Part shown: piece after piece, positions 1-64,000 of the stretch
How the letters are laid out: every line of letters begins with the position of its first letter
Numbering within the stretch: position 1 is the stretch's first letter
Source: Anaerofustis stercorihominis DSM 17244
GTDB taxonomy: Bacteria > Bacillota > Clostridia > Eubacteriales > Anaerofustaceae
Reading direction: 5' to 3'
Assembly (NCBI RefSeq): GCF_000154825.1
Contig: NZ_DS560015.1
Span: 25,052-89,051 of the forward strand
DNA length: 64,000 bases
The notes under the pieces: generated by a model
The model's database searches: none
What the model was told of the DNA's origin: nothing
Seen by the model: the letters and a program-made list of their open reading frames with translations, nothing else
Program-made: the position numbers and the translations under genes

Positions 1-2806
<2,806 letters not shown>

Positions 2807-2888
2807 AAGATATAGGTACTTGTGGTTTAGAATCTTATGCAATTTATAATTATCTCTTAATGAAGAGTTAAAAATAAAATAGTTTAAA

Positions 2889-3006
2889 TCCTCGTGATGA
2901 TAGCGACGGTGTAACACCTGTAAACATACCGAACACAGAAGTTAAGCCCGTCCACGCCTATGGTACTTGTCTGGAGACGGACTGGGAGAGCGGGTAGTCG
3001 CGGGGT
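2889..3006 (+). rRNA. rrf: 5S ribosomal RNA
   Basis: About 118 nt. It carries the conserved core ACCGAACACAGAAGTTAAGC and complementary ends (CCTCGTGATG... with ...CGCGGGG), and lies about 80 nt after 23S as in a normal rRNA operon. A run of eight T residues follows at once, so the end helix plus T-run may act as the first operon terminator. Confidence 0.95.
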
Positions 3007-3047
3007 TTTTTTTATGCTTTTTTAAGTTTTTCTTTTTCTTGTATAGC

Positions 3048-3084
3048 AAAAAAGAATCATAATATATAATTATGATTCTTTTTT
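3048..3084. terminator. Bidirectional terminator between the rRNA operon and the polysaccharide island
   Basis: A perfect 16-bp inverted repeat (AAAAAAGAATCATAAT / ATTATGATTCTTTTTT) with a 5-nt loop. The A and T runs at its two edges let it act on both strands. It stops residual rRNA transcription and ends the minus-strand operon whose last gene stops at 3090. Confidence 0.85.
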
Positions 3085-3089
3085 GTTTA

Positions 3090-4415
3090 CTATTTATTAC
3101 ATTCTAATATTTCATTTTGTATATTTGATAAAATTTCAACAGTTGTTTCTAATTCATTTTCCTTTAATCTTTGAGATTTATTTCTGCTGTTTCTAATTAA
3201 ATCCATCATATCTTGTACTAAATATCTAAATCCATTTCCCTCTAAATTATAGGTATATCTTTTATAATTTTTTTCATTTAAACTTTTTCTCTTGAAATAT
3301 CCAACTTTCCACCATTCATGAGGTATTAAAATACTTCCGTTAGTACCAATGATTTCCATTACGCCTTCCAATTCAATATCATAGCCTATTTCTGCTATTG
3401 CTACTGCATTATCATATTTAAACATCAACATGCTATATATCACATTATTTATATCATCTTTTACTAATTTACAACTTGTCTCTTTATAGTTTGTTCCTAA
3501 TAATTTGATAATTGTACAAATTGGATATATAGCAAGATCTGTAAAGTCCATAATTCTTTCTTTATCAAATTCATTTTTTGAAATACTACATTTAATGCTA
3601 ATTAAATCACCAATTAAATTGCTCCTAGCATGCCATAATAATTGTCCAAATGCTTGTAAGTATAAGAGTGTAATATTGTTATAAAGAACAACATTATTTT
3701 TTTCCGCTAATTCAGTTAGTTCTTTGATTTCTTTTTTTTCTAATGAATAGGGTGCATCACAAATGACATGTTTTTTATTATTTAAAGCTTTTTTTACATA
3801 TTTATACCTATCTTCTCTTTTAGTTTTAACGTAAACTATATCAATACTATTTAAAAAATCATTATAATTATTATATCCTGAATCTAATTCATATTTATTG
3901 CAAAAATCCTTTGCTATTTTTGCATCGTTTGAATACACACTTTCTAAATGTATACCACTAACATGTTTAGGCTCCATTACAGCCTCTCCATCGTATACAG
4001 TATCAGTGACTATTCCAAATTTATAATTTGTCATTTCTTCTTCACGAATTTTTGTACTAGATATGTTTTTAGTTCTTTCTAAGTATTTTACTTCACAATA
4101 TTTTGAAAGATGATCAAATTTGCCTTTCCAATCAGATCCAATAACTAGTACATCTACGTCGTATTTTATAATATCTTGAATTTTTTGTCCTAGATATTCT
4201 TCTACTATAATTAAATCTGCAAACCCTGTTTTTCTAACATTTTCTATTCGAGTTGTTAAGCTGTCTTGAACAGATAATTTTCCACGTTCGCTATCATAGT
4301 TTTCTCCTGTTACTCCAACAATTAAATAATCGCCTTCCTCTTTTGCTCTTTTTAAAATGTTATAATGTCCTTTATGAAAAAGATCAAAGGTTCCATATGT
4401 GATTACTTTCCTCAT
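3090..4415 (-). CDS. TagD-like cytidylyltransferase fused to a Gfo/Idh/MocA-like domain
   Basis: A 441-residue two-domain protein. Residues 1-125 are a cytidylyltransferase of the glycerol-3-phosphate type: GTFDLFHKGH at 8-17 holds the HxGH nucleotide-binding motif, and RTKNISSTKI at 114-123 matches the RTxGISTTxI element of TagD. From about 131 to the end the fold looks like a Gfo/Idh/MocA oxidoreductase, but it lacks a recognisable GxGxxG loop, and the usual EKP catalytic motif reads DAP (220-222). The second domain may therefore be catalytically altered or a binding domain. The ribosome site AAGGAG precedes ATG at 4415. This is the last gene of the minus-strand island and is separated from the SDR gene by a hairpin, so it may have its own promoter. 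Activation of an alditol phosphate with CTP is inferred; the real substrate is unknown. Confidence 0.85.
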   Translation of the reverse strand: MRKVITYGTFDLFHKGHYNILKRAKEEGDYLIVGVTGENYDSERGKLSVQDSLTTRIENVRKTGFADLIIVEEYLGQKIQDIIKYDVDVLVIGSDWKGKFDHLSKYCEVKYLERTKNISSTKIREEEMTNYKFGIVTDTVYDGEAVMEPKHVSGIHLESVYSNDAKIAKDFCNKYELDSGYNNYNDFLNSIDIVYVKTKREDRYKYVKKALNNKKHVICDAPYSLEKKEIKELTELAEKNNVVLYNNITLLYLQAFGQLLWHARSNLIGDLISIKCSISKNEFDKERIMDFTDLAIYPICTIIKLLGTNYKETSCKLVKDDINNVIYSMLMFKYDNAVAIAEIGYDIELEGVMEIIGTNGSILIPHEWWKVGYFKRKSLNEKNYKRYTYNLEGNGFRYLVQDMMDLIRNSRNKSQRLKENELETTVEILSNIQNEILECNK

Positions 4416-4532
4416 TTGTTTCTCCTTATATTAAATTTATTAAAATACTTTGCAGAATATTGTTAAATATATGATTTATATACATTATAATACATTTTAA
4501 ATATTTTATAAAGTGTTAAATTTGTTATAACT

Positions 4533-4568
4533 AATATAAGACTTTCTATATTTAGAAAGTCTTATATT
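4533..4568 (-). terminator. Hairpin after the SDR gene
   Basis: A perfect 15-bp inverted repeat (AATATAAGACTTTCT / AGAAAGTCTTATATT) with a 6-nt loop, just past the SDR stop codon on the minus strand. The following sequence is AT-rich but has no clean U-run, so it may only partly terminate, or may protect the upstream mRNA from 3' decay. Confidence 0.55.
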
Positions 4569-4579
4569 AAAATTAAAAT

Positions 4580-5326
4580 TTAAAAGTATCCATATCCGCC
4601 ATGAATTTCAATAATAGAGCCGTTAATATAATCATTATTTAAAGTGTCTATACATAGCTTTGCTACTTCTTCTGATTTACCAAATCTGTGACATGCGATT
4701 TTTTTGTTAATTCTATCATAGCTTTCTTTTGTGCGTTTTTTTTGCCATGGTGTTTCTATAAAGCCAGGAGCTATAGCATTTATAGCGATATTTTTATGAT
4801 CAAAAAATTTAAGTAAACTTTTAGTTAAATTAATTATACCTGCTTTGGATACACTATATACAAGTGAACCTGAATATGGCTCTATACCTGCATATGATGA
4901 CATAAATAATATTTTTCCATTTTCATTTATATTTTTTTGAAGATCTTGTATAATAAATGTTGGAATTGATAAATTTGTTCGTATTACTTTTTCCCATGTT
5001 TCTATATCATAATCTCCAAATACAACTCTTTTACCATTTTTCTTAGCGTCAATTCCTGTGTTTAAAATTATCCAATCGATATTATTAAATTTTTTAATTA
5101 CAAAATCAGTAAAATTTTTTGCTTCACTGTATTTTGAAAGATCAGCTTTTATAAATGTAACTCTTTTTTTATTTATTTCTGATAAGGAGTTATATATTTG
5201 ATTTGCCGTATCTGAATTATGTCCGTAGTTTACTATAATTTGATTTTTGTCATTATCAGATAATAAATGATAAAGTATAGCTTTTCCTATGCCGCTTGTT
5301 CCTGAAGTTAACAAAATTTTTTTCAT
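4580..5326 (-). CDS. Short-chain dehydrogenase/reductase
   Basis: 248 residues, the normal length for a classical SDR. TSGTSGIG at 7-14 is the NAD(P)-binding glycine motif, SSYAG supplies the catalytic serine region, and YSVSK gives the YxxxK pair. N-T-G at the end of beta-4 replaces the usual NNAG. A cytosolic NAD(P)-dependent reductase or dehydrogenase; the substrate is not evident. It starts 14 nt after the ThDP enzyme gene and so is in the same transcript. With its neighbours it could reduce or oxidise a sugar or alditol group destined for a CDP-linked precursor; that role is inference. Confidence 0.85.
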   Translation of the reverse strand: MKKILLTSGTSGIGKAILYHLLSDNDKNQIIVNYGHNSDTANQIYNSLSEINKKRVTFIKADLSKYSEAKNFTDFVIKKFNNIDWIILNTGIDAKKNGKRVVFGDYDIETWEKVIRTNLSIPTFIIQDLQKNINENGKILFMSSYAGIEPYSGSLVYSVSKAGIINLTKSLLKFFDHKNIAINAIAPGFIETPWQKKRTKESYDRINKKIACHRFGKSEEVAKLCIDTLNNDYINGSIIEIHGGYGYF

Positions 5327-5340
5327 TTTTTTATATCCTT

Positions 5341-7074
5341 TTATATTGTAAGAATTTTTTCCATTATTTCTTTTGGTAAATATGGTTTTTGATTATACAT
5401 TTCTTCTCCAAAGTATGTTTTTGGAAATGCTTCGGAGTTTGAATCTATCAATATTTCAAATAAACAAGGTTTACTAGAATCAACAGTAGTTATTGCATTA
5501 TTCAATTCTTTTTCATTACGTATTTCATAAGATTGCAATGAATATGCTTTTGCTATTTTATAGAAAGAAGGTACTGTGTATCCGTTTTCTCTACTAGAAC
5601 CATAATGTAGTTTATTAAAAAAGTCATTTTGCTGTTGTCTTATCAAACCTAAAGATCTATTATTAAAAACAAATATAAATATTGGTATTTGTTCTCTAAA
5701 TATCCATTGTAGTTCTTGTATATTCATTTGAATAGATCCATCACCACATAAAGCTATACACCTATTGCCTGTTGCATAATATCCACCAATTGCTGCAGGG
5801 ATTGAAAAACCCATTGCTCCGTGTCCACCTGAAAATAACATTTGTTGATTTTCTCTTGTTTCATATGATTGTGCTGCCCACATTTGATGTTGACCAACAT
5901 CAACAAATACAGATAAATCTTCATTAAAATAATTACTTATTTGGCTAACAATCTTATTTACATTTCTTTCTTTTAATTTATTATCAAAGTTTCGCATTTC
6001 ATTTTTAATTGAAATACATGTATTGAGCCAATTTTTTGAAACATTAAAATCAATTTTTTCGATCATACTTCTTATTATACCTTGAAAATCAATACAAAAT
6101 GACAATTCATCTTTATGAACTTTTCTTTTTAATTCTTCCTTATCAAAATCAACTCTTATTATTTTTGCATTTTTAGCAAAATTTTCACTGTTTGCACCGG
6201 TTTGACGTCTACACATACTGCATCCAAAAGAAACTATTAAATCACATTTTTTATAAGAAATTACATTTGCCTCTCTAAATCCGTATGCTGCACCAACATA
6301 TCCAAAAAATAAATTATCATTTATATCAAAAAGGTGCCTTGCTGGAAGACTTGTTATTGTAGGTATATTTAATTTTTCTATTAATTCTTTTATTAATTTA
6401 TGTTCATTGCTGTTTTTCTTTACACCGTTTCCAATTAGAAGTAGAGGTCTTTCGGCATTTCTTATGTTTTCTAAAATTTTATCTGCTATTATATCATATT
6501 GTTTATTGTTAATATTTTTAATTTTAGGTTGAAAAGACTTTAATTTATTAATCTCTATTTCCTCACGCTGGATATTCATTGGAATATCCAATACAACAGG
6601 ACCTTTTCTTCCATCTTGTGCAATATAAAAAGCTTTTTCTAATTCGTATCGGATATCGTTTTTATCCATAATTTGCGTACAATATTTTGTATAATTTTTT
6701 ACCGATGAAATAACATCCATTTGTTGAAACCCTTGTTGCCTTAATGTAGGAATATCTGTATACTCATATAAATTTAACTGTCCTGTTATAAAAACTGTTG
6801 GTGAACTATCAAAAAAAGCATCTGCAATTCCTGACATCAAGTTCATTGCACCTGGTCCACTTGTTGCGTATGCTACACCTGTTTTATTTGATGCTTTTGA
6901 GTATCCTACTGCGGCAAATGCAGCACCTTGCTCATTGTAACAAGTATGATTTTTGATTTTGGTATTTTTATAAATGGAATCAACTAGATGAGCAATCATT
7001 GTTCCTTGGTAACCAAATATATCATGTATTCCTTGATTCACTATGAAATTTACGATATAATCACTAACTTTCAT
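5341..7074 (-). CDS. ThDP-dependent enzyme of the acetolactate synthase family
   Basis: 577 residues from ATG at 7074; a GTG at 7089 would add five residues. The three-domain layout of acetolactate synthase/pyruvate oxidase enzymes is present: an N-terminal pyrimidine-binding domain with catalytic Glu at about 48 (CYNEQGAAFA), a central domain, and a C-terminal pyrophosphate-binding domain with GDGS followed by NN about 26 residues later, the thiamin diphosphate motif. It is unlikely to be the branched-chain amino acid enzyme: no small regulatory subunit or ilv gene is near, and the setting is a LicD cluster. Known relatives in polysaccharide loci, such as YerE, transfer a two-carbon unit from pyruvate to a CDP-sugar; a similar carboligation here is inference. 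The start region overlaps or abuts the upstream small gene. Confidence 0.82.
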   Translation of the reverse strand: MKVSDYIVNFIVNQGIHDIFGYQGTMIAHLVDSIYKNTKIKNHTCYNEQGAAFAAVGYSKASNKTGVAYATSGPGAMNLMSGIADAFFDSSPTVFITGQLNLYEYTDIPTLRQQGFQQMDVISSVKNYTKYCTQIMDKNDIRYELEKAFYIAQDGRKGPVVLDIPMNIQREEIEINKLKSFQPKIKNINNKQYDIIADKILENIRNAERPLLLIGNGVKKNSNEHKLIKELIEKLNIPTITSLPARHLFDINDNLFFGYVGAAYGFREANVISYKKCDLIVSFGCSMCRRQTGANSENFAKNAKIIRVDFDKEELKRKVHKDELSFCIDFQGIIRSMIEKIDFNVSKNWLNTCISIKNEMRNFDNKLKERNVNKIVSQISNYFNEDLSVFVDVGQHQMWAAQSYETRENQQMLFSGGHGAMGFSIPAAIGGYYATGNRCIALCGDGSIQMNIQELQWIFREQIPIFIFVFNNRSLGLIRQQQNDFFNKLHYGSSRENGYTVPSFYKIAKAYSLQSYEIRNEKELNNAITTVDSSKPCLFEILIDSNSEAFPKTYFGEEMYNQKPYLPKEIMEKILTI

Positions 7075-7081
7075 TGATTTA

Positions 7082-7432
7082 TTACTCACTTTCTTTTTTT
7101 ATTATTGGTTTCATAAGTTCCGATGTTGTATTTTGTTCAAGTATATTTGCATACTTAATATACCCTTGAAAGCGCAATAATTTAATTACCATTTCAAATA
7201 ATTCCTCAGTTACTGCAAATCCCATTTTACGTTTAGCATAGTAAATTGATTTATTTTTTAATGTTTCTAAACATAAATCAAGCATTATATAATCTTCCAT
7301 GTGATAATATTTTCTTATGGTATTCATTCTTGGTTTATAATAATAATAAAGTTCAGCTCTGTCTCCTGATCTGCTTAATATAGCCCAACTTTTTACTTTT
7401 GGATAGTTATAAATTTTTTTAATTTTAAGCAT
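7082..7432 (-). CDS. Small protein of unknown function in the LicD island
   Basis: 116 residues, rich in Lys, Tyr and Leu, with no signal peptide or membrane segment visible. I do not recognise a family. A mostly helical protein is suggested by the Leu/Ile/Lys pattern, and a YYYYKPR stretch stands out near residue 30. It lies 24 nt after the LicD gene, and its stop codon runs into the start of the ThDP enzyme gene, so translation of the two is probably coupled. It may be a partner of the ThDP enzyme or the transferase. The frame is fully open between two tightly spaced genes, which supports it being real. Confidence 0.7.
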   Translation of the reverse strand: MLKIKKIYNYPKVKSWAILSRSGDRAELYYYYKPRMNTIRKYYHMEDYIMLDLCLETLKNKSIYYAKRKMGFAVTEELFEMVIKLLRFQGYIKYANILEQNTTSELMKPIIKKESE

Positions 7433-7456
7433 TTATTGTCTCCATTCTTATTTGAT

Positions 7457-10078
7457 TTAATCGTTCCTGTCATAAGAAAAATCTAAATCATAGATTAATT
7501 TTGTCATTGATATAATAGTAGATTTTATTTTGTTCTGAATAATTATTTTTGAAATGTTGTTAAAGAAATCAAAATTAAATTTATTATTCGATGATAACTC
7601 TTTAAATTCTGATTTATTAAATAGTTCCGTTGAAATAACTTCCAGCTTTTCATATATATCTAAACATTTATCGTAATCAGTATAAATATTGTTCCATCTG
7701 CTTATAATCTTTTGAATGTTTATATGATTAATTTTTTTATTTATGCCATTAGATTGTTTATTTATTATTTGTTGAGTAAACATAATAAGATCTAATTTAA
7801 AAACTAAACTTAAAAAATTTAATATATATAAGTTATCAGTAATATTATAAAGTTTTATACTGTTTTCTATTGATTCATCATGAAATCCGGCTTTATATAA
7901 TAATACAGAATTTAAATACATTTTCCATTCATTATTCATATTTGAATTATCAATCATGTCTTTTATATTTTTAAAATTATTAATTTCTTTTGAAAACGAA
8001 ATGTTGATATATATTTCTCCAAAATCAGAGGATTTTGAAATTTGTTTGTAAACATGTTTAAGTTCTAATAAAGTAAGTTCATGACTTTTATTTTCTTTAA
8101 TAAATTTTTTCAGTTCATAAATAAGAGAAAATATATCTTCATTTGATTTTCTGAATAAGTATTTACATTTAGAATATAAAGAGCATGCTTTATCATCTGT
8201 TTTAAGTATATTAAACAAGCCATCTGCGTATTCAAAACTTAAAGGATTTTTTTCATCATATAAAAATTCTATTTTCTTTATAATAAAATTATATTCTTTT
8301 TCTACATAATCTTTAATCTCTAATTGAATAATACCATTAGATGTATTTTTATATGCTTGCATATACATCAATATAGCATCATCCTTATTTGTTTTTAATT
8401 TTAAATCTGCTTTGAATTTTATAAATTCACCATCAATTACTTCTTGTTTTATGTTTTGATCTGTTTTGAGAGATATTGATGTTATATAATAATCTTCATC
8501 ATCTAAATTGTCATTATCATATTCAAGTCCTGCGATTTCTGATTCATTATATTCATTCTCGTTATTAAGTATTGATAAATTATAATTATCAGAATTTTCA
8601 GAAGTATAAATGGTATGATTGATGTCCTCACCTTTCCTAATAAATTTTAGTATATTATCATTTTGAATTCCATTTGAGTTTAATTTACTTAAAATATATA
8701 TTTTAAGTTTTATTGCACTCAAGCAATCTGGATTTTGTTTTAACAGATCATCAACGATTACAGTAGCTTCATCAAAATTATCAGATGCATATAATGAAAT
8801 TGCTTTTTGTAAGTCTAAAATATATTTTTTTAGTATTTGTTCTTGTTCGTTTATACCTTTTTTTTGTTCTTTTATTTGTATAAATCTTAGTGCTTGCGAT
8901 GTTTTACCGATTGTTGTTAATAATTTAACGCAAATATAAAAGTTTTTGTTACTTATTTTTAAATATATTGGTTTTCTAAATCTATTAATTCCGAAATAAT
9001 CTTCACGTCCAATTAAATTTCTTTTGTTTTGGTCATTAATGAAAGATGTAAAAATTATTAAAAGAGCATTATAATGTCTTGCTTCATATGCAGCTAAAAT
9101 TTCGGAATCGAGCTTTTTAAGTATCCTGTTATTTTTTAGTGATAGTATTATTCCACTTAATTGGGCACGGCAGTCTTTAAAGAATTGCCATGGATACATA
9201 CCCAAAAACAATAAGACTTTTCTTTTTAAAAATTTATTATATATTTCATTTACATCGTAATATTTATATGCTTCTTCTTTAATAACAGTATACGGTGTAT
9301 CAAAACAATAAACAGCTTTATGACTGCTACGTTCACTATGTGGAGGTAAAAACATCCAATCGTCTCCATAGTGCCATGAAAGATAGTCTGCAGATTTGTC
9401 GGGGCATATTAAACTTACCTCTTCAAAAGCATATCTCTTCCCTTGTCCATACATATCTTTGTTAAAAACAAATGGAATACCTCCCCATCTAAAAATATAT
9501 TTATTACAATCTTCTTCATTGTAACAAAACATTTTTTTTTCTAATTCGGAAAGTACTTTGTCTTTGCCATATTTTTTTATTTTATGTCTATATTTAAAAT
9601 AATTAATTAGATTTGTTCTCCATCTGAAACTGTATACACTTGACGGATTTATTAAATCGGCATATAATTCAAAATTTTTAATATAATCATTTTGAGCCTT
9701 TTTGTCATCTGGAATCGGATCAAGAACAAATATATCTATAACAATTCCTGCATCATCGTTATGCACTAACTGGTTTGTATGAATTGCTGTGGTGTCGAGA
9801 TCTATATATCTTGCTAAATTATTGTGATAGCCTCTGTCAACTTCTTGACATTCTATGCTTCTATTGGGAGGCAATTGAGTCTTGCAAACTTCAATAAATT
9901 TATGATAATTATCTCTGGTCATTACTATGTCCATATCATCGTCCCATGGAATATATCCACGGTGTCTTAATGCTCCTAATGCAGATCCTCCGGCTAAGTA
10001 ATAAACTATATCATTTTTTTTGCATATCTCATCAATTTCTTTTATTAAAGTATATAAATGGCGTTGAATATTGGTCAT
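7457..10078 (-). CDS. LicD-family phosphotransferase with a very long C-terminal extension
   Basis: 873 residues; LicD proteins are usually about 270-300. The N-terminal part has the LicD nucleotidyltransferase-fold signature: AGGSALGALRHRG at 29-41 followed by IPWDDDMDI at 43-51, with the metal-binding acidic residues. LicD enzymes move phosphocholine or similar groups from a CDP-linked donor to a surface glycan. Residues from about 290 to 873 have no clear family; they look helical and TPR-like in places, with an Asp/Asn-rich stretch near 500-540. No signal peptide, so it acts in the cytosol. A strong GGAGGAAAG site precedes ATG at 10078. It is the first gene of the minus-strand island, and a downstream gene encodes a CDP-forming domain that could make its donor. 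The sequence is visibly AT-richer than the flanking housekeeping genes, in keeping with transfer. Confidence 0.85.
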   Translation of the reverse strand: MTNIQRHLYTLIKEIDEICKKNDIVYYLAGGSALGALRHRGYIPWDDDMDIVMTRDNYHKFIEVCKTQLPPNRSIECQEVDRGYHNNLARYIDLDTTAIHTNQLVHNDDAGIVIDIFVLDPIPDDKKAQNDYIKNFELYADLINPSSVYSFRWRTNLINYFKYRHKIKKYGKDKVLSELEKKMFCYNEEDCNKYIFRWGGIPFVFNKDMYGQGKRYAFEEVSLICPDKSADYLSWHYGDDWMFLPPHSERSSHKAVYCFDTPYTVIKEEAYKYYDVNEIYNKFLKRKVLLFLGMYPWQFFKDCRAQLSGIILSLKNNRILKKLDSEILAAYEARHYNALLIIFTSFINDQNKRNLIGREDYFGINRFRKPIYLKISNKNFYICVKLLTTIGKTSQALRFIQIKEQKKGINEQEQILKKYILDLQKAISLYASDNFDEATVIVDDLLKQNPDCLSAIKLKIYILSKLNSNGIQNDNILKFIRKGEDINHTIYTSENSDNYNLSILNNENEYNESEIAGLEYDNDNLDDEDYYITSISLKTDQNIKQEVIDGEFIKFKADLKLKTNKDDAILMYMQAYKNTSNGIIQLEIKDYVEKEYNFIIKKIEFLYDEKNPLSFEYADGLFNILKTDDKACSLYSKCKYLFRKSNEDIFSLIYELKKFIKENKSHELTLLELKHVYKQISKSSDFGEIYINISFSKEINNFKNIKDMIDNSNMNNEWKMYLNSVLLYKAGFHDESIENSIKLYNITDNLYILNFLSLVFKLDLIMFTQQIINKQSNGINKKINHINIQKIISRWNNIYTDYDKCLDIYEKLEVISTELFNKSEFKELSSNNKFNFDFFNNISKIIIQNKIKSTIISMTKLIYDLDFSYDRND

Positions 10079-10362
10079 ACTTTCCTCCGAATAATTTAAA
10101 TATTATGCTTTTAAAATTTTACTTATTAATGATTTCATATTAACATATTATAATATTTTATGCAAATTTAATAATATTATTTTATGTTTTTTTAATGATT
10201 TCTACATATAAAATATTGTTGTTTTATAATATATCAGATTAAAATATATTTTTGAATTTTATTATTTCAGTAATAGATCTTATTTAGTGTTTTATAATGT
10301 TTTTATATTTAGTTTTTATATTTATGTTATAATAAAAAATATCAATAAATAAGAGGTGCAAA
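10079..10362. other. AT-rich divergent intergenic region
   Basis: 284 bases between the divergent LicD and PHP genes. TATAAT-like boxes exist on both strands (for example AATATTATAATATG, minus strand, near 10150, and GTTATAATAAAA, plus strand, near 10327), but none has a convincing -35 element. A plus-strand ORF running through the LicD start (9946-10143) is a shadow of LicD. Confidence 0.5.
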
Positions 10363-11091
10363 ATGAACATTATAGCGGACTTACATACTCATACAAATAT
10401 TAGCGAGCATGCATTTTCTACGCTTGAGGAAAATTGTATTGCTGGAAATAAAATAGGACTTGACGCGGTAGGTATTACAAATCACGGACCTGCATTGGAA
10501 GATGGTGCCAGTCATTGGCATTTTAAGAGCTTAGGGAAAAACAATCCGGGTAAAATGCATGGAGTTTATTTGATAAGTGGTATAGAACTTAATATAATGC
10601 AGGACGGCAGTATTGATTTAGAGGAAGAATATCTAAGTAATTTGGATTTGGTAATTGCTTCTTTTCATCAGGAAGTTTTTTATCCTAAAGATAAAAATCA
10701 TGTAAATGATATGTTAAATGAGGCAATAACGAATAAGAATATAAATGTATTCGGTCATCTTGGCAATGAAATATTTAAATTTGATTATGAAGATATAATT
10801 TCAAAATGCAATAAGTATGATAAAGTGGTGGAAGTAAATAATCATTCTTTTGTTCAGCGTCCCGGAAGCGATGTGAATTGTTTGGAGATAATCAAACTTT
10901 GTAAGAAGTATGAAGTTCCCATCATGGTCAATTCCGATGCTCATATATCTTCCAGTATAGGTCATTTTGAAGATGCTATAGCCGTAATAGAAAAAGCAGG
11001 TTATCCTGAAGAGTTGATCGTAAATTCTTCTATGGATAGGCTACAGGATTATTTTAAACATATTAAAGGTATTGATATTTTAAATAGATAA
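10363..11091 (+). CDS. PHP-domain metal-dependent phosphatase/hydrolase (YcdX-like)
   Basis: 242 residues. The first PHP motif DLHTHTNISEHAF (6-18) is at the N-terminus, ITNHGP supplies the second histidine region, GIELN the metal-binding Glu, and NSDAHI the late Asp-His pair. The length and motif order match the YcdX group of PHP phosphatases, cytosolic enzymes with a trinuclear metal centre. The substrate cannot be told from sequence. The site AAGAGGTG lies just before ATG. It is 18 nt ahead of the DUF3781 gene, likely co-transcribed with it. Confidence 0.88.
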   Translation: MNIIADLHTHTNISEHAFSTLEENCIAGNKIGLDAVGITNHGPALEDGASHWHFKSLGKNNPGKMHGVYLISGIELNIMQDGSIDLEEEYLSNLDLVIASFHQEVFYPKDKNHVNDMLNEAITNKNINVFGHLGNEIFKFDYEDIISKCNKYDKVVEVNNHSFVQRPGSDVNCLEIIKLCKKYEVPIMVNSDAHISSSIGHFEDAIAVIEKAGYPEELIVNSSMDRLQDYFKHIKGIDILNR

Positions 11092-11109
11092 ATAAAAGGA
11101 ATTATAATC

Positions 11110-11358
11110 ATGAATGAAAAGGACGTTCTTTTAAATAACTTGGATAGGGTACATACCACAGAAATGGGTATAGAGCGTATAAAGAAAAATTTAAGTTTAA
11201 AAAATGAAGATGCAGTAGAATATTGTATTAAAATAATTAAAGATAAAGACTGCATTGTTACTAAAAAGGGAAAGAACTGGTATGCTAAGTTGGGGGATTG
11301 TGAAATAACGGTAAATAGGAACAGTTATACGATAATAACCGCACATAAGAAAAGTTGA
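11110..11358 (+). CDS. DUF3781 family protein
   Basis: 82 residues. The core LLNNLDRVHTTEMGIERIKKNL, read here as two adjoining pieces, followed by GKNWYAKLGDCEITVN and YTIITAHK, matches my recollection of the DUF3781 family, small cytosolic proteins common in Clostridia with no known function. It follows the PHP gene by 18 nt. A TAATCATG context precedes the start with a modest AAAGGA site. Confidence 0.75.
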   Translation: MNEKDVLLNNLDRVHTTEMGIERIKKNLSLKNEDAVEYCIKIIKDKDCIVTKKGKNWYAKLGDCEITVNRNSYTIITAHKKS

Positions 11359-11406
11359 TTTTAGTGTGCTGATGATTATTATATTAAGGTAAAAACGGTA
11401 AATAGA

Positions 11407-11435
11407 TTGAAGATATATCTTTATTATGGTATAAT
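11407..11435 (+). promoter_or_regulatory. Sigma-A promoter for the yigZ-ruvAB-queA operon
   Basis: TTGAAG (11407-11412), 17-bp spacer, TATAAT (11430-11435). It ends 37 nt ahead of the YigZ/IMPACT start codon, the first gene of a long run of closely packed plus-strand genes. Confidence 0.7.
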
Positions 11436-11471
11436 ATTTAATCGTAAAAAATCAGAATTAGGTAAATTTTT

Positions 11472-12104
11472 ATGAATTATATCACAATAAATGATAATTT
11501 TGAAAATAGTATAGAGATAAAGAAATCTAATTTTATTACGCATTTATTTTCTGTAACTTCTGTAGATGAAGTTAACGTTTATTTAGAGGAAATCAGAAAA
11601 GAGCATTATAAAGCAAATCATAATTGCTATGCTTATATCATTGGGACAAACATGGAAATCAAAAAATCAAGTGATGACGGTGAACCTTCCATGACTGCGG
11701 GTAGACCTATACTAAATGCTATGGAAAAGAATGATCTTACAAATGCATTGATAGTCGTTACCAGATATTTCGGAGGGATAAAATTAGGTGCCAGTGGACT
11801 TATTAGAGCTTATTCTTCCTCAGCCGGCGAAGTGATTAAGTGTGCTGAGCTGGTTAAGAAAGTTTATACCACAAAAATTAAAATATCTTATGATTATTCT
11901 CTTCACGGTAAGATAGAAACTTTTCTAAGAAGTTTGGGATATAAATTGGATAACGCGGAATTTACGGACAAGGTCGAATATAAGGTATATGTACCTATTG
12001 AAGATAAAGAAAAATTTAAAGAAGATTTGATAGCTTTAACAAATGCGAAGATAAATATTAATGAAGAAGATAATATTTATATAGATGAATATTTAGATAA
12101 ATGA
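11472..12104 (+). CDS. yigZ: YigZ/IMPACT (UPF0029) family protein
   Basis: 210 residues. The IMPACT N-terminal signature is clear: KSNFITHLFSV, then KANHNCYAYIIG, SDDGEPSMTAGRPIL and VVTRYFGGIKLGASGLIRAYS. A C-terminal ferredoxin-like DUF1949 domain fills residues from about 130. Bacterial members bind nucleic acids or proteins in the cytosol and their job is not settled. The family length is normal. It heads the operon and is 10 nt ahead of the PAS protein. Confidence 0.9.
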   Translation: MNYITINDNFENSIEIKKSNFITHLFSVTSVDEVNVYLEEIRKEHYKANHNCYAYIIGTNMEIKKSSDDGEPSMTAGRPILNAMEKNDLTNALIVVTRYFGGIKLGASGLIRAYSSSAGEVIKCAELVKKVYTTKIKISYDYSLHGKIETFLRSLGYKLDNAEFTDKVEYKVYVPIEDKEKFKEDLIALTNAKININEEDNIYIDEYLDK

Positions 12105-12114
12105 GGTATAGAAA

Positions 12115-12459
12115 ATGGATTTAAATGTAGTTTTTAAAGGAATAGTAGAAGACTTGGACAATCCTGTATGTTTTGTCAACATGGAGCATATTATTACATA
12201 TTTGAATAAAAGTGCAATGAAACGTTATGCTCACAGAGGTGGGGAAAAGCTTATAGGACAGTCTTTATTTAATTGTCACAATGAGAATTCCAAGAAACTT
12301 ACTCTTGAATATATTGATAAACTTATAAATAATGATGATTTGAATGAAATTTGCATAGGTCATAATGATAAACATAAGGAAACAAATTATATAGTGGCAG
12401 TACGAGATGATAATAAAAAGATGATCGGCTACTATGAGAGACATGAAGCGGATAAGTAG
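12115..12459 (+). CDS. Small stand-alone PAS-domain protein
   Basis: 114 residues, almost entirely one PAS fold: an N-terminal FKGIVEDLDNPVCFVNMEHIITYLNKSA segment (read as a helix plus two strands), a GGEKLIGQSLFNCHN turn and a closing strand KKMIGYYERHE. No output domain is attached, so it probably senses a ligand or contacts another protein. It sits between yigZ and ruvA with 8-10 nt gaps. The HNENS and HNDK stretches resemble PAS proteins that bind haem or small molecules, but no ligand is evident. Confidence 0.75.
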   Translation: MDLNVVFKGIVEDLDNPVCFVNMEHIITYLNKSAMKRYAHRGGEKLIGQSLFNCHNENSKKLTLEYIDKLINNDDLNEICIGHNDKHKETNYIVAVRDDNKKMIGYYERHEADK

Positions 12460-12467
12460 AGGAAATA

Positions 12468-13067
12468 ATGTTTGATTATATAAAAGGTGATGTGACTGAT
12501 ATCAGAGAAGGATATCTTACAATAGAAAACAAAAGCGGCGTTGGGTTTCTTCTTAATGTATCTGAAAATACCGCTACTGATTTAATAAATGACAGAGAAG
12601 ATGTTAAAGTATATACTTATATGGCAGTTAGAGAGAATGATGTTAGCCTATTTGGATTTTCTACTTTATTTGAAAGAGAAATATTTTTTAAACTTTTAAC
12701 TGTTCCCAAAATAGGACCAAAGATTGCTCTTAGCATACTCAGTGCACTTTCTCCGAATATGATAGTTGCGGCAATCATGAATAAGGATTATAAATCTTTA
12801 TGTACCGCGAACGGAGTAGGAAAGAAGGCTGCGGAACAAATCGTTGTTACCTTACAGGATAAGTTCGGAGATTTACCTGAGATAGAAGAAATTACTGTAA
12901 ATGATATGAATATAAATAATGATTTAAAAGATGAAGCTATTTTAGGACTTACTTCTCTGGGGTTTGACAGAGCTTATGCCGCAAAGATAGTAAGAGAAAT
13001 TTCAGTAGACGATGATTTGACTATAGAAGATATTTTAAGCCTTGCCCTTCAAAAGGTAAATGAATAA
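12468..13067 (+). CDS. ruvA: Holliday junction DNA helicase subunit RuvA
   Basis: 199 residues, the usual RuvA length. [12 protein letters not shown] opens the N-terminal OB-fold; the central helix-hairpin-helix pair shows as [14 protein letters not shown] and [14 protein letters not shown]; a short C-terminal UBA-like domain ([17 protein letters not shown]) binds RuvB. RuvA tetramers hold the four-way junction during recombination repair. A GAGGAAATA site precedes ATG, and ruvB begins 8 nt after its stop. Confidence 0.97.
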
Positions 13068-13075
13068 GGAGATAT

Positions 13076-14119
13076 ATGGCTACAAGAATTGTTACAAGCA
13101 AAAAAACTGAATTGGATATTGAAAAGGATAAGTCTCTTCGTCCTTCTACTCTTGGAGAGTATATAGGTCAGGAAACCGTTAAAGAGAGGATGAGGGTCTT
13201 TATTTCTGCGGCAAAACAAAGAGGTGAAGCTCTTGATCATGTTTTGTTGTACGGACCTCCCGGGCTTGGTAAGACCACCTTATCGAATATAATAGCAAAC
13301 GAACTCGGAGTATCCATTAAAGTAACTTCCGGACCTGCAATAGAAAAGCCGGGAGATTTAGCGGCTATATTGTCTGGGCTTAAAAAGAATGATGTGCTTT
13401 TCATAGACGAGATACATAGACTCAACAGGACTATAGAAGAAGTTTTATATCCCGCAATGGAAGATTATGCTTTCGATATAGTTATGGGTAAAGGACCTAA
13501 TGCTAAATCCGTAAGGATACCGATAGCACCTTTTACATTGATCGGTGCAACAACAAGGACAGGACTTCTTTCATCTCCTTTAAGAGATAGGTTTGGTGTC
13601 TTGAATAAGCTTGAGATGTATAAAATAGAAGAGCTTATGGAAATCATAAAAAGAAGTTCGGGGATACTCGATATAGATATAGATGATGAGGGGGCAAAGG
13701 AAATTGCTATTCGTTCAAGACAAACTCCAAGAATTGCAAACAGATTTTTAAAGAGGGTAAGAGACTATGCTCAGGTAAAAAACTCCGATATGATAAACGG
13801 TAAGATTGCCGTAGAGGCTCTTAAATTACTGGATGTTGATGAGAATGGTCTTGACAGTAGTGATATCGGTATATTGGATGCCATTATAAATAAGTTTGAC
13901 GGAGGACCTGTCGGGCTTAATACTCTTTCTGCAATAATAGGAGAGGAAGAAGATACTATACTTGATGTGTACGAGCCATATCTTCTTCAGCTTGGTTTTA
14001 TAAACAGAACTCCGAGGGGAAGAGTAGCAACCAAACTTGCATATGATTATTTGGGTGTTCCTTTTACAAACGAAGAAATGCTGACAAAATCTATATTTGA
14101 AATGGAAGAAGAAAATTAA
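13076..14119 (+). CDS. ruvB: Holliday junction branch migration ATPase RuvB
   Basis: 347 residues. Walker [10 protein letters not shown], Walker B DEIHRL, sensor 1 GATTRTG and the arginine-finger region LRDRFG are all present, followed by the C-terminal winged-helix domain ending [12 protein letters not shown]. It is the motor that drives branch migration with RuvA. It overlaps queA by one base (the TAATG stop-start), so translation is coupled. Confidence 0.98.
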
Positions 14120-15141
14120 TGAAGACTAGTGATTTTGATTATAATCTGCCGGAAGAACTTATAGCACAGACTCCCATAGAAAAGAGAGATACTTCAAGGC
14201 TTATGGTGGTTGACAGGGATACAAAAAAAATCAAACATAAACATTTTTATGATTTGATTGAATACTTAAATGAAGGTGATACCTTGGTTTTAAATGATTC
14301 AAAGGTATTTCATGCAAGGCTTTATGGTGTTAAGGAAGAAACCGGAGCAAAGATAGAAACTTTTGTTTTGAAGCCTTTAGCGGATAATATGTTTGAAGTA
14401 ATGATAAAACCCGCAAAGAGACTTAAGGTAGGCTCTGTTGTTAAGTTTGATGAAAATTTATCCATGGAAGTTTTGGAAAAGTATGAAGAAGGTTTGGCTA
14501 AAGTCAGATTTTTTGGATGCAGCGACGTATTTTCTTATATAGATAAAATAGGAACCGTACCTCTTCCTCCTTATATCAAGGAAAAACTTGATGACGATGA
14601 GAGATATCAGACTGTCTATTCAAAAGACAAAGGCTCTGCCGCGGCGCCAACCGCAGGACTTCATTTTACAAATGAGCTTCTCGAAAAGATAAAACAAAAA
14701 GGTATAAATATTTGCTATGTCACTCTTCATGTGGGGCTAGGTACTTTCAGACCCGTTAAAGAAGATGAAATAACTAATCATAAAATGCATAGTGAATTTT
14801 TTATAATAAGTAATGATACCGCTAAAATGATAAATGAGACTAAGAAAAACGGCAAAGACATATATGCGGTGGGAACTACCACGGTAAGGACACTGGAAAG
14901 CTGTTATCAGAAATACGGAGATATAAGAGCCACTAATATGGATACTAATATATTCATATATCCTGGTTTTGAATTCAAAGCCATTGATCATCTTATAACA
15001 AATTTTCATCTGCCTAAATCTACATTACTCATGTTAATAAGTGCTTTTTACAATAAAGATGATATACTTAAAGCATACAAGGAAGCAATAAAAGAAAGAT
15101 ATAGATTTTTCAGTTTCGGCGATGCAATGCTAATACTATAG
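14119..15141 (+). CDS. queA: S-adenosylmethionine:tRNA ribosyltransferase-isomerase QueA
   Basis: 340 residues, full length. The opening DFDYNLPEELIAQTP, the DTLVLNDSKVFHARL segment and the GSAAAPTAGLHFT and THVGLGTFRPV-type motif (here TLHVGLGTFRPV) mark QueA, which makes epoxyqueuosine in tRNA from preQ1-modified tRNA. No tgt or queG follows, so the rest of the queuosine pathway lies elsewhere. Its ATG shares the last base of the ruvB stop codon, a common ruvB-queA arrangement. Confidence 0.97.
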   Translation: MKTSDFDYNLPEELIAQTPIEKRDTSRLMVVDRDTKKIKHKHFYDLIEYLNEGDTLVLNDSKVFHARLYGVKEETGAKIETFVLKPLADNMFEVMIKPAKRLKVGSVVKFDENLSMEVLEKYEEGLAKVRFFGCSDVFSYIDKIGTVPLPPYIKEKLDDDERYQTVYSKDKGSAAAPTAGLHFTNELLEKIKQKGINICYVTLHVGLGTFRPVKEDEITNHKMHSEFFIISNDTAKMINETKKNGKDIYAVGTTTVRTLESCYQKYGDIRATNMDTNIFIYPGFEFKAIDHLITNFHLPKSTLLMLISAFYNKDDILKAYKEAIKERYRFFSFGDAMLIL

Positions 15142-15150
15142 GAGGAATTT

Positions 15151-16353
15151 ATGAAAAAGCCATTATCAAACAAACTAGATAAAATATCACCGTCAATGAC
15201 ACTTGCAATAACTTCAAAAGCAAACAAAATAAAAAGAGAGGGTACAAAAGTTTATTCTTTCGGTACAGGAGAGCCTGATTTCGATACGCCGAGCCTGATA
15301 ATCGAGGCTGCAAATGAAGCAATGAAAAAAGGCATTACAAGATATACCGATGTAAAAGGTCTTATTGATTTAAGACAGGCTATAAGTGATAAATATAAAA
15401 AGGAATTTGATTTAAGTTATGACCCTGAAACGGAAATCATAGTATCTTCCGGAGCAAAACATTCTTTATTCACCACTCTGCAGGCTTTGATAAGCGACGG
15501 AGATGAAGTCATAATCCCGGTACCTTACTGGGTAAGCTATTCCGAAATGGTAAAGGTCGCTGGGGGAGAGCCGATATTCGTATATCCCAAAAAAGAAAAT
15601 AACTTTATACTTACAAAAGAAGAATTAAAGTCTGTTATAACTCCAAAATCAAAAGTAATAATGCTTAATAATCCTTCAAATCCGACAGGAGTAGTTTATA
15701 CAAAGGAACAGCTTAAAGAAATCGCTGAAGTTTGTTTAGAAGAAGGAATTTATATTTTAAGTGATGAAATATATGAAATGCTTCTTTATAATAATAGAGA
15801 ATTTACTCCCGTTGCTTCTTTATCGGAGGAAATAAAAGATATTACAATTACCATAAACGGAGCAAGTAAATCTTATGCAATGACTGGATGGAGAGTCGGT
15901 TATGCCCTTGCAAACAAGGATATAATAAAAGCCATGAATACAATTCAGGGACAGTGTGTATCTCATCCGAGCAGTATTTCTCAGTATGCCACTGTAGCGG
16001 CTTTAAAAGCCGATCAAAGTATTGTAAGCGATATGGTAAAAGAGTACGACAAAAGAAGAAAATATATGCTTGAGGAGCTAAAGGGAATAGAGGGAGTAAA
16101 CCCTATAGAGCCGGACGGTGCATTCTATGTGTTTGCTGATGTTTCCGCTTTTTATGGAAAAGAATATAACGGTAAAACAATCAACGGTTCAATAGAATTT
16201 GCCGATGCGCTTTTAAGCAGTAAATACGTTGCAGTCATTCCGGGTATAGGCTTTGGAGCAGATGACTTCATAAGATTTTCATATGCGACCGGTATGGATG
16301 ATATAAAAAAAGGTTTAAAATTATTTAAAGAATTTATAAATGAAATAAAATAG
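15151..16353 (+). CDS. Class I/II pyridoxal-phosphate aminotransferase (aspartate aminotransferase-like)
   Basis: 400 residues. Fold-type I motifs: GTGEPDFDTP near 33, SSGAKHSL (phosphate cradle), NNPSNPTGVVY, the SDEIYEMLLY Asp, and the Schiff-base lysine in NGASKSYAMTGWRVGYA. Ends with the FIRFSYA arginine that binds the substrate carboxylate. This pattern fits the Ib aspartate aminotransferase subgroup, so aspartate/oxaloacetate exchange is likely, but prephenate or other substrates are possible. AGGAGG precedes the start; 10 nt gaps on both sides place it in the queA-purB operon. Confidence 0.9.
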   Translation: MKKPLSNKLDKISPSMTLAITSKANKIKREGTKVYSFGTGEPDFDTPSLIIEAANEAMKKGITRYTDVKGLIDLRQAISDKYKKEFDLSYDPETEIIVSSGAKHSLFTTLQALISDGDEVIIPVPYWVSYSEMVKVAGGEPIFVYPKKENNFILTKEELKSVITPKSKVIMLNNPSNPTGVVYTKEQLKEIAEVCLEEGIYILSDEIYEMLLYNNREFTPVASLSEEIKDITITINGASKSYAMTGWRVGYALANKDIIKAMNTIQGQCVSHPSSISQYATVAALKADQSIVSDMVKEYDKRRKYMLEELKGIEGVNPIEPDGAFYVFADVSAFYGKEYNGKTINGSIEFADALLSSKYVAVIPGIGFGADDFIRFSYATGMDDIKKGLKLFKEFINEIK

Positions 16354-16363
16354 GAGAAAAGAA

Positions 16364-17797
16364 ATGAGTAAAGATATTTATACCAATCCGTTAATAGAAA
16401 GATATTCGAGTAAGGAAATGCTTCATATTTTTTCATCCGATAAGAAATTTTCTACATGGAGAAAACTTTGGGTGGCTTTGGCAAAAGGTGAAAAAGAATT
16501 AGGTATTGAAATCACCGATGAACAAATAAAAGCTTTGGAAGAAAATATTTTTGATATCGACTATGATAAAGCAAGAGAGTACGAAAACAAATTCAGACAT
16601 GATGTAATGGCTCATGTTCATACTTACGGGGATAAAGTTCCCGAAGCCAAAGGTATCATTCACTTGGGAGCAACCAGTGCTTACGTAGGTGATAATACCG
16701 ATTTGATAGTGTTTAAAGAAGCATTGGAGCTTATCAAAAAACAGCTTGTAAACCTAATCAAGGTAATGAGTGATTTTGCACTTAAATATAAAGATATGCC
16801 TACTTTAGGATTTACTCATTTTCAGCCTGCACAGCTTACCACTGTAGGCAAAAGAGCTACTCTTTGGATACAGGATTTGATCCTTGATTACGAAGAAGTG
16901 GATTTTGTTCTTTCCACTTTCAGAATGAGAGGAGTAAAAGGAACGACAGGTACTCAGGCAAGCTTTATGAGTTTGTTCAATAATGATGAAGAAAAAATCA
17001 AGAAATTAAATCAATTTGTTTGTAAAGAAATGGGTTTTGATACCGACTTTACCGTAACAGGTCAGACTTATCCAAGAAAATTCGACAGCAGAGTAGTAAA
17101 TTCTCTTGCGGGTATCGCACAAAGTCTTCATAAATTTGCTACTGATGTAAGACTTCTTCAGAACTTAAAAGAAATCGAAGAGCCTTTTGAAAAGAACCAA
17201 ATCGGTTCGTCTGCAATGGCTTATAAACGTAATCCTATGAGAAGTGAAAGGATTTGTTCTCTAGCCAGACACATAATCGCAAATCAAGTAAATCCTGCGA
17301 TGACGGCAAGTGTTCAGTGGTTTGAAAGAACTCTCGATGACTCTGCAAACAGAAGGATCTCCATACCTGAAAGCTTTATGTGCTGTGATGCGATTTTACA
17401 AATAGCAATTAACATTGCAAGCGGATTTGTCGTTAACGATAAAGTTATCCATAAGGATATCATGGCTGAACTTCCTTTCATGACAACGGAAAATATTTTG
17501 ATGGAAGCTGTTAAGAGAGGCGGAGACAGACAGGAACTTCACGAAAAAATCAGAGTATATTCTATGGAAGCAAGCAAGAGAGTTAAACAGGAAGGTAAAT
17601 CAAATGATTTACTAGAAAGGATTGCCGCTGACCCTGCATTCAACTTGGAATTAAGTGAAATCCATGATATCTTAAAACCGGAAAAATATGTAGGAAGGGC
17701 AATAAACCAAGTAACGGAATTCATTGAAGAAGATGTAAAACCTATTTTAGAAAAAAATAAAGATTTGATCGGATATGATGTTACATTAAAGGTATAA
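16364..17797 (+). CDS. purB: Adenylosuccinate lyase
   Basis: 477 residues. It carries the fumarase/aspartase superfamily signature GSSAMAYKRNPMRSER, the catalytic THFQPAQLTTVGKR histidine region and the HLGATSAYVGDNTD segment. The enzyme acts twice in purine synthesis, cleaving SAICAR and adenylosuccinate with fumarate release. The length fits the PurB subgroup of about 475 residues common in Clostridia. It follows the aminotransferase by 10 nt; aspartate made there is a substrate for the steps just before both PurB reactions. Confidence 0.96.
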   Translation: MSKDIYTNPLIERYSSKEMLHIFSSDKKFSTWRKLWVALAKGEKELGIEITDEQIKALEENIFDIDYDKAREYENKFRHDVMAHVHTYGDKVPEAKGIIHLGATSAYVGDNTDLIVFKEALELIKKQLVNLIKVMSDFALKYKDMPTLGFTHFQPAQLTTVGKRATLWIQDLILDYEEVDFVLSTFRMRGVKGTTGTQASFMSLFNNDEEKIKKLNQFVCKEMGFDTDFTVTGQTYPRKFDSRVVNSLAGIAQSLHKFATDVRLLQNLKEIEEPFEKNQIGSSAMAYKRNPMRSERICSLARHIIANQVNPAMTASVQWFERTLDDSANRRISIPESFMCCDAILQIAINIASGFVVNDKVIHKDIMAELPFMTTENILMEAVKRGGDRQELHEKIRVYSMEASKRVKQEGKSNDLLERIAADPAFNLELSEIHDILKPEKYVGRAINQVTEFIEEDVKPILEKNKDLIGYDVTLKV

Positions 17798-17822
17798 TAA
17801 AAATAAAAAGTTAGGTGAAATA

Positions 17823-18161
17823 ATGAATTATAAAGAAAAAACACAATTTTTTATAGACTTGCTTGAAGAAAAAAAATTAACAAATATATATGCAGTAGAC
17901 GTTACTGATTTAACGGCAGAAGCAAATACTTTTATCATAGCGACTGCGGGTAGTGACAGACAGGCAAAGTCAGTTTGTGAATTTATAGAAGAAAAAGCCG
18001 AAGAAGAAGGTTTATATACATCGGGAAAAGAAGGTGTCGAGCTTTCCAAATGGATACTTTTGGACTATGGTGATATCGTGATCCATATATTCTTAAAAGA
18101 TGAGAGAGATTTTTATAATCTTGAAAGACTTTGGCAAGACGGAAAAATTATTAAGGAGTAA
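17823..18161 (+). CDS. rsfS: Ribosomal silencing factor RsfS
   Basis: 112 residues, a complete RsfS/Iojap protein: ITDL-type segment VTDLTAEANTFIIATAGSDRQAKSV, then EGVELSKWILLDYGDIVIHIFLKDERDFYNLERLW. It binds ribosomal protein uL14 and blocks subunit joining under starvation. The gene starts 25 nt after purB and ends 5 nt before gltX. It is normally beside nadD, so this setting is unusual but the protein is clear. Confidence 0.95.
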   Translation: MNYKEKTQFFIDLLEEKKLTNIYAVDVTDLTAEANTFIIATAGSDRQAKSVCEFIEEKAEEEGLYTSGKEGVELSKWILLDYGDIVIHIFLKDERDFYNLERLWQDGKIIKE

Positions 18162-18166
18162 TTTGA

Positions 18167-19639
18167 ATGAATATAAGAACCAGATTTGCACCGAGCCCAA
18201 CGGGATTTTTGCATATAGGAGGGCTTAGGACAGCATTATACTGTTATTTATGGGCAAAACATAATGACGGAGATTATCTACTTAGGATAGAAGATACAGA
18301 TAGAACGAGGTATGTAGAGGGTTCTGTCGAAAATCTTATAAATGCACTTAATTTCTGCGGAGTAAAGCACGATGAAGGCCCCATGCTTAAAGATGGTAAA
18401 GTAGTGGAAGTCGGAGAAAAAGGACCATATTTCCAGTCGGACAGACTTGATATTTATAAAAAGTATATCAACAAGCTGCTTGATGAGGGAAAAGCTTATT
18501 ATTGTTTCTGCGATAAAGACAGACTCGAAACATTAAGAGAAGAACAGATAAAAAATAAACAGACTCCGAAGTATGACGGTAAATGTAAAAATCTATCCAG
18601 AGAAGAAGCGGAAGAAAAAATCAAGAACGGTGAGAGTTACGTAATAAGAATGGCTCTTCCCGAAGATGAGGATATCACTTTTGAAGATGAAGTAAGAGGA
18701 AAAGTTACCATCAATACAAAAGATGTCGATGAACAAGTCCTTATAAAAACAGACGGTTTCCCTACTTATCATTTTGCGGTAGTTGTAGATGATCATTTAA
18801 TGGATGTCAATTATGTGATAAGAGGGGAAGAATGGCTTGTCTCAACTCCAAAACATATTATTTTATATAATTACCTTGGCTGGGAACCTCCTAAATTTGC
18901 TCATCTTCCAACGGTTTTAAACAAAAACAAGAAAAAACTGAGTAAGAGACACGATTCAGTTGCAGTGGAAGATTTTATACAAAAGGGATATTTACCTGAA
19001 GCTTTAATAAATTATATAGCTTTGCTTGGATGGTCGGATCCTAACGACAGAGAAATATTATCTATGGAAGAACTTATTAAGGACTTCGATATTTCAAGAG
19101 TAACAAAAGCCGGTGCAGTATTCGATACGGAAAAGCTAAACTGGGTAAATGCACATTATATAAAAGAAAAATCCAATGAAGAATTGATTGCCTTAATCAA
19201 GCCTTATCTGTTAAATGAAAAGCTTATAGATGACAGTACTTCCGAAGAAATACTTATATATATTGTTGAAGCTATAAAAGATAAATTGAATTACTTTGAA
19301 GAAAGTATAGAACTTACAAAAGAACTATTTTTAAAAGCGGATTTGAATGCTCTTGATGATAATGCAAAAGAAATTATGGATATGGAAACGAATGAAACGT
19401 TGTTTTCAAACCTTGTATCTTTGTTTGAAAAGGAAGATAGTTTGACGCCTGAAATAGTGGGAAAGAGTTTAAAATCCATTCAAAAAGAATTTAAGATAAA
19501 GGGAAAGGCTTTGTATATGCCTACAAGGATCGCAATCAGCGGTATTATGCACGGTGCTGATTTAACTTATATATTGAGCATACTTGGCAAAGATGAAGTA
19601 ATTTCAAGACTTAAAACAGCAATTGAATTTATTAAATAG
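18167..19639 (+). CDS. gltX: Glutamate--tRNA ligase
   Basis: 490 residues, full length for a class I GluRS. RFAPSPTGFLHIGGLRTAL holds the HIGH motif, IEDTDRTR the amino-acid pocket, and KKLSKRHDSVA the KMSKS-equivalent. The C-terminal anticodon-binding domain is intact. In most Clostridia lacking glutaminyl-tRNA synthetase the enzyme also charges tRNA-Gln for GatCAB; whether this is so here is unknown. It is the last gene of the operon and is followed by a terminator. Confidence 0.96.
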   Translation: MNIRTRFAPSPTGFLHIGGLRTALYCYLWAKHNDGDYLLRIEDTDRTRYVEGSVENLINALNFCGVKHDEGPMLKDGKVVEVGEKGPYFQSDRLDIYKKYINKLLDEGKAYYCFCDKDRLETLREEQIKNKQTPKYDGKCKNLSREEAEEKIKNGESYVIRMALPEDEDITFEDEVRGKVTINTKDVDEQVLIKTDGFPTYHFAVVVDDHLMDVNYVIRGEEWLVSTPKHIILYNYLGWEPPKFAHLPTVLNKNKKKLSKRHDSVAVEDFIQKGYLPEALINYIALLGWSDPNDREILSMEELIKDFDISRVTKAGAVFDTEKLNWVNAHYIKEKSNEELIALIKPYLLNEKLIDDSTSEEILIYIVEAIKDKLNYFEESIELTKELFLKADLNALDDNAKEIMDMETNETLFSNLVSLFEKEDSLTPEIVGKSLKSIQKEFKIKGKALYMPTRIAISGIMHGADLTYILSILGKDEVISRLKTAIEFIK

Positions 19640-19646
19640 ATTATTT

Positions 19647-19679
19647 AAAATATGCTCATTTGGGTGGGCATATTTTTTC
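19647..19679 (+). terminator. Terminator after gltX
   Basis: Hairpin AAAATATGCTCA / TGGGCATATTTT (two wobble pairs) followed by T residues, 7 nt after the gltX stop codon. Confidence 0.75.
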
Positions 19680-19808
19680 TTTAAATAATACTTAATATTT
19701 ATGAGTAATTGGTTTTATTTTGCCTTTTTTCACTATTTTACTTGTAAAAATGTTACTTTTTTTATATGATATAAAGAGTGTAAAATGACGAAAGATTGAG
19801 GGTTAGAT

Positions 19809-21422
19809 ATGTATAGTTTTACAAATGATTATAGCGAAGGTGCTCACAAAAATATTTTAGCGGCACTTATAAAAACAAATTTTGAACAAGCAAGCGGATA
19901 CGGTACAGATCATTTCTGTGAAGAAGCAGCAAATATGATAAAAGGACTTGTTGGTAATGAAGACAGCAGTGTACATTTTTTAGCCGGAGGTACAGGTACT
20001 AATACTGCCGCTATCTCAGCTTTTTTAAGAGCTCATGAGGGGATTATCGCTCCAAAGAGCGGTCATATAAATGTGCATGAAAGCGGAGCTATCGAAGCAG
20101 TCGGACATAAAATAATCCAAGTGGAAGAGACTAATGGGAAATTAACCGCTGGGCAGGTTGAAGAAATCGCAAAGGCTCACTATGAAGATGAGGAAAAAGA
20201 ACATACGGTAAAGCCTAAGATGGTATATATTTCAAATCCTACCGAAGAAGGTACGATTTATTATAAAGATGAACTTATTAAATTAAGAGAAGTATGTGAT
20301 AAGTATGATATGTTCTTATATGTTGACGGTGCAAGATTAGGTTCTGCACTTACGAGTGTGGATAATGATTTAACTTTAAAAGACTTGGGAAGTTTGACCG
20401 ATGCATTTTACATAGGCGGAACAAAAATGGGCGCGCTGTTCGGTGAAGCTCTTGTTATCAATAATAAAGATTTAAATGTGGATTTCAGATATCATATCAA
20501 ACAAAATGGGGGCATGCTTGCAAAAGGCAGATTGATAGGTGTTCAGTTTGTTGAACTTTTTAAAGATAATTTGTATTTTGAAATCGGAAAACATGAGAAT
20601 AAACTTGCAAACAGGCTTGCTTTAGGTGTAGGTAATTTGGGATATGGATTTAATTCCTTGTCTTCAACAAATCAAATTTTCCCTATACTTCCAAACGATA
20701 TATTAAAAGTATTATCAAAAAAATATTCATTTGCCCTTTGGGAAAAGTTGAATGAGGAACAAAGCGTGATACGACTTTGTACTTCTTTTGCAACGAGTGA
20801 AAAAATGGTTGATGAGTTTATAAAGGATTTAGCTAAACTTACTTTTGCGAAAGAAAAATTATTAAAAGAACTGGAAGCTCAAAAAGCCGACGAGCAAATA
20901 GTATCTGAACCTGAGGAATTAGAAGTTAAAGAAAATGAAAGCATACAAGAAGTTCCTGAGGAATTAAAAGAAACTTTGGATGAAAAAAATATTGAAGTAG
21001 CAGACGAGTCTGAGCATAAAACAGAAATTCAAGATGAAACAGAAGTATTTCCTCAAGAAGAAAAGGAAAATAATTTAGATATAGCATATGAAGATGAAGA
21101 AGTTATCCCAATTCAGACTCAAGTTATAGAAGAAACACAAAGTGTCATTCCTGATGAAGGAATTACAGAACCTGTTAATAAAAATATATCTGAAGTCGTG
21201 CAGCCTAAAAAAGCTGTAGTTGAAGAATTTATTCCTATGGAAGAAGAAAATCCTAAAGATGCTGAAAAGTTTGAAAGAGTAGCAGATAATGAAGGCGACA
21301 TTTTTGCTGATGTCTTTAAGGAAGAAAAAAACAGTGAAGTTTTTGAGTCGGTTAAAAATGATGTCACATTTAAAAAAGATGATGATTTAGATATTTTCAG
21401 CGAATTTGAATTTGAAGACTAA
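19809..21422 (+). CDS. Threonine-aldolase-like PLP enzyme with a long acidic tail
   Basis: 537 residues. The first 340 or so form a complete beta-eliminating lyase/low-specificity threonine aldolase fold: SFTNDYSEGAH at the start, GYGTD, GGTGTNTAAI (phosphate-binding), HESGAIE, the VDGARLGSAL Asp-Gly-Ala-Arg motif and the PLP lysine in YIGGTKMGAL. The usual family length is about 340, so roughly 190 residues are extra. That tail is very rich in Glu and Asp with few aromatics, probably disordered, and ends IFSEFEFED. It is free of predicted membrane segments. The enzyme would cleave threonine or related beta-hydroxy amino acids to glycine and an aldehyde; the tail's role is unknown. The gene stands alone between terminators. 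Confidence 0.85.
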   Translation: MYSFTNDYSEGAHKNILAALIKTNFEQASGYGTDHFCEEAANMIKGLVGNEDSSVHFLAGGTGTNTAAISAFLRAHEGIIAPKSGHINVHESGAIEAVGHKIIQVEETNGKLTAGQVEEIAKAHYEDEEKEHTVKPKMVYISNPTEEGTIYYKDELIKLREVCDKYDMFLYVDGARLGSALTSVDNDLTLKDLGSLTDAFYIGGTKMGALFGEALVINNKDLNVDFRYHIKQNGGMLAKGRLIGVQFVELFKDNLYFEIGKHENKLANRLALGVGNLGYGFNSLSSTNQIFPILPNDILKVLSKKYSFALWEKLNEEQSVIRLCTSFATSEKMVDEFIKDLAKLTFAKEKLLKELEAQKADEQIVSEPEELEVKENESIQEVPEELKETLDEKNIEVADESEHKTEIQDETEVFPQEEKENNLDIAYEDEEVIPIQTQVIEETQSVIPDEGITEPVNKNISEVVQPKKAVVEEFIPMEEENPKDAEKFERVADNEGDIFADVFKEEKNSEVFESVKNDVTFKKDDDLDIFSEFEFED

Positions 21423-21438
21423 AAATTAAATAATAAAT

Positions 21439-21470
21439 AAAAAAGGACAAATATTTATTGTCCTTTTTTT
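21439..21470 (+). terminator. Terminator after the threonine-aldolase-like gene
   Basis: AAAAAAGGACAA / TTGTCCTTTTTT with a 7-nt loop and a run of T residues, 17 nt after the stop codon. Confidence 0.85.
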
Positions 21471-21492
21471 GTTTAATAATTAAGACAGCAAT

Positions 21493-21520
21493 AAAAAAGA
21501 AAGCATTTAGCTTTCTTTTG
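21493..21520 (-). terminator. Terminator overlapping the end of the DUF1836 gene
   Basis: On the minus strand CAAAAGAAAGC / GCTTTCTTTT with a 5-nt loop and a T-run. It overlaps the last codons of the DUF1836 gene and faces the terminator of the convergent gene. Confidence 0.7.
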
Positions 21521-22037
21521 AAGTCGTATATGCAAGATATTTTTGAAGATATATTTTATTGGCAAAAGACTTAGTTGCAAGTCTTACTATCCTTGCTTCG
21601 TATTTGGTACTGTCATTTTCTTTAAGTTTATCTTTTTCATCCGTAAATGCGATTTCAAGAGCTTTTTCGATCCATTGTGCGAAATAATCATATGCTTCTT
21701 CAATCGGATATGTGTCGATTTGTATTTTTATTAAATCACATATTTCAGATATTGATAAAATTTGCTTAAGTACACATACTACAATGATATATGCAATGTG
21801 ATTTTTGGTATATTTTTTCTTAACGGGCGGAGATACGAGCCCCTGCTTAACATAATTATTGACCATTGAAGAAGTTATAATTTTTTCTTTTTCACTGGAA
21901 TTAAATACTTTTAATGTATTTTCTATCAAACTTATTACTTGATCCATATATAATTCTATATTTGGAAGTTCCTCATAACGGGGAAAATGGAATTCTAAAA
22001 TTTCTTTGGTATATTTTGAATTTTCAAAAATAGTCAT
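21507..22037 (-). CDS. DUF1836 domain-containing protein
   Basis: 176 residues from ATG at 22037, chosen because AAGGAGAAG lies 9 nt upstream; a TTG at 22043 would add two residues but is too close to that site. The pattern FPRYEELPNIELYMDQVISLIE followed by ITSSMVNNYVKQGLVSPPVKKKYTKNHIAYIIVV is typical of DUF1836, whose central part resembles a MerR-like winged helix (here VNNYVKQGLV), so DNA binding is plausible. No known function. It is divergent from the DegV gene downstream and shares the short intergenic region with it. Confidence 0.8.
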   Translation of the reverse strand: MTIFENSKYTKEILEFHFPRYEELPNIELYMDQVISLIENTLKVFNSSEKEKIITSSMVNNYVKQGLVSPPVKKKYTKNHIAYIIVVCVLKQILSISEICDLIKIQIDTYPIEEAYDYFAQWIEKALEIAFTDEKDKLKENDSTKYEARIVRLATKSFANKIYLQKYLAYTTSKES

Positions 22038-22106
22038 AATCAATACTTCTCCTTGATGAAAAGTATATCATTCAAATTTTATCATGTCAATAGTTCATAA
22101 AACCTC

Positions 22107-22135
22107 TTGACAAAGTATTATACATTATATAAGAT
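22107..22135 (+). promoter_or_regulatory. Promoter of the first degV gene
   Basis: TTGACA (22107-22112), 17-bp spacer, TAAGAT (22130-22135). Strong -35 element. It shows the gene downstream is set up for transcription although its start codon is abnormal. Confidence 0.7.
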
Positions 22136-22200
22136 AATATTAAATACTAGATAATATTAAAATAATATAATAGTAAGGGAATAATAAAAATAGGATATAA

Positions 22201-23055
22201 AAGAAAAAATTAGCTATAATTACGGATTCAGGTACAGATGTACCAAAGAAATATGTTGATAAATATAATATGTATGTCGTTCCGTTGATAGTAAATTATA
22301 ATAATAAAAGTTATAAAGATGTGATTGATATCGATATAGATACAATATGTGATAGATTAAAGGAGGAAATTCCTACAACTTCACTTCCGTCTATTGATGA
22401 TATTATGGAAACTTTTGAAAAAGTAATTAGCGACGGTTACGATAAGGCTATCGTTATAACTATTTCAAGCGGTCTGAGCGGAACTTACAATGCAATGAGG
22501 ATTGCAAGCGAGTCCTTTGAAGGAAGACTCGAAACTATGTTAATTGATACAAAGAATATAGATATAGGAGCCGGATTTAGTGCCATTAGGGCTGGAGAGC
22601 TTATTGAACAGGGCTGTTCATTTAAAGAAATCAAAGAAAAGCTTGATGACGCCATAAAAAATACAAAAGTTTATTTTTGTGTAAAGACCCTTGAATACCT
22701 TAGAAAAGGCGGAAGAATAGGATTGGTTGCTTCTGTTGTCGGTACGGCTCTTGATTTAAAGCCTGTAATGTCCTGTAATGAAGACGGAGTGTATTATGTC
22801 GTATCAAAAGCCAGAGGCAGGAAAAAATCTCTTAAAAAGGCTTTAAGCGAAGCTATAGATTATTCTAAAAAGTACAATAAATATAATGTAGCCGTAGTAA
22901 ACGTTCAGGCCGAAGATGAAGCGAAAGAAATCGAAAATAGTATAAAAAAAGAATTTCCTAATGTAGAAAATGTATTTATAGGTTCAATATCTCCGACACT
23001 TGCGGTTCATACAGGACCGGGGTTAATAGGTGTGGGAGTACAAAAAATAGATTAA
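22201..23055 (+). CDS. DegV family fatty-acid-binding protein with an abnormal start codon
   Basis: The frame is open from 22201 and reads KKLAIITDSGTDVP right after an AAG codon, exactly where DegV proteins begin MKKLAIITDSGTD. No ATG, GTG or TTG exists in frame between the upstream stop (TAA, 22198) and ATG at 22270. Starting at 22270 would delete about 23 residues, including the DSGTD motif that helps bind the fatty-acid head group, and that ATG has no ribosome site, whereas AGGA lies 5 nt before the AAG. So either a single T-to-A change destroyed the start, AAG is used weakly, or there is a sequencing error. The rest is intact: TISSGLSGTYN, KTLEYLRKGGRIG, SPTLAVHTGPG. DegV proteins present fatty acids to FakA-type kinases; no fakA is nearby. 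Confidence 0.75.
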   Translation, partial: KKKLAIITDSGTDVPKKYVDKYNMYVVPLIVNYNNKSYKDVIDIDIDTICDRLKEEIPTTSLPSIDDIMETFEKVISDGYDKAIVITISSGLSGTYNAMRIASESFEGRLETMLIDTKNIDIGAGFSAIRAGELIEQGCSFKEIKEKLDDAIKNTKVYFCVKTLEYLRKGGRIGLVASVVGTALDLKPVMSCNEDGVYYVVSKARGRKKSLKKALSEAIDYSKKYNKYNVAVVNVQAEDEAKEIENSIKKEFPNVENVFIGSISPTLAVHTGPGLIGVGVQKID

Positions 23056-23072
23056 TACCTAATAAGTTAATA

Positions 23073-23105
23073 TTAAAAGGTCTCGATAATATTGGGGCTT
23101 TTTTA
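23073..23105 (+). terminator. Terminator after the first degV gene
   Basis: AAAAGGTCTC / GGGGCTTTT arms with one bulged base and wobble pairs, then T residues. Imperfect but well placed. Confidence 0.55.
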
Positions 23106-23130
23106 TTTCCCTTAATTAATAACACTTTCA

Positions 23131-23159
23131 TTGATATTTAAATTTTTTGGTAGTATAAT
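23131..23159 (+). promoter_or_regulatory. Promoter of the second degV gene
   Basis: TTGATA (23131-23136), 17-bp spacer, TATAAT (23154-23159), 44 nt before the start codon. Confidence 0.7.
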
Positions 23160-23203
23160 ATGTTCTAATGTAATTGTAAATCTGTGTTAATAAAGGAGAA
23201 AAT

Positions 23204-24106
23204 ATGAACTTTCAAATCGTTAGTGACGGTGCCTCTGATTTACCTGTAGAAGTTTTAGAAGAAAATAGTATCAGCACTGTACCTTTTTATGTTTCGTTCG
23301 GTGAAGAAGAACTTCAAAAAGAGGCAAGCAGTATGAGCGTAAAAGACTTTTATAAGAGAATGGTCAATAATCCGGATGTGTTTCCAAAGACTTCTCTTCC
23401 GAGTGTGAATGATTATATTGAAGTTTTGGAGCCATATATCAAGAAAAATATCCCTGTTATTTGTATATGTATAGATTTAAAAATAAGCGGTTCGTTCAAC
23501 AGTGCAAGTATGGCGAAATCACTTTTGGAAGATAAATATAAAAATGCTGAAATCAAAGTTATAGACTCAACTGTTTTAACTGCCGCTCAGGGAGTATATG
23601 TCATGGAAGCGGTGAGAATGAGAAATGATAATTTAAGTTTTGAAGAAGCTTATAATAAATTGGAAGAAATAAAGTCTACAGGCAGAATTCATTTTACCGT
23701 CGGTAATGTCGAATATCTAAAACACGGTGGACGTATCGGTAGACTTGCGGGATTTGCGGCAGGAGCTTTAGGCTTGAAGCCTCTTATAGTATTGGAAAAC
23801 GGAGATATTTTCCCCGGAGGTGTTGCAAGGAGCAGAAAGAAAAGTATCTCACAGCTTATGAAAGTTACCAAGAAACATTTTGAAGATATAGGGGACACTC
23901 CGGATAATTATTCCTTTGTTGTCGGATATGGTTATGATGAAGCAGAGGGATATGAATACAGAGAGAAGCTTTTCAGTTCATTAAAAGAGTATTCAAATAT
24001 AGATAATATTGAAGATATAAAAGTAATACAAATCGGAGCTACTACAGGGGTTCATACCGGGCCGTATGCTCTCGGTCATGGATTTGTAAAAAAATATGAT
24101 AAGTAA
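23204..24106 (+). CDS. DegV family fatty-acid-binding protein
   Basis: 300 residues with a normal ATG and AAGGAG site. FQIVSDGASDLPVE at the N-terminus, TSLPSVNDYIEV, KISGSFNSASMA, EYLKHGGRIGRLAG and TTGVHTGPYALG near the end are the DegV landmarks. It is a cytosolic carrier in the fatty-acid kinase system used to take exogenous fatty acids into phospholipids. It is a diverged paralogue of the gene just upstream and has its own promoter and terminator, so the two are separately controlled. Confidence 0.92.
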   Translation: MNFQIVSDGASDLPVEVLEENSISTVPFYVSFGEEELQKEASSMSVKDFYKRMVNNPDVFPKTSLPSVNDYIEVLEPYIKKNIPVICICIDLKISGSFNSASMAKSLLEDKYKNAEIKVIDSTVLTAAQGVYVMEAVRMRNDNLSFEEAYNKLEEIKSTGRIHFTVGNVEYLKHGGRIGRLAGFAAGALGLKPLIVLENGDIFPGGVARSRKKSISQLMKVTKKHFEDIGDTPDNYSFVVGYGYDEAEGYEYREKLFSSLKEYSNIDNIEDIKVIQIGATTGVHTGPYALGHGFVKKYDK

Positions 24107-24128
24107 AATTGTTAGTGGCAAATTATAT

Positions 24129-24167
24129 AAAACGGATAAGATAATATTAAAACTTATTCGTTTTTTT
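24129..24167 (+). terminator. Terminator after the second degV gene
   Basis: AAAACGGATAAG / CTTATTCGTTTT with a 12-nt loop and a seven-T run. Confidence 0.8.
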
Positions 24168-24229
24168 ATATAATGGAATAATAGACAATATAATTATAGT
24201 TTATAAAATTATATTATATAAAAAAGTAC

Positions 24230-24260
24230 TTGACTCTAACGTAACGTAATGGTGTAGATT
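24230..24260 (+). promoter_or_regulatory. MerR-type promoter with a 19-bp spacer
   Basis: TTGACT (24230-24235), a 19-bp spacer CTAACGTAACGTAATGGTG, and TAGATT (24255-24260). The overlong spacer with near-symmetrical CTAACGT/ACGTAATGG content is the classic MerR-family operator, where ligand-bound regulator twists the DNA to align the two boxes. It lies directly ahead of the merR gene, so autoregulation is likely. Confidence 0.75.
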
Positions 24261-24277
24261 AATCTTGGAGGTAGGAT

Positions 24278-25012
24278 ATGAAGTTAAAAGTAGGAGATGT
24301 TTCAAAACTATTTGGTATAAGTGTGCGCACACTTCATTATTATGATGAGATCGATCTTTTAAGACCTAGAGAGACAGATGAAATATCCGGATACAGATAT
24401 TATGACAAAGATGATTTAGAACAGCTTCAGGAAATAATGTTCTATAAAAAGCTTTTGATACCTCTAAAAGAAATCAAGCTGATTTTATCTAAGACTGATT
24501 ATGAGAGAGAAGAAATTTTAAGTAAACATAAAAACTTATTATTGCTTGAAAAAGAAAAAATTGACAGTCTTATAAAATTAGTGGATAATACTTTGAAGGG
24601 AGAGAATATTGATATGAGTACTTTTGATATGAATGAAATTGAAAGAGTAAAAAAAGAGTATAAACAAGAAGTGATTGCTAGATGGGGAAGCAGTGAAGCT
24701 TATAAAGAAAGCGAAAAAAGAACCGATTCTTACAGTAAAGATGACTGGGAAAAAATTAATAAAAAACAAGAAGAAATCTTTACTTTATTTTATTTAAGTA
24801 AGGATAAAGATGTAAATTCAGATGAAGTGAAAAAATTGGTTAAAACTTGGCAGAATTTTATAAGTGATAATTTTTATCCTTGTACCGATGAAATATTATC
24901 CGGACTTGCAGATATGTATGTTTGCGATGATAGATTTAGAAATAATATCGATAAATTCGGTGAAGGGACTGCCGAATTTATGAGTAAAGCAATAAAAGCT
25001 TATACTAAGTAG
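24278..25012 (+). CDS. MerR family regulator with a TipAS drug-binding domain
   Basis: 244 residues. The N-terminal MerR winged helix is textbook: LKVGDVSKLFGISVRTLHYYDEIDLL, then YRYYDKDDLEQLQ. A dimerising coiled coil follows to about 115. Residues from about 135 to the end form a TipAS (antibiotic-recognition) domain with ARWGSSEAYKESEKR and YVCDDRFRNNIDKFGEGTAEFMSKAI. Such TipAL-like activators bind thiopeptides or other amphiphilic compounds and switch on efflux or protective genes. Two small genes (GIY-YIG-like and GNAT) follow in the same transcript. GGAGG precedes the ATG. Confidence 0.9.
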   Translation: MKLKVGDVSKLFGISVRTLHYYDEIDLLRPRETDEISGYRYYDKDDLEQLQEIMFYKKLLIPLKEIKLILSKTDYEREEILSKHKNLLLLEKEKIDSLIKLVDNTLKGENIDMSTFDMNEIERVKKEYKQEVIARWGSSEAYKESEKRTDSYSKDDWEKINKKQEEIFTLFYLSKDKDVNSDEVKKLVKTWQNFISDNFYPCTDEILSGLADMYVCDDRFRNNIDKFGEGTAEFMSKAIKAYTK

Positions 25013-25028
25013 AGGAAGAATATAGAAT

Positions 25029-25385
25029 ATGGATAGAAAAAAAGCATTAAAAGATGAATATAAAAAATCAAAACCTAATATGGGAGTTTATAAAATATCA
25101 TTTAAAAATAGTGATAAGGTTTATCTCGGTTTAAGTGAGGATTTAAAAGGAACTATAAATTCAGTCAACTTTCAATTAAAGTTAGGTTCTTTTAGAAATA
25201 GAAATCTTCAAAATGATTACAAAAACTTTGGCTTTGAAAATATGACAATAGAGATAATAGAAGAACTTGAGCATAAGGAAGATGATAAAGATATTGATTA
25301 CGTTAAGGAGCTTGAAACTCTAAGAGATATGATAAGTGAAAATTATGATGATATAGAATATATCAAATATAGGAGAAGTAAATAA
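25029..25385 (+). CDS. GIY-YIG nuclease-like protein
   Basis: 118 residues. The segment GVYKISFKNSDKVYLGLSEDL resembles the GIY-YIG core with the two tyrosine-containing strands (here GVY and YLG), followed by basic FRNRNLQNDYKNFG and EIIEEL, the segment that carries the metal-binding Glu in the family. The usual YIG motif is degenerate, so nuclease activity is uncertain. It sits 16 nt after merR and its stop overlaps the GNAT start by one base, so all three are probably co-expressed. Confidence 0.6.
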   Translation: MDRKKALKDEYKKSKPNMGVYKISFKNSDKVYLGLSEDLKGTINSVNFQLKLGSFRNRNLQNDYKNFGFENMTIEIIEELEHKEDDKDIDYVKELETLRDMISENYDDIEYIKYRRSK

Positions 25386-25816
25386 TGATCCAAAGGTTGA
25401 CTGATAAATATATTGATGATGTTATTAAAATATGGCTTAATGAAAATTTGAATGCTCATGATTTTATTGATAAGGATTATTTTATAAAAAATTATGATAT
25501 TGTAAGAGAAATGCTTCCAAAAGCCGAGGTTTATATTTGTAAAGAAAATAAAAATGTTATTGGCTTTATCGGTATTGATAACGGATATATTGCGGGATTA
25601 TTTGTAAGCGATAAATACAAAAGAAAAGGTATTGGAAGTAATCTCATTGGTTTTGCAAAAGACAAATATGAGAAACTGTCACTTCACGTATTTAAGGAAA
25701 ATAACAATGCTTTAAATTTCTATCTTAAACATGGATTTAAAATCATCAGTAAAGAAATCAATGAAGACACAAACCATTATGAATATTTAATGGAATATAA
25801 AAAAGACCTCACTTGA
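25385..25816 (+). CDS. GNAT family N-acetyltransferase
   Basis: 143 residues. The acetyl-CoA-binding motif A is in LFVSDKYKRKGIGSNLIGFAK (the (R/Q)xxGxG/A core is KRKGIG), and FKENNNALNFYLKHGFK is the C-terminal motif B. A small cytosolic acyltransferase of unknown substrate; close in style to YjaB/YhhY-like amino-group acetylators. Its position after a drug-sensing MerR/TipAS gene suggests compound modification, which is inference. Its stop codon lies inside the terminator hairpin. Confidence 0.85.
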   Translation: MIQRLTDKYIDDVIKIWLNENLNAHDFIDKDYFIKNYDIVREMLPKAEVYICKENKNVIGFIGIDNGYIAGLFVSDKYKRKGIGSNLIGFAKDKYEKLSLHVFKENNNALNFYLKHGFKIISKEINEDTNHYEYLMEYKKDLT

Positions 25817-25828
25817 GAGGTCTTTTTT
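25799..25828. terminator. Bidirectional terminator between the GNAT gene and cysK
   Basis: AAAAAAGACCTC / GAGGTCTTTTTT, a perfect 12-bp stem with a 6-nt loop, serving two convergent genes. Confidence 0.88.
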
Positions 25829-25829
25829 A

Positions 25830-26756
25830 TTAGTCGAATAGTTCCGTGGAAAGATATCTTTCTCCCGTATCAGGCAGAAGCACAACGATGTTTTTATCCT
25901 TGTTTTCTTCTCTTTGTGCGATGATGGTAGCTGCTTTTAATGCTGCTCCCGAAGATATACCTACCAATATCCCGTCGCTTTTAGCTACTCTTCTCGCAGC
26001 TTCAAATGCGTCTTCATTTTCTATTTTGATTATTTTATCATAAATATCGGTGTCTAAAGTCCCCGGAATAAATCCCGCTCCTATACCTTGGATTTTATGA
26101 GGTCCCGGATTGCCTCCCGAAATCACCGCAGATGCGGTAGGTTCAACTGCAATTATTTTTACAGCAGGATTTTTTTCTTTCAAATATTTTCCGACTCCTG
26201 ACAGAGTTCCTCCTGTTCCTACACCTGCCACAAAATAATCAACTTTACCCTCGGCATCTTTATATATTTCAGGTCCGGTGGTATTATAGTGCATTTTAGG
26301 ATTTTCTCCGTTTTCAAACTGACTTGGTATGAAGCTGTCTTTTATTTCTTTTTGAAGCTCTTCCGCTTTTGCAATAGCACCTTTCATACCTTTGGCTCCG
26401 TCGGTAAGTACTATTTCTGCTCCGTAAGCTTTTAGAAGTTTTCTTCTTTCTATACTCATTGTCTCAGGCATTGTAAGTATAGCTTTATATCCTTTTGCCG
26501 CCGCAATGCTTGCAAGTCCTATCCCTGTGTTTCCGCTGGTAGGTTCGATTATTGTGCTTCCTTCTTTTAAAATCCCTTTTTCCTCCGCACTTTCAATCAT
26601 TGCCTTTGCAATCCTGTCTTTGACGCTTCCCGCAGGATTAAAGAATTCTATTTTTGCTAATATTGTAGCGTCTAAATTATTTTCCTTTTCGTAATTAGTG
26701 AGTTCCATTAGCGGGGTGTTTCCCACCAGTTCAGTAATTTGTTTATAAATAGCCAT
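25830..26756 (-). CDS. cysK: Cysteine synthase (O-acetylserine sulfhydrylase)
   Basis: 308 residues from ATG at 26756, preceded by AAAGGAGG; an in-frame upstream start would run into metY and is rejected. [11 protein letters not shown], the PLP lysine in [21 protein letters not shown] (the asparagine loop), [13 protein letters not shown] (phosphate cradle) and [11 protein letters not shown] mark CysK. It makes cysteine from O-acetylserine and sulfide. The first residue of cysK follows the metY stop by one base, so the two sulfhydrylases are co-translated. Confidence 0.95.
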
Positions 26757-26757
26757 T

Positions 26758-28047
26758 TTATTTTCCTCCTTTAAAGGCATTTTCTAAATCATAAATTATA
26801 TCGTCAATATGTTCCGTTCCGATAGATAATCGTATCGTATTTGGTTTTATACCGCTTTTTAAAAGTTCTTCCTCGTTCATTTGTGAATGAGTCGTCGAAG
26901 CGGGATGTATCACTAATGATTTTACATCAGCTACATTTGCAAGTAAAGAGAATACTTTGAGTCTATCGATAAATTCTTTTGCATCTTTTTCTGTTCCTTT
27001 TATTTCAAAAGTAAATATTGAACCTGCTCCGTTCGTAAAGTATCTGTCATATAATTCTTTTTGTTTCCCGCCGTTCAATGACGGATGATTTACTTTTTCA
27101 ACTTTAGGATGATTTTTTAAGAATTCAACTACTTTCAATGCATTTTCAACATGCCTTTCTACTCTTAGGGATAGTGTTTCCAAACCCTGCAAAAGAATAA
27201 AAGCGTTGAAAGGGGATAAAGAAGCTCCGGTATCTCTAAGTAGTATAGCTCTGATTCTTGTAATATATGCAAGTTCGTTTGCGGCTTCACTGAATTTTAT
27301 TCCGTGATAACTGTCGGTAGGTTCTGTTAGCATAGGAAATTTACCTGATTTCTTCCAGTCAAAATTTCCGCTGTCCACTATTACACCACCCAGGCTTGTT
27401 CCGTGTCCTCCTATAAACTTAGTTGCAGAATGGACTATGATGTCCGCTCCGTATTTTATAGGTCTAAATAAATAAGGAGTGGCGAATGTATTATCCACGA
27501 TTAATGGTATATCATTCTCATGAGCAATATTTGCTATTGTTTCTATATCAATAATGGTAGAATTTGGATTTCCGAGAGTTTCTATAAATATAGCTTTAGT
27601 ATTTTCTTTTATTGCTTTTTTAAAGTTATCGGGATCAGCTCCGGATAAAAAAGTTGTTTCAATTCCATAATCTTTTAATGTATGAGCAAAAAGATTGTAT
27701 GAACCGCCGTAAATTTCCGATGAACTTACTATATGATCTCCGGCTCTTGTTATGTTAAGTACCGCATAAGTTATTGCGGCTGCTCCAGAAGCAGTTGCAA
27801 GTCCCGCTTTTCCGCCTTCAAGTGCGGCAACTCTTTTTTCAAAGACATCCTGCGTTGGATTAGTGAGTCTACCGTAGATATTTCCTGTGTCTTTTAAACC
27901 AAACCTATCTTTTGCATGCTGTGAATTATCAAAAACATAAGATGTTGTTTGATATATAGGAACAGCCCTTGCTCCTGTTGTCGGATCCGCTTCTTCTTGA
28001 CCTACGTGTAATTGTAACGTTTCAAATTTATAATTCCTATCGTTCAT
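26758..28047 (-). CDS. metY: O-acetylhomoserine sulfhydrylase
   Basis: 429 residues. [32 protein letters not shown] is the family opening (in two adjoining stretches); the PLP lysine is in [17 protein letters not shown], and [14 protein letters not shown] and HPASTTHSQ follow. The length of about 430 fits O-acetylhomoserine sulfhydrylase rather than the 380-residue cystathionine enzymes. It forms homocysteine from O-acetylhomoserine and sulfide. It lies after an Rrf2 regulator, with its own promoter, and is transcribed with cysK. Confidence 0.93.
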
Positions 28048-28215
28048 TTTATTGATTATCCTTTCTTTCGAATTATTGTGTTTTATTTATATAGATACAA
28101 CACATATACATTCGTCCGTTATGATAATTTTCTTTTTGTCGTTTTCTGATAATGAACATAGTTTTGACCTCTCTTTTAATATTTTATATATTTCCTATAT
28201 GAATAGTATGAAATA

Positions 28216-28244
28216 ACTATAATATTAAATTTAATAAATGTCAA
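28216..28244 (-). promoter_or_regulatory. Promoter of metY-cysK
   Basis: Minus strand: TTGACA (28244-28239), 17-bp spacer, TATAGT (28221-28216). Just downstream TATTTC and GAAATA form an inverted repeat with a 15-nt gap, a possible operator for the neighbouring Rrf2 (CymR-like) regulator. The leader is about 165 nt; no SAM or T-box riboswitch motif was found in it. Confidence 0.7.
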
Positions 28245-28245
28245 G

Positions 28246-28284
28246 AAAAAAATAAAAAAAGTGGAAATATTATCTATTTCCACT
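28246..28284 (-). terminator. Terminator of the Rrf2 regulator gene
   Basis: Minus strand: AGTGGAAATA / TATTTCCACT stem with a 5-nt loop, followed by a long T-rich tract. It separates the regulator from the metY promoter. Confidence 0.85.
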
Positions 28285-28293
28285 TAAAGTAAA

Positions 28294-28725
28294 TTATATT
28301 ATATAGTCTATCGTATCTTTTTCATCGTCAAGCAAATCTTCCAAAGTTACATTATTGACGTAATTTTCAATTACATTATAAAGTCCTTTCCAAAAAGGCA
28401 GCGTTGCACACGAGCCGCTCCTTGTGCATGCGTTTTCTTCCGCTTCTAAACAAGCAATGGGGGCAAGGCTTCCTTCCGTTACTCTTAATATATCACCGGC
28501 AGTATATTCTCTGGGTTCCTTTGCTAGTTTATATCCGCCTTTTGGACCTCTTACACTGTTTAAATATCCTACTTTACATAATTGAGTTGTTATTTGCTCT
28601 AAATATTTAATGGATATATCCTGTCTTTTGGAAACTTCTTTTAATGTTATATATTTACCGTCATAATTTTTAGCTAAATCTATCATAAGCCTTAGGGCAT
28701 ATCTTCCTTTTGTAGAAATTTTCAT
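28294..28725 (-). CDS. Rrf2 family transcriptional regulator (CymR/IscR type)
   Basis: 143 residues. The winged helix opens MKISTKGRYALRLMIDLAKNY, with SIKYLEQITTQLCKVGYLNSVRGPKGGYKLA as recognition helix and wing. Three cysteines (CLEAEENACTRSGSC near 98-112) stand at the places used for an iron-sulfur cluster in IscR-like members. Because it sits directly upstream of metY-cysK it is best read as a CymR-like cysteine-metabolism repressor, but the cysteine set would also fit a cluster-sensing protein. In CymR the partner is CysK, which is made by the adjacent operon. Confidence 0.88.
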   Translation of the reverse strand: MKISTKGRYALRLMIDLAKNYDGKYITLKEVSKRQDISIKYLEQITTQLCKVGYLNSVRGPKGGYKLAKEPREYTAGDILRVTEGSLAPIACLEAEENACTRSGSCATLPFWKGLYNVIENYVNNVTLEDLLDDEKDTIDYII

Positions 28726-28763
28726 TTTATTACCTCGAAAACTATCTTTTTTAAGTTTTATTT

Positions 28764-28792
28764 AATATACCACAGCTTTAAAATAAAATCAA
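28764..28792 (-). promoter_or_regulatory. Promoter of the Rrf2 regulator gene
   Basis: Minus strand: TTGATT (28792-28787), 17-bp spacer, TATATT (28769-28764). It is divergent from the feoA promoter about 65 nt away. Confidence 0.65.
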
Positions 28793-28855
28793 TGAGTGCT
28801 GTATTTATAAAATAAATCATGAATGTAAAAAAATTCCTTTTTTCATGAAAAATAC

Positions 28856-28890
28856 TTGACAATTACGTTAGTTAGTGCTAACTTATATGT
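28856..28890 (+). promoter_or_regulatory. feo operon promoter region with a 14-bp palindrome
   Basis: TTGACA at 28856-28861 begins the promoter; the best -10 candidates lie at 28879-28888 (TAACTT at 17 bp, or TTATAT at 21 bp). A perfect palindrome AGTTAG-TG-CTAACT (28870-28883) covers the spacer and -10. Its TTAG/CTAA core resembles DtxR/IdeR-family iron boxes, so iron repression is a reasonable guess; it does not look like a Fur box. Confidence 0.6.
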
Positions 28891-28911
28891 ATAAGTTAGG
28901 AGTGACTAACA

Positions 28912-29145
28912 ATGAGTAATGAAAGAGGTGGCGGTATGCCTTTAGTTATGGCCGGTGTCGGAGAAGAAAGTTACATCAAAAGGATAAAAGGTAAAGATGA
29001 AACTAAGAATTTTCTTGAAAAGTTGGGTTTTGTTGTCGGCGGAAAAGTTATGGTAGTATCTAAAAATAACGGTAATATCATTGTTAATGTTAAAGATTCC
29101 AGAGTTGCGATAAGCAAAGAGATGGCCGCAAGGGTAATGATATAG
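28912..29145 (+). CDS. feoA: FeoA family ferrous iron transport protein (first copy)
   Basis: 77 residues, an SH3-like FeoA domain: MPLVMAGVGEESYIKRIKG at the N-terminus, then FLEKLGFVVGGKVMVVSKNNGNIIVNVKDSRVAISKEMAARVMI. FeoA is a small cytosolic partner of FeoB. The start at 28912 has TAGGAG 9 nt upstream; the Met at residue 9 (28936), with AGAGGTGG ahead, aligns better with typical FeoA N-termini and may be a second start. It is separated from the second feoA by 546 nt, much more than usual. Confidence 0.88.
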   Translation: MSNERGGGMPLVMAGVGEESYIKRIKGKDETKNFLEKLGFVVGGKVMVVSKNNGNIIVNVKDSRVAISKEMAARVMI

Positions 29146-29220
29146 CCTGCTACGAGCAGTGCAAAGATAAAAATATTAGATAATGTAAACTTGTATACAT
29201 TATTGTAAATATTTTTAGAT

Positions 29221-29264
29221 TTATAGGGCGACAGCCCCTATGAGGGAAGTCAAAGACTTCACGA
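29221..29264 (+). repeat. Double-hairpin repeat, copy 1
   Basis: 44 nt beginning TTATAGGGCGACAGC and ending GACTTCACGA. It can form two stems: ATAGGG with CCCTAT, and GAAGTC with GACTTC around AAA. A second copy lies 122 bp downstream and differs at two bases. Confidence 0.8.
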
Positions 29265-29342
29265 ATAGGCACTGCGAGTAAATAATGCGAAATAAATCGT
29301 TAATTTTTAAACCAGTTTACAAAAATACAAATGTTTGCGGTT

Positions 29343-29386
29343 TTATAGGGCGACAGTCCCTATGAGGGAAGTCGAAGACTTCACGA
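29343..29386 (+). repeat. Double-hairpin repeat, copy 2
   Basis: Same 44-nt unit as at 29221-29264 with two differences: AGTCCC in place of AGCCCC, and GTCGAAGAC in place of GTCAAAGAC. The loop change leaves the stem intact, so both copies keep the two hairpins. CCAGT upstream and ACTGG downstream could close an outer helix, as GCAGTGC/GCACTGC may do for copy 1. Confidence 0.8.
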
Positions 29387-29691
29387 GTATGTACTGGGAT
29401 TAAGAACCTCGTAAGCTGTATGATTGTCAGTCTTTTGCATAGAGTTAATGTTAAACTCTTTTAATATAATTAAATTAGGATATAAAATTAATCATTGAAT
29501 ATAGTTATGGTAATTTTTTAATAAATTTGTTTTAAAGTTTGTGATAATTTAATTGTTACAAACATGTTGATTCTGTTAATAAATGCTTTTTAATAAAAAT
29601 GCTTTTATTATATATTTAAACCAGACATTGTTGATTGGTTTAGACGTCTTTATATTTATTTATAATTTATACGTAAGAAAGGAAATTTAAT

Positions 29692-29913
29692 ATGCAAGCA
29701 TTAAATACTTCAAAATGCGGTTCTACCGTTAAAGTAAAAAAGCTGCACGGTGAGGGTGCGGTAAAAAGAAGAATGATGGATATGGGAATTACAAAAGGCA
29801 GTGAAATCTTTATTAGAAAAGTAGCTCCTTTGGGAGATCCTATAGAAGTTAAGGTAAGAGGTTATGAACTTAGTCTCAGAAAAGCTGATGCTAAGATGAT
29901 AGAAGTAGAATAA
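29692..29913 (+). CDS. feoA: FeoA family ferrous iron transport protein (second copy)
   Basis: 73 residues: KCGSTVKVKKLHGEGAVKRRMMDMGITKGSEIFIRKVAPLGDPIEVKVRGYELSLRKADAKMIEVE in overview, with the canonical RRMMDMGI and APLGDP(I/L) motifs of the FeoA SH3-like fold. It is closer to standard FeoA than the first copy. An AAGAAAGGAAAT site precedes ATG. It lies 86 nt before feoB and probably works with it at the membrane. Confidence 0.92.
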   Translation: MQALNTSKCGSTVKVKKLHGEGAVKRRMMDMGITKGSEIFIRKVAPLGDPIEVKVRGYELSLRKADAKMIEVE

Positions 29914-29957
29914 GGTTATTTAAGCAGAGTCAATCTCTGTTAATTTTCAAGCTATTG

Positions 29958-29973
29958 GTTAGCTATGACTAAC
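29958..29973 (+). promoter_or_regulatory. Inverted repeat ahead of feoB
   Basis: GTTAG-CTATGA-CTAAC, the same half-site as in the palindrome at the first feoA (GTTAG/CTAAC) but with a 6-nt centre. It may be a weaker operator for the same regulator; it lies 26 nt before the feoB start. Confidence 0.4.
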
Positions 29974-29999
29974 AATATCGATTAAGGAGAAATTAGGTT

Positions 30000-32150
30000 A
30001 TGATAAAATTAGCACTTGCAGGGAACCCTAACTCGGGGAAAACCACGTTATTTAATGATTTGACCGGAGCCAGCCAATATGTAGGCAACTGGCCGGGTGT
30101 AACGGTAGAAAAAAAAGAAGGCAGAGTTAAAGGAGATAGGGAAATTCATTTGGTGGATTTGCCGGGTATATATTCTCTTTCTCCGTATACTCTTGAGGAA
30201 GTTGTATCAAGAAATTTTTTACTAAATGAAAAGCCTGACGCAATAATAAATATCGTTGATGCTACAAATTTGGAAAGAAACTTGTATTTGACAACACAGC
30301 TTGTTGAACTTGGTATTCCAGTTATTATTGCTCTTAATATGATGGATATCATCAAGAAAAAGGGCGAAATAATAAATACTAAAAAGCTTGAAGAACAAAT
30401 AGGATGTAAAGTTGTTGAGATTTCGGCTCTAAAAGGAGAAGGAACAAAAAATCTTATTTCAGAGGCTAAAAAAGTTAGCTGTGAAAAGAAAAAGATAGAT
30501 ATTAAACATACTTTTGATTCAAAAGTAGAGAAATCATTGATTGAAATCGAAGAAATTATAAAGGGTAAAGTAAAAGAAGATTTACTTCATTGGTACAGCA
30601 TAAAGCTTTACGAAAGAGATGAAAAAGTTTTAGAAAAGATTTCTTTAAATAGAGAAGATAAAAAGAGTATTGAAACAATTATAGAAAAATCCGAAAAAGA
30701 ATTTGATGATGACAGTGAAAGCATCATAACAAACGAAAGATATACATATATCACAAGCATAATCGACAGTTGTTTCAAAAAGAGAAATAAATCTCTCATG
30801 AGTACCTCTGATAAAATCGACAGGATAGTTACAAACAGGATTTTAGCTATTCCTATATTTGCGATAGTTATGTATTTGGTTTACTACATTTCTATTTCAA
30901 CAATAGGTACAGCCGCAACTGACTGGGTAAATGATGTACTGTTCGGAGAAAACGGTATCCCCGGCGTAATAGGCAGTTTCCTTGTCAGTGTAGGAGCTGC
31001 GGAGTGGCTACAATCGCTGATACTTGACGGTATAGTAGCCGGAGTAGGGGCAGTACTCGGTTTCCTTCCTCAAATGTTGGTATTGTTCCTATGTCTGGCA
31101 ATTTTGGAAGACTGCGGATATATGGCTCGTGTAGCATTTATTATGGATAGGATATTTAGAAAGTTCGGGCTTTCGGGAAAATCTTTCATTCCTATGCTTA
31201 TCGGAACAGGCTGCGGAGTTCCCGGAGTTATGGCAAGCAGGACCATTGAAAACGAAAGAGACAGAAAAATTACCATAATGACTACTACTTTCGTACCTTG
31301 TTCTGCAAAACTTCCTATCATCGCTTTGATTGCAGGGGCATTATTCCCGGGAGCGACTTGGGTAGGTCCTTCGGCTTATTTCCTTGGTATTGCCGCAATA
31401 GTATGTTCAGGTATCATCCTTAAAAAGACGAGACGTTTTGCGGGCGACCCGGCTCCGTTTGTAATGGAACTTCCCGCATATCATATACCGGGTGCAAAAA
31501 GTGTACTTATCCATATGTGGGACAGAGCTAAATCTTTCGTTAAAAAAGCAGGAACGATCATTTTCCTTGCTTGTGCACTTATTTGGTTCCTTCAAAGTTT
31601 CGGCTTTGAAAACGGATCGTTCGGTATGGTCGAAATGGACAACAGTTTACTTAAATCCATCGGAAGTTTGATAGCTCCTTTATTTGCTCCTCTCGGATTT
31701 GGAGACTGGAAAGCTGCAGTTGCTACAGTAACGGGTTTGATTGCAAAAGAAAATGTCGTTGGTACTTTCGGTATACTATACGGATTTGCCGAAGTAGCAG
31801 AGGACGGAGCGGAAATTTGGGCTAATGTTGCCGCTGCATTTACACCACTTGCAGCATATGCATTCTTAGCATTCAATCTATTATCAGCTCCTTGCTTTGC
31901 CGCAATAGGTGCAATGCACAGAGAGTTCGGTAACGGAAAATGGACATTATTTGCTGTCGCTTATCAATGTTTGCTTGCTTACTGTACATCTTTATCAATA
32001 TATCAAATAGGTATGTTCGTGACTGGTCATGGATTTACGATACTTACCGCAGTAGCTTTCTTGGTTGTGATTGGTTTTATTTATCTCCTTGTCAGACCAT
32101 ACAAAGAAAAATATGATTTATCCGGAAAAGAGGCGCTTTTAAATGCTTAA
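30000..32150 (+). CDS. feoB: Ferrous iron transport protein B
   Basis: 716 residues. N-terminal G domain: GNPNSGKTTLFND (G1), VEKKEGR region with the switch threonine, VDLPGIYSL (G3), LNMMD (G4) and SALKGEG (G5); a helical GDI-like segment to about 280; then a long membrane domain with paired Gate motifs (GCGVPGVMASRTIEN and its repeat further on, SAPCFAAIGAM). It drives GTP-regulated Fe(II) uptake in the inner membrane. The ATG follows AAGGAG. It overlaps the next small gene by 8 nt. The tandem feoA-feoA-feoB order is frequent in Clostridia. Confidence 0.97.
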   Translation: MIKLALAGNPNSGKTTLFNDLTGASQYVGNWPGVTVEKKEGRVKGDREIHLVDLPGIYSLSPYTLEEVVSRNFLLNEKPDAIINIVDATNLERNLYLTTQLVELGIPVIIALNMMDIIKKKGEIINTKKLEEQIGCKVVEISALKGEGTKNLISEAKKVSCEKKKIDIKHTFDSKVEKSLIEIEEIIKGKVKEDLLHWYSIKLYERDEKVLEKISLNREDKKSIETIIEKSEKEFDDDSESIITNERYTYITSIIDSCFKKRNKSLMSTSDKIDRIVTNRILAIPIFAIVMYLVYYISISTIGTAATDWVNDVLFGENGIPGVIGSFLVSVGAAEWLQSLILDGIVAGVGAVLGFLPQMLVLFLCLAILEDCGYMARVAFIMDRIFRKFGLSGKSFIPMLIGTGCGVPGVMASRTIENERDRKITIMTTTFVPCSAKLPIIALIAGALFPGATWVGPSAYFLGIAAIVCSGIILKKTRRFAGDPAPFVMELPAYHIPGAKSVLIHMWDRAKSFVKKAGTIIFLACALIWFLQSFGFENGSFGMVEMDNSLLKSIGSLIAPLFAPLGFGDWKAAVATVTGLIAKENVVGTFGILYGFAEVAEDGAEIWANVAAAFTPLAAYAFLAFNLLSAPCFAAIGAMHREFGNGKWTLFAVAYQCLLAYCTSLSIYQIGMFVTGHGFTILTAVAFLVVIGFIYLLVRPYKEKYDLSGKEALLNA

Positions 32151-32319
32151 CTTTATTATAAATAATATAGCAACTATAATAATAACATTGATACTTTTAG
32201 CGTTTGGATATGTTGCTGTAAAATCGTTGTTTAAGAGTCATAAGAACGGAAGCAGTATCGGCTGCGGAAATGACTGCAGTCACTGCGGACATTGTGCGGG
32301 TATACAAGATAAAAAATAA
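32143..32319 (+). CDS. FeoB-associated Cys-rich membrane protein
   Basis: 58 residues, start ATG at 32143 overlapping the feoB stop by 8 nt. One N-terminal membrane helix (MLNFIINNIATIIITLILLA, then FGYVAV) is followed by a cytosolic basic stretch and four closely spaced cysteines in GCGNDCSHCGHCAG. This is the FeoB-associated Cys-rich family, thought to receive or gate iron at FeoB. It uses the terminator that closes the feo operon. The gene is too short for most ORF filters. Confidence 0.88.
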   Translation: MLNFIINNIATIIITLILLAFGYVAVKSLFKSHKNGSSIGCGNDCSHCGHCAGIQDKK

Positions 32320-32326
32320 TTAAATG

Positions 32327-32364
32327 AAAACAGACTGTTCTGATAATCAGTCTGTTTTCTTGTT
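32327..32364 (+). terminator. Terminator of the feo operon
   Basis: AAAACAGACTG / CAGTCTGTTTT, a perfect 11-bp stem with a 10-nt loop and following T-rich tract, 7 nt after the stop codon of the Cys-rich gene. Confidence 0.85.
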
Positions 32365-32366
32365 TT

Positions 32367-32880
32367 AGGAGAGCAAAATAAAAAATTTAAAATATATAAG
32401 GTTATAAGTTGTATAAACTAAACGATGCAAATTTTTCCGTAAATGGGGATTTGACTTTATTATAAGCCCTTAGATAGTTTATAAGTATATGTTTCTTGAT
32501 TTTATATTTTTGTTTGATGAGATAATTGAAGTCAGTAAAAAATCAGAGGATATAAATATTTGAAATTTAAATGATATGAACTGAATGGTTACAGATTTTT
32601 ATATGTAGGTCTTGTTTTTCGTTTTTAATATTATATTTACAATTAATAATATTGCCTTTAAATAAAGTTGATTAATTTTAAGGTGTTTATATTTATTTTT
32701 TCATTCTCTGATATGTTATAAATTATGCAGTATGTATTTTATGTCTTTATACACCGTTAAAAAATATATTTTAGTAAAATAAAATAACAAATATAAATAA
32801 GTATTCATATGATAGTATTGTTTAAATTATTAAAAATACTATGATTTATTTCAACTAAATCAATTGAATAAAACACTTTA
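32367..32880. other. Gene-free AT-rich interval
   Basis: About 510 bases between the feo terminator and an orphan terminator hairpin. No convincing ORF, repeat, tRNA or riboswitch seen on either strand. Confidence 0.5.
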
Positions 32881-32892
32881 ATATAATATCAT

Positions 32893-32923
32893 AAAGAGGA
32901 AGAAATGATCTTCCTCTTTTTTT
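32893..32923 (+). terminator. Orphan terminator hairpin
   Basis: AAAGAGGAAG / CTTCCTCTTT, a perfect 10-bp stem with a 7-nt loop and a T-run (to 32923). No ORF ends before it. It lies upstream of the fur-family promoter, so it may end an unseen short transcript from the interval above or insulate the next operon. Confidence 0.7.
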
Positions 32924-32937
32924 AATAATAAGAATGA

Positions 32938-32966
32938 TTGCTATTTTAAACGTTTTACAATATAAT
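32938..32966 (+). promoter_or_regulatory. Promoter of the Fur-family gene
   Basis: TTGCTA (32938-32943), 17-bp spacer, TATAAT (32961-32966). The start codon is 15 nt beyond the -10 box, so the leader is very short. Confidence 0.75.
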
Positions 32967-32980
32967 GGGAGTACAGAATA

Positions 32981-33379
32981 ATGGAAAATACAAGAAATAC
33001 GATTCAGAAAAAAATAATATTTAATACATTAAAATCTATGAAGGAACATCCTTCCGCACAGGAAGTATATGAAAAGGTTCATGAAAAACATTCTACAATA
33101 AGCAGAGCAACCGTGTTCAGGGTGTTGAATAATCTAGCCTCTTTAGGGCATTTAAATCGTCTTAGAATGCCTGATATGCCCGATTTGTACGATTATAAAA
33201 CGACCGGGCATTATCATATTAAATGCAGAGAATGCAATGATATAAAAAATGTGGAAGTGGAGTTTCTAAATGATATAGATAAAGAAGTCGAAAATGACAG
33301 CGGGTATAAAATATTAAATCATAATCTTGTATTCGAGGGTATTTGCCCAACTTGTCAAAAAGATATGGATAAAAAATAA
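32981..33379 (+). CDS. Fur family regulator, PerR-like
   Basis: 132 residues. Winged helix with HPSAQEVYEKVHEKHSTISRATVFRVLNNLASLGHLNRLRMPDMPDLYDY, then the metal-sensing GHYHIKCRECNDI and a second CxxC in GICPTCQKD for structural zinc. The short N-terminus and DLYDYKTTGHYH resemble PerR, which senses peroxide through iron-catalysed histidine oxidation, more than Fur. It is followed after 15 nt by a rubredoxin-like flavoprotein, a typical oxygen-defence setting in anaerobes. Exact sensor type is inferred. Confidence 0.85.
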   Translation: MENTRNTIQKKIIFNTLKSMKEHPSAQEVYEKVHEKHSTISRATVFRVLNNLASLGHLNRLRMPDMPDLYDYKTTGHYHIKCRECNDIKNVEVEFLNDIDKEVENDSGYKILNHNLVFEGICPTCQKDMDKK

Positions 33380-33394
33380 TAGAGGAGGCTTATC

Positions 33395-34804
33395 ATGGTT
33401 TATAAATGCAGTGTTTGCGGTTATATTTACGATGAAGAAAAAGAAGGTAAACCCTTTAGTGAATTAAAGGAATGTCCTGTTTGTAAACATCCTGCAAGCG
33501 TATTTGTTAAGGTCGAAGAAAAGTTAAATAAAAAAGAAGTAAAAGAAGAAAATAAAAAACAAGATAATGTAAAAAGTGACTCTCTTGAATACGAAAGTGA
33601 CTATAGAAGAATTGACGAAACTTGTCGTTATATGACTCAAATTCACGAAATGGCAGTGAGCGGTAAACCTATTATCGAAGCTATGGGAACGAAAATGAGT
33701 ATGCCGGGCTTTGATGATATTTTGTTTTTGGGTGCTCAGCTTAATCCCATGCCTTTGGATGAACATGCGTTTGTCAGAACTACTACTGTAATAGGTAAAA
33801 ATGCAAAGAGACCTATGATTTTGAATAATCCTGTGTATATATCTCATATGTCCTTTGGAGCACTGTCAAAGGAAATCAAAGTTTCTCTTTCCAAAGGAAG
33901 TGCAATGGCGGGAAGTGCGATGTGTTCCGGCGAAGGCGGGATTTTAAAAGAAGAAATGGAAGCGGCAAATAAGTATATTTTTGAATATGTTCCAAATAAA
34001 TATAGTGTGACCGATGAAAATTTAAAAAATGCAGATGCGATCGAAATAAAAATAGGACAGGGAACAAAACCCGGAATGGGAGGTCATCTTCCGGGAGGAA
34101 AAGTAACTCCAGAAATTGCCAAGGTAAGAAACAAACCTCTCGGTAAAGATATAATAAGCCCTTCCAAACTTGAAGGGATAAACACAAAAGAAGATTTGAA
34201 AAATCTTGTTGATGAACTTAGAGAAAGGTCTGACGGAAGACCTATAGGTATAAAAATTGCAGCGGGAAGAATTGAAAGAGATTTGGAGTACATAGTTTAT
34301 GCGGGAGCAGATTTTGTCACTATTGACGGAAGAGGCGGTGCAACAGGCGCAAGTCCCAGAATAATAAGAGATTCTACAAGTGTTCCTACTGTCTATGCTT
34401 TATATAGGGCAAGAAAATATCTTGACAGCGTTAAGTCCGATATGGAGCTTGTCATTACCGGAGGACTTAGAGTATCATCCGATTTTGCAAAAGCTATTGC
34501 AATGGGTGCGGATGCGGTTGCCATTGCTTCTGCGGGATTAATGGCTGCTGCATGTCAGCAGTATAGGATATGCGGAAGCGGAAATTGTCCTCTCGGTATT
34601 GCTACCCAAGACCCTGAGCTTAGAAAAAGACTTAAAATAGATAAAAGCAGCAAGAGAGTTGCTAATTTCTTAAACTGTTCTTTGGAAGAAATAAAGACTT
34701 TTTCAAGGATAACGGGACATGATGATATTCATGATATGAACGTAGATGATTTATGTACCATAAACAGAGAAATCTCTGAATTCACAAACATACCTCACGC
34801 ATAA
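33395..34804 (+). CDS. Rubredoxin-like domain fused to a glutamate-synthase-like FMN domain
   Basis: 469 residues. Residues 1-40 are a rubredoxin-type zinc ribbon/iron site: CSVCGYIYDEEKEG then CPVCKHP, two CxxC knuckles. After a charged linker, residues 70 to the end are a glutamate-synthase central FMN/3Fe-4S domain: YISHMSFGALSKEIK, GEGGILKEEME, KIGQGTKPGMGGHLPG, GKIAAG-type GIKIAAGRIERD, DGRGGATGASP, and CRICGSGNCPLGIATQ-like cysteines (reading QYRICGSGNCPLGI). No glutaminase domain is present, so it is a stand-alone ferredoxin/rubredoxin-fed flavoprotein rather than a full GOGAT. A redox role with the neighbouring PerR-like regulator is likely. Confidence 0.9.
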   Translation: MVYKCSVCGYIYDEEKEGKPFSELKECPVCKHPASVFVKVEEKLNKKEVKEENKKQDNVKSDSLEYESDYRRIDETCRYMTQIHEMAVSGKPIIEAMGTKMSMPGFDDILFLGAQLNPMPLDEHAFVRTTTVIGKNAKRPMILNNPVYISHMSFGALSKEIKVSLSKGSAMAGSAMCSGEGGILKEEMEAANKYIFEYVPNKYSVTDENLKNADAIEIKIGQGTKPGMGGHLPGGKVTPEIAKVRNKPLGKDIISPSKLEGINTKEDLKNLVDELRERSDGRPIGIKIAAGRIERDLEYIVYAGADFVTIDGRGGATGASPRIIRDSTSVPTVYALYRARKYLDSVKSDMELVITGGLRVSSDFAKAIAMGADAVAIASAGLMAAACQQYRICGSGNCPLGIATQDPELRKRLKIDKSSKRVANFLNCSLEEIKTFSRITGHDDIHDMNVDDLCTINREISEFTNIPHA

Positions 34805-34829
34805 CTAAATATTTTTTTAGGGAGATATT

Positions 34830-35585
34830 ATGAACCTTGTCATTATAACCGCTATTGGTGTCGGCGGTGCGACAGTAGTCGGAGCTTTAATAGGATTTTT
34901 ATTTAAAGTTATTTCACATAAATTCAGTGATGTCGTTCTCGGTTTTGCCGCAGGGATAATGCTTGCGGCAAGTATGATAGGACTTATTATTCCTTCTATA
35001 GAAAGCGGCGGAAAACATGGCATATGGATAAGTGTACTCGGGATTCTTATCGGCGCATTATTTTTGGATTTTGCAGATAAAATAACACCTCATCTGCATA
35101 GGCTCACCGGAATGGACAGAGAAAAACATAGTTCGAATGCAAAGATAAATAAAGTAATGTTATTCGTGCTTGCCATTGCCATTCATAATCTTCCCGAAGG
35201 AATGGCTGCGGGAGTTGGTTTCGGAAGTGATAATATAAGCAGTGCGATGATAGTTGCTATTGGTATAGCTCTTCAAAATATACCCGAGGGTATGGTCATA
35301 ATATCTCCGATGTTATTAAGTGGTGTTAGTAAAAAAAGAACGCTTGTTATTGCATCTTTGACGGGAGTCATAGAAGTTGTTGGAACTTTTATAGGCTATT
35401 TCCTTGCCGATATATCAGGTACGGTTCTTCCGTTTTTGCTTGCATTTGCTGGCGGAACAATGCTTTATATAATCAGTGATGAAATGATACCGGAAACACA
35501 TTCTCATGGATTTGAAAAATATGCTACTTATTCTCTGCTCGTTGGATTTATAGTTATGTTGATAATGGATTTTTATATATCTTAA
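34830..35585 (+). CDS. ZIP family metal transporter
   Basis: 251 residues with about eight membrane helices: an N-terminal GVGGATVVGALIGFLF, the conserved HNLPEGMAAGVGF (helix IV) and a second NIPEGMVI (helix V), both carrying the metal-binding His/Asn/Glu of ZIP proteins, and a His-rich loop near HLHRL. It imports divalent metal (zinc, manganese or iron) into the cytosol. GuaB-type of ZIP (ZupT/GufA group) is suggested by NLPEGMAAGVGFG. It starts 25 nt after the flavoprotein, probably co-transcribed, consistent with metal/oxidative control. Confidence 0.92.
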   Translation: MNLVIITAIGVGGATVVGALIGFLFKVISHKFSDVVLGFAAGIMLAASMIGLIIPSIESGGKHGIWISVLGILIGALFLDFADKITPHLHRLTGMDREKHSSNAKINKVMLFVLAIAIHNLPEGMAAGVGFGSDNISSAMIVAIGIALQNIPEGMVIISPMLLSGVSKKRTLVIASLTGVIEVVGTFIGYFLADISGTVLPFLLAFAGGTMLYIISDEMIPETHSHGFEKYATYSLLVGFIVMLIMDFYIS

Positions 35586-35592
35586 AAATGAA

Positions 35593-35624
35593 AAAAAGGA
35601 CAAATTTTTATTTGTTCTTTTTTT
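35593..35624 (+). terminator. Terminator after the ZIP gene
   Basis: AAAAAGGACAAA / TTTGTTCTTTTT with one wobble pair, a 6-nt loop and a T-run. Confidence 0.82.
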
Positions 35625-35775
35625 ATGTGATAATACAGTGAAGATTTTTAAGCTTTTTTATTGTTTACTTTTCAAAAATTAGTTCATAAAGGTTTAATGC
35701 CAATTCATACCTCCTTCATAGGTTTTTCACATATCAAGCATATACTTTATTTAAAGAAACGAGGAGGACATAATA

Positions 35776-36924
35776 ATGGATAATAATATAGATAATGTAA
35801 ATAAATCAGATAAAAAGAGAAGGACCGCGATTTTTGCTTTGATAGTAGCGGCTATGATGATAACTTCCACAGTGCTCGGCTTTGTAGGAGGATTTGCGGC
35901 AAATAAATTTTTAGGATCCAATAAAGCCGATGGAGTTACATCCACAAGTATCCCCGTAGCTTCAACAACTTCATCGGAAAGCGGGAATATGAATGTTTCA
36001 AATGTAGTTAAATCCGTTAAAAACAGCGTTGTTTCCATAGAGTGTGAAAGCCAAAGTCAGGCTCAAATAAATCCTTTATACGATAGCGGAAGTTCAACTT
36101 CCAAATCGGCAGGAAGCGGCGTTATAGTTACGACAGACGGATATATAGTTACAAATAATCACGTTGTTGACGGAGCAGATAAGATAACCGTTAAGACTGC
36201 CGATGAAAAAAGCTACACCGCAAAACTCGTAGGTGTTGACAGCGAAACAGATATAGCTGTAATAAAGATCGAAGCCAAAGGTCTTAAGAGTGCTTCTTTC
36301 GGAAAATCATCAACACTTGAAGTAGGCGATGAAATTGTTGCAATAGGTAATCCTTTGGGTGAGCTTTCCGGTACAGTAACAAATGGTATCGTTTCTGCAC
36401 TTAGCAGGGAAGTAACAATTGAAAACGAAACGATGAATCTTATTCAAACAAATGCTTCTATTAATGCAGGAAACTCAGGTGGAGGACTATTCGATAAGAA
36501 CGGATTGTTAGTTGGGGTTGTAAATGCGAAAGCTGCGGGAAATAATGTAGAGGGTATCGGTTTTGCAATTCCTATCGATACTGCTAAAAATGTAATTGAA
36601 CAGATAATGGATTATGGATATGTAAAAGGAAGAGTTACAAGCGGACTTACACTTATAGATATTTTAGATGAAAATACTGCAAGACAATATAGTGTAAACG
36701 AACTTGGGGTTTATATTTACAGTGTAGCTGAAGGTTCAAATGCCGAAAAAGCAGGTTTAAAATCAGGCTATATCGTTAAATCCGTAAACGGGACTAAAGT
36801 TGAAAGTGCAAGCGACTTTAAAGCAGTGATTAAAAAATTAAAAGTCGGAGATAAAATAAAAGTAACTGTATCGAACGGTATGAGTGAAGGTAGTGTTGAA
36901 TACAAATTAAGTGAAAAAAAGTAG
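35776..36924 (+). CDS. HtrA/DegP-like membrane-anchored serine protease
   Basis: 382 residues. A cytosolic N-terminal stretch, one membrane helix (about 16-40, AIFALIVAAMMITSTVLGF), then a trypsin-like domain outside the membrane with His in TNNHVVDGAD, Asp in ETDIAVIKIE and Ser in NAGNSGGGLF, and one PDZ domain (about 285-375). It degrades or refolds misfolded exported proteins. GGAGG precedes the start. A two-component system follows, as in many CssRS/HtrA arrangements, so regulation by it is plausible. Confidence 0.95.
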   Translation: MDNNIDNVNKSDKKRRTAIFALIVAAMMITSTVLGFVGGFAANKFLGSNKADGVTSTSIPVASTTSSESGNMNVSNVVKSVKNSVVSIECESQSQAQINPLYDSGSSTSKSAGSGVIVTTDGYIVTNNHVVDGADKITVKTADEKSYTAKLVGVDSETDIAVIKIEAKGLKSASFGKSSTLEVGDEIVAIGNPLGELSGTVTNGIVSALSREVTIENETMNLIQTNASINAGNSGGGLFDKNGLLVGVVNAKAAGNNVEGIGFAIPIDTAKNVIEQIMDYGYVKGRVTSGLTLIDILDENTARQYSVNELGVYIYSVAEGSNAEKAGLKSGYIVKSVNGTKVESASDFKAVIKKLKVGDKIKVTVSNGMSEGSVEYKLSEKK

Positions 36925-36945
36925 TATAATAAAACAGGAACAATT

Positions 36946-37126
36946 CAAAAGTGTTTCACACAAAATACACAAACTTTTGGTAATATTACGTTGTAAGCAA
37001 AATGCTTATGGATAGTGAGTTGTACTTGTACAACGAACAATTCCCTCTTTTAAAAATATGTAATCTAATATTACCGGTGCCAAGGCACCGGTAATATTAG
37101 TATATGGGATAAATTTGTGGTATAAT
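36946..37126 (+). promoter_or_regulatory. Cluster of inverted repeats ahead of the two-component operon
   Basis: Four stems in order: CAAAAGT/ACTTTTG (36946-36979), the self-complementary GTAATATTAC and TAAGC/GCTTA (about 36980-37010), GTTGTAC-TT-GTACAAC (37019-37034), and a perfect 17-bp repeat CTAATATTACCGGTGCC / GGCACCGGTAATATTAG with a 2-nt centre (37065-37100). None has a U-run, so none looks like a terminator. A good -10 box TATAAT is at 37121-37126 but the -35 position (37098-37103) reads TAGTAT, right at the edge of the large palindrome, suggesting an activator- or repressor-controlled promoter for the response regulator. Confidence 0.6.
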
Positions 37127-37147
37127 ATATAAAAATAGGAGGTAATT

Positions 37148-37828
37148 ATGCCAAGAATATTAATAGTTGATGATGAACCTAAAATTGCAGAACTTATAAA
37201 TAAATATGCTACTTTTGAAGGTTATGATACAGTGGAAGTCAATGACGGGATGAAAGCCATTGAAATATGTAAGGTCGAAGATTTCGATATTATAGTCATG
37301 GATATTATGATGCCGGAATTAGACGGATTTTCCGCTGTAAGAGAAATAAGAAAGACTAAAGATACTCCTGTTATTATGTTATCCGCAAGAGGAGAAGAAT
37401 ATGACAGGATACATGGATTTGAAGTAGGTGCCGATGATTATGTTGTAAAACCTTTTTCTCCTAAAGAGCTTATGATGAGAGTAGAGGCAATACTTAAAAG
37501 GACTCAAAATAAATCGGATAAAGAAAAAGAAAATATAATAAATATCGATGGGATTAATATAGATCTTGCCGCAAGGATTTTAAGAATAGATGGTAAGGTT
37601 GTAAGTTTAACTCCAAAAGAATATGACTTGCTGACATTTTTAATAGAAAATCAGGGGATAGCCTTATCCAGAGAAAAAATTATTTCAACAGTTTGGGGAT
37701 ATGATTATTACGGAGATGACAGAACATTGGATACTCATATCAAACTACTCAGAAAAAATTTAGGTCCTTATTCAAATAGGATCGTTACTCTAAGAGGAGT
37801 AGGTTATAGATTTGAAAAAGAAGACTGA
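37148..37828 (+). CDS. OmpR/PhoB family response regulator
   Basis: 226 residues. Receiver domain 1-120: acidic pair DDEP at 8-11, phospho-acceptor Asp in DIIVMDIMMPELDG, Thr/Ser in VIMLSARG and the KPFSPKEL lysine; then a winged-helix DNA-binding domain (about 130-226) with LTPKEYDLLTFLIENQGIALSREKII and RTLDTHIKLLRKNL. Cytosolic regulator. It overlaps the histidine kinase gene by 17 nt, so the two are translated together. Its own promoter may bear the inverted repeats just upstream. Confidence 0.96.
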   Translation: MPRILIVDDEPKIAELINKYATFEGYDTVEVNDGMKAIEICKVEDFDIIVMDIMMPELDGFSAVREIRKTKDTPVIMLSARGEEYDRIHGFEVGADDYVVKPFSPKELMMRVEAILKRTQNKSDKEKENIINIDGINIDLAARILRIDGKVVSLTPKEYDLLTFLIENQGIALSREKIISTVWGYDYYGDDRTLDTHIKLLRKNLGPYSNRIVTLRGVGYRFEKED

Positions 37829-39233
37829 TTTAAGTCTTAAATGGGAGATGTTTAAATTCTTTGCTATCTTTATAGCCGTAGCACTTATACTACTATGGCT
37901 GTTTCAGATAGTATTTTTGGGCACCTCTTATAAATTGATTAAGACCAGAGAAATCAAATTCTCAGCAAATAAGATCGTTCAAAATTTTAACGAGGATTAT
38001 ATTGAACAAATTGCTATGTCCAAAGATTTTTGTATTTTAATCATGGACAGCACAGGAAATAATATTTTTTCTATTAAGACTACACCAAGATGTACTATCC
38101 ATAGATTATCTGCCGAAGGTATAAATTATTATGTAAACAGGGCGATGAAAAACGGCGGAGAATATTTGGAAAAATCGGCTTTAAGAAGAGATGATAAGGA
38201 ATACAGATTTGGTAATATTATTTTTTCAAAGCCTGAGAGTATAGTGTATACCAGGATAGTAAATGTAGGAGACAGCTTTTACGTAATGATGCTGGATTCC
38301 AATATTTCTCCTATAGATGCAACGGTAAGCACTCTCAGAGAACAGCTTATATGGATCACATTGCTTCTTGTTATACTTGCGGGGCTTCTTGCTTTTGCTA
38401 TTTCCAAGAAGATTGCTTCTCCTATAGAGAAGGTAACAAAAAAGGCGAAAAAGCTGGCAAAGGGAGAATATGAACCCGAAGATTTTGACGGAGGCTATAA
38501 AGAAATCAACCAGCTTGTTAATACTCTAAATTATGCGGCGGTTGAAATAGATAAGAATGAAGAATACAGAAGAGAACTTATAGCAAATGTATCTCACGAC
38601 CTTAGAACACCGCTTACAATGATAATCGGATATAGTGAAATGATAAGGGATTATCCGGAACAGGCTGAAGCAGATAACATCCAGACTATTATAGATGAAG
38701 CCAAAAGATTAAGTAGTTTGGTCAATGACACATTGGACTTTGCCAAGTATGAATCCGGAGCTATTGAACTGAATAAGAAAGATTTTAGCTTGACCAAGGA
38801 AATCGGAGATATCATAGAAAGATTTTCAACATTTACCGATTATAATATTGTATTCAATCATGATGAAGATATTATGGTAAATGCGGATGAGCTTCAAATA
38901 TCTCAAGTCATATACAATCTCCTTACAAATGCAATCAACTATACCGGTGATGATAAACTAATAACTATAAATCAAATAGTTAATGAGGGAAAAGTAAAGA
39001 TCGAAATAATCGATACCGGTGAGGGTATTGCGGAAGATAAACTTCCCGATATTTGGCAGAGATACTATAAGATAGATAAGACCCATAAGAGGTCCATTGT
39101 CGGAAGCGGGTTAGGTCTTTCCATTGTTAAGACGATACTTTTAAGACACTCTGCTGAATTCGGAGTTAATAGTAAAATCGGAGAAGGAAGTACTTTCTGG
39201 TTTGAACTTGATATTTTAAATAATAAGGAATAA
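37812..39233 (+). CDS. Membrane histidine kinase
   Basis: 473 residues from a TTG start that lies within the response regulator gene; GGAG lies about 12 nt upstream. Two membrane helices (about 13-33 and 175-197) enclose an extracellular sensor of about 140 residues. HAMP follows; the phospho-acceptor His is in ANVSHDLRTPLT; the ATPase has NLLTNAINYT (N box), IIDTGEGIAED (G1), the WQRYYKID F-like box and GSGLGLSIVK (G2). It phosphorylates the response regulator encoded just upstream. The position after htrA suggests envelope-stress sensing. Confidence 0.94.
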   Translation: MKKKTDLSLKWEMFKFFAIFIAVALILLWLFQIVFLGTSYKLIKTREIKFSANKIVQNFNEDYIEQIAMSKDFCILIMDSTGNNIFSIKTTPRCTIHRLSAEGINYYVNRAMKNGGEYLEKSALRRDDKEYRFGNIIFSKPESIVYTRIVNVGDSFYVMMLDSNISPIDATVSTLREQLIWITLLLVILAGLLAFAISKKIASPIEKVTKKAKKLAKGEYEPEDFDGGYKEINQLVNTLNYAAVEIDKNEEYRRELIANVSHDLRTPLTMIIGYSEMIRDYPEQAEADNIQTIIDEAKRLSSLVNDTLDFAKYESGAIELNKKDFSLTKEIGDIIERFSTFTDYNIVFNHDEDIMVNADELQISQVIYNLLTNAINYTGDDKLITINQIVNEGKVKIEIIDTGEGIAEDKLPDIWQRYYKIDKTHKRSIVGSGLGLSIVKTILLRHSAEFGVNSKIGEGSTFWFELDILNNKE

Positions 39234-39256
39234 GCTTAGCTTATTCCTTTTGTTTT
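39225..39256 (+). terminator. Terminator of the two-component operon
   Basis: AAGGAATAAGC / GCTTATTCCTT with a 3-nt loop and a following T-run; it overlaps the kinase stop codon. Confidence 0.85.
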
Positions 39257-39258
39257 TT

Positions 39259-39730
39259 AATTGGAACATATAAAATATATAGAAAAACAAAATTAAATAT
39301 AATGATTTTTTTGAATGTACTATTTTTAAATCCCAAATATTTTAATCCTTATATAATAATGGAATTTACATCTAAATCGTTAAAAGTGTAAACTTATAAT
39401 ATGAATAATGATCGAATATATTATATGATTTTTAGAAAAAGTAAAAGTTATCTTGATATTAAGGATTTATTATTACGTCTTTAATTTTGGACTTAAAAAA
39501 GAATATAATGATATATCGGAAATTATTTCTAATAATATTATAATAAAATCAGACTGAAAATTAACTAAGAAATCTTTAGATGTGTATTCCTAAATTTAGT
39601 TGAGATGATAAAAATGATATAATACTAATAGTTATTGACTTATTTAGAGGAATTTATTTTCTTTAAAGGTTTAACGAAACTAAAAAATTACTGATAAAAT
39701 GCTATAAATTGATATAACTGTATCCTAATT
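39259..39730. other. Gene-free AT-rich interval
   Basis: About 470 bases with no convincing gene, repeat or RNA motif. A short ORF of 27 codons near 39402 and several stop-riddled stretches could be remains of a lost gene, but I cannot identify one. Confidence 0.45.
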
Positions 39731-39732
39731 TA

Positions 39733-39761
39733 TTGAATAAAATAATACTTTATGATATAAT
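39733..39761 (+). promoter_or_regulatory. Promoter of yebC
   Basis: TTGAAT (39733-39738), 17-bp spacer, TATAAT (39756-39761). Confidence 0.75.
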
Positions 39762-39790
39762 ATATGGCAGTAAATTTACGGAGGGATAAT

Positions 39791-40534
39791 ATGTCAGGAC
39801 ATTCAAAATGGTCAACAATTAAACATAAAAAAGCGAAAACAGACGCTCAAAAAGGTAAAATATATACAAAGATGGCGAAACTTATCGCCGTAGCAGCGAG
39901 AGAAGGCGGAGCAGACCCTGATCTGAATGCTAAACTTAAAGACGCTATCGCAAAGGCTAAGTCTAACAATATGCCTAACGATAACATCGAAAGAGCTATT
40001 AAAAAGGGTGCGGGAGAACTTGGTAACAGTGTCTTCGAAGAAATCACTTACGAAGGTTATGGTATCGGCGGTGTTGCTGTCATAGTCGAAGCTCTTACAG
40101 ATAATAAAAACAGAACTGCCGGAGATGTTAGATATTACTTTGATAAAAACGGCGGGAACTTGGGAACCAGCGGATGCGTTTCATTCATGTTTGAAAAGAA
40201 AGGTACTATACTCGTAGATAATGACGGAAACGTAGATGAAGAAGAGCTTATGATGATTGCTTTAGACAGCGGTGCTGAAGACTTTGATGTGAGCGATGAT
40301 GGATTTGAGATAACGACTACACCTGAAACTTTTTCTAAAGTATGTGATGCATTGGAGGAAAATGTAATAAAAACAGCTTCTGCCAGTGTTGAAATGGTTC
40401 CAAGCAACTATACAAAGCTTGAAGATGAAGCGCAAATCAAGAAGTTTGAAAAAATGCTTGAGATGTTTGAAGATAATGATGATGTTCAGGATGTTTATCA
40501 CAATGCTGAATTTCCAGATGATTACGAAGGATAA
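39791..40534 (+). CDS. yebC: YebC/PmpR family protein
   Basis: 247 residues from ATG at 39791, chosen because MSGHSKWSTIKHKKAKTDAQKGK is the universal start of the family and GGAGGG lies just ahead; the ATG 27 nt earlier is upstream of that site. Full three-domain length, with GKNNMPNDNIERAIKKG-like segment (SNNMPNDNIERAIKKGAG) and EGYGIGGVAVIVE. YebC proteins have been linked to transcription control and, more recently, to relief of ribosome stalling at proline runs. It is monocistronic. Confidence 0.95.
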   Translation: MSGHSKWSTIKHKKAKTDAQKGKIYTKMAKLIAVAAREGGADPDLNAKLKDAIAKAKSNNMPNDNIERAIKKGAGELGNSVFEEITYEGYGIGGVAVIVEALTDNKNRTAGDVRYYFDKNGGNLGTSGCVSFMFEKKGTILVDNDGNVDEEELMMIALDSGAEDFDVSDDGFEITTTPETFSKVCDALEENVIKTASASVEMVPSNYTKLEDEAQIKKFEKMLEMFEDNDDVQDVYHNAEFPDDYEG

Positions 40535-40556
40535 TTAAAATATATATTATAAAATC

Positions 40557-40583
40557 AAAGAGTCTTATTAAAGGCTCTTTTTT
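40557..40583 (+). terminator. Terminator after yebC
   Basis: AAAGAGTCTT / AAGGCTCTTT with one wobble pair, a 4-nt loop and T residues. Confidence 0.82.
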
Positions 40584-40757
40584 ATTTTCAAATAATTATT
40601 TGATAAATTTTTTCTTTTTGTTTAATTCTCTATATAAAGTCAATAATTTAATGATTTAAAATACGGTTTTTTCATTCAAGATATCTATGTGTATAAAATT
40701 TCCCTATATGGTTAAAATATGAAATAATCAAATATCCACAAAGGAAGTAATGGGATT

Positions 40758-41360
40758 ATGAATAATTTAAATTTAAAAGATTTGCAAAAGAAGATTTTTA
40801 ATAAAAAAAATATACCTATACTTATATGCGTTATGTGTATAGGGTTAAGTGTTACATTGGCAGCCTGTTCTATGGAGCATGACAGCGACCCAAAAGCGGA
40901 GACTAAAAGCAATGAATACGACGATGTAAAAAGTTCCGTTCAGGAAGCAAAAACAACAGAAAATACTAAAGTTACTTTTAAGAGGTACTATACGAAAACT
41001 CAGAGTATAAAAGAAGAAACCTCGATGATAGACTCGGATAAAGTCGGACTCGGAGAAGAAGCATTCGGAGCGGAATATGAAAGTTATACAATCGAAAGTT
41101 TTTCTGCAGATAACGTGGTTCTTATAAAAGATATAGATTCTTATCCAAAGGGATATTATAAGATTACCGCTCTTAAGGATAACGGAGATGAATTCATAGC
41201 TGTGTATGAATATGATAATGACGGTAAAGAGAAACTGCTGGAAGTAACGGAGACACCTCTAGAACTTCTTGACAGTGATACCATTAAAGAAATAAAAGAG
41301 GGTATTGTTGTCGAAGGAAAAGATAAATTATATACAGTTTTACAAAATTATGCTGAGTAA
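40758..41360 (+). CDS. Lipoprotein with a BofC-like C-terminal domain
   Basis: 200 residues. A charged N-terminus and hydrophobic segment lead to a lipobox LAAC with Cys at 37, so it is a membrane-anchored lipoprotein. The region from about 75 resembles BofC: FKRYYTKTQSIKEE, YKITALKDNGDEFIAVYEYDNDG and a closing IKEGIVVEGKDKLYTVLQNYAE. BofC restrains SpoIVB in the intermembrane space during sporulation in Bacillus. The setting just upstream of sleB and ypeB (10-nt gaps) supports a spore role, probably in the forespore. Assignment is by resemblance of the C-terminal part only; sigma-G control is likely but I could not fix a promoter. Confidence 0.65.
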   Translation: MNNLNLKDLQKKIFNKKNIPILICVMCIGLSVTLAACSMEHDSDPKAETKSNEYDDVKSSVQEAKTTENTKVTFKRYYTKTQSIKEETSMIDSDKVGLGEEAFGAEYESYTIESFSADNVVLIKDIDSYPKGYYKITALKDNGDEFIAVYEYDNDGKEKLLEVTETPLELLDSDTIKEIKEGIVVEGKDKLYTVLQNYAE

Positions 41361-41369
41361 GGAGAAAAT

Positions 41370-42062
41370 ATGAAAAAGAAAAGTAAGATTATTTTATTTT
41401 TGGTATGTGCGGTTTTCAGTGCAAGTATTATTTTAGTCAATATTTATGCTGCGAACTATGTTTATTACGGTTCGCCTGCTGCACACGTCAAACCTGTACA
41501 GGAGAAATTAAAAAGATGGGGATATTATGACGGAAGCGTGGACGGGAAGTTCGGTGCCGCAACGGAAAAAGCCGTTAAGTATTTTCAAAGGAAAAACGGA
41601 CTTACACAAGACGGCAAAGCAGGAAAGAGTACTTTAGAAAAGATGGGATTATATAATTTACTTTCATCTTCGGGAAGTACTTCCGCAGGTTCGTCTTCGT
41701 CATCCACTAATTCTAATGATGTAAATTTGATTGCGAGAGCTGTTAACGGTGAAGCCAGAGGAGAACCTTATGAAGGTCAGGTCGCCGTTGCCGCAGTTAT
41801 ATTAAATCGTGTTAAGTCATCGTCTTTTCCAAACAGTGTAAGCGGTGTTGTTTATCAAAACGGTGCCTTTGATGCCGTTGCAGACGGACAAGTAAATCTA
41901 TCGCCGAATGCTTCTTGTGTAAAAGCAGCGAAAGATGCGATGAACGGCTGGGATCCGTCGGGCGGAGCGATTTATTATTATAATCCCAAGACCGCAACCA
42001 ATAAATGGATAAGAACGAGACCTATTATCAGAACGATAGGTAATCATGTATTTTGTAAGTAG
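41370..42062 (+). CDS. sleB: Spore cortex-lytic enzyme SleB
   Basis: 230 residues. An N-terminal signal peptide or anchor (about 5-25), a peptidoglycan-binding domain (YGSPAAHVKPVQEKLKRWGYYDGSVDGKFG, in two adjoining runs), a serine-rich linker and a C-terminal cell-wall hydrolase domain (hydrolase_2) with LIARAVNGEARGEPYEGQVAVAAVILNRVKSSSFP and the catalytic Glu in NGEARG. It acts on muramic-delta-lactam in the cortex during germination. It lies 9 nt before ypeB, whose product keeps SleB inactive in dormant spores. Confidence 0.93.
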   Translation: MKKKSKIILFLVCAVFSASIILVNIYAANYVYYGSPAAHVKPVQEKLKRWGYYDGSVDGKFGAATEKAVKYFQRKNGLTQDGKAGKSTLEKMGLYNLLSSSGSTSAGSSSSSTNSNDVNLIARAVNGEARGEPYEGQVAVAAVILNRVKSSSFPNSVSGVVYQNGAFDAVADGQVNLSPNASCVKAAKDAMNGWDPSGGAIYYYNPKTATNKWIRTRPIIRTIGNHVFCK

Positions 42063-42070
42063 GTGAAGGA

Positions 42071-43396
42071 ATGAAGAAAAATATATTAATCGGATTTTTA
42101 CTTGTAGTTGTCGTTACTTTAGGCGTATTTTCTTATACCGGGACTAAAGCAAGCGGAAGTTTGGAGACTGCTGTTACCAACAATTATGAAAAGAGCCTGT
42201 CTTCGCTTTTAGAAAGCTTTGAACAGATGAATTCCAGACTATCCAAGCTTTCTGTAAGTAATGATGATAAGTTTATAAAAAAAGAATTAGTCAATTTGTA
42301 TGGATTAAATCTATCAATAAATGAAAATATCAACTCACTTCCCATAAACCATTCTGCAGTGGTTGAAGCCAGCAAATTTTTAAATAAGACTACAAATTAT
42401 TATTATTCTTTGATAACAGCAAATAAAAAAATAACATCCAAAAATAAAGCTGATATCAAGAATATATATACCGCAAGCGATAAAATATTCAAAAGATTAG
42501 ATGAGATGAATAATGAAATAAGATACAGTAAAGACGGATATAACTGGGTGGAAAACAGTAATGTATTCATGGCCGATACAAGTACAAAAATAGATAACAG
42601 CTTCAAAGCTACCAATGAAGAGATCAATGAATATCCTACACTGATATTCGACGGACCTTTCTCGGATTCTATAAAGACTGATGAAAAGATAAAAGTAGGA
42701 AGTAAAGATATTACCAAAGAAGAAGGGCTTGAAACTGTAAGAAAATATATAGGCGGTAAAGCCGAAGTAAGTTATGATTCTTTTGATAACAGTAATATCG
42801 AATGTTATGTTTATAAGTATAATTTAAATAATACTTCTTATTATGTTTATGTAAGTAAGAGCGGTGGAAAAATAATCACCGTCAACAGTAACTACCTTGC
42901 GGCCGAAAATTCAAACAGAACCATTGATATCAAAGAGGCTATATCCATAGGTAAAAAGCATCTTGAAAATATGGGAATTAAAAACATGGAAGAAAACTAC
43001 TATGAAACGGATTCAAATGTAGTTACCGTAAATTATGCTTATAATCAAGACGGGGTTACTTGTTATCCCGATTTGGTAAAAGTTAAAATAAGTTTGGTAA
43101 ATAAAAAAGTAGTGGGTATGGAAGCTACAAATTACTATACAAACCATAAAACAAGAAATATAGATAAAAAAATATTAAAATTAAAAAATGCAAGAAATAA
43201 AGTTAGTAAAGACTTTAAAATAACAAAAGAAAGACTTGCTCTGATACCAACGGAAACGAACAGCGAAAAGTTATGTTACGAATTTAAAGGAACAAAAGAT
43301 AAAGAAACATTTATTATTTATATAAACGCAAAAACAGGTGATGAAGAAAATATTTTAAAGGTCGTAGAGGCTGATGACAGTATTTTAACAATGTAA
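42071..43396 (+). CDS. ypeB: Germination protein YpeB
   Basis: 441 residues with a single N-terminal membrane helix (about 5-22), a helical middle and C-terminal PepSY-type repeats, the layout of YpeB, partner and stabiliser of SleB. The gene follows sleB by 8 nt, the fixed order in spore formers. Recognisable pieces: WVENSNVFMADTSTKIDNSFK and the two PepSY-like segments around ITKEEGLETVRKYIG and DIKEAISIGKKHL. It is the last gene before rnpB and no clean terminator separates them. Confidence 0.92.
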   Translation: MKKNILIGFLLVVVVTLGVFSYTGTKASGSLETAVTNNYEKSLSSLLESFEQMNSRLSKLSVSNDDKFIKKELVNLYGLNLSINENINSLPINHSAVVEASKFLNKTTNYYYSLITANKKITSKNKADIKNIYTASDKIFKRLDEMNNEIRYSKDGYNWVENSNVFMADTSTKIDNSFKATNEEINEYPTLIFDGPFSDSIKTDEKIKVGSKDITKEEGLETVRKYIGGKAEVSYDSFDNSNIECYVYKYNLNNTSYYVYVSKSGGKIITVNSNYLAAENSNRTIDIKEAISIGKKHLENMGIKNMEENYYETDSNVVTVNYAYNQDGVTCYPDLVKVKISLVNKKVVGMEATNYYTNHKTRNIDKKILKLKNARNKVSKDFKITKERLALIPTETNSEKLCYEFKGTKDKETFIIYINAKTGDEENILKVVEADDSILTM

Positions 43397-43403
43397 TATT
43401 TTG

Positions 43404-43432
43404 TTGAAAAAAGTATTTAAAGATGATATAAT
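43404..43432 (+). promoter_or_regulatory. Promoter of rnpB
   Basis: TTGAAA (43404-43409), 17-bp spacer, TATAAT (43427-43432), directly ahead of the RNase P RNA. Confidence 0.85.
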
Positions 43433-43436
43433 TAGC

Positions 43437-43775
43437 CGAAAAGCAAGTCGTTTGATCGCTTTATATAAAGAGGAAAGTCCGAGCTCCATAGGGCAATAGT
43501 GCCGGCTAACGGCCGGTTAGGGTAACCTAAAGGAAAGTGCAACAGAAAGGAAACCGCCCGTAAGGGTAAGGGTGAAAGGGTGAGGTAAGAGCTCACAGTT
43601 AGGTAGGTAACTATCTAGACGTGTAAACCCCACTAGGAGCAAGACCAAAAAAGAACTAGGCTTTTGCCGGTCGGCTGCCCGCTGACGGTTCGTGGTAGGT
43701 CGCTTGAACTTATTGGCAACAATAAGTCTAGATAGATGATCATTAAAACAGAACTCGGCTTATGAACTTGCTTAT
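43437..43775 (+). ncRNA. rnpB: RNase P RNA, class A-like
   Basis: About 340 nt, the catalytic RNA of the enzyme that trims the 5' leader of pre-tRNA. The P1 helix is AAGCAAGT (43441-43448) with ACTTGCTT (43766-43773). Conserved region I reads GAGGAAAGTCCGAGCTC, the P15-like region GGAAAGTGCAACAGAAA shows one change from the usual GTGCCACAGAAA, and conserved region V reads ACAGAACTCGGCTTATG. The ends are set by P1 and the promoter and may be off by a few bases. Confidence 0.95.
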
Positions 43776-43779
43776 AATA

Positions 43780-43807
43780 AAAGTACCGACGGTGCTTTTA
43801 TTTTTTT
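43780..43807 (+). terminator. Terminator of rnpB
   Basis: AAAAGTACC / GGTGCTTTT with one wobble pair and a long T-run. Confidence 0.8.
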
Positions 43808-43831
43808 ATTTGAGTTTACGTTTATACTTGA

Positions 43832-43860
43832 TTGATAATAAAAGTGAATTAATGTATAAT
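43832..43860 (+). promoter_or_regulatory. Promoter of the ABC exporter gene
   Basis: TTGATA (43832-43837), 17-bp spacer, TATAAT (43855-43860), 43 nt before the start codon. Confidence 0.72.
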
Positions 43861-43903
43861 GATGTAGATTTATTACTTAAGACTAACAAGAAAGGAGGAC
43901 AAA

Positions 43904-45661
43904 ATGTCGATATTTAAAAAATTTATAAATTATTATAAACCATATAAAAAGTTATTTTACTTCGATATGTTTTGTGCGATTATAGTTTCGATAGTTGATT
44001 TGGCTTTTCCTCAGATACTAAAATATTTGACCAACGGTCTTTTTACGAAGGGTACAAGCGTTATAGTTAAGTATATAGGTATAGTGGCAATACTGATGTT
44101 TGTTATGTATATAATAAGGACTTACTGTGAGTATTTTATCACTTCATGGGGACACATTATGGGTGCAAATATGGAAAGCAATATGCGTCAGGACCTATTT
44201 GACCAGTATCAGAGACTTTCATTTTCTTATTATGACCAAAATAATACAGGGGATATGATGTCGAAACTTGTTTCCGACCTATTCGATATTTCCGAGCTTG
44301 CACATCACGGTCCGGAGAATATATTTATTTCCACATTTAAAATCGTAGGTTCGTTTATATTCCTGGCGTTCATAAGCGTTCCTCTAACGATGATATTAGT
44401 TGTTATAACCATAGCAATGCTTGTTTTCTGTTTGATTTTAAACAGGAAAATGCAGGCTACCTTTACCGATAACAGAAAGAAAATTGCGGGGGTGAACTCT
44501 GCGGTGCAGGATAGTTTGTCGGGGATAAGGGTAGTAAAATCGTTTGCTAACGAAGATATAGAACATGAAAAATTTGATTACAGCAATAGGATGTTTTTAA
44601 ATTCAAAGACTGCTCAGTACAAGATGATGGGTAAATATCATGCAGGTACATCGTTCTTCAAAGGGCTTTTGTACCTGGCGATAATAGTATGCGGAGGGCT
44701 TTTTGTAGCTTACGGAAAAATGAATGTTGCTGACCTTGCAGTTTATGCTCTATATATAGGTATATTTATTACTCCCGTAGAAGTCCTTATTAATTTTACC
44801 GAGCAGTTCCAAAAGGGATATGCGGGATTTAAGCGTTTCTTGGATGTTATAGAATTAAATCCGGATATTGTTGATAAAAATGAGGCAGACGAGCTTAAAA
44901 ACGTAGGCGGAAATATTGATTTTAATAATGTTTCATTTTCTTATGAAGAGGGGAGTAAAGTCCTCAGTAATATTAATATTCATATCAAAAAGGGTAAAAC
45001 AGTTGCTTTGGTCGGACCTTCAGGCGGAGGGAAAACGACTTTATGTTCTTTGATACCGAGATTTTATGATGTGGATAAAGGCGATATATTAATAGACGGA
45101 CAAAACATAAAAGACGTAACTCTTAAATCCCTTAGAAACTCTATCGGTGTCGTTCAGCAGGATGTATATATGTTCGGCGGGAGTATAAAGGATAATATCG
45201 CTTACGGTAAACCGGGAGCTACCGATGAAGAAATAATTGAAGCCGCTAAAAATGCAAATATCCATGATTTTATAATGGAACTCGAAGACGGATATGATAC
45301 TTACGTAGGGGAGAGAGGAACAAGACTTTCCGGAGGACAAAAGCAAAGGATCTCCATTGCCAGAGTATTCCTTAAAAATCCCGAGATACTAATACTTGAT
45401 GAAGCGACTTCCGCACTTGATAATGAAAGCGAAAGACATATTCAGTTATCTCTTGAAAAATTATCAAAGGATAGGACTACTATAGTTATTGCACATAGAT
45501 TAAGTACTATAAAAAATGCTGATGAAATCATAGTAATAGTAAACGGAAGGACTACCGAGAGAGGTAATCATAAGGATTTGATAGCTAAGAACGGTCTGTA
45601 TGCAAAATATTATAATATGCAGTTTGAAGGGCTTGAAAAATTTGATATTTACGAAGATTAA
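43904..45661 (+). CDS. ABC exporter, fused membrane and ATPase domains
   Basis: 585 residues. Six membrane helices in the first 310 residues (ABC_membrane), then an ATPase with Walker A GPSGGGKTT, Q-loop VVQQDVYMF, signature LSGGQKQR, Walker B ILILDEATSALD and the switch His in IAHRLSTI. It is a half-transporter that must pair with itself or a partner. The subfamily (MsbA/lipid A-like, multidrug or peptide) cannot be settled. It is monocistronic between its own promoter and terminator. AAGGAGGAC precedes the ATG. Confidence 0.93.
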   Translation: MSIFKKFINYYKPYKKLFYFDMFCAIIVSIVDLAFPQILKYLTNGLFTKGTSVIVKYIGIVAILMFVMYIIRTYCEYFITSWGHIMGANMESNMRQDLFDQYQRLSFSYYDQNNTGDMMSKLVSDLFDISELAHHGPENIFISTFKIVGSFIFLAFISVPLTMILVVITIAMLVFCLILNRKMQATFTDNRKKIAGVNSAVQDSLSGIRVVKSFANEDIEHEKFDYSNRMFLNSKTAQYKMMGKYHAGTSFFKGLLYLAIIVCGGLFVAYGKMNVADLAVYALYIGIFITPVEVLINFTEQFQKGYAGFKRFLDVIELNPDIVDKNEADELKNVGGNIDFNNVSFSYEEGSKVLSNINIHIKKGKTVALVGPSGGGKTTLCSLIPRFYDVDKGDILIDGQNIKDVTLKSLRNSIGVVQQDVYMFGGSIKDNIAYGKPGATDEEIIEAAKNANIHDFIMELEDGYDTYVGERGTRLSGGQKQRISIARVFLKNPEILILDEATSALDNESERHIQLSLEKLSKDRTTIVIAHRLSTIKNADEIIVIVNGRTTERGNHKDLIAKNGLYAKYYNMQFEGLEKFDIYED

Positions 45662-45662
45662 A

Positions 45663-45687
45663 ATGACAGCTTTATGCTGTCTTTTTT
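45663..45687 (+). terminator. Terminator after the ABC exporter gene
   Basis: GACAGC / GCTGTC stem with a 5-nt loop and a six-T run, 3 nt after the stop codon. Confidence 0.82.
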
Positions 45688-45902
45688 ATTATTTGTATTT
45701 TATTTAAATATAATTTGATTAATAAAATATAGGTTAAATATTTGTACTTATATTTTATATTTTAAAAGTTATTTTATAGCTAATATATAAAAACTGTAAA
45801 AATAATAAATTAAGTGATATACTTGATTTTATAAAAAGTCATTAATTTATAAATTATTTTTATATATGATTAATAAAAAAGATATAAAAAGAGGTCAATG
45901 TT

Positions 45903-47195
45903 TTGATAAGAGATTTACTTTTAGAAACTTACGGAAAATATTTAGGCGGAGATTTAGTAAATACAGTACTTTCAAAAAATGAAGTAATGGTACACGCCTG
46001 CGGAAAAATAGACGGATACGAATATACGAATTCCGTTGATGCATTAGATATGGCGATAAAAAAGGGCGGAAGATATATTGAAGTGGATTTGTCACTTACC
46101 AAAGATGAAAGAGTAGTTTGTGTGCATAAATGGGATAAAAATACTTTTGAAAGACTTGGTATAGCTTATCGCACAGAAGGTTTAAGTTATGATGAATTTA
46201 TGAAGTCCAAATATTATGACAATTATTCCACTATGGATTTAGATATGATTATAGATTATTTAAAGAAATATGAAGATCTATATATAATGCTTGACGTGAC
46301 GAAAGATTTGGATGAGGAAGATACAAAAAAGATATATGAGTTGATCATAAAAGGATTTGAAGAGAATAAAAAATTGCTTGATAGAGTTGTTATCGAAGGC
46401 GGGAGTATAGAAATGTTTGAAGCCATAAACTCTATATTTGATTTTCCCAATAAGCATTTTTATTTGACCGGAAAAGATATAAATGAAGAAAGAGTAGATG
46501 AAATTCTTGAATATATAAAAAATGACGGACATTTTGTGAGTGTAAGTTCTCACAAAAAAAATGTAAAAGTAGATATAATAAGAAAAGTCCATAAACTTGG
46601 GATCGTTTATATAACATATCCGATAAATGAACCTGCAGAAGCTTTGAAATATTTTAATTTCGGAGTTGATATAATTTGTTCATCGGAACTGACCAAAGAG
46701 GATTTTTTAAAAGAAATAGAAAATATGTCCCATGAGGATAAAGTGAGATTATTCTTTGAAAAGGATGTATTTGCCGTAGATACTGCGGGTGCATATATAG
46801 TAAGTATTTCGGAAGATGAAGCTGAATGTGCGATGAAAGTCGAACATAAACATATAAATGGTTCGGGGATAGTACAAGGCGGTGCTTTATTTACCCTTGC
46901 GGACTTTGCCTTCGGCGTCCTTGCGGATTCTAAAGGCTATCCCCAAGTTTCCGTAAGTAATACTATTTCATATTTAAGACCGGGAGAAATGGGGGATATA
47001 CTTACTGCCGTGGCGAGAGTTGTTTCAAAAGGAAATAAGATTTGTTTTTATAAAGTCGATATTTATAATCAGGATAATAAACATTTGGCAACTATGGACG
47101 TTACGGGGTACATTAAAACATTAAATATTAAAATAGCATTTTTTATTATTGTTTTGATTATCAAAATGCTTTATAATGATAGCCAATATAGTTAA
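45903..47195 (+). CDS. GDPD-like domain fused to a PaaI-type thioesterase
   Basis: 430 residues from a TTG start at 45903, with AGAGGT 7 nt ahead; the nearby ATG at 45898 is out of frame and stops at once. Residues 1-260 look like a glycerophosphodiester phosphodiesterase/PI-PLC barrel: HACGKIDGYEYTNSVDALDMAI, GGRYIEVDLSLTKD and VCVHKWDK carry the catalytic His and Glu/Asp set. Residues 270-400 are a hotdog thioesterase: HINGSGIVQGGALFTLADFAFG and VSVSNTISYLRPGEMGD. A short hydrophobic tail (KIAFFIIVLIIKM) ends the protein. I do not know a described fusion of these two. No signal peptide is seen, so both activities are probably cytosolic, perhaps in lipid turnover. Confidence 0.75.
   Translation: MIRDLLLETYGKYLGGDLVNTVLSKNEVMVHACGKIDGYEYTNSVDALDMAIKKGGRYIEVDLSLTKDERVVCVHKWDKNTFERLGIAYRTEGLSYDEFMKSKYYDNYSTMDLDMIIDYLKKYEDLYIMLDVTKDLDEEDTKKIYELIIKGFEENKKLLDRVVIEGGSIEMFEAINSIFDFPNKHFYLTGKDINEERVDEILEYIKNDGHFVSVSSHKKNVKVDIIRKVHKLGIVYITYPINEPAEALKYFNFGVDIICSSELTKEDFLKEIENMSHEDKVRLFFEKDVFAVDTAGAYIVSISEDEAECAMKVEHKHINGSGIVQGGALFTLADFAFGVLADSKGYPQVSVSNTISYLRPGEMGDILTAVARVVSKGNKICFYKVDIYNQDNKHLATMDVTGYIKTLNIKIAFFIIVLIIKMLYNDSQYS
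47149..47177 (+). promoter_or_regulatory. Promoter of the RND gene
   Basis: TTGTTT (47149-47154), 17-bp spacer, TATAAT (47172-47177). It lies inside the 3' end of the GDPD-thioesterase gene, 58 nt before the RND start. Confidence 0.65.
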
Positions 47196-47234
47196 TTTTT
47201 CGGCTATATCAGCTATTTAGCTTGGGAGAAAATT

Positions 47235-50200
47235 ATGTCAAAATTTAGCGTAAAAAAGCCTTTAACGATTTTTGTTGCAGTTATCGGGATCATAATATTG
47301 GGTATTGTCTCTTTTACCGAGATGACTCCTGATTTACTTCCGAATATAAACATGCCTTATGCTGTTGTAATGACTTCATATGCGGGAGCCAGTCCGGAAA
47401 CGGTTGAAAGTGTCGTTACAAAGCCTTTGGAAAAAGGCATCGCAACAACTGAAGGTCTTAAAAATATAACATCAACTTCAAATGAAAATTACTCACTTGT
47501 AATGCTTGAATTCAATGATGATGTAAATATGGATTCTACTGTTGTAGATTTGAGAGACAAGATATCTATGGTCGAAGGATACTGGCCCGACGAAGTCAGT
47601 ACTCCTTATATATTGAAAATGAACCCTAATATGATGCCTGTTATGGTAAGCACTGTAAGCATGAAAGGGGAAGACACAAAAGCATTGTCGTTGCTCCTTG
47701 AGGAAAAGGTCATACCTGCTCTTGAGGGTACTGACGGTGTAGCAAGTGTATCTACGAATGGTATGCTTGAAGACAGTATAAGCGTAGTTTTAAGTGATAA
47801 GAAGATAAAAGACGTAAATAAGAAGATTACAGATGCCGTGGGCTCTCAGTTTGCTTCAGGCGAAAGCCAGCTTGCAAGCGGTAAAACTAAGATCGCCAGC
47901 GGTGAAAAAGCCATAAATGCTCAAATCAAAGAGCTTAACAAAAATCTTAAGATATTAAAATCTTCTAAAACTCAATTGGAGAAACTACAGGATACTGTAA
48001 CGGAACTTGAAGATAAAAAGTCCGAACTTGATTTAACCGTTACGACTTTAAGTGCAATAGACAGAAGTATAAAAGAACTGGAAAATTCGCTTAAAACCGC
48101 AGACCCTAACAGCGAAGAATATAAGACTATCGTTGCAAGTTTAGCGGCAATAGATAAACAGCTCGCATCCATGGGGCTTAAGAGAAGTGATGTTTCAAAC
48201 AGTCTTGCACAGGCAAAAGCCGGACAAAAACAGATAGATCAAGCTTTAAATAAAATAGATAAAAATTTAAAGAAGGGCGGAGCGACCAGAAGCAATTTAT
48301 CAAGTAAGATAAAAGAAATAGATAATGGCATAAATTCCATAAATGCAGCTCTTCCACAGTTATCGGCGCAGCTTCTATCGATTCAAAGTGGAAAGAAAGA
48401 GATAGCAAGCGGAGAAAGTGAACTTCAGGCTGCTAAAAAAAGTGCTTTGGATAAAATCGATATGTCCAAGACGCTGACTAAGGATATGATTTCGGGTATC
48501 CTTACGGCTCAGAACTTTTCAATGCCTGCGGGATATGTCACTGAAGACGGTGTTGATTATCTGGTAAGAGTAGGGGATAAGTTCAAGAGTGTGAACGAAC
48601 TTAAGAATGTGACCATAATGGATATGGGTATAGATGGATTGAAGCCTATAAAATTAAGTGACGTCGCAGATGTTATGATAAGCGATAATTCCGATGCTAC
48701 TTATGCCAAAATCAATGGTCAGGACGGCGTTTTATTATCTTTCTCAAAACAGTCGGACTATTCGACAACAGATGTAGCGGATAATATAAACAAAAAGTTT
48801 GAACAATTATCAAAGGATAATCCGAAACTTGAGTTTGTTCCTTTGATGGATCAGGGAGATTATATCCATATAATAGTTAATTCCGTTCTGAATAACTTGG
48901 TAGTAGGTTCGATTTTGGCTATTCTTATTCTTATATTCTTCTTAAAGGATATAAAACCTACCGCTATCATTGCGGTATCCATTCCTTTGAGTGTCCTTTT
49001 TGCAATAGTACTGATGTACTTCTCCGGAATAACCTTAAATGTTATTTCATTATCGGGACTTGCCGTCGGGGTAGGTATGCTGGTTGATAACTCGGTAGTA
49101 GTAATTGAAAATATATATAGGCTCAGAAGCAAAGGTTACAGTGTAATAAAATCTTCGGTGTCGGGAGCCGTTCAGGTTGCGGGAGCTATAACTTCTTCAA
49201 CCCTTACAACTATTTGCGTGTTCCTTCCTATAGTGTTCGTTAAGGGGATAACAAAGCAGTTATTTACCGATATGGCTCTTACAATAGGATATTCACTAAT
49301 GGCCAGTTTGATAGTTGCACTTACCTTGGTTCCTGCAATGTCCTCTAAGATGTTTAAAAAGACAAAAGATGTAGAACATCCTTTCTTCGATAAGATGTTG
49401 AATAAGTATAAAACTACGATCAATTGGGCGTTGGATCATAAGATAATAGTTATCGGTGCGGCTGTGGGAACTCTTGTCCTCAGTTTTGTACTCATAGGTT
49501 TCAGAGGATTTAGTTTTATGCCTGAAGTCGACAGCGCTCAGATATCGGTAGAAATGGAAATGCCTAAAGACGCTGTGTTGGAAGATACAATAAAGACCTC
49601 CGATAAAGCAATAAGTGCCATTCAAAAAATCAAAGGTGTAAAAACTGTGGGAGCTATGCTTGCTTCCGGAGATGCTACCAGTATGTCCGGTATGGCAGGT
49701 ATAAATTCGAACAGTTCAAATAAGGTTTCTATATATGTTCTTGTTGATGAAGAAGCTAATGTAACAGGTAAAGAAGTTGCTGACAATATAGAAAAATTAT
49801 CTGACAGTTTAAACTGTGACCTTACTGCCTCCGGTTCTTCATCCATGAGTGAAGCCACTTCTGCTCTCGGCGGTAGCGGTGTAAGCCTTAAAATATATGC
49901 CGACGATTTGGATACCCTCCAGACAACCGCAAAATCCGTAGGAAGTAAAATTAAAGGCGTTGAAGGGATAGATGAAGTAGATAATGGAGTTATGGAAACC
50001 ACTCCTGAAATAAAGGTAACGGTAGACAAAGCCAAAGCAATGAAATATAATTTGACTGTAGCTCAGGTTTATGAAAAATTATCTACGCTTCTTACAAAAC
50101 AGAAGATTTCTACTTCTCTCACACTTAACGGAGAAGATTATGATGTAATAATTAAAAATAACAATCAGGATAAAATAAACAGAAAATATGTAGAAAGTTA

Positions 50201-50993
50201 TAAGATACCTTATTCTAAATCAGACGGAAGCGAGTCAAGTGTTAAGCTTGAAAAGATAGCCGCAGTAGATTCCGCTACCAGTCTTAATGCTATCAGCAGA
50301 GATAATCAAAAAAGGTATATAACCGTATCCGCAACATTAAAAGACGGATATAATGTAAGCCTTGTTACGAATGATGTAAAAAGTGCATTGAAAGATTATG
50401 ATCTTCCTGGAGGAAGCAGTATAGAATACAGCGGTGAAAATGAGACGATCATGGAATCTTTGGGGCAGCTTGTCAAGATGATGTTACTTGCTATCATAAT
50501 CATTTATTTGATAATGGTTGCTCAGTTCCAATCTCTTTTATCTCCTTTTATCGTAATGTTTACGATACCTCTTGCTTTTACGGGAGGCGCACTCGCATTA
50601 TTTATAGCGGGAATGGAAATAAGCGTAATATCCATGGTAGGATTTGTAATGCTTGCGGGTATTATAGTTAATAACGGTATAGTGCTGATAGATTATATAA
50701 ATCAAACAAGAGCGGACGGGATGAAAAAAAGAGACGCTATTATAGACGGCGGTATGACCAGGATGAGACCTATATTAATGACGGCTCTTACTACTATTTT
50801 GGGGCTTTCTGCAATGGCTCTCGGGATAGGAACAGGTTCTGAAATGATGCAGCCGGTAGCAATAGTGTGTGTCGGAGGACTTATATATGCTACATTTATG
50901 ACTCTTTATGTAATTCCTGTGCTATATGATATTTTTAATAAAAAAGATATAAGTGTCATAAGAGATGAAGATTTAAAAATAATTGATGATTAA
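47235..50993 (+). CDS. RND family efflux transporter with an extracellular coiled-coil insertion
   Basis: 1252 residues, longer than the usual 1020-1060. N-terminal helix, porter-domain segment ASPETVESVVTKPLEKGI, six-helix bundle with ISLSGLAVGVGMLVDNSVVVIENI (the conserved Asp of the proton relay), a second periplasm-type loop and the second six-helix bundle with PLAFTGGALALFIAGMEIS and GIIVNNGIVLIDYINQ. An insertion of about 200 residues (about 200-410), rich in Lys, Ser, Ala, Gly and Glu with ASGE/ASGK repeats and heptad-like spacing, looks like a long coiled coil in the first outer loop. In Gram-positives such RND proteins (SwrC-like) export lipids or peptides without an outer-membrane channel; the insertion may span the cell wall. 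AGGAG-like GGGAG precedes the ATG. Confidence 0.9.
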   Translation: MSKFSVKKPLTIFVAVIGIIILGIVSFTEMTPDLLPNINMPYAVVMTSYAGASPETVESVVTKPLEKGIATTEGLKNITSTSNENYSLVMLEFNDDVNMDSTVVDLRDKISMVEGYWPDEVSTPYILKMNPNMMPVMVSTVSMKGEDTKALSLLLEEKVIPALEGTDGVASVSTNGMLEDSISVVLSDKKIKDVNKKITDAVGSQFASGESQLASGKTKIASGEKAINAQIKELNKNLKILKSSKTQLEKLQDTVTELEDKKSELDLTVTTLSAIDRSIKELENSLKTADPNSEEYKTIVASLAAIDKQLASMGLKRSDVSNSLAQAKAGQKQIDQALNKIDKNLKKGGATRSNLSSKIKEIDNGINSINAALPQLSAQLLSIQSGKKEIASGESELQAAKKSALDKIDMSKTLTKDMISGILTAQNFSMPAGYVTEDGVDYLVRVGDKFKSVNELKNVTIMDMGIDGLKPIKLSDVADVMISDNSDATYAKINGQDGVLLSFSKQSDYSTTDVADNINKKFEQLSKDNPKLEFVPLMDQGDYIHIIVNSVLNNLVVGSILAILILIFFLKDIKPTAIIAVSIPLSVLFAIVLMYFSGITLNVISLSGLAVGVGMLVDNSVVVIENIYRLRSKGYSVIKSSVSGAVQVAGAITSSTLTTICVFLPIVFVKGITKQLFTDMALTIGYSLMASLIVALTLVPAMSSKMFKKTKDVEHPFFDKMLNKYKTTINWALDHKIIVIGAAVGTLVLSFVLIGFRGFSFMPEVDSAQISVEMEMPKDAVLEDTIKTSDKAISAIQKIKGVKTVGAMLASGDATSMSGMAGINSNSSNKVSIYVLVDEEANVTGKEVADNIEKLSDSLNCDLTASGSSSMSEATSALGGSGVSLKIYADDLDTLQTTAKSVGSKIKGVEGIDEVDNGVMETTPEIKVTVDKAKAMKYNLTVAQVYEKLSTLLTKQKISTSLTLNGEDYDVIIKNNNQDKINRKYVESYKIPYSKSDGSESSVKLEKIAAVDSATSLNAISRDNQKRYITVSATLKDGYNVSLVTNDVKSALKDYDLPGGSSIEYSGENETIMESLGQLVKMMLLAIIIIYLIMVAQFQSLLSPFIVMFTIPLAFTGGALALFIAGMEISVISMVGFVMLAGIIVNNGIVLIDYINQTRADGMKKRDAIIDGGMTRMRPILMTALTTILGLSAMALGIGTGSEMMQPVAIVCVGGLIYATFMTLYVIPVLYDIFNKKDISVIRDEDLKIIDD

Positions 50994-50996
50994 TAA

Positions 50997-51026
50997 AAAA
51001 AGAGATAGGTCATTCTATCTCTTTTT
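50997..51026. terminator. Bidirectional terminator between the RND and MATE genes
   Basis: AAAAAGAGATAG / CTATCTCTTTTT, a perfect 12-bp stem with a 6-nt loop, between two convergent genes; it overlaps the MATE stop codon. Confidence 0.88.
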
Positions 51027-52362
51027 CTTTTGCTTTATTTAACTTTATAAAATGCAGATAATAAATTATTCCAAATATTCCCGGTAATATTGGAGAGAGA
51101 AATTCTGCTATATATATACCTATATATCCTAGATTAAAATAGTGTATCAATATAATGCTGAAAAGTATCCTTATTATAACAGACTGCAGAATCGAATTAA
51201 GCATTGCAATAAAAGAATCTCCAAGCCCGGTCATAAAAGAGTCTAATGTATACATTATCCCATAAGCCACAAAGTTTATGGAACAGCATATCCTAAGGTA
51301 TATTATACCTTCCTTTATTATATTTATATCTTTGTTAAATAGTTCTATTATTTCATATGAAAATATTTGTATCAATACTATGAGTAAAAAGGAACTTATA
51401 AGCGTATAAATTATTCCTGCTTTGACCGTTTTTTTTACATTTATTATTTTTTCTGCTCCAATATTTTGTGAAACAATGGTAGTTACACTTTGACCGATAG
51501 CCCAGCACGGCATTGCTGCAAAAGAATTTATTTTAAGTCCTATTCCCGCAGCAGAAGTGATTTCAAGTCCGTAACCGTTGAGTATTTTTGTAATTATTAA
51601 ATATGATACATTTAATATTGTCATTTGAACGGCACATGGAAAACCTATCTTTATTATTTTTATTGCTTTATCTTTCTTTATGTATAAGTTAGTTATTTTT
51701 AATTTATATATAAAGTCGTGTTTATTAAGATAAATAATGGAAATTATAAAAGATACTGCTTGCGATATTATTGTAGCATATGCTGCTCCGTTTACGCCAA
51801 TATGCAGTAATCCTATTAATATATAATCCAGGATTATATTTACTATTGAGGCTATAAAAACAAATGTAAGAGGGCTTTTAGAGTCACCAAGTCCCTTTAT
51901 TACAGAGGTAGCAGCATTATATCCAAATATGAAAATAATTCCAAAAGATATTATTTTCATATAACTGTTTGCATATTGTAAAGAACCTGATGGCAGGTTC
52001 ATGAAAATAAATATTTTTTTATATATAATTAAACTTATTAAAGTTACGATTAAAGCGAATATCATTGAAATAGAAAATAGTGTAGATATAGTATCTTTTA
52101 TTTTATTTCCATTGTTTTCACCTTTATATTTAGAAACCAGAACGCTTCCTCCCATGGTTATTCCCATACAAATGGAAGTAATTATAAAAGTTATCATCAC
52201 TGCACTATTTAAAGCTGCAATACCTTTTCCTCCCACAAATCTACCCACAAATATCATATCCACTATTCCGTAAACGGATTGGAGCATATTTGCTATAAAA
52301 ATTGGAAAGGCAAATTTTATAAGTGTTTTATTTATATTTCCTTTTGTTAAATCTTCGCTCAT
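51010..52362 (-). CDS. MATE family efflux transporter
   Basis: 450 residues from ATG at 52362, set by the AAGGAG site ahead of MSEDLTKGNIN; the longer frame starting upstream would read through the leader terminator and is rejected. Twelve membrane helices in two six-helix halves, with VDMIFVGRFVGGKGIAALNSA near the first helices typical of DinF/NorM-type MATE proteins. It exports cationic or amphipathic drugs by sodium or proton exchange. Its 5' leader (52386-52624) holds a leader ORF and a complete set of mutually exclusive stems ending in an intrinsic terminator, so expression is almost certainly controlled by attenuation. Confidence 0.92.
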   Translation of the reverse strand: MSEDLTKGNINKTLIKFAFPIFIANMLQSVYGIVDMIFVGRFVGGKGIAALNSAVMITFIITSICMGITMGGSVLVSKYKGENNGNKIKDTISTLFSISMIFALIVTLISLIIYKKIFIFMNLPSGSLQYANSYMKIISFGIIFIFGYNAATSVIKGLGDSKSPLTFVFIASIVNIILDYILIGLLHIGVNGAAYATIISQAVSFIISIIYLNKHDFIYKLKITNLYIKKDKAIKIIKIGFPCAVQMTILNVSYLIITKILNGYGLEITSAAGIGLKINSFAAMPCWAIGQSVTTIVSQNIGAEKIINVKKTVKAGIIYTLISSFLLIVLIQIFSYEIIELFNKDINIIKEGIIYLRICCSINFVAYGIMYTLDSFMTGLGDSFIAMLNSILQSVIIRILFSIILIHYFNLGYIGIYIAEFLSPILPGIFGIIYYLHFIKLNKAKEKEIE

Positions 52363-52385
52363 TATTATTCTCCTTATTTTGATAT

Positions 52386-52413
52386 AAAAAAGATCTGTAA
52401 AAAACAGACCTTT
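52386..52413 (-). terminator. Attenuator terminator in the MATE leader
   Basis: Minus strand: AAAGGTCTGT / ACAGATCTTT with one wobble pair, a 5-nt loop and TTT(TTT). It lies 24 nt before the MATE start, upstream of its ribosome site. Confidence 0.85.
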
Positions 52414-52522
52414 TGTTTTTAATAATACAAAAGGCCATAGATAAAACATTATCCATAGCCTTTGATTTTTTATTTATATTAAAATAAGTATTTCATAATA
52501 ATTATGAAAGAACGTCAAAATA

Positions 52523-52600
52523 TTAACTTATCTTTTCGGCTTCGTATAATGTTTTATCCAAACTTACTCTATACGAAGCATTGCTTATGCAAAGTTTCAT
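52523..52600 (-). CDS. Leader peptide of the MATE attenuator
   Basis: 25 codons, start ATG at 52600 with CGGAGAAG ahead, stop TAA at 52525-52523. The peptide begins MKLCISNASYRV and ends LYEAEKIS. Codons 8-11 cover segment 1 of the attenuator and codons 18-21 cover segment 2, so translation itself decides which stems form. No run of regulatory codons of one amino acid is present, so control is more likely through drug-induced stalling than through amino-acid supply. It lies 24 nt after the predicted transcription start. Confidence 0.8.
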   Translation of the reverse strand: MKLCISNASYRVSLDKTLYEAEKIS

Positions 52601-52630
52601 TTTTCTTCTCCGAATTTATAATATAAAGTG

Positions 52631-52659
52631 ATTATAGTATATTGGGGTTATATTGTCAA
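52631..52659 (-). promoter_or_regulatory. Promoter of the MATE transcript
   Basis: Minus strand: TTGACA (52659-52654), 17-bp spacer, TATAAT (52636-52631): a perfect consensus promoter. Constant strong initiation joined to conditional termination is what an attenuator needs. Confidence 0.9.
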
Positions 52660-52666
52660 TTAAGTA

Positions 52667-52697
52667 AATAAAAAACGCCTTATAGGCGTTTTTTATT
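52667..52697 (-). terminator. Terminator of the SorC regulator gene
   Basis: AATAAAAAACGCCT / AGGCGTTTTTTATT, a perfect 14-bp stem with a 3-nt loop, 8 nt after the stop codon, separating the regulator from the MATE promoter. Confidence 0.88.
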
Positions 52698-52704
52698 TGA
52701 TATT

Positions 52705-53649
52705 TTAATGTGTCATTATATAATCTGCGGTGTCTTTATCTATTACCAGTGTATCTATATATTTACCTTTGAGAGCAGCTAAGATAGCTTCGTGCTTATC
52801 TTCTCCTCCTGTAATACATACTACATTTTTGCTTCTTTTTATTGAATCGATATCTATTGCCATTACTCTGTTGTTAAAGTCGCAGTCTATTTTATTTCCT
52901 TCTTTATCAAAGTAATTTAGGCATATATTTCCCACAGCACCTTTTTCTTTTAATTCGCTATAATCTCTGGGATTTAAAAATTGCTGCTGTTCTTTCAAAG
53001 AAGAAGTTGAATTTGCCATAAGTCCCACACTTCCGAGAATTATATCGCAGTAGTTAAATAAAGAAAATAGTTTTTTAAGACTTTCTTCCTGCATCAAAGT
53101 ATCTTTTGTTTCTTTGCTCGATACGAAAGTAGGTGCGAACATATAATAAGCTTTTGCGTCTATTTTTTCGGCGAAGTTTTTTGTGATATCATTTGTAAGT
53201 CTTGTATCTCCGAGGTTATTCAGGCTTCCTACAAGCTGAAGGGCTTTTATGTTCTTATACTTTCCTTTTAATACCGGAAAATAATTAACGGTGTTATAAA
53301 TGGTCCTTCCCCAAGATATACCTATAGTAAGATTGTCCTCTAGTAAATCCATTACAAGTTCGACTCCTGCTCTGCCTAAAGAATGAAAAATGTCCTCATC
53401 TTCCTGAGGCTGTGCGACCATAACTCTTTTTAATGAAAACTTTTTTTCGATTTCTGATTCTAAGTTTATCAGATATTCTTCATAACCTTTGATATTTATG
53501 TCAACGATTCCAAGTTCTCTGCTCTTTTTTAGGAGCCTGTTAACTCTTTGCCTTGACATATGTAACCTTTGTGCAATCTCACTTTGAGTCAATTCTTGTT
53601 TATAATAGTAGTATGCTATCTTAGTTAGTATCTTTTCTTCAACCGCCAT
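52705..53649 (-). CDS. SorC/DeoR-type sugar-binding transcriptional regulator
   Basis: 314 residues. A helix-turn-helix at 15-45 (YYKQELTQSEIAQRLHMSRQRVNRLLKK) and a C-terminal sugar-phosphate-isomerase-like effector domain (about 60-314) with GISWGRTIYNTV, a LGSVG turn and CITGGEDKHEAILAALKGKYIDTLVID. It probably binds a sugar phosphate. It is divergent from the 2-oxoacid dehydrogenase operon, whose promoter region has an inverted repeat, so it is the likely regulator of that operon. GGAGG precedes the ATG. Confidence 0.9.
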   Translation of the reverse strand: MAVEEKILTKIAYYYYKQELTQSEIAQRLHMSRQRVNRLLKKSRELGIVDINIKGYEEYLINLESEIEKKFSLKRVMVAQPQEDEDIFHSLGRAGVELVMDLLEDNLTIGISWGRTIYNTVNYFPVLKGKYKNIKALQLVGSLNNLGDTRLTNDITKNFAEKIDAKAYYMFAPTFVSSKETKDTLMQEESLKKLFSLFNYCDIILGSVGLMANSTSSLKEQQQFLNPRDYSELKEKGAVGNICLNYFDKEGNKIDCDFNNRVMAIDIDSIKRSKNVVCITGGEDKHEAILAALKGKYIDTLVIDKDTADYIMTH

Positions 53650-53739
53650 AACGACCTCCGTAACAAATGTTATTTTACGATATTATATCACAAATTGAGC
53701 AAATGTGCCAATATTTTTTATGAAAAAGTTTCAGCTTTG

Positions 53740-53788
53740 TATGTAAATACATATTTCGGTTGAGTTTTCATTCATATTGATTTACAAT
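53740..53788 (+). promoter_or_regulatory. Promoter and possible operator of the 2-oxoacid dehydrogenase operon
   Basis: TTGAGT (53760-53765), 17-bp spacer, TACAAT (53783-53788). Just ahead lies TATGT-AAAT-ACATA (53740-53753), a candidate SorC operator. In the leader CTATGTTTTT (53802-53811) and AAAAACATAG (53840-53849) form a 10-bp stem; TGTAAACG inside it resembles half of a catabolite-response element. Confidence 0.55.
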
Positions 53789-53899
53789 AGAAGCATGAAA
53801 ACTATGTTTTTTATTTATTTTTTATTTTTAATGTAAACGAAAAACATAGAAATATGTTGCGACAATGCAATATAAAAATATTGTAGGAGGGTTCGATTA

Positions 53900-54886
53900 A
53901 TGAATTCATTTGAAGAAAAAAAGAAAGACAAAGATTTTATGCTTAAAGTTCTAAGAACTATGCTGACATCAAGACATTTCGAATTGAAAGTAAACGAAAT
54001 GTTTATGGCCGGTTTGATTCACGGAACGACTCATTTAGGCGTTGGGGAAGAAGCCTGTCATGCAGGTATCAGTCTGGGATTAAATCCCGATGACTGGATT
54101 GTTCCTACTCACAGAGGTCATGGTCACTGTTTAGCTAAAGGTGCTACACCTTATAACATGTTCTGTGAACTTTTTGCTAATTATCAGGGCGGATGTAAAG
54201 GTCTTGGGGGTTCGATGCATTACATAGACCTTGAACACTGTAACTTGGGTAGTTCCGCTATCGTTGGTGCGGGTGTACCTACTGCTGTTGGTGCCGCTTA
54301 TGCGATGAAGAGAGAAGGTAAAAAGAACTGCGTAGCTACTTTCTTCGGAGACGGTGCTTCCAGTCAGGGTATGGTATTGGAAGGCATGAACTTAGCAAGT
54401 GTATGGGAAGCTCCTGTACTATTATGTTGCGAAAATAACAGATATGGTATGTCTACACCTGCAAAATACACTGTTTCAATCGAAGATATAGCTGACAGAG
54501 GACCTGCATTCAGTATTAAATCCAAGATCGTTGACGGAATGGATGTGCTTGCTGTACTTGAAGCTGTAATGGAAGCCGGAGAATACTGCAGAACAGAAGG
54601 AAAACCTTATTTATTAGAATTCAAAACTTACAGATATTTGGGACATTCAAAATCTGACCAAAGAAAGTACAGAACAAAAGAAGAAGAAGAAGATATGAAG
54701 AAAAATCATGACGCTATAGATAAATTCAAGAATGACTTGATAGCTATGAACATGATTACCGAAGAAGAGTTCGATGAGTTAGATAAAAAGATAGAAAAAG
54801 AAATAGACGATGCGGCTGAAAAGGCTAAGAAAGTTGACGAAATCATCTCTGTAAAAGAAGCGATGAGTTACGTTTATGCGGAGTAG
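53900..54886 (+). CDS. 2-oxoacid dehydrogenase E1 alpha subunit (AcoA/PdhA-like)
   Basis: 328 residues. HRGHGHCLAKG, GGSMHYIDLEHCNLGSSAIVGAGVPTAVGAA and the ThDP motif GDGASSQGMVLEGMNLA with the following ENNRYGMST are those of the alpha chain of pyruvate/acetoin dehydrogenases. The phosphorylation-loop region is RYLGHSKSDQRKYR. It decarboxylates pyruvate or cleaves acetoin with the beta chain. GGAGGG precedes the start. The next gene begins 15 nt after the stop. Acetoin and pyruvate forms cannot be told apart by sequence here. Confidence 0.93.
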   Translation: MNSFEEKKKDKDFMLKVLRTMLTSRHFELKVNEMFMAGLIHGTTHLGVGEEACHAGISLGLNPDDWIVPTHRGHGHCLAKGATPYNMFCELFANYQGGCKGLGGSMHYIDLEHCNLGSSAIVGAGVPTAVGAAYAMKREGKKNCVATFFGDGASSQGMVLEGMNLASVWEAPVLLCCENNRYGMSTPAKYTVSIEDIADRGPAFSIKSKIVDGMDVLAVLEAVMEAGEYCRTEGKPYLLEFKTYRYLGHSKSDQRKYRTKEEEEDMKKNHDAIDKFKNDLIAMNMITEEEFDELDKKIEKEIDDAAEKAKKVDEIISVKEAMSYVYAE

Positions 54887-54901
54887 GAGGAGAAGATAAA
54901 A

Positions 54902-55876
54902 ATGGGAAAAATATCTTATTTACAAGCTATAAAAGATGCGATGAGCGAAGAAATGCGTAGAGATGATACTGTCATCTTTATGGGTGAAGATATAGGTTTA
55001 TACGGAGGATGTTTCGGTGTCAGCAGAGGAATGTTCGATGAATTCGGTCCTGAAAGAGTTAAGGATATGCCTATTTCTGAAACAGGATTTACATATGCAG
55101 CATTCGGTATGGCAATGTTCGGAATGAGACCTATCGTTGAAATTATGTTTGGGGACTTCGTATCATTGGTAGTTGACCCTATAGTAAACGGTGCCGCTAA
55201 ATATAGATTTATGACGGGCGGACTTGTAAAAGCTCCTATGGTACTAAGAACTCCTTTCGGTTCCGGTACGGGCGCAGCCGCACAGCATTCACAGTGTTTG
55301 GAATCTTTATTCTTAAATACACCGGGTTTAAAAGTCGTTATGCCAGCAACTGCTTATGATGCAAAAGGATTATTGAAATCAGCTATCAGAGATGACAATC
55401 CTGTATGTTTCTTTGAAAATAAATTATTATACAGAACCAACGGTGAAGTACCTGAAGAAGAATACACGATCGAACTTGGAAAAGCCGATGTTAAAAAAGA
55501 AGGAAGCGATATTACGTTGATCGCTTGGTCAAGAACATTATTATTCTGCGTAGAAGCAGCGGAAAAATTAGCCGAAGAAGGAATAAGCTGTGAAGTAGTA
55601 GACCTTAGAACTCTCAGACCTCTTGATACTAAAACGATAATAGATTCAGTATGTAAAACAGGCAAGGCTTTAGTAGTATACGAAGCTCCTAAATTAGGTG
55701 GATTCGGTGGAGAAGTAGTTGCTACTATCAATGAAAGCGAAGCATTCTATCATTTAGATGCTCCTGTTGAAAGACTTGGCGGTATGGAAATCCCTGTTCC
55801 ATACAATCCTATAATAGAAAAACAAATCGTTCCTTCAGTAGAAGATATTGTAGCAAAAGTAAAAGAAATGATGTAA
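54902..55876 (+). CDS. 2-oxoacid dehydrogenase E1 beta subunit (AcoB/PdhB-like)
   Basis: 324 residues. FMGEDIGLYGGCFGVSRGMFDEFGPERVKDMPISETGFTYAAFGMAMFG, in adjoining runs, is the transketolase-like pyrimidine-binding domain; FGSGTGAAAQHSQCLE and the C-terminal VVDLRTLRPLD and VVYEAPKLGGFGGEV follow. It forms the alpha2-beta2 E1 with the previous gene. GGAGGAGA site; 15-nt gap before E2. Confidence 0.94.
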   Translation: MGKISYLQAIKDAMSEEMRRDDTVIFMGEDIGLYGGCFGVSRGMFDEFGPERVKDMPISETGFTYAAFGMAMFGMRPIVEIMFGDFVSLVVDPIVNGAAKYRFMTGGLVKAPMVLRTPFGSGTGAAAQHSQCLESLFLNTPGLKVVMPATAYDAKGLLKSAIRDDNPVCFFENKLLYRTNGEVPEEEYTIELGKADVKKEGSDITLIAWSRTLLFCVEAAEKLAEEGISCEVVDLRTLRPLDTKTIIDSVCKTGKALVVYEAPKLGGFGGEVVATINESEAFYHLDAPVERLGGMEIPVPYNPIIEKQIVPSVEDIVAKVKEMM

Positions 55877-55891
55877 GGAGGATAAGTTAAT

Positions 55892-56893
55892 ATGAGTAAA
55901 ATATTAGCAACTCCAGCTGCTAGAGTCGCTGCAAAAGAAAAGAATATTGACCTTAGTACGGTTAAAGGAACCGGAAAACTTGGAGCGATTGTTTTAAAAG
56001 ATTTAGATAATGTGGCTGTTTTAATAGGAAAAGATAGAGGGCTTAAAGTTACGCCTGTTGCTAAGAATGCAATGAATTATTATGGTGTAAACTTAGATGA
56101 TGTAGCTCACGATGGAAATAAAGTTAAAAAAGAAAATGTTATAAGTACTGTGACAAGAATGTCAAAAGATGAAGTTGAAGCAGCTCCTGTAACACCGGCT
56201 ATGGAAGAAAAAGTTATTCCTTATAAGGGTATGAGAAAAGCCATCGGGGATAATATGATGACTTCTATTCAAGGTTCTCCGCAGGTATCTCACTTTGCGG
56301 ATATCGATACTACAGAATTTATGGATATATTTGAAAAAACCAAAGTTATATTTAAAGAAAAGTATAACAAAAAGATTACTGTTACCGATTTCTTGATTAA
56401 AGCAGTAAGTCTTACATTGCAAAAATGCCCTAAAGTCAATGCAAACTTTGACGGTAAAGAAATCCATAGAAGAGGTACTGTAAATATCGGTTTAGCGGTT
56501 GCTCAGGATGAAGGATTGGTCGTACCTGTATTTAACGGTGTTGAAAATAAGACTATTTTCGATATCTGTGATGAAAGAAGTGAGATCGTTCCTCAGGCTA
56601 GGGATAATAAGTTAAGCGGAAAATATTATAAAGGTGCTACGTTTACGATAAGCAATACCGGAAGAAGTGTAAATAATTTCTTTACACCTATTATAAATCC
56701 GGGTGAAGTTGCAATACTTGGCGTAGGCAGAACAGCTGAAATGCCTGCGGTTGTAAACGGAGAAATTGTAGTAAGGACCTTTACCGGTTTCAGTATTACA
56801 ATCGATCACAGAGTTTTAGACGGAATGGATGCTGTAAACTTCTTAAATACATTAAATGAAGTAATAAGCAATCCTATTAATATTTTATTATAA
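55892..56893 (+). CDS. 2-oxoacid dehydrogenase E2 core without a lipoyl domain
   Basis: 333 residues. Unusually there is no N-terminal lipoyl domain. The protein opens with a peripheral-subunit-binding-like segment (ATPAARVAAKEKNIDLSTVKG, in two runs, 6-27), a second related one near 50-85 (VTPVAKNAMNYYGVNLDDV), then the acyltransferase core with YKGMRKAIGDNMMTS and the catalytic DHRVLDGMDAVNF. It would form the E2 core that receives the acyl group, but must take its swinging arm from another chain; the E3 gene next to it encodes two lipoyl domains. Confidence 0.9.
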   Translation: MSKILATPAARVAAKEKNIDLSTVKGTGKLGAIVLKDLDNVAVLIGKDRGLKVTPVAKNAMNYYGVNLDDVAHDGNKVKKENVISTVTRMSKDEVEAAPVTPAMEEKVIPYKGMRKAIGDNMMTSIQGSPQVSHFADIDTTEFMDIFEKTKVIFKEKYNKKITVTDFLIKAVSLTLQKCPKVNANFDGKEIHRRGTVNIGLAVAQDEGLVVPVFNGVENKTIFDICDERSEIVPQARDNKLSGKYYKGATFTISNTGRSVNNFFTPIINPGEVAILGVGRTAEMPAVVNGEIVVRTFTGFSITIDHRVLDGMDAVNFLNTLNEVISNPINILL

Positions 56894-56914
56894 TATAGGA
56901 GAATTGATTAGAAT

Positions 56915-58954
56915 ATGGGAAAATATATGTTAATGCCAAAACTTGATATGTCTATGGAAGAAGGTCAAATTCTGAAATGGATGTGCAAAGTGGGCGATAA
57001 AACAAAAAGAGGCGATATTGTAGTCGAAGTGGAAACGGGAAAAGTTGCTCTTGAAGTAGATAATCCTACGGCTGACGGTACAGTACTTGCATTATATGTT
57101 GATGAAGGGGATGACGTTAAAGTCAATACTCCTATTATGTACATAGGTGAAGAAGGTGAAGTTCCTCCTACAAAAGAAGAAGCTTTAGGCGGCGGTGATA
57201 AATCGGAACCTAAAGAGGAAAAGAAAAAAGCGGCACCTAAAAAAGCAAAAGTTTCTTTAGATGATTTTAACGGTAAATTCATGTTGATGCCAAAACTTGA
57301 TATGTCTATGGAAGAAGGACAAATTCTAAAATGGATGTGTAAAGTGGGCGATGAAACAAAAAGAGGCGATATAGTCGTTGAAGTGGAAACCGGCAAGGTA
57401 GCCCTTGAAGTAGATAATCCTACAGCTGATGGCACTATCCTGGCTTTATATGCAGAAGAAGGTGAAGATGTCAAAGTTAACGAACCTATTATATTTATAG
57501 GTGAAAAAGGTTCGACTCCTCCTACAAAAGAAGAAGCTATGATAATCACTCATCCGGAACTTGCTGATGAAGCAGAGGATAGTGCAGAAGATGAAGTACC
57601 TTCAAATAAATATGATTACGATTTAGCTGTAATCGGTGCAGGTCCGGGCGGATATGTTTGTGCGATAAGAGCTGCTCAGCTTGGTGCTAAAGTTGTTATT
57701 TTCGAAAAAGAACATATCGGCGGCGTTTGTTTAAATAAAGGATGTATTCCTACAAAAGCGTTCGTTAAAAATGCAGAAGTTTTAAGAGAAGTTAAACACG
57801 CCGGTGAAATGGGTATTGAAGTTGAATCTTTCAAAACTAACTGGTCAAAGGTAATTGAAAGGAAAAACGGAGTTGTTTCCAAACTTACCGGAGGTGTAAG
57901 CGGATTATTAAAACGTCATAAAGTAGAAGTTATCATGGGTGAAGCAGTAATCAATACCGAACATGAAATTTTGGTAGGGGATAAATCATATGATGTAGAT
58001 AACATTGTAATCGCCTGCGGTAGTGATTCTGTTATGATACCTATTGAAAATGATAATAGTGTTAAAGTTTATGATTCTGAAGGGATGCTTAATATAGATA
58101 AACTTCCCGAAGATCTTGTAATAATCGGCGGCGGTGTTATCGGTGTTGAACTTGCGGGAATAATGAATGAGTTTGGTGTGCATGTAACTATAGTTGAAAT
58201 GCTTGACAGTATTTTGGCAATGGCTGATGATGATGTAATCCAAGTCGTTGATAAAGAACTTAGAAATCATGGAATAGATATAATAACGGGAGTAGGTGCA
58301 AGTAAACTTGCAGGAGGAAACGTTGTTTTATCCGACGGAAGAGAAATAAAAGCAGATGCTGTTCTTATGTCTGTTGGAAGAAAACCTGTTAAGGTTGCAA
58401 GTAATATAAATATTCTTGTAAGCGAAAGAGGATTTGTTGAAATAGACAATAAATTAAGAACGAGTGTAGATAATATTTATGCTATAGGAGATGTTACGGG
58501 TAAAGTAATGCTTGCACATACAGCCAGCAGACAAGGTATCGTTGTTGCTGAAGATTTGTATGGTGAAGGTGCAACAGTAGATTACAGCAGAATACCTTCC
58601 TGCGTATTTACTATTCCTGAAGTTGCTTGGATAGGTTTAAATGAAAAACAAGCAGAAGAACTTGGTATTCCTTATAAATCAAGCAAAATGCCTTTCGCAG
58701 GTGTAGGTAAAGCTCTGGCTATGAACGATACTACCGGTTTCGTTAAAGTAATCACAGATGAAAGATTTGATGAAATCATAGGTGTACATATCGTAGGGCT
58801 TAATGCATCGGATATAGTTGCACAGGGTGCGATAGCTATAGACTTGGAAGCTACCAGTGAAGAAATCGCAAATATTACTTTTGCACATCCAACCTTAAGT
58901 GAAGGTTTTATGGAAGCATGCGAAGGTATCAGCGGCAAAATGATTCACGGTTAA
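56915..58954 (+). CDS. Dihydrolipoamide dehydrogenase with two N-terminal lipoyl domains
   Basis: 679 residues. Two nearly identical lipoyl domains, residues 1-80 and 120-200, each with EVETGKVALEV; the lipoyl lysines are K43 and K161. They are joined by an Ala/Lys/Pro linker (about 92-112). From about 225 it is a normal E3: VIGAGPGGYVCAIRAAQLGA (FAD), the redox pair in GGVCLNKGCIPTKAF, IGGGVIGVELA (NAD) and HAHPTLSE-type FAHPTLSEG with the catalytic His. It both carries and reoxidises the lipoyl arm. It is the last gene of the operon. Confidence 0.95.
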   Translation: MGKYMLMPKLDMSMEEGQILKWMCKVGDKTKRGDIVVEVETGKVALEVDNPTADGTVLALYVDEGDDVKVNTPIMYIGEEGEVPPTKEEALGGGDKSEPKEEKKKAAPKKAKVSLDDFNGKFMLMPKLDMSMEEGQILKWMCKVGDETKRGDIVVEVETGKVALEVDNPTADGTILALYAEEGEDVKVNEPIIFIGEKGSTPPTKEEAMIITHPELADEAEDSAEDEVPSNKYDYDLAVIGAGPGGYVCAIRAAQLGAKVVIFEKEHIGGVCLNKGCIPTKAFVKNAEVLREVKHAGEMGIEVESFKTNWSKVIERKNGVVSKLTGGVSGLLKRHKVEVIMGEAVINTEHEILVGDKSYDVDNIVIACGSDSVMIPIENDNSVKVYDSEGMLNIDKLPEDLVIIGGGVIGVELAGIMNEFGVHVTIVEMLDSILAMADDDVIQVVDKELRNHGIDIITGVGASKLAGGNVVLSDGREIKADAVLMSVGRKPVKVASNINILVSERGFVEIDNKLRTSVDNIYAIGDVTGKVMLAHTASRQGIVVAEDLYGEGATVDYSRIPSCVFTIPEVAWIGLNEKQAEELGIPYKSSKMPFAGVGKALAMNDTTGFVKVITDERFDEIIGVHIVGLNASDIVAQGAIAIDLEATSEEIANITFAHPTLSEGFMEACEGISGKMIHG

Positions 58955-58981
58955 TTAAATAAGTAGTAGTTTTTCACAAAG

Positions 58982-59018
58982 AAACTCGTCTGGGTAAAAC
59001 CGGTCGGGTTTTTTTGTT
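58982..59018 (+). terminator. Terminator of the 2-oxoacid dehydrogenase operon
   Basis: AAACTCG / CGGGTTT outer stem with an inner CTGG/CCGG pairing and a seven-T run. Confidence 0.8.
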
Positions 59019-59075
59019 GACTTTGTAATAATAATTCTTTAAACTTAGAACAAAGTAAAATTATCAGGAGTTATT

Positions 59076-59510
59076 ATGAAGTTACTTATTGAGCAGTCTC
59101 TCGATATAAAGGAACCCGAGATAACAATAAAATGCGGGCTTATGGATGAAAGACTGAAAAAATTGATTGAACAGATAAGATTATATTCTTTTTCCGTAAT
59201 GGGCTTTAAAGACGGCAGCAGGTCGGCTATTGCACTTGAAAATATTTATTATTTCGAATCTGTGGATAATAAGACATTTTTATATACATCTAATGAGGTA
59301 TACGAATGCGATAAGAAGCTTTATGAATTGGAGGAAAGTTTAAAGCAGACTTCATTTGTAAGGGTGAGTAAAAAATGTATTCTAAACTCTAATTGTATAA
59401 AAAAGGTAAGACCTCAGCTCAGTGGAAGAATAGAAGCAATTTTAGATAATGACGAACATGTGATAGTATCCAAACATTATACCAAAGATTTTAAAGAGAA
59501 ATTTATATAG
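59076..59510 (+). CDS. LytTR family transcriptional regulator
   Basis: 144 residues, a stand-alone LytTR DNA-binding domain: IALENIYYFESVDNKTFLYTS, YELEESLKQTSFVRVSKKCILNSNCIKKVRPQLSGR and a short N-terminal extension with no receiver domain. Such proteins (as in LytTR-DUF3021 pairs) bind spaced direct repeats and are often held at the membrane by a small inhibitor encoded next to them. The inhibitor candidate is the DUF3021 gene 14 nt downstream. GGAG precedes the ATG. Confidence 0.9.
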   Translation: MKLLIEQSLDIKEPEITIKCGLMDERLKKLIEQIRLYSFSVMGFKDGSRSAIALENIYYFESVDNKTFLYTSNEVYECDKKLYELEESLKQTSFVRVSKKCILNSNCIKKVRPQLSGRIEAILDNDEHVIVSKHYTKDFKEKFI

Positions 59511-59524
59511 CAGGAGATAAGAGA

Positions 59525-59947
59525 ATGAAAAAATTAATAACTATATGTTCGACAAGTTTTACTGTTGTAATGTTACTCACTACTTTGCTGGTTGGTACAG
59601 ATATGTCTCCGAATATAAATAGACTTATTATACTGCAGTTGTTTTTGATGTCACTTACCATTTCGATTTTATTGGTGTTGCTTGATAAGTTGGAAGATAA
59701 AATTGGTGAATACTACGAAAGTAATTTAATAAGAGGTATATTAAGCAGGATAATAATATGTTATTTTGTTGTATTTTTCGAAGGAATATACTTTAAAATG
59801 TTTGACTTTTCTCTTCATTCGCTCCTTTCCATAAGTCCTATAGTGCTAATAGCATTTATAGTTACTTATATAGTTTCTTATATGATTTGTTATAAAGAAA
59901 CGGAGGAGATAAATGAGGTTATAAAAAGAAAAAAGGATATTAAATAA
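59525..59947 (+). CDS. DUF3021 family membrane protein, probable inhibitor of the LytTR regulator
   Basis: 140 residues with four membrane helices (about 5-25, 38-55, 70-95 and 100-125) and a charged C-terminus, the layout of DUF3021. The family nearly always follows a LytTR gene, as here, and several members are known to sequester their partner. It is 14 nt after the LytTR stop and followed by a terminator. Confidence 0.82.
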   Translation: MKKLITICSTSFTVVMLLTTLLVGTDMSPNINRLIILQLFLMSLTISILLVLLDKLEDKIGEYYESNLIRGILSRIIICYFVVFFEGIYFKMFDFSLHSLLSISPIVLIAFIVTYIVSYMICYKETEEINEVIKRKKDIK

Positions 59948-59953
59948 TCATAT

Positions 59954-59990
59954 TAAAAAGGCTGATGATCTTGTCAGTCTTTTTATTTTG
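59954..59990 (+). terminator. Terminator after the DUF3021 gene
   Basis: AAAAAGGCTGA / TCAGTCTTTTT with one wobble pair, an 8-nt loop and a T-run. Confidence 0.8.
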
Positions 59991-59997
59991 GTTTTTT

Positions 59998-60023
59998 GTC
60001 ATCTTATACCTCATAAAAGTCAT
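59998..60023 (+). promoter_or_regulatory. Candidate LytTR direct repeats ahead of the ABC-2 operon
   Basis: GTCATCTTATA occurs at 59998 and again at 60019, 21 bp apart, about two helical turns, as LytTR dimers require. A third GTCAT is at 60051. A promoter TTGTAA-N16-TATTCT lies just after (about 60040-60067), so the repeats sit where an activator would bind. Confidence 0.5.
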
Positions 60024-60087
60024 CTTATATTCAACTGTATTGTAATTTAAGTCATTTTTGATATTCTTAAACCTATGGAGGGAAAAA

Positions 60088-61005
60088 ATGACAGAAAAAA
60101 TAATTGAAGTTAATGGACTTAAGAAAAGTTTTAATGATATCGAAGCTGTTAAAGGAATAGATTTTTTTGTTAAGAAAGGACAGCTATTTTCATTTCTCGG
60201 TCCCAATGGAGCGGGAAAGTCAACGACGATAAAAATTTTATGTACTCTTCTCGATAAAAACGACGGAGATGTTTTTATCGACGGATTTAAATTAGGTAAT
60301 GATGATAATGAGATAAGAAAGCATATCGGAGTGGTCTTTCAGGATAGTGTGCTTGATGATTTGCTTACGGTAAAAGAAAATCTTATGACGAGAGGAAAAT
60401 TTTATGAGCTCACAAAAGAGGAGCTTAATAATAAAGTAGATGAAGTAAACAAAATATGCGAGCTTGGAGAATTTATAAATCGGCCTTACGGTAAATTATC
60501 GGGAGGTCAGAGACGAAGAGCGGATATAGCAAGAGCACTTATAAATACACCTGAAATACTGTTCTTGGATGAACCTACAACGGGACTTGACCCAAAGACA
60601 AAAGACAGCGTATGGAATATGATTTTAAAACTCCAAAAAGAAATAAATATGACTATATTTCTAACTACTCATTATATGGAGGAAGCGAGCCTGAGCGATT
60701 ATATAACGATAATAGACCATGGTGAAGTCGTTGCCGAAGGAACGCCTTATGCCCTTAGAGATAAATACAGTAAGGATAAATTAAGGATAAAACCTAAGAA
60801 CACGGAGTCTTTAATAGATATATTAGACAGCAATGTATTAGATTATAAAGAAGATAACGATGTTATTGTTATATATTTAAATGACACACTTGAGGCTATC
60901 GAGATAATTAATAAGATAAAAGATGTTATTTCAAGTTTTGAAGTGATTCATGGTTCGATGAATGATGTATTTTTAAATATAACGGGAGGTGAACTTAATG
61001 ATTAA
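60088..61005 (+). CDS. ABC-2 type transporter ATPase subunit
   Basis: 305 residues from ATG at 60088 (GGAGGG 6 nt ahead); a TTG 30 nt upstream is rejected because it precedes that site. Walker A GPNGAGKSTT, Q-loop VFQDSVLDDLL, signature LSGGQRRR, Walker B ILFLDEPTTGLD and switch His TTHYMEEA. The C-terminal domain is that of the DrrA/drug-export group. It drives the permease encoded by the next gene, overlapping by 8 nt. Confidence 0.95.
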   Translation: MTEKIIEVNGLKKSFNDIEAVKGIDFFVKKGQLFSFLGPNGAGKSTTIKILCTLLDKNDGDVFIDGFKLGNDDNEIRKHIGVVFQDSVLDDLLTVKENLMTRGKFYELTKEELNNKVDEVNKICELGEFINRPYGKLSGGQRRRADIARALINTPEILFLDEPTTGLDPKTKDSVWNMILKLQKEINMTIFLTTHYMEEASLSDYITIIDHGEVVAEGTPYALRDKYSKDKLRIKPKNTESLIDILDSNVLDYKEDNDVIVIYLNDTLEAIEIINKIKDVISSFEVIHGSMNDVFLNITGGELND

Positions 61006-61864
61006 TATCGCAAAGAGAAATTTAAAGATATATTTCAGACAAAAGAGCACCGTCTTTTTTTCGCTTATGAGTGTATTTATAATCATTTTGTTATATGTTT
61101 TATTCCTTGGAAAGAATTTGACTTCTTCTTTAGATGCTAATGGGATTAACGGAGTAGAAAATTTAGTCAATAGTTGGGTAATGGCAGGTATAATATCCGT
61201 TGCTTCCATTACTACCACTATGGGAGCTTTTAATGTAATGGTAGAGGATAGAGTAAAAAATTTGAGTAAAGATTTTTTCTCTTCACCAATAAAAAAGGTA
61301 ACTATTGTAGGCGGTTATGTGCTTAGTTCTTATATAGTTGGTTTTATAATGAGTGTCATAACTTTTATAGCCGCGGAGGTATATATTTCTATTTCCGGTG
61401 GAGAAATTTTAAGTTTTACTTCTGTACTAAAAGTTCTCGGGATAATACTCATATCCGTATTTATGTCCAGTTCTTTGGTATTCTTTATTGTAAGCTTCTT
61501 TTACAGTCAGGGTGCATTTTCCACCGCAAGTACGATTATCGGAACACTTATCGGTTTTGTGACAGGTATTTACTTTCCTATTTCGGTATTGTCAAATTCC
61601 ATGCAGTGGTTGATAAAACTATTTCCTTTATCACACTCGGCAGCTCTTTTAAGGCAAGTCATGATGACCGAACCCATTAGGATATCTTTTGAAAATGCAG
61701 GTATATTAAGGGTAAACGAATTTAAAGAATCTATGGGGATAATCCTTAAATTCGGTGATTATACATTGACACCTGCCATGCATATTTTGATTTTACTTGT
61801 TGTGGGGATAATATTTTTTATTTTAGCTGTGCTTAATATATCGAGAAAAAGTAAAAGAGTATAA
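60998..61864 (+). CDS. ABC-2 type transporter permease
   Basis: 288 residues from ATG at 60998; a GTG at 60989 overlaps the GGGAGGTG ribosome site itself and is rejected. Six membrane helices, a large first outer loop and the ABC-2 signature region (SVLSNSMQWLIKLFPLSHSAALLRQVMM). With the ATPase it exports a drug, lipid or peptide; the substrate is unknown. Control by the LytTR/DUF3021 pair just upstream is likely. Confidence 0.93.
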   Translation: MINIAKRNLKIYFRQKSTVFFSLMSVFIIILLYVLFLGKNLTSSLDANGINGVENLVNSWVMAGIISVASITTTMGAFNVMVEDRVKNLSKDFFSSPIKKVTIVGGYVLSSYIVGFIMSVITFIAAEVYISISGGEILSFTSVLKVLGIILISVFMSSSLVFFIVSFFYSQGAFSTASTIIGTLIGFVTGIYFPISVLSNSMQWLIKLFPLSHSAALLRQVMMTEPIRISFENAGILRVNEFKESMGIILKFGDYTLTPAMHILILLVVGIIFFILAVLNISRKSKRV

Positions 61865-61878
61865 TTTTTATTATTTAT

Positions 61879-61914
61879 AAAAGACTAACTTATAGATATG
61901 ATTTAGTCTTTTTT
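61879..61914 (+). terminator. Terminator of the ABC-2 operon
   Basis: AAAAGACTAA / TTAGTCTTTT with a 14-nt loop and a T-run. Confidence 0.8.
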
Positions 61915-61980
61915 ATTTATTAAATATGAAAGTAAAAACAAGCTATACTGGTAAAAAGAGTAAATAAAAATACTTAAATA

Positions 61981-62009
61981 TTGATAAAACCATTAAAATG
62001 TGTTAATAT
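61981..62009 (+). promoter_or_regulatory. Promoter of the leucine-rich repeat gene
   Basis: TTGATA (61981-61986), 17-bp spacer, TAATAT (62004-62009), 61 nt before the start codon. Confidence 0.65.
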
Positions 62010-62070
62010 TTCAGTGTATAGAAGAGGTTAAAATCTAATATATAAAGCATTAGATAGGAGATATTTAACG

Positions 62071-64000
62071 ATGTGTAAAATTGATAAAGCTGAAGCTATG
62101 AACGTAAGCGAATATATCGTAGCCTCAGATGTAAAAGTAATAGAGGAGAGAGCTTTTAAAGGTTTTAAGAACCTTAAAAAAGTAGTGATTTCGGAAGGTG
62201 TAACGGTAATAGGCAACAGAGCATTTGACGGATGCAGCAATCTTGAAGAAGTTGTCTTACCAAGCAGTCTGAAAATAATAGGTAACTATTCGTTTAAAGA
62301 ATGTACAAATTTAAAGAAGATCAATTTCCCTGAAGGGCTGGAAAAGATAGGAAATATTGCATTCTATAATTGTAAATCCCTTGAAGATATAGTAATACCG
62401 AAAAGCATGGACAGTATAGGTTATTATGTATTCTACGGATGTTCGGGGCTTAGAAGTGTAAAAATCCCTGACAGTGTTAAGGACATTGATTTATTTGCAT
62501 TCTATAAATGTGCTTCACTTAAAGACCTTAAACTTCCGGACAGTATAGAAAGTATAGGTGCTTATTCTTTTTCTAACTGTACGGGACTTTGTACATTGAC
62601 TCTTCCTAAGAGTCTTACAAATATAGGTATATGTGCCTTTGACGGATGTACGCATTTGGAAGAGATCATTATTCCTGAAAGCCTTACAAATATAAGTGAT
62701 TATGCTTTTGACGGAGCTATAGGTCTTAAAAGACTTAATATCCCTAAGACTATAGAATGTATCGGAGCATATGTATTTGCCAATTGTTCCAGCCTTGAAT
62801 GTATCAATGTAGATAAAGACAATAAGTTTTACTCGAGTGAAAACGGAGTATTATACAATAAAGACCAGACTAAACTTCTTTGCTGTCCGGGCGGTAAAGA
62901 CGAAGTCAATATACTTGATAGCGTAACCGCAATAGGGGACAGAGCTTTCTTAGGATGCGGTAACCTTGAAAATGTTGAACTTTCCGATAATATCAAGAGC
63001 ATCGGTAATTCTGCCTTTGACGGATGTAAATCTTTGGAAGAAATCAAAATTCCGGACAGTGTCGTAAGTATAGGTGCGGGAGCATTCGATGGATGCAGAC
63101 ACCTTACTGATATCGTAATTCCTAACAGTGTTGAAACCATTAAGAGAAGCGTATTCAATGGCTGTTGGAGACTGGAATCCATCACGGTACCGTTTGTAGG
63201 AAGCAGTGAAGATGATAATACGTATCTCGGATATTTCTTCGGTGCAAGTTCGTATTACGAAAATGGTTCTATCGTACCTGCTTCACTTAAAGAGGTTACC
63301 GTTACAAAATCAAATATAGATGATTATGCTTTCTTCCTATGTTCTGATTTAAAGAAAATCAATATAGGTGACGAAGTTGAAAGTATCGGAAGACTTGCTT
63401 TCCATAGGTGTACTTCACTTAAAGAAATTTATATACCAAAGAATGTAGTAAATATTGATATTGAAGTATTCTCCGGATGTAAAAACTTAGAAAAAATATT
63501 AGTAGACGAAGAAAATGAATACTACTCAAGTGAAGGAAGTATTTTATACGATAAAGAAAAAACTATTGTAGTTTGCTGTTCTGCGGGAAAAGGTTCTGTT
63601 ATTGTTCCGGAAGGTGTTAAGAAGATTGAAAACAGAGCATTCAGTTACTGTGATAAAATTACTAATCTTGCTCTTCCAAACACGGTTAAAGAAATCGGAG
63701 AAGAGGCATTCTTCGGATGTAAAAACCTATCTCAATTAGTAGTTCCTAATAACGTTACTACCATAAGAGATTATACTTTCGCAGGATTTTCCGGACTTAA
63801 GAGCATTACTATACCAAACAGTGTGTCAAGTATAGGTAATTATGCTTTTGACGGATGTTCGAAACTTGAATATATCACTCTTCCAAACAGTGTCGATATT
63901 ATCGGTACAGGGGCATTCAATGACTGTTCTAATTTAAAAGACTTTATTATCCCTGAAAGTGTTAAAACAATATCAGGATTTGCTTTTTATGACTGTGTAA
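62071..64000 (+). CDS. BspA-type leucine-rich repeat protein, cut by the window end
   Basis: At least 643 residues, open at the window edge, so it is missing from ORF lists that need a stop codon. Start ATG at 62071 with TAGGAG ahead. It consists of about two dozen 23-residue BspA/TpLRR (LRR_5) repeats of the form IGxxAFxGCxxLxxIxIPxSV. Two blocks break the pattern, each reading YSSE(N/G)..LY.K..T...CC..GK (about 62820-62900 and 63520-63590). There is no signal peptide or membrane helix at the N-terminus, which is odd for a surface LRR protein. BspA proteins bind host or matrix proteins; cytosolic or intracellular LRR functions are also possible here. Confidence 0.9.
   Translation, partial: MCKIDKAEAMNVSEYIVASDVKVIEERAFKGFKNLKKVVISEGVTVIGNRAFDGCSNLEEVVLPSSLKIIGNYSFKECTNLKKINFPEGLEKIGNIAFYNCKSLEDIVIPKSMDSIGYYVFYGCSGLRSVKIPDSVKDIDLFAFYKCASLKDLKLPDSIESIGAYSFSNCTGLCTLTLPKSLTNIGICAFDGCTHLEEIIIPESLTNISDYAFDGAIGLKRLNIPKTIECIGAYVFANCSSLECINVDKDNKFYSSENGVLYNKDQTKLLCCPGGKDEVNILDSVTAIGDRAFLGCGNLENVELSDNIKSIGNSAFDGCKSLEEIKIPDSVVSIGAGAFDGCRHLTDIVIPNSVETIKRSVFNGCWRLESITVPFVGSSEDDNTYLGYFFGASSYYENGSIVPASLKEVTVTKSNIDDYAFFLCSDLKKINIGDEVESIGRLAFHRCTSLKEIYIPKNVVNIDIEVFSGCKNLEKILVDEENEYYSSEGSILYDKEKTIVVCCSAGKGSVIVPEGVKKIENRAFSYCDKITNLALPNTVKEIGEEAFFGCKNLSQLVVPNNVTTIRDYTFAGFSGLKSITIPNSVSSIGNYAFDGCSKLEYITLPNSVDIIGTGAFNDCSNLKDFIIPESVKTISGFAFYDCV

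Follow-up and report, generated by a model that had tools for sequence, protein, structure and literature searches.

Organization of the island

Positions 3090–10078 of the window (the whole 64,000-nucleotide stretch of Anaerofustis stercorihominis DSM 17244 analyzed here) contain five ORFs on the minus strand, and both the ORF check and the Pfam matches bear out the gene list of the first-pass annotation. In the direction of that strand, these ORFs encode an 873-aa LicD phosphotransferase with a long C-terminal extension (7457–10078), a 116-aa orphan (7082–7432), a ThDP carboligase with a GTG start (5341–7089; Pfam TPP_enzyme N, M and C, with the catalytic glutamate in NEQGAAFA), an SDR reductase (4580–5326; adh_short) and a fusion protein (3090–4415) that combines a TagD-like cytidylyltransferase (residues 1–126; CTP_transf_like) with a degenerate Gfo/Idh/MocA domain (residues ~131–441; GFO_IDH_MocA). 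The spacing is tight throughout, with the 3' end of the orphan overlapping the start of the ThDP gene (7082–7089), except for a 164-nt gap between the SDR and fusion genes. This gap folds with a z-score of -4.1 and contains, on the minus strand, a perfect 17-bp inverted repeat with a 4-nt loop (4532–4569) that we interpret as a putative transcript boundary or attenuator; with gap and hairpin in between, the fusion may be uncoupled from the SDR and ThDP genes. The plus-strand 23S and 5S rRNA genes end at 3006, and 83 nt separate them from the 3' end of the island, which thus does lie against an rRNA operon as first described, and the hairpin between the 5S gene and the island (3045–3087, strand not assigned) is likely a bidirectional terminator. 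The block is also AT-richer than its flanks, as had been claimed: the GC of the island genes is 0.247–0.283, and the GC3 values of its four ORFs of at least 150 aa (0.137–0.173) are the four lowest among the 40 such ORFs of the window. PADLOC detects no defence system.

Occurrence in other genomes

A search for the same gene set elsewhere finds it again in Aminicella lysinilytica, in identical order, and in Clostridia genome G1266, in rearranged order, so that a chance cluster can be dismissed. The three genomes belong to different families, and the SDR and ThDP genes adjoin in all three cassettes. At E<=1e-20, relatives of the fusion are confined to 1 of 13 genomes of the family, and at E<=1e-125 those of the ThDP enzyme to 1 of 67 genomes of the order, in each case the window's own genome. 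This narrow presence, the Aminicella cassette and the low GC and GC3 support the transfer proposed in the first-pass annotation, and the island appears, from its composition and distribution, to be a horizontally moved cassette. Viral contigs yielded nothing beyond short TagD-like matches, and the five-gene set was not found as a described pathway in searches of open-licence PMC papers.

LicD, its degenerate partner and the SDR

The LicD domain (PF04991, 138 bits against a gathering score of 22.6) occupies the first 238 residues of its protein, retains the acidic motif WDDDMD, and is the sole LicD in the genome. In the structural model, the catalytic part (residues 1 to ~240) is followed by a long, mostly helical extension, the C-terminal half of which is modelled at low confidence. 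The catalytic domain matches the fold of FKRP, which has been crystallized with CDP-ribitol, in agreement with the cytidylyltransferase–LicD route envisaged at the outset; the island protein differs from LicD/FKRP in its long helical extension and in having a LicD2 partner that is degenerate elsewhere and a remnant here.

That remnant is the orphan, initially counted as a gene in its own right and then considered as an independent family, an idea that was dropped. It has no matches in Pfam, NCBIfam or PADLOC, but it aligns (29% over 94 aa) with residues 320–413 of the 413-residue LicD2 of Aminicella and, more weakly, with residues 291–336 of the 386-residue LicD2 of G1266. Given that a degenerate LicD2, lacking the WDDDxD motif, occupies the place of the orphan in both other cassettes, the orphan is identified as what is left of the C-terminal part of another LicD-like protein, itself degenerate. 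The SDR shares 49% and 47% identity with its counterparts in the two other cassettes, and both its YxxxK motif (YSVSK) and its TGxxxGxG-type loop (TSGTSGIG) are intact.

The ThDP enzyme belongs to a YerE-context clade

The best NCBIfam score of the ThDP enzyme is with acetolactate synthase (TIGR00118), but at 399 bits it is under the 538 cut-off, and two trees rule out an IlvB identity: the ThDP enzymes of the three cassettes form one clade (100/99), and the wider clade around them is split from IlvB at 100/100. The IlvB of the same genome is encoded in a separate ilv run, away from the island, where the ThDP gene lies beside neither ilvN nor ilvC. All six context-typed members of the wider clade have a CDP-glucose 4,6-dehydratase (TIGR02622) over cut-off in the same cluster; because the trees contained no characterized YerE sequence, the label "YerE-type" rests on this gene context. 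With that qualification, the earlier assignment of the enzyme as YerE-type rather than true IlvB holds, and the enzyme groups, with 100% support, in the YerE-context clade and is not an IlvB. The missing AHAS tryptophan (W to Q) was dropped as proof against AHAS since E. coli IlvB has Q as well, and a ThDP gene of R. albus falls in a different, distant family in the tree.

The substrate of YerE is a CDP-linked ketone, and open-chain ketones are tolerated (PMC12247030). The island resembles the yersiniose (CDP-3,6-dideoxyhexose) system in the ThDP clade as defined by gene context, in the nearby reductase and in the two-carbon addition to a CDP-ketone proposed here. It differs in that the partners are a TagD-like fusion and LicD, in the kind of SDR, and in the CDP-glucose 4,6-dehydratase, the source of CDP-3,6-dideoxy-4-ketoglucose in that pathway: TIGR02622 is over cut-off in none of the six genomes examined, including those of A. 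stercorihominis and Aminicella. The acceptor would therefore be a ketone different from that of YerE.

The fusion protein and the state of its Gfo domain

The N-terminal domain of the fusion is homologous to TagD/TarD, retains the HxGH and RTxxISST motifs (the RTxxIS signature of TagD/TarD), and has glycerol-3-phosphate cytidylyltransferase as its best match. However, it scores 114 bits with TIGR01518, under the 165 cut-off, and nine alignment columns distinguish the fusions from TagD, including the diagnostic Arg63, which is present in all 4 TagD proteins and replaced by Gly in all 27 fusions. In Aminicella, the gene run of the cassette also encodes a TagD of its own that scores over cut-off, which makes the fusion an unlikely CDP-glycerol synthase there. 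In the fused Gfo domain, the Gly-rich NAD loop is gone (GIVTDTVYD) and the lysine of the EKP motif is replaced (CDAP); the fold is retained, and KijD10, a nucleotide-sugar ketoreductase, is among the structure matches, as are its K102 mutants. The domain is accordingly predicted to be catalytically dead, and a dead reductase fused to a cytidylyltransferase suggests ancestral CDP-ketose reduction. Thus, the first description of the gene as a TagD-like fusion is right as to the cytidylyltransferase domain but requires amendment as to the inactive partner and the key columns that are unlike true TagD. The structural model of the fusion reaches a mean pLDDT of 68, a modest value, and is weak near the TagD pocket, so that no substrate is read from it.

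Among 29 fusion loci, the Gfo lysine is lost in 21 and intact in 8, and the tree places its loss in two distinct clades, each supported at 100/100 (20 of 27 rows). An AT_V, HisC or ThDP gene lies within 5 kb in 18 of the 21 lysine-lost loci and in none of the 8 lysine-intact loci (Fisher 3.8e-5, a value that overstates the case because lysine-lost loci supplied the aminotransferase queries and the comparison involves only two clades). The three lysine-lost loci that have no aminotransferase or ThDP neighbor are L059, L065 and L141. Related fusions elsewhere adjoin PhnW-like or HisC-like aminotransferases, and within the window's fusion clade, the three ThDP cassettes are not grouped together in the tree. 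In RUG11111 (L065), phosphonate genes share a contig with the fusion; given the unrelated genes in between and a cytidylyltransferase–PEP mutase protein of the phosphonate locus itself (as read from its sequence), this locus was not counted as a module. The combination of a cytidylyltransferase with surface transfer, the PhnW-like aminotransferases near related fusions and the RUG11111 phosphonate genes recall Pnt phosphonyl tailoring, but the ThDP enzyme of the island is not a phosphonopyruvate decarboxylase, and a phosphonate pathway is ruled out for the island by the absence of PEP mutase from its genome.

Proposed pathway and alternatives

Our tentatively preferred reading, to which we assign somewhat less than an even chance, is that the island is a cassette for a CDP-activated, carbon-branched residue of the alditol type. 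The TagD-like domain would couple CTP to a small keto-phosphate, yielding a CDP-linked ketone; the fused Gfo domain, presumably a ketone reductase in relatives, would leave this ketone unreduced here, as in the other loci with a dead domain, where enzymes encoded nearby would aminate or branch it; the YerE-type enzyme would add an acetyl unit from pyruvate to give a tertiary alcohol; the SDR would reduce the acetyl branch to hydroxyethyl; and LicD would place the resulting branched alditol phosphate on a surface polymer. We infer the substrates, the order of the steps and the acceptor, whereas gene content, conservation in three genomes, the ThDP clade, Gfo loss and the intact motifs are computed. 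The original idea that a branched group is built, activated and attached by LicD is thus retained, with inferred substrates, on the strength of the gene set, the clade and the motifs, but its order is reversed: cytidylylation before branching is favored by the conversion of CDP-6-fructose to CDP-6-glucitol, where cytidylylation precedes reduction (PMC10918830). In that system, CDP-6-D-glucitol synthesis by HS5.18 and HS5.17 of Campylobacter jejuni HS:5, a ketose phosphate is likewise cytidylated before the ketone is acted on, but the cytidylyltransferase belongs to PF01128 rather than PF01467 and the reductase is separate and active; the passages on this system mention neither a ThDP enzyme nor LicD.

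The absence of polymerase and flippase genes from the island, stated at the outset, is confirmed; the acceptor for LicD could come from a teichoic-acid-like export/polymer cluster at another place in the genome. The product may decorate an existing polymer, as originally proposed, but in Aminicella the cassette is followed by TarB/TagF-like transferase genes.

The same genes and the same clade evidence could also be accommodated if branching came first, that is, if the ThDP enzyme extended a free phospho-ketone or -aldehyde (e.g., triose phosphate) by a two-carbon unit for reduction by the SDR, cytidylylation by the TagD domain and transfer by LicD. Such a route requires no CDP-ketone and agrees with the adjacency of SDR and ThDP genes in 3 of 3 cassettes, but we consider it unlikely: the closest ThDP relatives accompany CDP-hexose genes and YerE, in the source cited above, works on a CDP-linked ketone, the CDP-6-fructose precedent is one of activation first, and the dead reductase on the cytidylyltransferase points to an ancestral CDP-ketose. 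Distinctly improbable is the possibility that the fusion supplies LicD with CDP-glycerol or a different plain CDP-alditol, while the ThDP enzyme and SDR build a distinct substituent or some unrelated metabolite. The kept HxGH and RTxxISST motifs and the best match speak for it, as does the occurrence of fusions beside aminotransferases or near phosphonate genes, which implies that the head-group genes are exchangeable; the sub-threshold TIGR01518 score, the divergent columns with Gly for Arg63, the true TagD of Aminicella, and the co-variation of the Gfo state with the neighbors speak against it.

We see a slight chance that the cassette is decaying and now makes little or no product. LicD2 is kept in both other cassettes and cut to its tail here, so decay could be under way, and the gap and hairpin divide the gene run, but the four large ORFs are open, the LicD, SDR, ThDP and TagD motifs are intact, and LicD2, having no WDDDxD in either of the other cassettes, may be dispensable. 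A stray acetolactate synthase in a chance neighborhood beside the rRNA operon would explain the best named HMM, but is very improbable in view of the set conserved in genomes of three families, the 100/100 split of the ThDP clade from IlvB and the presence of a regular IlvB in the ilv run.

Implications

If the preferred pathway is correct, YerE-type carbon branching would no longer be limited to CDP-deoxyhexoses but would include alditol phosphates transferred by LicD in Clostridia, and new carboligases for open-chain ketones linked to CDP could be expected. Unseen surface residues would then be predicted for Aminicella, Mogibacterium, Ruminococcus and their relatives, and a dead Gfo domain would signal an aminotransferase or ThDP enzyme nearby, a rule that would help to read many uncharacterized surface-polymer clusters. 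A broader scheme, speculative and on balance unlikely although with an appreciable chance of being right, is that TagD–Gfo fusions are a hub for a single CDP-keto-alditol precursor: the reductase would have died twice, with the ketone passed to exchangeable neighbors, either PhnW-like or HisC-like aminotransferases, giving amino residues, or a captured YerE-type ThDP enzyme and SDR, giving C-branched residues. Surface residues transferred by LicD would then make up a modular code, in which C-branched phospho-alditols would represent an undescribed class of envelope chemistry.

The cassette and its recurrence

The window starts with 23S and 5S rRNA genes on the plus strand, which end at 3006, and these are followed by five minus-strand open reading frames at 3090-10078, positions that coincide exactly with those of the first-pass annotation. 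In transcription order, these genes encode a LicD protein (873 aa), an orphan (116 aa), a ThDP enzyme (582 aa, GTG start), an SDR (248 aa) and a protein of 441 aa (3090-4415) that combines a TagD-like N-terminal domain with a C-terminal Gfo/Idh/MocA domain. The GC3 values of the four large genes (0.137-0.173) are below those of all other 36 window ORFs of at least 150 aa. In the family, one of 13 genomes, the window's own, encodes a protein related to the fusion (E<=1e-20). This genome contains a single LicD gene. The 164-nt gap between the SDR and fusion genes (4416-4579, minus strand) contains a perfect 17-bp hairpin at 4532-4569 and folds far better than shuffled sequences (z -4.1). No U-tract follows this hairpin, so that an attenuator and a boundary are both candidate roles for it.

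Among 148 genomes of the order to which a first match belongs, that of Aminicella lysinilytica DSM 28287 was found to encode a fusion 63% identical to the window protein, within the gene series TagD, LicD with an extension, a 413-aa LicD-like protein, ThDP enzyme, SDR, fusion and two PF04464 transferases, one of them TarB-like by NCBIfam. The other identities to the window proteins are 45% over 429 aa for LicD, 51% for the ThDP enzyme and 49% for the SDR. A search of 392 genomes with a Ruminococcus albus (R. albus) fusion as the query yielded a third set, in genome G1266, where the genes lie side by side in an order different from that in the window (fusion 54%, LicD 37%, ThDP enzyme 44% and SDR 47% identical; LicD-like protein of 386 aa). 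The three genomes belong to different families. Because the same set recurs in Aminicella and G1266, the five genes form a cassette.

The orphan aligns with residues 320-413 of the Aminicella LicD-like protein at 29% identity over 94 aa (E 2e-12). A weaker match covers residues 291-336 of the G1266 counterpart, and only 24 nt lie between the orphan and the LicD stop codon. On the evidence of these alignments, the orphan is what remains of the end of a second LicD-like gene that has been lost. Given that neither of the other two cassettes has the WDDDxD motif in this second protein and that the Aminicella version scores just under the Pfam cut-off (22.4 vs 22.6), it was probably a partner without catalytic activity.

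The ThDP enzyme

The top NCBIfam model for the ThDP enzyme is acetolactate synthase, with a score below the cut-off (399 vs 538). Among 391 genomes of the class, only two besides the window's own have a match at E<=1e-130, and both matches are encoded in clusters with RfbF, RfbG and RfbH (loci L049 and L050; NCBIfam confirms all three assignments in L049 and RfbG in L050). A profile search of 398 genomes of the phylum adds two outliers, at 686 and 585 bits, with a continuum from 463 bits down. An RfbG-type CDP-glucose 4,6-dehydratase over the cut-off is encoded near all four best non-window matches; with L049 and L050, the dehydratase-linked context holds for six of six ThDP neighborhoods examined. 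An HMGL-like (4-hydroxy-2-oxovalerate aldolase-like) protein is encoded beside two of the YerE-context ThDP genes (L050, 6466-9666; L142, 9853-10878) and may supply an unusual keto-acid donor.

In both a 30-row tree and a 23-row tree, from which RaThDP, PoxB, Gcl and six IlvB-like rows were dropped, the window enzyme joins the dehydratase-linked enzymes and not IlvB; nine further IlvB-like rows are absent from both. In the 23-row tree, the separation from IlvB is supported at 100/100, and the enzymes of the three cassettes group together as a clade (100/99) embedded in the dehydratase-linked group, with L086 as one more clade member outside the context-typed set. Both trees are built without any characterized YerE, so that 'YerE-type' denotes gene context. 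Both trees reject an IlvB identity; the genome's own IlvB is encoded elsewhere, in an ilvD-ilvC-ilvN-ilvB run (gene names by sequence reading).

According to PMC12247030, YerE transfers activated acetaldehyde onto CDP-3,6-dideoxy-4-keto-D-glucose, and its acceptor range covers cyclic as well as open-chain ketones. No CDP-glucose 4,6-dehydratase over the cut-off was detected in any of six genomes examined, including the window's own and Aminicella, so that neither of these two can produce the established substrate of YerE through the pathway described for it. Judging from this gene content, the substrate of the cassette enzyme must be a different one. As the cassette provides a cytidylyltransferase, a CDP-linked ketone produced by the fusion is the natural candidate acceptor. 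PMC12247030 also mentions an in silico set of more than 200 YerE-like enzymes thought to use deoxy-keto sugars, which may or may not include enzymes of the cassette type.

The TagD-Gfo fusion

Full-length fusions were found in 13 of the 391 class genomes, including the window's (14 matches; three further matches cover the TagD part only), and in 5 of 148 and 9 of 392 genomes in sets that partly overlap the former. LicD, PF04464 or glycosyltransferase genes are present in many of these neighborhoods; in R. albus 7, a fusion gene lies together with three LicD genes in a polysaccharide cluster of plasmid pRUMAL01. The TagD domain of the window fusion retains the HxGH and RTxxISS motifs and misses the TagD cut-off (114 vs 165). 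Comparison with four true TagDs shows nine alignment columns in which 80% or more of 27 fusions carry a different residue; one of these is Arg63 (numbering of a TagD from L016), which is replaced by Gly in all 27. Since Aminicella keeps a separate TagD over the cut-off (199), its fusion should, by this reasoning from sequence, have another role.

The Gfo fold is retained in the window protein, whose Foldseek matches in PDB reach E 4e-19 and include KijD10, a ketoreductase solved with a TDP-linked ligand and also as K102 mutants (per PDB titles). An intact loop (GxGRxA) and CEKP are present in eight fusion loci, and the catalytic lysine is lost in 21 (ESP, ESL, DAP, DPP, DMP, EVP, DLP, DSP). 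In a 27-row fusion tree, which leaves out the near-copy L031 and the truncated L065, the losses fall into two clades, one of 6 and one of 14 rows, both supported at 100/100, and the seven lysine-intact rows lie between them. Within 5 kb of the fusion, 18 of 21 lysine-lost loci (all except L059, L065 and L141) and none of eight intact loci encode an aminotransferase of the PhnW-like class V or HisC-like type or a protein related to the window ThDP enzyme (Fisher p 3.8e-5, with queries drawn from lysine-lost loci, two clades only and several loci cut by contig ends). Near seven intact fusions, no aminotransferase or ThDP family occurs among the 25 of 45 Pfam families listed (52 ORFs). A fourth ThDP-linked fusion, L142, belongs to the other lysine-lost clade; it adjoins an iron-type alcohol dehydrogenase and the HMGL-like gene, and an SDR of the cassette kind is absent.

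Several neighborhoods have further features. A class V aminotransferase (PhnW-AepZ-like, below the cut-off) and an ornithine-cyclodeaminase-like protein, a candidate head-group pair, repeatedly adjoin lysine-lost fusions (L062 from Mogibacterium kristiansenii; L033-L035). A HisC/CobD-like aminotransferase is encoded directly or closely beside the fusion in L063, L064, L036 and L140, and L063 also contains an L-lactate dehydrogenase homolog over the cut-off. The contig of rumen MAG RUG11111 that ends in a fusion (L065/L128) encodes phosphonopyruvate decarboxylase and PEP mutase, both over the cut-off, and several LicD proteins. Glycerophosphodiester phosphodiesterase genes (PF03009) adjoin the lysine-intact fusions L030 and L028 (locus assignment by reading).

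Proposed pathway

In Campylobacter, according to PMC10918830, fructose-6-phosphate is cytidylated by HS5.18, and the resulting CDP-6-fructose is the substrate that HS5.17 reduces. Intact TagD-Gfo fusions would combine cytidylation and ketone reduction in one chain, and those with an inactive Gfo domain would pass the CDP-ketone to neighboring enzymes, for example, an aminotransferase. In the window cassette, the CDP-ketone would go to the YerE-type enzyme and then to the SDR, and LicD would transfer the resulting product. The catalytic domain of LicD has a fold similar to that of FKRP (E 5.5e-4), for which a structure with CDP-ribitol exists (6kam, per its title).

The central idea of the first-pass annotation, YerE-type rather than IlvB chemistry in a CDP/LicD pathway, survives both the trees and a literature search, in which no report of this gene set as a described pathway was found in open-licence sources. 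Its order of steps, branching before activation, and its view that the product decorates an existing polymer are now held with less confidence. Elsewhere, the same genome (C4; L126, 8258-13106) carries a teichoic-acid-like cluster with IspD/TarI-like, SDR, TarL-like PF04464 and TagH-like ABC exporter genes, and we infer that the product of this cluster may be the acceptor for LicD.

Follow-up and report, generated by a model that had tools for sequence, protein, structure and literature searches.

Attenuators that act through a leader peptide on a drug-resistance gene are already known from bmrCD (PMC4191407), vmlR (PMC9226507), hflXr (PMC6310831), msrD (PMC10314930), and cplR (PMC10201436). 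In Bacillus subtilis, the leader peptide gene bmrB and a terminator precede the genes of a multidrug pump, and read-through into bmrCD answers ribosome-targeting drugs (PMC4191407). In leaders of the ermK/ermD type, as in those of vmlR (PMC9226507), hflXr/rli80 (PMC6310831), and msrD (PMC10314930), a ribosome stalled by a drug on a short ORF shifts the pairing of the stems in favor of transcription. The clostridial ABC-F gene cplR of Clostridioides difficile (CDIF630_02847) is under uORF-dependent attenuation of the same kind; its uORF reads Met-Arg-Ile, and its leader is induced by retapamulin and lincomycin (PMC10201436). A further RNA, uup RNA (Rfam RF03060), is a hairpin listed upstream of Uup-type genes, in C. 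difficile at CD3359 rather than at cplR, for which a 2024 review reports no further evidence of riboswitch function (PMC11477304).

We analyzed a 64-kb stretch of Anaerofustis stercorihominis DNA (the window), in which a short ORF and a series of RNA hairpins precede a gene for a MATE family efflux transporter. This region is very probably a ribosome-mediated transcription attenuator, one that responds to the stalling of the leader ribosome by a ribosome-targeting drug, and a divergent relative of the uup-RNA leaders. The computed part of this reading consists of the anatomy, its conservation, covariation and homology, and the association with MATE and ABC-F genes. As in attenuators of the ermK, bmrCD, and vmlR kind, the ORF overlaps the first alternative stem, and the terminator and antiterminator pairings are mutually exclusive. 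The resemblance to bmrB-bmrCD, in a leader peptide and a terminator before a multidrug pump, is one of architecture; bmrCD is an ABC transporter and not a MATE protein, and the bmrB terminator lies inside its leader ORF, whereas both terminators of the window lie downstream of theirs. The ermK/ermD-type, vmlR, hflXr, and msrD leaders, although similar in mechanism to what we propose, serve other genes and use RLR or other arrest motifs, not the K-[LF]-C-I found here. Our literature search, in which subscription journals fell largely outside the scope, found no report on this leader, on a MATE gene controlled by a drug-sensing leader peptide, or on an attenuator role of uup RNA.

The leaders of tet(M), tet(S), and tet(O) also place a short ORF and a terminator before a drug-resistance gene. 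We rejected them as relatives: the records fetched encode MRQGILK upstream and have no core in common with the window leader. On plasmids, the leaders of tet(M), tet(O/32/O), and tet(S) (L079, L080, and L081) share this seven-codon ORF and a common downstream part, and the ORF is separate from the leader peptide annotated beside tet(M) in the record.

Anatomy and folding of the MATE leader

The promoter, ORF, RNA segments, and MATE gene all lie on the minus strand of the window and are listed here in the direction of transcription.

52631..52659, minus strand: sigma-70-type promoter TTGACA-17-TATAAT, 12/12 match to the consensus
52611-52608, minus strand: ribosome site GGAG of the leader ORF, 7 nt 5' of the ATG
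52523..52600, minus strand: leader ORF of 25 codons, translated as MKLCISNASYRVSLDKTLYEAEKIS, with the homologue MKLCIIYASYKLSFDKTLYEAKNKRFLK in the same-genus genome G001
52586..52597, minus strand: codons 2-5, KLCI, putative stall motif, proposed from codon-position entropy in relatives
52570..52579, minus strand: segment 1 (GCTTCGTATA), pairs with segment 2
52538..52558, minus strand: segment 2 (GATAAAACATTATACGAAGCC), pairs with segment 1 or 3
52440..52463, minus strand: segment 3, pairs with segment 2 (antiterminator) or 4
52427..52444, minus strand: segment 4, pairs with segment 3 or 5
52463-52430, minus strand: hairpin 3:4, terminator-like
52404..52416, minus strand: segment 5, pairs with segment 4 or 6; the 5:4 pairing is ACAAAAGGTC with GGCCTTTTGT
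segments 4 and 5, minus strand: 4:5 helix, second antiterminator
52388..52398, minus strand: segment 6, pairs with segment 5
52414-52388, minus strand: hairpin 5:6 with U-tract, last intrinsic terminator ahead of the MATE gene
52375-52370, minus strand: ribosome site AAGGAG of the MATE gene, ahead of the start at 52362
51010..52362, minus strand: MATE family efflux transporter, 450 aa; TIGR00797 matE 226 bits (cut-off 147.4), Pfam MatE

We place the MATE start at 52362; a longer mechanical ORF starting at 52449 was rejected, as it reads through the terminator. The initial annotation of this DNA had described a perfect consensus promoter, a 25-codon ORF that has a good ribosome site and contains segments 1 and 2, and a chain of pairings (1:2, 2:3, 3:4, 4:5, and 5:6) whose last member is an intrinsic terminator just before the MATE start. 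All of these elements are found at the coordinates above. Its terminator scheme needs one correction, in that hairpin 3:4 is terminator-like as well and is the sole terminator in G001; U-rich tracts follow both 3:4 and 5:6 in the window. Promoters of the TTGACA/TATAAT type also lie directly upstream of several other leaders.

Between the upstream LsrR/DeoR-type regulator gene and the leader promoter, the window contains a strong, nearly symmetrical terminator hairpin of 16 pairs (52665-52699). G001 has no equivalent, and its leader directly follows the regulator gene.

The free leader folds into 1:2, 3:4, and 5:6 with -60.4 kcal/mol, against -35.7 +/- 4.0 kcal/mol for shuffled leaders, none of which was as stable (0 of 200; z = -6.2). 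The competing 4:5 helix reaches -14.0 kcal/mol, compared to a shuffled mean of -4.9 kcal/mol (p = 0.005). When segment 1 is masked, the minimum-energy fold becomes 2:3 in an RNA ending at segment 3 and 2:3 plus 4:5 in one ending at segment 5, as expected of the alternative structures drawn in the initial annotation. In the finished RNA with segment 1 masked, the antiterminated fold (-42.2 kcal/mol) falls short of the terminated one (-45.0 kcal/mol) by 2.8 kcal/mol, so that read-through depends on the order of folding, that is, on a kinetic switch. Transcription attenuators in general switch kinetically.

A ribosome that passes through segments 1 and 2, or that does not load at all, would make segment 2 unavailable either way; 3:4 and 5:6 would then form, and transcription would end before the MATE gene. 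A drug that stalls the ribosome at K-L-C-I (codons 2-5) would instead leave segment 1 covered. Segments 2 and 3, and subsequently 4 and 5, could then pair, neither terminator would form, and the pump gene would be transcribed. This switch, put forward in outline in the initial annotation, is supported by the masked folding, by the covariation of 1:2 and 3:4, by the conservation of 2:3, and by the spacing of the peptide motif.

Conservation of the stems and of the leader peptide

Two same-genus genomes were searched, and one of them, G001, carries the leader at the corresponding position, flanked by the same regulator gene and the MATE orthologue, with 78% DNA identity to the window over positions 56-231 of the query. 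Its segments 1 and 2 are identical to those of the window, and the peptide, the 1:2 hairpin, the 2:3 complementarity, and 3:4 are kept. Hairpin 5:6 is absent, and a U-rich tract directly follows 3:4. Since 3:4 is the terminator there, 1:2, 2:3, and 3:4 form the core of the switch and 4:5/5:6 a second stage. The G001 MATE orthologue itself (L002:38-1417, minus strand) has a frameshift in the assembly, from either a pseudogene or an assembly error, with the leader intact.

A scan with the MATE protein, taking one genome per species, yielded 61 loci, nearly all from Bacillota, with MATE homologues of mostly 44-52% identity. The segment-2 motif is present at 55 of them, in about 54 at the leader position; among the six loci that lack it, L050 and L066 have less than 240 nt upstream and L063 and L069 hold partial matches. 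Distant leaders have an ORF such as MLFGKFCIDFGSTQVYTTKHCAEPFRKVDL some 290 nt 5' of the MATE gene, usually with two terminators. The 2:3 pairing joins two sequences that hardly vary, segment 2 (AAACATTRTRCGRAGCC) and, complementary to it, the loop of 3:4 (AATGTTTT).

We aligned 37 distinct cores, cut and anchored by us around the three segments (alignment A1). The 1:2 and 3:4 helices pair in 95.3% of cells, a share that this anchoring biases towards structure, and changes on both sides, a count less affected by it, occur at 14 of 23 pairs compared to 6.6 in shuffles (0 of 500); every slid version of the pairing remained below 50%. The 2:3 helix pairs in 97.5% of cells, a figure subject to the same bias, with both-side changes at three pairs, among them a G-C to A-U change limited to the window and G001; further pair types are no more frequent than in shuffles. 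Its modest covariation follows from a sequence that barely varies. Among the 34 loci for which a simple finder reported a second hairpin, the 4:5 helix exceeds chance in only 14. Further matched changes are visible by eye in relatives whose hairpins differ in size and which the A1 counts leave out, for example AAGCGTT with GCGCTT in L120. The initial annotation had made its proposal depend on conservation of the ORF and stems in relatives; the leader is indeed conserved, and the expected covariation is clear for 1:2 and 3:4 and modest for the almost completely conserved 2:3.

A segment-2-type pattern identified three true leaders in 391 genomes of the class (the window, G001, and G136), and the exact pattern identified one in viral contigs (L074); eight further matches in the class genomes and the other six in viral contigs were attributed to chance. 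The plasmid and phage collections returned either nothing or weak partial matches to the leader over less than one-quarter of the query, and the MATE protein had no match in plasmids at E 1e-60.

In a large group of leaders reading MLFGKFCI (L028, L040, and similar), an extra terminator-like hairpin, CCAAGGCAG..CTGTCTTTGG then TTTTT, lies between segments 2 and 3, about 150 nt before the MATE gene; it is absent from the window and is possibly a pause site or a third terminator. A divergent MATE gene with the leader MNALGKFCIEASFGDVYVR (L057) occurs in a Victivallales (Lentisphaerota) metagenome bin, reflecting either transfer beyond Bacillota or a binning error.

The peptide was examined in 33 distinct MATE leaders, anchored on segment 1 rather than on the motif. 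They read [KR]-[LFVM]-[CGTA]-I just 5' of segment 1, followed by two free codons. By codon position, the entropy of the motif is 0.51/0.16/1.08 bits, compared to 1.16/1.54/1.54 bits for the next two codons, and the K-[LF]-C-I motif of distant leaders changes mostly at third codon positions. This pattern indicates protein-level selection that stops immediately 5' of segment 1. What is conserved in segment 2, by contrast, is the RNA: its translation is K-H-C-A-E-P in most leaders but K-T-L-Y-E-A, from a different frame, in the window and G001, and the ORFs of L041, L057, and L094 end before it or at its start. The spacing of the motif to segment 1 is nearly constant, and in the window the Ile codon begins 9 nt 5' of segment 1. 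A ribosome with a codon in its P site reaches about 15 nt downstream. If the Ile codon occupied that site, most of segment 1 would be covered and segment 2 would be left free.

A motif that contains a Cys and, among the aligned MATE leaders, a constant Ile codon might also belong to an amino-acid attenuator, in which lack of charged tRNA for Cys or Ile would stall the ribosome with no antibiotic needed. The composition of the peptides makes this quite improbable, since the window peptide has one Cys and two Ile codons and no run or cluster for a single amino acid, and the Cys position is elsewhere also G, T, or A. Moreover, several ABC-F leaders of the same RNA family do without K-[LF]-C-I, so that the stall signal is not uniform, and the genes downstream encode drug pumps and ribosome-protection-like proteins rather than biosynthetic enzymes.

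Relation to uup RNA

In several MATE leaders (L024, L015, L023, L115, L116, L120, L121, and L123), the 1:2 hairpin scores above the gathering cut-off (36.8 bits) of RF03060, whose model covers 48 positions around the hairpin. The window leader gives no match to RF03060 at E up to 10 and, lying below the threshold, is not a member by Rfam's rule; we therefore built our own models from the relatives. Models R1 (1:2; 33 relatives) and R2 (3:4) were made without the window or G001. Their best matches in the 64 kb are at 52591-52536 for R1 (E = 3.6e-5) and at 52462-52425 for R2 (50.2 bits; E = 3.8e-10), the E-values being rough, and R1 gave no match at the MATE paralogues sampled in the genus. These matches argue that the window leader is homologous to the uup-RNA leaders and thus not isolated, whereas the initial annotation had known of no described leader with this peptide.

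The window leader and uup RNA share the position of the 1:2 hairpin, a AAACATTGT..GGAGC core, the downstream 3:4 hairpin, and the 2:3 complementarity. They differ in that the window leader has GCTTCGTATA/TATACGAAGC where uup RNA has GCTCC../..GGAGC, that its segment 2 is translated in a different frame, and that the gene under its control is a MATE gene; RF03060, moreover, models a hairpin and not a leader-peptide attenuator. The downstream gene of the window is not of the Uup or ABC-F type, but uup RNAs above the cut-off elsewhere also precede MATE genes. Several weak matches to RF03060 or R1 (L100, L113, L124-L126, and L165-L167) were rejected on reading. The window's own genome contains a canonical uup RNA (46.3 bits with RF03060) at G000:C4:133137-133189 on the minus strand (L094/L155), with the leader MNFYKTDKIVRKLGSVQMKR, before an ABC-F gene.

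The listing of uup RNA among riboswitch-like motifs (PMC11477304), together with the strongly conserved nucleotides of 1:2, raises the question of whether the RNA itself senses a small molecule, the ORF being incidental. We regard this as very unlikely. The codon-position signal in K-F-C-I lies just where a stalled ribosome would cover segment 1; the review that lists uup RNA is itself the source of the statement on riboswitch function cited above (PMC11477304); the leader of the window matches no Rfam riboswitch, including the guanidine/ykkC riboswitch known for MATE genes; and it consists of simple stems only.

Genes downstream of the leaders

For all true leaders that were read and whose downstream gene was legible, this gene is of the ABC-F or the MATE type. 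ABC-F leaders occur in the window's own genome (L094), in G002, in the genera g13 and g15, and at L118, L122, L147, and L148. Their ABC-F proteins, cut by the locus ends, have NF000355 (ribosomal-protection-like ABC-F) as the best NCBIfam match, the truncated sequences scoring below its cut-off. Both the window's genome and G043 combine MATE-type and ABC-F-type leaders. In the MATE tree, 29 leader-bearing proteins group in a single clade (98/98), in which those of the window and G001 branch off first; the other MATE genes of the genus fall outside it, with no leader match at their loci. A second MATE lineage, which adjoins MepA in NCBIfam (L115 and L116), carries the leader independently. The initial annotation had considered a MATE transporter under such control unusual; in this clade, nearly every member has the leader.

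The association with ABC-F genes and with pumps, together with the K-L-C-I motif, points to a ribosome-acting drug. In the attenuator that we favor, the agent that stalls the leader ribosome and induces the pump would be a ribosome-targeting, probably 50S-binding, drug. The occurrence of one leader family before MATE and ABC-F genes also suggests a function for the orphan uup RNA. We think it likely that, rather than being a riboswitch, uup RNA is the first hairpin (an anti-antiterminator) of a widespread leader-peptide attenuator that senses drugs. This module would have become attached to ABC-F genes and, at least twice, to separate MATE lineages, and a single genome could use one sensor to turn on both ribosome protection and drug export; the window would hold a divergent form missed by Rfam, with K-L-C-I as its arrest motif. 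An orphan RNA motif would thus probably gain a concrete function that can be tested, and export would be linked to ribosome protection. This reading further suggests that ribosome-targeting drugs can induce the MATE pumps of gut- and animal-associated Bacillota, including those of Enterococcus and the C. difficile lineage CD160, and it implies that the substrates of leader-bearing MATE pumps include such a drug.

Neither covarying alternative pairings, nor conservation at the level of the peptide, nor retention over the whole MATE clade would be expected if the ORF were a remnant and the two terminator-like hairpins were tandem weak terminators that lower MATE expression and sense nothing; such constitutive attenuation is therefore as improbable as a riboswitch. 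Least probable of all is translational attenuation of the ermC type, which many drug leaders use and which C. difficile cplR combines with transcriptional control (PMC10201436), because the MATE ribosome site that the switch would have to hide or expose lies outside 5:6 and because U-rich tracts stand behind both hairpins. Each of these four alternatives, amino-acid control included, is less well supported than a drug-induced transcription attenuator.

In L101, L105, and L160, which are ABC-F leaders of genus g13, an insertion of about 150 nt, bounded by inverted ends (GTACCGACCAATTGTTA... / ...ACAATTGTCGGTAC), lies between segments 2 and 3. The insertion resembles a small mobile element inside the attenuator and is absent from the close relatives L102 and L107.
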